Shown piece by piece: positions 1-11,048 of a stretch of DNA of 11,048 bases. Each line of letters starts with the position of its first letter. Position 1 is the stretch's first letter. The stretch is from the NCBI GenBank assembly GCA_029557025.1, contig JAKPRU010000507.1, forward strand, positions 1 to 11,048. The letters are read 5' to 3'. Both the position numbers and the translations under genes were made by a program. The DNA is from Candidatus Omnitrophota bacterium (GTDB lineage: Bacteria > Hinthialibacterota > Hinthialibacteria > Hinthialibacterales > JAKPRU01). The notes beneath the pieces are model-generated. The model searched no databases. It worked only from the letters and a program-made list of their open reading frames with translations, and was not told the origin of the DNA.

Positions 1-1431
1 GTCTGTTGCGCCGGTAAACGTGTTATCCATCGGGATATTCCCGATGGTGTACAGCGCTGTCTGGAACTGCCCCGCGAACGGAAGCATCGGGGTCCAGCCG
101 TCTTCCTGAACAAAGGTGCGGTCGAACCGCGACGAGAACAACAGCTGCAATTCCGCGCCGGAAGCCGGGGTCGACGTGGGAACGGGAGCCGAAGTGGGCG
201 AAGCGCTCGGACCGATGATTGGGGTGCTTGTCGGTTTTACTGTCGGAGATGGGGGTACAGAGGGCAGCGGTGTCGGCGCTAGAGTGTGGGTTGGTGTAAA
301 GGTCTTGGAAATCCCCGGTGTCGGCGTGACCAGGCTCGGCGGGGTGCTGGTCGGAGTCAGAGTGAACGTTGGAGTCGGGGTCGGGCTGGGCTGCGTTGGG
401 GTTGGCGTTACTCGAAGACCGCCACCGTATTGATACACCTTGATTCCATCTCTTCCCATTCCTGCATAGACGTATCCATCCCGCGCAACCACATCCACCA
501 TATCGCCTTCAAAACGGTCACTCGCCGACTCCGAAGCGCTGCTGGGGAAGAGCGCGTTTAGAACACTCAGTCCGCCGTTATCTCCGGGACCTCCGGCGGG
601 ATCGTAGTTCGGTGCGCTGAGAAGCGTGGCATAGACATACCGGTTCCAGATATCGATTCCCCACACCACAACCTGATCGTAACGATTGACACTCGGATAG
701 GTTTTGTGGCTGCAAAGAGTCAACTTATCGGGATTGGAAATGTCATAGATTCCCACACCGTCCCATTCCTCCGCCACGGCGAGTACATCGCCTTCGGCCG
801 CCAGGTCCACGCCGTACCCGTCAAAGGTCACTTCATCCAACGCCACGGGGTTGGCCGGGGCCGAGATGTCGTATACGGCCAGTTTGAATTCCGCGCCGAC
901 ATACATGCGGTCGCCCCGGACGAAGACATCATAAGCCGGAGCGCCCACATCCTCGATGGTTCCGACCCAAGTCGGTCCCGCCGCCGCGTTCGGATCGACA
1001 ATCCAGACCCCTTCATGGGATGTGGCGATTCCGACCCACTTCTCCGTCGCGTGGACTCCCTGAGCGGCCTCTCCCACATGAAGCCGCTTGAGTACAACCG
1101 GGTTGGCGGGATTGGTGACATCAACGATCCAGAAGTTCAACGGATTGGGATTCGATTGGGTCCCCTCGCCGTGCATCACGATATAGAGGCGGTTTCCCAC
1201 CACGCTGAGATCGTACGTTTGAACCACCGGGATCTGGCTGACCAGGGCGGGCTGTGCCGGATTGGCGAGACTGAAAATCGAGAGCTGTGTTTCCCCCCCG
1301 GCATAGAGATACCCATTGGCGACATCCACCGCCTCGGCCCCCTCGGTGAGTTGGAAAACAGGACTGATCGCCCAGGAAGAAATCGACAGTGACGCAATCA
1401 GCACGAACAAAATGGAACATCGAAGACACAT
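1..1431 (-). CDS. Exported seven-blade LVIVD-repeat beta-propeller with Pro/Thr-rich linker (3' end cut off)
   Basis: The frame is open from an ATG at 1431 to the window edge, giving 477 codons with no stop. A GGAGGAAGG ribosome site (1438-1446) supports the start. Residues 1-21 form a signal peptide (hydrophobic ILFVLIASLSIS, likely cleavage after SWA). Residues 25 to about 340 contain seven repeats of the LVIVD type, each with a 'DV..GxxYxA' strand followed by an 'xxIYDISNPxNP' strand; examples are FWIVDVTNPANPVV, LAVYDISAPANPVA and VGIYDISNPDKLTL. Seven such units fit one closed propeller. Residues about 343-422 are a low-complexity linker rich in Pro and Thr (VTPTPTQPSPTPTPTF and similar). 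From about residue 425 a further domain begins (LLFSSRFDRTFVQEDGW) that I do not recognise and that continues outside the window. LVIVD proteins are generally surface or periplasmic and lack a defined reaction. I infer a cell-surface or secreted protein whose propeller is held apart from a C-terminal module by a flexible linker. Confidence 0.85.
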   Translation of the reverse strand, partial: MCLRCSILFVLIASLSISSWAISPVFQLTEGAEAVDVANGYLYAGGETQLSIFSLANPAQPALVSQIPVVQTYDLSVVGNRLYIVMHGEGTQSNPNPLNFWIVDVTNPANPVVLKRLHVGEAAQGVHATEKWVGIATSHEGVWIVDPNAAAGPTWVGTIEDVGAPAYDVFVRGDRMYVGAEFKLAVYDISAPANPVALDEVTFDGYGVDLAAEGDVLAVAEEWDGVGIYDISNPDKLTLCSHKTYPSVNRYDQVVVWGIDIWNRYVYATLLSAPNYDPAGGPGDNGGLSVLNALFPSSASESASDRFEGDMVDVVARDGYVYAGMGRDGIKVYQYGGGLRVTPTPTQPSPTPTPTFTLTPTSTPPSLVTPTPGISKTFTPTHTLAPTPLPSVPPSPTVKPTSTPIIGPSASPTSAPVPTSTPASGAELQLLFSSRFDRTFVQEDGWTPMLPFAGQFQTALYTIGNIPMDNTFTGATD

Positions 1432-1773
1432 GATCGTCCTTCCTCCGGAGAATGATGGAGATCCGGTTGAATACCGAGGATTAGGATACACCCGGCGCGA
1501 TAAAAGGACAAACGGAGTTGTTGTCATTCACGAGGGTTCCTCACATTTGTTCGGAATGACATCCTTTCAGAATGCCGGCCGTTCGGAATGGTGATGGACC
1601 TGTCAATTCGCCAGGCGCCGGTCTTACTTCCCCTTTTTTGACGTTTGACTCAAAATCACCCATTGCATATCCGATTGAATTTTCTCCCGGAAAGCCGGTC
1701 CTGAAAGAACGGGCGCTCTTCCGGAGTACCGGACGATTTGTATGCCGGAGACTCGGCACAAGGAGGACCAAAA
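1432..1773. other. Divergent intergenic region between the LVIVD protein and the dehydratase
   Basis: This stretch of about 340 bases separates two outward-facing genes, so it should hold promoters for both strands. I see no convincing gene in it. A 10-bp direct repeat GTTCGGAATG occurs at 1549-1558 and 1581-1590. TTGACG (1638-1643) and TTGACT (1645-1650) resemble -35 boxes for the rightward gene, but the matching -10 candidate (TATCCG at 1668-1673, 17 bp after the second) is poor, so the promoter is not established. Confidence 0.5.
1761..1766 (+). promoter_or_regulatory. Shine-Dalgarno site fixing a GTG start
   Basis: AGGAGG lies 7 bases before GTG 1774. No comparable site precedes the in-frame upstream start at 1738, so the dehydratase begins at the GTG and the 12 upstream codons are not part of the protein. 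Confidence 0.75.
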
Positions 1774-2748
1774 GTGTCAATTTGGGACAGCGCAACCGTC
1801 TTAATCACCGGAGGAACGGGTTCCTTCGGCAAACAACTGGTTCAGGAACTTCTGGCGGAGGGTAAGGTTGCGAAAATCATCGTTTTGAGCCGCGATGAAC
1901 TCAAACAAATGGAAATGCGGGAAATGTTTGAAGTGGATTCCTATTCGCCCTTGCGTTTCTTCCTGGGGGATGTGCGAGACCAGGACCGTCTTTACCGGGC
2001 CTTTCGGGGCGTTGATATTGTGATCCACGCGGCGGCGCTCAAACAGGTTCCAGCCTGCGAATACAATCCGTTCGAGGCCATCCTGACCAACATTATGGGT
2101 GCAAAAAATATCATCGATGCGGCCATCGACTGCGGCGTTCCACGTGTAATGGGCATCAGCACGGATAAGGCGGTCAATCCGGTCAACCTTTATGGCGCGA
2201 CCAAACTCTGCGCGGAAAAGTTGCTGATCCAGGGGAATTTCTATACGGGGCCTGCACCCACGCGGATTTCCTGTGTCCGATATGGGAATGTGCTGGGCAG
2301 CCGTGGCAGCGTTATCCCGCGATTCAGGCAGCAGAAAGAAGCCGGTGTTCTTCGGATTACGGATGAGCGCATGACCCGGTTCTGGATCACACTAAACCAG
2401 GCGGTTCGCTTTGTGATGCGATGTGTGGAAATCATGCGCGGCGAGGAGGTATTCATCCCGAAAATCCCCAGCGCTTCGCTCCTCGATCTTGCCAAGGCGA
2501 TTGCCCCGGAGTGCGAGCTGGAGGTCACCGGCATCCGGCCCGGCGAGAAACTGCATGAAATCCTGATCTCGGCGGACGAGGCCCGGAATACTGTCGAGAT
2601 GAGCGACATGTACATCGTCCGTCCGCCGCGCCGGAAAGAAATGTGGAAAGAGGGCAAACCCCTGCCGGACGGATTCGAGTATTGCAGCAATACAAATCCC
2701 TGGCAACTTTCCCAGGAGGAGATTCTAAAGGTACTGGATACGATTTAG
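1774..2748 (+). CDS. pseB: PseB-type UDP-N-acetylglucosamine 4,6-dehydratase (inverting), SDR family
   Basis: The 324-residue protein is an extended short-chain dehydrogenase/reductase. The family removes water from UDP-GlcNAc and inverts C5, the first step towards pseudaminic acid or related deoxy-amino sugars, using bound NADP in the cytoplasm. Visible features are the Rossmann loop TGGTGSFG (residues 12-19), FFLGDVRD (62-69), HAAALKQVP (85-93), and the active site STDKAVNPVNLYGATK, giving D131, K132, Y140 and K144. The eight-residue K-to-Y spacing and these positions agree closely with my recollection of the Helicobacter enzyme FlaA1 (D132, K133, Y141). The C-terminal GIRPGEKLHE and CSNTNPWQLS motifs are also typical. 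Length is close to the family norm of about 330. The GTG start is chosen from the ribosome site. No PseC aminotransferase follows, so it is a lone pathway gene here. It could act in another surface-polysaccharide route within the same dehydratase family. Confidence 0.85.
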   Translation: MSIWDSATVLITGGTGSFGKQLVQELLAEGKVAKIIVLSRDELKQMEMREMFEVDSYSPLRFFLGDVRDQDRLYRAFRGVDIVIHAAALKQVPACEYNPFEAILTNIMGAKNIIDAAIDCGVPRVMGISTDKAVNPVNLYGATKLCAEKLLIQGNFYTGPAPTRISCVRYGNVLGSRGSVIPRFRQQKEAGVLRITDERMTRFWITLNQAVRFVMRCVEIMRGEEVFIPKIPSASLLDLAKAIAPECELEVTGIRPGEKLHEILISADEARNTVEMSDMYIVRPPRRKEMWKEGKPLPDGFEYCSNTNPWQLSQEEILKVLDTI

Positions 2749-2950
2749 CCCAAATTCGTCACGGTTTGGCTTGGGAGAGGGGTGCAGACACCGGATATAG
2801 GGCTTGGCAGGGTTGAGAAGGGCCAGAGATAGTGAGAAAGAGGGGGAGACGGGGAGATATTGCGGATATGTTTCTTCGGGAAAAGTAATCTTTAAATCAG
2901 GCAAATCACAGTTCAGACAGGGCAGAGAAGGCTGACAGGCACCGAAGGCC

Positions 2951-3017
2951 ATGGCCGGCACGGAGGCCTGTCCCACCATTTCCCACCAAGCCACGCATCT
3001 CTGCCTGGCTATCAACG
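2951..3017 (+). repeat. Dispersed repeat, copy A
   Basis: The 26-base core (2951-2976) contains GGAGGCCTGTCC, invariant in all three copies in this window, and matches copy C at 24 of 26 positions. Similarity to copy B extends further: 27 of 32 bases match at the left, and a second similar block ends at TCAACG (3012-3017). It lies upstream of the DUF3800 gene in the same orientation as the other copies. Confidence 0.75.
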
Positions 3018-3027
3018 GTTAAATTGC

Positions 3028-3040
3028 GAAAACAGTTTTC
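3028..3040. promoter_or_regulatory. Perfect 13-bp palindrome upstream of the DUF3800 gene
   Basis: GAAAAC and GTTTTC flank a single central A. It ends 47 bases before the GTG start. Possible but weak promoter boxes overlap it (TTGCGA 3024-3029, with TATGGT at 3049-3054 or GATATG at 3047-3052), so an operator is plausible. The site is short and could be chance. Confidence 0.3.
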
Positions 3041-3087
3041 ATTTCGGATATGGTGTGGGACACTAAAATGGAGGTGAGGCATGTACT

Positions 3088-3822
3088 GTGAAAATCTTGT
3101 TTCTCGATGAGTCCGGCGACCATAACCTCTCCGTGATTGACCTGGACTATCCGTTGTTCGTGTTGGGCGGAGTCATTACGGACAAGGAATACTCCGAGCG
3201 GGAAATGACCTTCAGGATGGATGCTTTCAAGCGATCCCTGTTCGGCCGCACTGACATCATATTGCACACTGCCGACATTGCCCGCAACCGAAACGGTTTC
3301 GAGTCGCTGAAGGATAGTGCATTTCGGGAACGGTTCTTTTTTGAGCTCAATGCCCTGATGAGGGAACTTGAATACAAGGTTGTTGCGTGTGTGATCCGAA
3401 AGGACGAGTATCTCACCCGGTACGGTGTGGCGGCACTCGATCCATACCTGCTGAGCCTCGACGTTCTGGTGGAGAGGCTGTGCTTCGATATCGGGGACAT
3501 CACCAGCGGTGGAATGATTGTCGCGGAAAAGCGCGACGCAATCCTGGACCGACAATTGGGAATTGCCTGGTTGATCTTGAGAATCCAGGGGACACGATAT
3601 CTCCGGGCCGCAGACATTGACCGGCGTATCCTTGGCCTTTCGCTGCGCTTGAAGTGCGAAAATCTCGTCGGATTGCAATTGGCAGGTCTCGTTATTTCCC
3701 CCATCGGACGCCATATTCTGGGGAAATCGGATCAAAAGGACTATGCCATCGTTGAATCGAAATTCCGAAGGAACCGGAAAGGAAAGATTGAAGGATACGG
3801 CCTTGTGATTCTCCCAAAATGA
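3088..3822 (+). CDS. DUF3800 domain protein with an altered LQLAD motif
   Basis: The 244-residue protein starts at GTG 3088, preceded by GAGGTGAGG at 3071-3079. It has the DUF3800 hallmarks: FLDESGD at residues 5-11, ILHTADI around H60, VAEKRD with E147, and GLQLAGLV near 195-202 followed by SPIGRHIL, SKF and a C-terminal GYGLVILP. The N-terminal Asp-Glu-Ser-Gly and the later acidic residues are usually taken to mark a nuclease-like metal site, but no reaction is firmly established for the family as far as I know. Members often occur on mobile or defence-related DNA. Family members normally read LQLAD; here residue 200 is Gly (GGT), a single base away from Asp (GAT), so one presumed metal ligand is missing. 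Family assignment is firm. Function, and whether this copy is active, are unknown. No signal peptide is seen, so it is cytoplasmic. Confidence 0.85.
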   Translation: MKILFLDESGDHNLSVIDLDYPLFVLGGVITDKEYSEREMTFRMDAFKRSLFGRTDIILHTADIARNRNGFESLKDSAFRERFFFELNALMRELEYKVVACVIRKDEYLTRYGVAALDPYLLSLDVLVERLCFDIGDITSGGMIVAEKRDAILDRQLGIAWLILRIQGTRYLRAADIDRRILGLSLRLKCENLVGLQLAGLVISPIGRHILGKSDQKDYAIVESKFRRNRKGKIEGYGLVILPK

Positions 3823-3900
3823 AAAAGGCCAGCGCCCGCTACGCAGTCACCAGCCTATAAGATAAATTACACATCAATATGAAAAATCGTCAAGCCAATC

Positions 3901-3965
3901 ATGACAGGTATGGAGGCCTGTCCTACCATTTCAGCAGGTCAGGCGTCCTTGCCCGGTAGTCAACG
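3901..3965 (+). repeat. Dispersed repeat, copy B
   Basis: The core at 3901-3926 shares the invariant GGAGGCCTGTCC and matches copy C at 22 of 26 bases. Beyond the core it aligns with copy A as far as GTCAACG, with one 1-base gap. Its 3' end runs into the GAGGAG ribosome site of the next gene. Its first ATG is in frame with that gene, so automated gene calling may add 27 repeat-derived codons. Confidence 0.75.
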
Positions 3966-3981
3966 AGGAGAGCGCTGGACA

Positions 3982-4293
3982 ATGAAGACCCTGACCGATT
4001 TCCAGGGTCGAACCGTACGCTTGACCGATGAGCGACTGCAACACATTCTGGAACGTCCCGAAATGGCCGGTATGGAAAACGCGATCGTGGAAACGCTGCA
4101 AGAGCCGGAGCGGGTCATCCGGTCGCACGCCGATGAGACAACCAGCCTGAATTATCGCTATTATTTACGCACACTGGTGGGCGAGAAGTGGCTCTGTATT
4201 GTGGTAAAATATAGTGACTCCGACGCGTTTGTATTAACGGCGTACCTGACGGACAAACCGAAACGAGGTGAAATTCTATGGCAGAAACCGTAA
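3982..4293 (+). CDS. Small PBECR2-like nuclease-fold protein, candidate toxin
   Basis: A protein of 103 residues, starting at ATG 3982 after GAGGAG (3965-3970). An in-frame ATG at 3901 exists, but the extra codons are repeat sequence and are left out. The body reads GRTVRLTDERLQHILERPEM (residues 9-28), then a TLQEPERVI segment, a strand region NYRYYLRTL, the core WLCIVVKYSDSDAFVLTAYL and the end KRGEILW. From memory this matches small proteins annotated as PBECR2 (phage Barnase-EndoU-Colicin-RelE-like nuclease fold), which includes RNase toxins. H21, R25 and the conserved Tyr and Lys residues are candidate catalytic positions, by inference only. It overlaps the DUF2283 gene by 16 bases, as expected for a translationally coupled toxin-antitoxin operon. 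Toxicity is not shown by sequence. It is cytoplasmic, with no signal or membrane segment. Confidence 0.7.
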   Translation: MKTLTDFQGRTVRLTDERLQHILERPEMAGMENAIVETLQEPERVIRSHADETTSLNYRYYLRTLVGEKWLCIVVKYSDSDAFVLTAYLTDKPKRGEILWQKP

Positions 4294-4481
4294 AAGTCTG
4301 GTACGACCCGGAAGGTGATTTTCTGGAGGTCCTGTTCTCGGATAAGCCCGGTTTCATGCGCGAAACCGACAACGATGCGGTCATGCAACGCGTGGATGAG
4401 CAGGGGAACATCCTCGGATTCTCGATCTTGGGAGTGAGTTCCATCGAAAAACAGAAACCACTTGTTGCCGAACTGGTGTAG
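4278..4481 (+). CDS. DUF2283 protein, candidate antitoxin
   Basis: A 67-residue protein with the clear DUF2283 pattern: VWYDPEGDFLEVLF (residues 6-19), a central acidic turn (ETDNDAVMQRVDEQGNILG), and FSILGVSSIE. ATG 4278 lies inside the upstream coding sequence, with GAGGTG at 4265-4270 as ribosome site. DUF2283 genes commonly sit beside small nuclease-like or RelE-like genes and are proposed antitoxins. The overlap and co-direction with the PBECR2-like gene fit that role here. It has no obvious DNA-binding motif, so any autoregulation would need the complex or another factor. Family call is strong; antitoxin role is inferred. Confidence 0.85.
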   Translation: MAETVKVWYDPEGDFLEVLFSDKPGFMRETDNDAVMQRVDEQGNILGFSILGVSSIEKQKPLVAELV

Positions 4482-4501
4482 CAGGTCTCCAGGCGGTTGC
4501 C

Positions 4502-4527
4502 ATGACGGGCACGGAGGCCTGTCCCAC
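4502..4527 (+). repeat. Dispersed repeat, copy C
   Basis: The 26-base core matches copy A at 24 positions and copy B at 22. It fills half of the 48-base gap between the DUF2283 gene and the converging methyltransferase gene. The extended right half seen in A and B is absent, because methyltransferase coding sequence starts immediately. Confidence 0.75.
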
Positions 4528-4529
4528 TG

Positions 4530-5171
4530 CTATTCGATCTTGTAAATCACGGCCATGCCATCTTTCTTTTGATCGGTACAACGGATAATCACCATATCGT
4601 AATCGGGATCGGTTCTCATCGCATCCAGAAAGTCTTTCATCTCGTTTGCCGATACAATGACATTGTCCGCCACGATCACCGCCCCCGCTTTCAGCATCGG
4701 TCTGATCGCCAGGAAATATTTGTAGTAGTCCGACTTCTTCGCGTCAATGAAAACAAAGTCGAATTGCCCCTCCAGGGTGGGGATCAGTTTCAATGCATCG
4801 CCTTCCATCACTGTGACAGTCTTTTCGAGACCGACCTTTCGGATATTGTCCCGGCACCGGCGGGCCGTATCGGGGTCGATCTCCACGGTGTACAGATGCC
4901 CGCCGTTCCGCTCGAATGCTATCCCCATGTAAATGGCTCCGTATCCCGTAAACGAGCCGATTTCAACTCCCCGCTGCGCCCGTGCACCGGCCACCATGAT
5001 CCGAAGAAACCGGGCATCCTCTGCGGTAGTGCAAAGATCTGTCCATGGAAATTGCGCCAGGAACTCCTCACGGAACGCCTGCATTTTGGCAGGATCGTTT
5101 TCCTGGGCAAAACAACTCAGAACAGCACACACAACCAACAGCAAGACAAAGAAAAATCGGTGTGGAATCAT
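4530..5171 (-). CDS. O-methyltransferase (Methyltransf_3 / CCoAOMT-like) with an N-terminal signal peptide
   Basis: The 213-residue protein starts at ATG 5171, preceded on its strand by GGAGAG (complement of 5178-5183). Residues 1-22 form a signal peptide (RFFFVLLLVVCAVLSCFA). Cleavage after A22 is likely; C20 within VLSC is a weak lipobox alternative. The rest is a complete class I SAM O-methyltransferase: VEIGSFTGYGAI (69-80, motif I), YTVEIDP (94-100), GDALKLIP (124-131), FIDAKKSDYY (141-150) and VADNV (167-171). D143, D169 and N170 would form the divalent-metal site, and the DGMAVIYK ending is typical. Relatives methylate catechol-like hydroxyls in the cytoplasm, so the signal peptide is unusual; substrate unknown. 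It converges on the DUF2283 gene and diverges from the Tat-protein pair. Confidence 0.85.
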   Translation of the reverse strand: MIPHRFFFVLLLVVCAVLSCFAQENDPAKMQAFREEFLAQFPWTDLCTTAEDARFLRIMVAGARAQRGVEIGSFTGYGAIYMGIAFERNGGHLYTVEIDPDTARRCRDNIRKVGLEKTVTVMEGDALKLIPTLEGQFDFVFIDAKKSDYYKYFLAIRPMLKAGAVIVADNVIVSANEMKDFLDAMRTDPDYDMVIIRCTDQKKDGMAVIYKIE

Positions 5172-5215
5172 GGAAATCTCTCCGTAATTGGGAATGAATT
5201 GTTCGGGGGACTATA

Positions 5216-5248
5216 CGGCCCGGTAAGAGGAGAGGCAATGCCGGGCCG
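5216..5248. repeat. Perfect 8-bp GC-rich inverted repeat with a 17-base loop
   Basis: CGGCCCGG (5216-5223) pairs perfectly with CCGGGCCG (5241-5248). No T-run follows on either strand, so a simple intrinsic terminator is unlikely. It lies 45 bases upstream of the methyltransferase start, on the leftward side, and could be an operator or a hairpin in the leftward leader RNA. Confidence 0.5.
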
Positions 5249-5296
5249 AGCGGGCGGGGATTGCGGATTGAAGAGAGAAACGGCGGATAGAAGCGT

Positions 5297-5325
5297 TTGA
5301 CGTGTCAGGATCGAGTTGTTAAGGT
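5297..5325 (+). promoter_or_regulatory. Candidate sigma70-type promoter for the Tat operon
   Basis: TTGACG (5297-5302, five of six to consensus) is followed after 17 bases by TAAGGT (5320-5325, three of six, with the first T, second A and last T kept). Transcription would begin near 5332, leaving a leader of about 40 bases before ATG 5373. The -10 box is weak and the lineage's sigma preferences are unknown. Confidence 0.35.
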
Positions 5326-5372
5326 ACTGAGATGTTGTGAGCCGCACCATTCCACTCCCCAAGGAGACGGCA

Positions 5373-6257
5373 ATGACAATCGGACGGCGGGAGTTTCTGC
5401 AACAAAGCGCACTGGCATCGTCGGTTCTGATGACAGGCCATTCGGAGGTTTCGGCATCGAAAAAGGCAGCCACACGGCTGCGCGATGTCGGTTGGGTTTG
5501 GGAAGGACAGGGACTCGATCCGCACGTCCCACCGTCAATTTACGGCTTGGGCCAGGGGACAACCTATCTCGGCCTGCAACGTGCTAATTTCCTCTTTCAT
5601 CCCACCGATGAATATGCATTGGGGCTGCTTGCCGACCTGAAAGAGATCACCTGCGATATCACAAAATGGGAAACGTTTTGGGATAAGGACGGACATCTAA
5701 GATTTGATTGCTTCGGCGGGGCAGAAAGGAAGATGGATGAGGCAAAGCGGATCAGCCTTCTGTCGAAAACATTCCCGAACATTACCGGCGTTTTCTTTGA
5801 CGATCTCAAAGGTCGAATGGAGCACGACAAGGTTGCGCCGGAGCAGATCGCCGAGATTTTTGCCGCTGCCCACACCTATAATCCGAACCTGAAACGCTGG
5901 GCGGTGGTGTATACCGGCGAGCTGGACGACGTGGCCTTATGGAAATCCCTGGCCCCGTCAATTGATGTTGTGAACCTGTGGATTTGGCATTCGAAGGATA
6001 TTGAAACGCAGGAATCCGAAGTGAACCGAGCGCGGGAGATTTTCACCGACCATGAGTTTATCATGGGCTGTTATCTGCGGGATTATACGATGGTCGCGCC
6101 GATTCCGGTTGAACAGGTCATGCTCCAAATGAAGGGTGTCCTGAGAATGCTGGAGAAAGATCTGATACAGGGATTTTCCATTCTGGGTTCGGTTCTGATC
6201 GACAGTCATCGTCCACAGGCGGACGCCGTGAGGGATTTCATCGGCGCAAATTCATAA
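5373..6257 (+). CDS. Tat-exported barrel-like protein of unknown function
   Basis: A protein of 294 residues, starting at ATG 5373, 6 bases after AAGGAG (5361-5366); an earlier in-frame GTG at 5337 lacks such a site and would put 12 residues before the Tat motif. Residues 4-20 are a twin-arginine signal (GRREFLQQSALASSVLM), so the protein is probably exported folded. The mature part alternates predicted strands and helices in the manner of a TIM barrel: ITGVFFDDLKG (137-147), RWAVVYTGELD (175-185), IDVVNLWIWHSKDIE (197-211), IMGCYLRDY (230-238) and GFSILGSVLID (267-277). D143, D144, E183, W203, H206 and D237 sit at strand ends, where glycosidase-type active sites lie, but I cannot name a family. 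It is followed by the Gfo/Idh/MocA gene after 25 bases, so the two are probably co-transcribed. A role in carbohydrate processing outside the cytoplasm is inferred from that context. Confidence 0.8.
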   Translation: MTIGRREFLQQSALASSVLMTGHSEVSASKKAATRLRDVGWVWEGQGLDPHVPPSIYGLGQGTTYLGLQRANFLFHPTDEYALGLLADLKEITCDITKWETFWDKDGHLRFDCFGGAERKMDEAKRISLLSKTFPNITGVFFDDLKGRMEHDKVAPEQIAEIFAAAHTYNPNLKRWAVVYTGELDDVALWKSLAPSIDVVNLWIWHSKDIETQESEVNRAREIFTDHEFIMGCYLRDYTMVAPIPVEQVMLQMKGVLRMLEKDLIQGFSILGSVLIDSHRPQADAVRDFIGANS

Positions 6258-6282
6258 GTAAACCCTTTTGGAGGAACTAAAA

Positions 6283-7431
6283 ATGAGTGAAACGAACATG
6301 TCGCGCAGAGATTTTATGCAGTCCGCTGCGGTGGGGGCATCCGCGCTGGCCGTGGGATTGTCCGGAAAGGCGATTGCGGCGAACGAGAAAGTGAGCCTGG
6401 CGTGGATCGGCTGCGGAGGCCGCGGGAAGTATCTGCTTCGCCGCGCACTGGAAATCGAAGATATCCGCGTGGTCGCGGCCTGTGATCTCCGGGAAGAACG
6501 AGCCAATGAGGCGGCCGATCTGGCCAGGGAAGTCAATCAGAAAATCAACACCTATCTCGACTTTCAGAAGATGCTTGAAAAAGAGAAACCGGATGGGGTT
6601 GTGGTCGCGACGGAGGTCGGCAACCATGGCAAATGCGTGATTCCCGTGCTGGAAGCGGGCATTCACTGTTTCAGCGAGAAACCGATGGATGCGAGCATCG
6701 AGCGGGTGGATGCTGTTGTACGCGCCGCGCGCAATTCCAAAGCGGTGTATGGAATCGCCTTTCAGCGTCGGTTCGATCCGGGCTACCGTGCCGTGGTTCA
6801 GGCCATTCACGACGGGCGAATCGGCAAGGTGGATTTTATGCAGGGTCACTGGCATTGGACACAGTACAGCTTCATCAATCGCTGGGTGGGCGATATTGAC
6901 CTGTCGGGCGGTCGTCTCAATGAGCAAGCGTGTCACCATATCGACCTGATGAGTTGGGTGATGGGCAACGCGCATCCCACACATTGCATGGCGGTGGGCG
7001 CAATCACCCGTCAGGCGAAGAATCCGCCGGAGCATCGCGCCGAAACACAAAGCGCCGTGATCTACACATTCCCAAGCGGGGCCATCTTCTCGTACACCCA
7101 CTTGAACGGTATCCCCCAGCCATTCACCGGGGAAAAATCCTGGGTGATGGGGCAAAATGGCGGTATGGACCTTTGCACGGGAGAGTTCTATCCGCTCGAA
7201 GGGGATCCTGTAAAAATCGCCGACCCCAGCTGGGGAGCCAATTCCGAGCGCAATGAACTGGTCGAGTTCGCCGAATGCTGCCGGACCGGAAAGCAACCGT
7301 TCAGCAATGTCGAGACAGGGCGAGTTTCCACCCTCACGACCCTGATGGCCATGAAAGCCATGTACCGGCGGAACACAAAGACGTTCGAACCGGGCCTGAT
7401 TACCTGGGAAGAAATCGGTTCGACAACCTGA
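6283..7431 (+). CDS. Tat-exported Gfo/Idh/MocA family oxidoreductase
   Basis: A 382-residue protein, starting at ATG 6283, 7 bases after GGAGGA (6270-6275). Residues 7-27 are a Tat signal (SRRDFMQSAAVGASALAVGL), with likely cleavage near AIAA at 30-33. The nucleotide-binding half has SLAWIGCGGRGKYLLR (38-53), CDLREE (67-72) and the SEKPM loop (131-135), whose K133 is the family's catalytic or cofactor-contact lysine. The catalytic half has NEQACHHIDLMSWVMG (213-228); H218 and D221 match the H-x-x-D site. The family interconverts sugar or polyol hydroxyls and ketones with NAD(P). Such enzymes exported by Tat, carrying their cofactor in, are common in Planctomycetota-like genomes and resemble glucose-fructose oxidoreductase in that respect. 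Substrate is unknown. It is the second gene of a pair with the Tat barrel-like protein; the propeller protein follows after 186 bases. Confidence 0.93.
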   Translation: MSETNMSRRDFMQSAAVGASALAVGLSGKAIAANEKVSLAWIGCGGRGKYLLRRALEIEDIRVVAACDLREERANEAADLAREVNQKINTYLDFQKMLEKEKPDGVVVATEVGNHGKCVIPVLEAGIHCFSEKPMDASIERVDAVVRAARNSKAVYGIAFQRRFDPGYRAVVQAIHDGRIGKVDFMQGHWHWTQYSFINRWVGDIDLSGGRLNEQACHHIDLMSWVMGNAHPTHCMAVGAITRQAKNPPEHRAETQSAVIYTFPSGAIFSYTHLNGIPQPFTGEKSWVMGQNGGMDLCTGEFYPLEGDPVKIADPSWGANSERNELVEFAECCRTGKQPFSNVETGRVSTLTTLMAMKAMYRRNTKTFEPGLITWEEIGSTT

Positions 7432-7602
7432 TCCGGCGCGGCACACAAGGACAGCGGCGGACACGAAACAGATCATACAAATGGATTGGCTCTTTGGAAT
7501 CGCCGATCCTTTTGGAACAATACTTCCTGGAATCTGATCTCAAATCCCGGTATACGGTACAAACGTGTTGTATTCTGTCTTTGTAAGATCGAGATTTTGC
7601 CC

Positions 7603-7608
7603 TGGAGG
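7603..7608 (+). promoter_or_regulatory. Shine-Dalgarno site of the propeller-methyltransferase gene
   Basis: TGGAGG lies 9 bases before ATG 7618, the first codon of a frame that stays open to the window end. The preceding 186-base gap contains no gene and no promoter I can defend, so read-through from the Tat operon remains possible. Confidence 0.6.
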
Positions 7609-7617
7609 TTTATCAAT

Positions 7618-10600
7618 ATGACCGGGGGATCTGCTTTGGGGAGGTTCTTTTGGATTTCTTTGTCGCTGGCGATCCTTGCGGGAGTTCCCGATATTATTCC
7701 CGCCGAAAACTGGCCGATGTGGCGCTATGATGTCGGCCATACCGGGTCATCCCCGGAGCAGTTGTCCGAAAACCTCCATATACAATGGATTCTGGAGTTG
7801 CCGACTCCGATTCCCTGCTGGCCGTACCCATCCCAATACAAGGTCCAGTTCGATCACACTTACGAACCGATTGCGATGGATGGACTGCTGTTTGTCCCCT
7901 CTATGATCCGGGACTGTATGACTGCGTACGATGCGGAGACCGGTGAGGAACGCTGGCGATTCTACACCGATGGCCCGGTCCGGTTTGCCCCCGCCGGCTG
8001 GAACGGCAAGATCTATTTCGTTTCGGATGATGGTTGTCTTTATTGTCTTGATGCTGTCAGCGGCTTGCAGGAATGGAAGTTTTCCGGGGGACCGTCAAAC
8101 TACAAAGTTCTGGGAAACGAGCGGCTGATTTCGATGTGGCCGGCGCGTGGCGGGCCGGTAATCGCGGACGGAATAGTCTATTTTGCCGCAAGCATCTGGC
8201 CGTTTATGGGAACGTTTATCTATGCGCTGGATGCCGAAACCGGCACAGTGAAATGGACCAACAGCGGCAGCGGACCGGACTATATGCTGCAACCGCATAC
8301 CAGTCCCGCGTTCGCCGGAGTCTCTCCCCAGGGAATCCTGGGACTGACAAAGGACAAGCTGTTCATCCCCGGCGGCAGGAACCGCCCGGCGGCCTACGAT
8401 CGCGCCACCGGCGAATTCCTGTATCAACATGGCGATACTAAATTGGGCGGATGTGAGGTGTATCTGTCAAAAGAGTGGTTCTTCAATGACGGACAGATTT
8501 ACCAAGTCTCCGACGGAACCCAGATCGGACCTTCCGTAGCCACAATTTTGACGGACGAATCGATGATCGGCATGGATGAATCCGGCACCATCCACGCCTG
8601 GTCATGGGATCCGGTTTGGAAAGAATATGCCGACCGGCGCGGGACACCGCAAAAACGCATGGAATTTGGTCAGCAATGGAAAGCGAAGACACCATTCAAA
8701 AAACTGTTGATTCGCGCGGGAGATCACTTATACTGCGGTTCTCCCGGATTGATCGCCGCCGTTCGGATACCCGAAAACCGAGGCTCCCTGAATGCTTCCA
8801 TTGTCTGGCAGGCGGAGATTGAAGGAAATCCATGGTCCGCACTGGCGGCAGACGGGAAATTGTTCGTGATCACGGAGGAAGGACGGATTTACTGTTTCGG
8901 CGAGAGAGAAACCGAAACGAAAGTGCATTCCCTCCCGCAACCGGAAGAATCCTCCGGGACCGGGATATCGGCTGCGGCGCAGATCCTGGAGACCACAGAA
9001 GGATACTGCGTCGTTCTTGGTGCGGGTACGGGTGATCTGATTGAGTATCTGGCGCGTCAGTCCGCACTCCACATCGCCGTTCTGGAACCGGATTCACAGA
9101 AAGTCGACTCCCTGCGTCACCGATTCGACAACGAAGGGCTGTATGGACAGCGGATCGCGCTCATTCCCGGAAGTCTTCTGACGGTTCCCCTGTCGCCCTA
9201 CTTCGCGAGCCTTGTCGTGGTGGCGGACACGAAAGCGGCAGGGGTCGACAGGGAGCATTTCGTAGAGCGAGCGTTTCACGTTTTGCACCCTTATGGAGGT
9301 GTTGCCTGGCTGCCCAAAGAAAAAGGTCTGGAAAACCGTTTGCGCAAATCAGCAGATTCGCTGCCGAATGCGGAGATCGTAATACAGGATTCGTATCTCC
9401 TGTTGAAACGAAACGGAGCGTTGCCGGGCAGCGGCAGTTGGACCCACCAGTATGGGGATATGTCGAACGATGTCTGTTCCAAGGACCAATTAGTCAAACC
9501 CCCGTTGGCGCCGCTCTGGTTCGGTGGCCCTTCGAACGCAGATGTGCTTCCCCGGCACGGTCATGGCCCGCCAGAGAAAATCCTGAACGGACGATTGTTT
9601 ATCCAGGGGATTCAGGTTCTGAGCGGACGGGATGTCTACACCGGACGGGTTCTCTGGAGAAAAGAGATCCCGAATTTGAACACGTTCGAGATGTATTACG
9701 ACAAAACTTACAATCCCGATCCGTTCGACCGGACCTACAACCAGGTCCATCTCCCCGGCGCAAACGCCTACGGTTCCAATTTTGTCCTTGCTCCTGACCG
9801 GCTTTACCTGGCTATGGAGAACATCTGCATGGTCCTTGATCCGGCAACGGGGGCAACCCTGAACGAGTGGACAATTCCGCTTGAAACGGATTTCCTGGAT
9901 TACGGCACGCCGAACTGGGGGTATATCGGAGTCTACGAGGACTTGCTGATTGCAGGCGCTGCGCCGGTTTATATCACGGTTAATGGGGCAAAGGAGATTG
10001 TGAAAGTGAATCACCGTTTCGGCGTCGGCAGCCGATACCTGGTGGCCATGGACCGGGTCACCGGGAAACGAGTCTGGCAGCGAAAAGCCCTGTACAATTT
10101 CCGGCATAACTCCATTGTGGCCGGGAACGGCAAGCTGTTTTGCATCGACAATCTCTCCCCGCAGCAGATGGAAGTCCTGAAACGTCGGGGACTGGAAGCG
10201 CAAACCGAACCAAAAATCCTCGCTCTCGATATTCGAACCGGGAAGGAACTGTGGAGTCGCGGGGAGGATGTGTTCGGGACATGGCTGGGGTATTCCACAG
10301 AATACGATCTGCTGTTGGAGGCAGGGAGCCAGGCGGGAGATCGAGCCAAAGATGAAATCGGCGAAGGCATGGCCGCCCTCAACGGCTCAACGGGTGAACC
10401 TCTTTGGAGAACGAATGAAAAATACCTGGGTCCCTGCATGATTCACCACGACAGGGTGATTACACAAACCGGAGGCAGTACCCAGGAATCGGTGTATGCC
10501 GGGGCGTTTTCCCTGTTGACCGGGGAACGAGTTATGACTACCCATCCGCTGACCGGTGAAAAGATTCCCTGGAGCTGGGTTCGGTTCAAAGGCTGCAACA

Positions 10601-11048
10601 CGGCGATCTGCAGCGAGCATTTGCTGACATTCCGCTCCGCCGCTGCGGCGTATGTGGATCTCACCCAAAACAGCGGAACGGTCAATATCGGCGGATTCCG
10701 TTCCGGCTGCACATCGAACCTGATTGCAGCAGACGGCGTCCTGAACGCACCGGACTATACCCGCACCTGCACTTGCTCATACCAGGTCCAAACTTCCCTG
10801 GCATTGGTCCACACACCATTCGAGATTCCGGAAAATCCCTGGGTGGAACAGTGGAGTTTCAATGCGTATCCCCCGCCGGAACAACCTATGCCGATTAAAC
10901 GGGTTGGGATCAATTTCGGCGCACCCGGGAACTATATCGATGGCAAGGGAACTCTGTGGCTGGAGTTTCCCAGTGTCGGCGGGCCGTCGCCCGATCCTCC
11001 GATCTATGTCGATTCCGGTGATCCGAAGATCTTCCGCTATCAGCCCTC
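7618..11048 (+). CDS. Exported PQQ-like propeller / methyltransferase-like / PQQ-like propeller protein (3' end cut off)
   Basis: One uninterrupted frame gives 1143 visible residues. Residues 1-29 are a signal peptide (hydrophobic FFWISLSLAILAGV, possible cleavage after IPA), followed by the BamB/PQQ-like opening WPMWRYDVGHTG. Propeller-type 'xxDxxTGxxxW' units occur at 102-113, 141-153, 201-213 and 258-269. A class I methyltransferase-like insert spans about 445-600, with loop VVLGAGTGDL (465-474), IAVLEPDSQKV and later HVLHPYGGVAWLP. After WTHQYGD (608-614) propeller units resume at 671-680, 738-751, 810-820, 868-879 and 919-930. A cysteine group follows at C993, C998, C1031, C1051 and C1053, then a start of another region (IKRVGINFGAPG). 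From memory, Planctomycetota-type genomes encode relatives with this order, usually annotated only as PQQ-binding-like or BamB-like propellers. No function is known to me. The acidic residue often preceding the glycine loop is Val466, so SAM binding is uncertain. Confidence 0.85.
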   Translation, partial: MTGGSALGRFFWISLSLAILAGVPDIIPAENWPMWRYDVGHTGSSPEQLSENLHIQWILELPTPIPCWPYPSQYKVQFDHTYEPIAMDGLLFVPSMIRDCMTAYDAETGEERWRFYTDGPVRFAPAGWNGKIYFVSDDGCLYCLDAVSGLQEWKFSGGPSNYKVLGNERLISMWPARGGPVIADGIVYFAASIWPFMGTFIYALDAETGTVKWTNSGSGPDYMLQPHTSPAFAGVSPQGILGLTKDKLFIPGGRNRPAAYDRATGEFLYQHGDTKLGGCEVYLSKEWFFNDGQIYQVSDGTQIGPSVATILTDESMIGMDESGTIHAWSWDPVWKEYADRRGTPQKRMEFGQQWKAKTPFKKLLIRAGDHLYCGSPGLIAAVRIPENRGSLNASIVWQAEIEGNPWSALAADGKLFVITEEGRIYCFGERETETKVHSLPQPEESSGTGISAAAQILETTEGYCVVLGAGTGDLIEYLARQSALHIAVLEPDSQKVDSLRHRFDNEGLYGQRIALIPGSLLTVPLSPYFASLVVVADTKAAGVDREHFVERAFHVLHPYGGVAWLPKEKGLENRLRKSADSLPNAEIVIQDSYLLLKRNGALPGSGSWTHQYGDMSNDVCSKDQLVKPPLAPLWFGGPSNADVLPRHGHGPPEKILNGRLFIQGIQVLSGRDVYTGRVLWRKEIPNLNTFEMYYDKTYNPDPFDRTYNQVHLPGANAYGSNFVLAPDRLYLAMENICMVLDPATGATLNEWTIPLETDFLDYGTPNWGYIGVYEDLLIAGAAPVYITVNGAKEIVKVNHRFGVGSRYLVAMDRVTGKRVWQRKALYNFRHNSIVAGNGKLFCIDNLSPQQMEVLKRRGLEAQTEPKILALDIRTGKELWSRGEDVFGTWLGYSTEYDLLLEAGSQAGDRAKDEIGEGMAALNGSTGEPLWRTNEKYLGPCMIHHDRVITQTGGSTQESVYAGAFSLLTGERVMTTHPLTGEKIPWSWVRFKGCNTAICSEHLLTFRSAAAAYVDLTQNSGTVNIGGFRSGCTSNLIAADGVLNAPDYTRTCTCSYQVQTSLALVHTPFEIPENPWVEQWSFNAYPPPEQPMPIKRVGINFGAPGNYIDGKGTLWLEFPSVGGPSPDPPIYVDSGDPKIFRYQP

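Follow-up and report, generated by a model that had tools for sequence, protein, structure and literature searches.

Why should a protein that appears to leave the cytoplasm carry a methyltransferase-like domain between two propellers? The question arises from the window, the 11,048-nucleotide stretch analysed here, which is the entire contig C834 of a 4.69 Mb genome assembled in 1271 contigs. From an ATG at 7618 to the contig end there is one open frame of 1143 codons without a stop, as an earlier note on this DNA had claimed, and it encodes one protein. The window protein is 97% identical to P0002, a complete homologue of 1301 aa that is encoded in a second genome of the genus and has a malectin domain at its C-terminus. 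Because positions 3-482 of contig C106 from the window's own genome match residues 1142-1301 of P0002 (97%), the full-length window protein should be about 1301 aa. The features discussed below are as follows.

4530-5171, minus strand: O-methyltransferase with a signal-like N-terminus, separate from the propeller protein and related to COMT and caffeoyl-CoA enzymes
5337-6257, plus strand: protein of 306 aa whose N-terminus looks Tat-like by eye; Pfam and NCBIfam gave no hit
7618..11048, plus strand: gene for the putatively exported protein with a methyltransferase-fold domain between two propellers, residues 1-1143, truncated where the contig stops
7618..7704, plus strand: signal peptide, residues 1-29, hydrophobic N-terminus, with cleavage probably near the IIPA-EN junction
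7705..8925, plus strand: propeller 1, residues 30-436, about eight blades
8965..9420, plus strand: class I methyltransferase-fold domain, residues 450-601, by structure prediction
9019..9036, plus strand: motif I GAGTGD, the SAM loop, residues 468-473, intact in the window and lost in 40 of 201 aligned rows
9085..9087, plus strand: E490, an acidic residue where strand 2 ends, from sequence and alignment
9286..9300, plus strand: HPYGG, residues 557-561, a near-invariant motif (RPYGG in the majority of relatives) located at the edge across from the SAM side
9439..10809, plus strand: propeller 2, residues 608-1064, about eight blades by strand count only
10594..10776, plus strand: four cysteines, 993, 1031, 1051 and 1053, each present in 201/201 rows

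The propellers are recognizable from profile and fold matches. The PQQ_2 model (PF13360) matched the protein with an E value of 4.4e-27 and 95.7 bits against a cut-off of 27.6, and propeller 1 (residues 30-431) gave fold matches to BamB-like propellers, which together place the protein in the PQQ-like propeller superfamily. The predicted model contains roughly 32-35 strands per side, corresponding to two propellers of about eight blades each, so that the four and five propeller units counted in the earlier note were an undercount; this blade number comes from strand counts, with the BamB-like matches as additional evidence for residues 30-431, and the fold search barely tested the second propeller. 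The segment joining the propellers is a weaker match by profile, with Methyltransf_25 (PF13649) at 9.1e-5 over residues 467-560 and 23.5 bits, under the curated cut-off of 27. Structure prediction settled its fold, giving a confident class I methyltransferase at residues 450-601 with the helix and strand order and the fold matches of a seven-stranded Rossmann-like domain. The Rossmann methyltransferase-like block that had been read from the sequence thus corresponds to a predicted domain, and the position given for GAGTGD is exact in the translation. The claimed signal peptide also agrees with the N-terminus, which is hydrophobic and looks signal-like. The N-terminus was hydrophobic in 108/121 family proteins; this and all signal peptides below were scored with a crude hydropathy script, not with SignalP.

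The family is large. A homologue search returned 2791 proteins at E values up to 1e-3 among 7996 scored candidates, of which the best 120 were listed, in line with the earlier note, according to which similar proteins exist in related genomes. A scan of named genomes with two patterns gave 576 loci, of which the best 80 were used; conservation inside the patterns is biased, and Cys1051 sits within one of them. By record title these best 80 comprised 35 from Planctomycetota, 16 from Verrucomicrobiota, 6 from Armatimonadota and others, and the two closest were ‘Candidatus Omnitrophota’ metagenome assemblies. The family was also seen in four records titled Akkermansia muciniphila or Klebsiella pneumoniae (L063, L065, L073 and L092), titles that look unreliable. 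The working alignment of 201 rows combined 121 proteins with the 80 loci; 197 rows are distinct, and the protein and locus rows are partly the same proteins. Like the earlier note, which knew of no functional description, we found no paper in the open-access literature describing a propeller-methyltransferase-propeller family. In passages of the Tuwongella proteome paper (PMC8567305), no PQQ or propeller terms appeared.

The architecture is not always carried on one chain. On loci from 11 genomes, including contig C282 of the window's own genome (L034; the others are L033 and L117-L127), we saw a split form, with propeller 1 in a different frame from the methyltransferase domain and propeller 2 in 10 of 11. 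In one genome (G002) the two halves lie on different contigs, in another (G007) only propeller 1 was seen, and at L120 the gene order is reversed. The domain ahead of the methyltransferase part varies, being purple-acid-phosphatase-N-like (below cut-off) in the window genome and laminin G in L118, with nothing in L119. In ten of the 11 halves that carry the methyltransferase domain, a candidate start gives a signal-like N-terminus, the weakest being that of L117, and the eleventh half is cut by a contig end. Judged from these N-termini, the methyltransferase domain therefore appears not to depend on propeller 1 for its export.

We asked of the alignment whether the domain retains the site of a SAM enzyme. 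The window has both the GxGxG loop and the acidic residue after strand 2, a position (E490) that contacts the ribose in SAM enzymes. Both elements are present in 131/201 rows, and at least one is altered in 70. The loop itself is GxGxG in 135 rows, GxxxG in 26 and lost in 40, and on a tree built without the methyltransferase domain the distribution of lost and kept loops requires at least 24 changes. Retention varies with identity to the window. Among the 48 rows at 54% identity or more, the window excluded, GxGxG, GxxxG and lost loops number 44, 1 and 3; the corresponding counts are 74, 10 and 10 at 48-54% (n = 94) and 16, 15 and 27 at 42-48% (n = 58). Of the 11 split-form halves, 4 have a GxGxG loop, 6 have GxxxG and 1 has lost the loop. 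All three copies found in the window genome are GxGxG, with GAGTG here, GFGDG on C282 and GCGDG on C708, and both paralogues exceed the Methyltransf_25 cut-off while the window copy does not. The GxxxG form, scored as kept, has the loop spacing of the O-methyltransferase in the window, and a changed loop is therefore no proof of inactivity.

The residues that the family does hold lie elsewhere in the domain. G462, R500, Y509-G510, R512, Y528, RPYGG at 557-561 and G600 are conserved at 95-100% overall and at 93-100% in the rows that have lost the loop. Most of the near-invariant positions are at the starts of strands 1-5, with R500 in a helix and G600 past the last strand. In class I methyltransferases, the SAM-binding edge is the one formed by the strand ends. 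Across the family the mean entropy was 1.13 at the strand-start edge and 2.15 at the strand-end, SAM edge. A permutation test of this contrast gave p 0.0006 with relatedness ignored; the loop sets were chosen manually, with the conserved positions already in view, so the contrast with control families carries more weight than the p value. A UbiE control (31 rows, from 30 of 37 places in related and distant genomes, with a query that has Pfam and NCBIfam hits) was reversed, with entropies of 2.28 at the strand-start edge and 1.20 at the SAM edge. The exported-looking O-methyltransferase of the window was reversed as well, at 0.78 and 0.51 over 120 rows, although these rows are less divergent (55% identity and up) than many rows of the propeller family. 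By the standard of the two controls the SAM side should be the conserved side, and in the propeller family it is not.

Substitution rates indicate that the domain is nonetheless maintained. Between the window and L038, dN was 0.103 in the methyltransferase domain compared with 0.048 and 0.062 in the propellers, and dN/dS for the domain was 0.15, consistent with purifying selection. Pairs that have lost the loop are also under purifying selection, for example L102 and L113 at a dN/dS of 0.11; several of the dS values are saturated and the pairs are not independent. The domain is retained and changes faster than the propellers, yet is under purifying selection with its conservation inverted, and we therefore read the fold as kept for structure. 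Columns conserved at 95% or more number 96/458 in propeller 2, the highest share among the parts compared, against 67/406 in propeller 1 and 15/152 in the methyltransferase domain.

With modest confidence, we favor the view that the domain is a recruited methyltransferase fold that now serves mostly as a structural module inside a secreted double-propeller protein. The protein would be a secreted scaffold or ligand-binding protein, built from two complete propellers and a terminal malectin domain, which is a domain of the sugar-binding type. The domain between the propellers would descend from a SAM-dependent class I methyltransferase and keep its fold, and across the family selection would hold it for structure. 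Its conserved edge, opposite the SAM pocket, is presumably packed on the propellers or on a partner, while the SAM side would be free to drift and the loop to be lost many times. The most likely role of the domain would then be that of a rigid joint that fixes the relative placement of the propellers, and the window's own copy would no longer methylate. The function proper would reside in propeller 2, with its four invariant cysteines and invariant His, Arg and Asp, and in the malectin domain. The conserved sequence of propeller 2, the cysteines and the malectin domain suggest that propeller 2 contains a site for ligand binding or catalysis, with glycans as a possible target; glycan binding would form part of this explanation, and we infer the function of the whole protein in these terms.

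The gene neighborhood speaks to the wider family rather than to the window copy. Among the best 80 of 576 named loci, a protein that carries ACSVPVFRYALERW early in its sequence and has a hydrophobic stretch at the C-terminus occurs in 19, an FtsX-type permease in 9, and one or the other in 23. When 92 loci were clustered, the ACSVPVFRYALERW protein was present in 23, within three genes on the same strand in 22 and directly adjacent in 18. It was found in 11/41 genomes searched, all 11 of which also contain a strong family match. Four members scanned had no Pfam hit. Proteins with this or a near-identical sequence at L044 6500-7678 (minus strand), L060 11612-12751 (plus strand) and L030 6276-7544 (plus strand) have a CSC or CAC motif, and some loci include FtsX/ABC genes. 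The C708 paralogue in the window genome adjoins an ABC ATPase and an FtsX permease. These partners, with solute-binding proteins, suggest an envelope system for the wider family. The window copy does not stand beside them and the ACSVPVFRYALERW protein was not found in the window's own incomplete genome, so this neighborhood was rejected as a clue to the window copy. Loop loss showed no supporting link to the conserved ABC operon, being if anything rarer there (4/23 vs 25/57, p 0.04 uncorrected). Of the local neighbors, the Tat-type 306-aa protein and a 3-keto-disaccharide hydrolase on C106 recur beside the gene in one other genome (G001) and are absent from the stretch examined in another (G002), and an aldo/keto reductase gene lies downstream on the other strand in the window (via C106), G001 and G002, with a Pfam hit for the G002 copy. 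Elsewhere in the window, a 33-base direct repeat, 85% identical, at 2950-2982 and 3900-3932 flanks a DUF3800 gene, and the copy at 3900-3932 coincides with the start of a PBECR2-type, nuclease-like gene.

Of the three options that the earlier note had left side by side, a structural remnant is favored family-wide by the conservation pattern, while an exported enzyme keeps some support in the window's own clade. In this alternative the domain would be an active exported SAM methyltransferase, acting on a glycan, metabolite or protein bound by the propellers or the malectin domain, with SAM supplied outside the cytoplasm. GAGTG and E490 are intact in the window, GxGxG is kept in 44/48 close rows and in both own-genome paralogues, and the four core SAM positions have an entropy of 0.56 in the close clade compared with 1.13 family-wide. 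The structural reading is for these reasons better supported across the family than for the window copy. However, even in the close clade the SAM side varies more than the opposite edge (1.61 vs 0.85), and the window has S519 and A536 where most rows are acidic (D in 31/56 and E in 45/56, respectively). No conserved substrate gene was seen, and the loop is lost repeatedly elsewhere in the family. We consider an active enzyme unlikely, judging from these sequence features.

An active enzyme would also need its cofactor, and other genes of the same genome bear on this. The O-methyltransferase at 4530-5171 (minus strand) is possibly more striking than the propeller protein. We found 951 homologues, and in the 120 listed the N-terminus was hydrophobic in 111, the window copy included. 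E70, G72, G76, D125 and D143 are present in 120/120 of these, and residue 97 is always acidic (102 E, 18 D). At 21 related loci from the window's own and other genomes, 11 have a signal, 7 have none and 3 were unscored as their start is the start of the match. Contig C953 of the same genome encodes, at 3975-4748 (minus strand), a PCMT isoaspartate methyltransferase that scores over the NCBIfam cut-off (L166, L209) and has an exported or lipoprotein-like N-terminus; a second PCMT copy, on C119, lacks a signal-like N-terminus. For PCMT-type loci, 30 of 50 places were examined, giving 17 with and 13 without a signal-like start. A census of methyltransferases in the window genome took 30 of 35 matches, of which 29 gave rows (L159 gave none) and 5 were flagged as signal-like; two of these flags were discounted, L152 for an ambiguous frame and L157 because its hydrophobic stretch is the domain itself, and C708, unflagged at a cut locus, had its N-terminus read separately. 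The premise that SAM is not known in the periplasm is weakened by the exported-looking O-methyltransferase and the C953 enzyme, which we treat as leads, not proof, for SAM outside the cytoplasm. Methylated proteins, both secreted and of the outer membrane, are described in a review on how extracellular proteins are modified (PMC10450907). In a bolder extension, which we rate as less likely again, these bacteria would keep usable SAM outside and run several exported methyltransferases; the domain in the window clade would be active on a glycan or protein gripped by the propellers, and sister lineages would have retired it into a structural joint.

The domain might instead bind another ligand, nucleotide-like or an acidic metabolite, and act as a sensor that alters the propeller arrangement. 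G468 is kept in 97% of rows while G470 (72%) and G472 (82%) vary, and aspartate occupies position 470 in 35% of loop-lost rows and 35% of GxxxG rows, so that the change follows a pattern and is not random. None of the replacement loops is itself conserved, however, and the SAM side is variable overall, which leaves this proposal quite improbable.

More improbable still is an oxidoreductase role, quinoprotein-type or other, for propeller 2 or 1, with the methyltransferase fold a mere linker. In PQQ-dependent dehydrogenases two vicinal cysteines lie close to PQQ. Matches in sequence and in fold to PQQ alcohol dehydrogenases, and a fold match of propeller 1 to tetrathionate hydrolase, are consistent with this idea. 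The PQQ dehydrogenase model TIGR03075 reached only 46.9 of 480.05 bits, however, the vicinal pair is absent from the window protein (P0001) and P0002 and present in only 9/121 family proteins, and CxxCH occurs in 0/121; assignment to the PQQ-dependent dehydrogenases was rejected. Membership of BamB was rejected as well, at 55.5 of 285.2 bits for TIGR03300. A sequencing or assembly fusion of unrelated genes at 7618-11048, for which the fragmentary assembly might speak, is very unlikely and was rejected, as the same architecture occurs at 97% identity in another genome of the genus and across the family, and a 140-220 aa segment aligned at the place of the methyltransferase domain in 80/80 of the best 80 of 576 named loci.

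If the structural reading is true, the family would be a clear case of an exported SAM enzyme fold retained for its structural role as the cofactor site decayed again and again, and this in a large family for which we found no description in the open-access literature. The availability of SAM outside the cytoplasm in these bacteria also becomes a testable question, since the same genome encodes an exported-looking O-methyltransferase and a PCMT with seemingly intact SAM sites. Compared with class I SAM methyltransferases (3dlc MMP1179, COMT, UbiE; PF13649), the window protein shares the predicted fold at 450-601, motif I and the acidic residue after strand 2, but it appears to be exported, its domain is inserted between propellers with a Pfam score under the cut-off, and in its family the SAM side drifts and the loop is repeatedly lost. 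Propeller 1 has the fold of the PQQ-like propellers of the BamB and Rv3035 type, which are extracytoplasmic, as the window protein appears to be, whereas the window protein combines two propellers with an inserted domain and malectin. A propeller is paired with a methyltransferase fold in PRMT5-MEP50 and Trm8-Trm82 also, but there the two are separate chains with WD40 propellers, active and intracellular, and here they would form one exported chain. By analogy, a precedent for the role that we favor may be the catalytically inactive partners METTL14 and DNMT3L, in which the methyltransferase fold is retained for support or regulation although the catalytic site does not work (PMC10908127). METTL14 and DNMT3L each act on an active relative within their own family, whereas the domain described here appears to be exported and lies inside a single chain.
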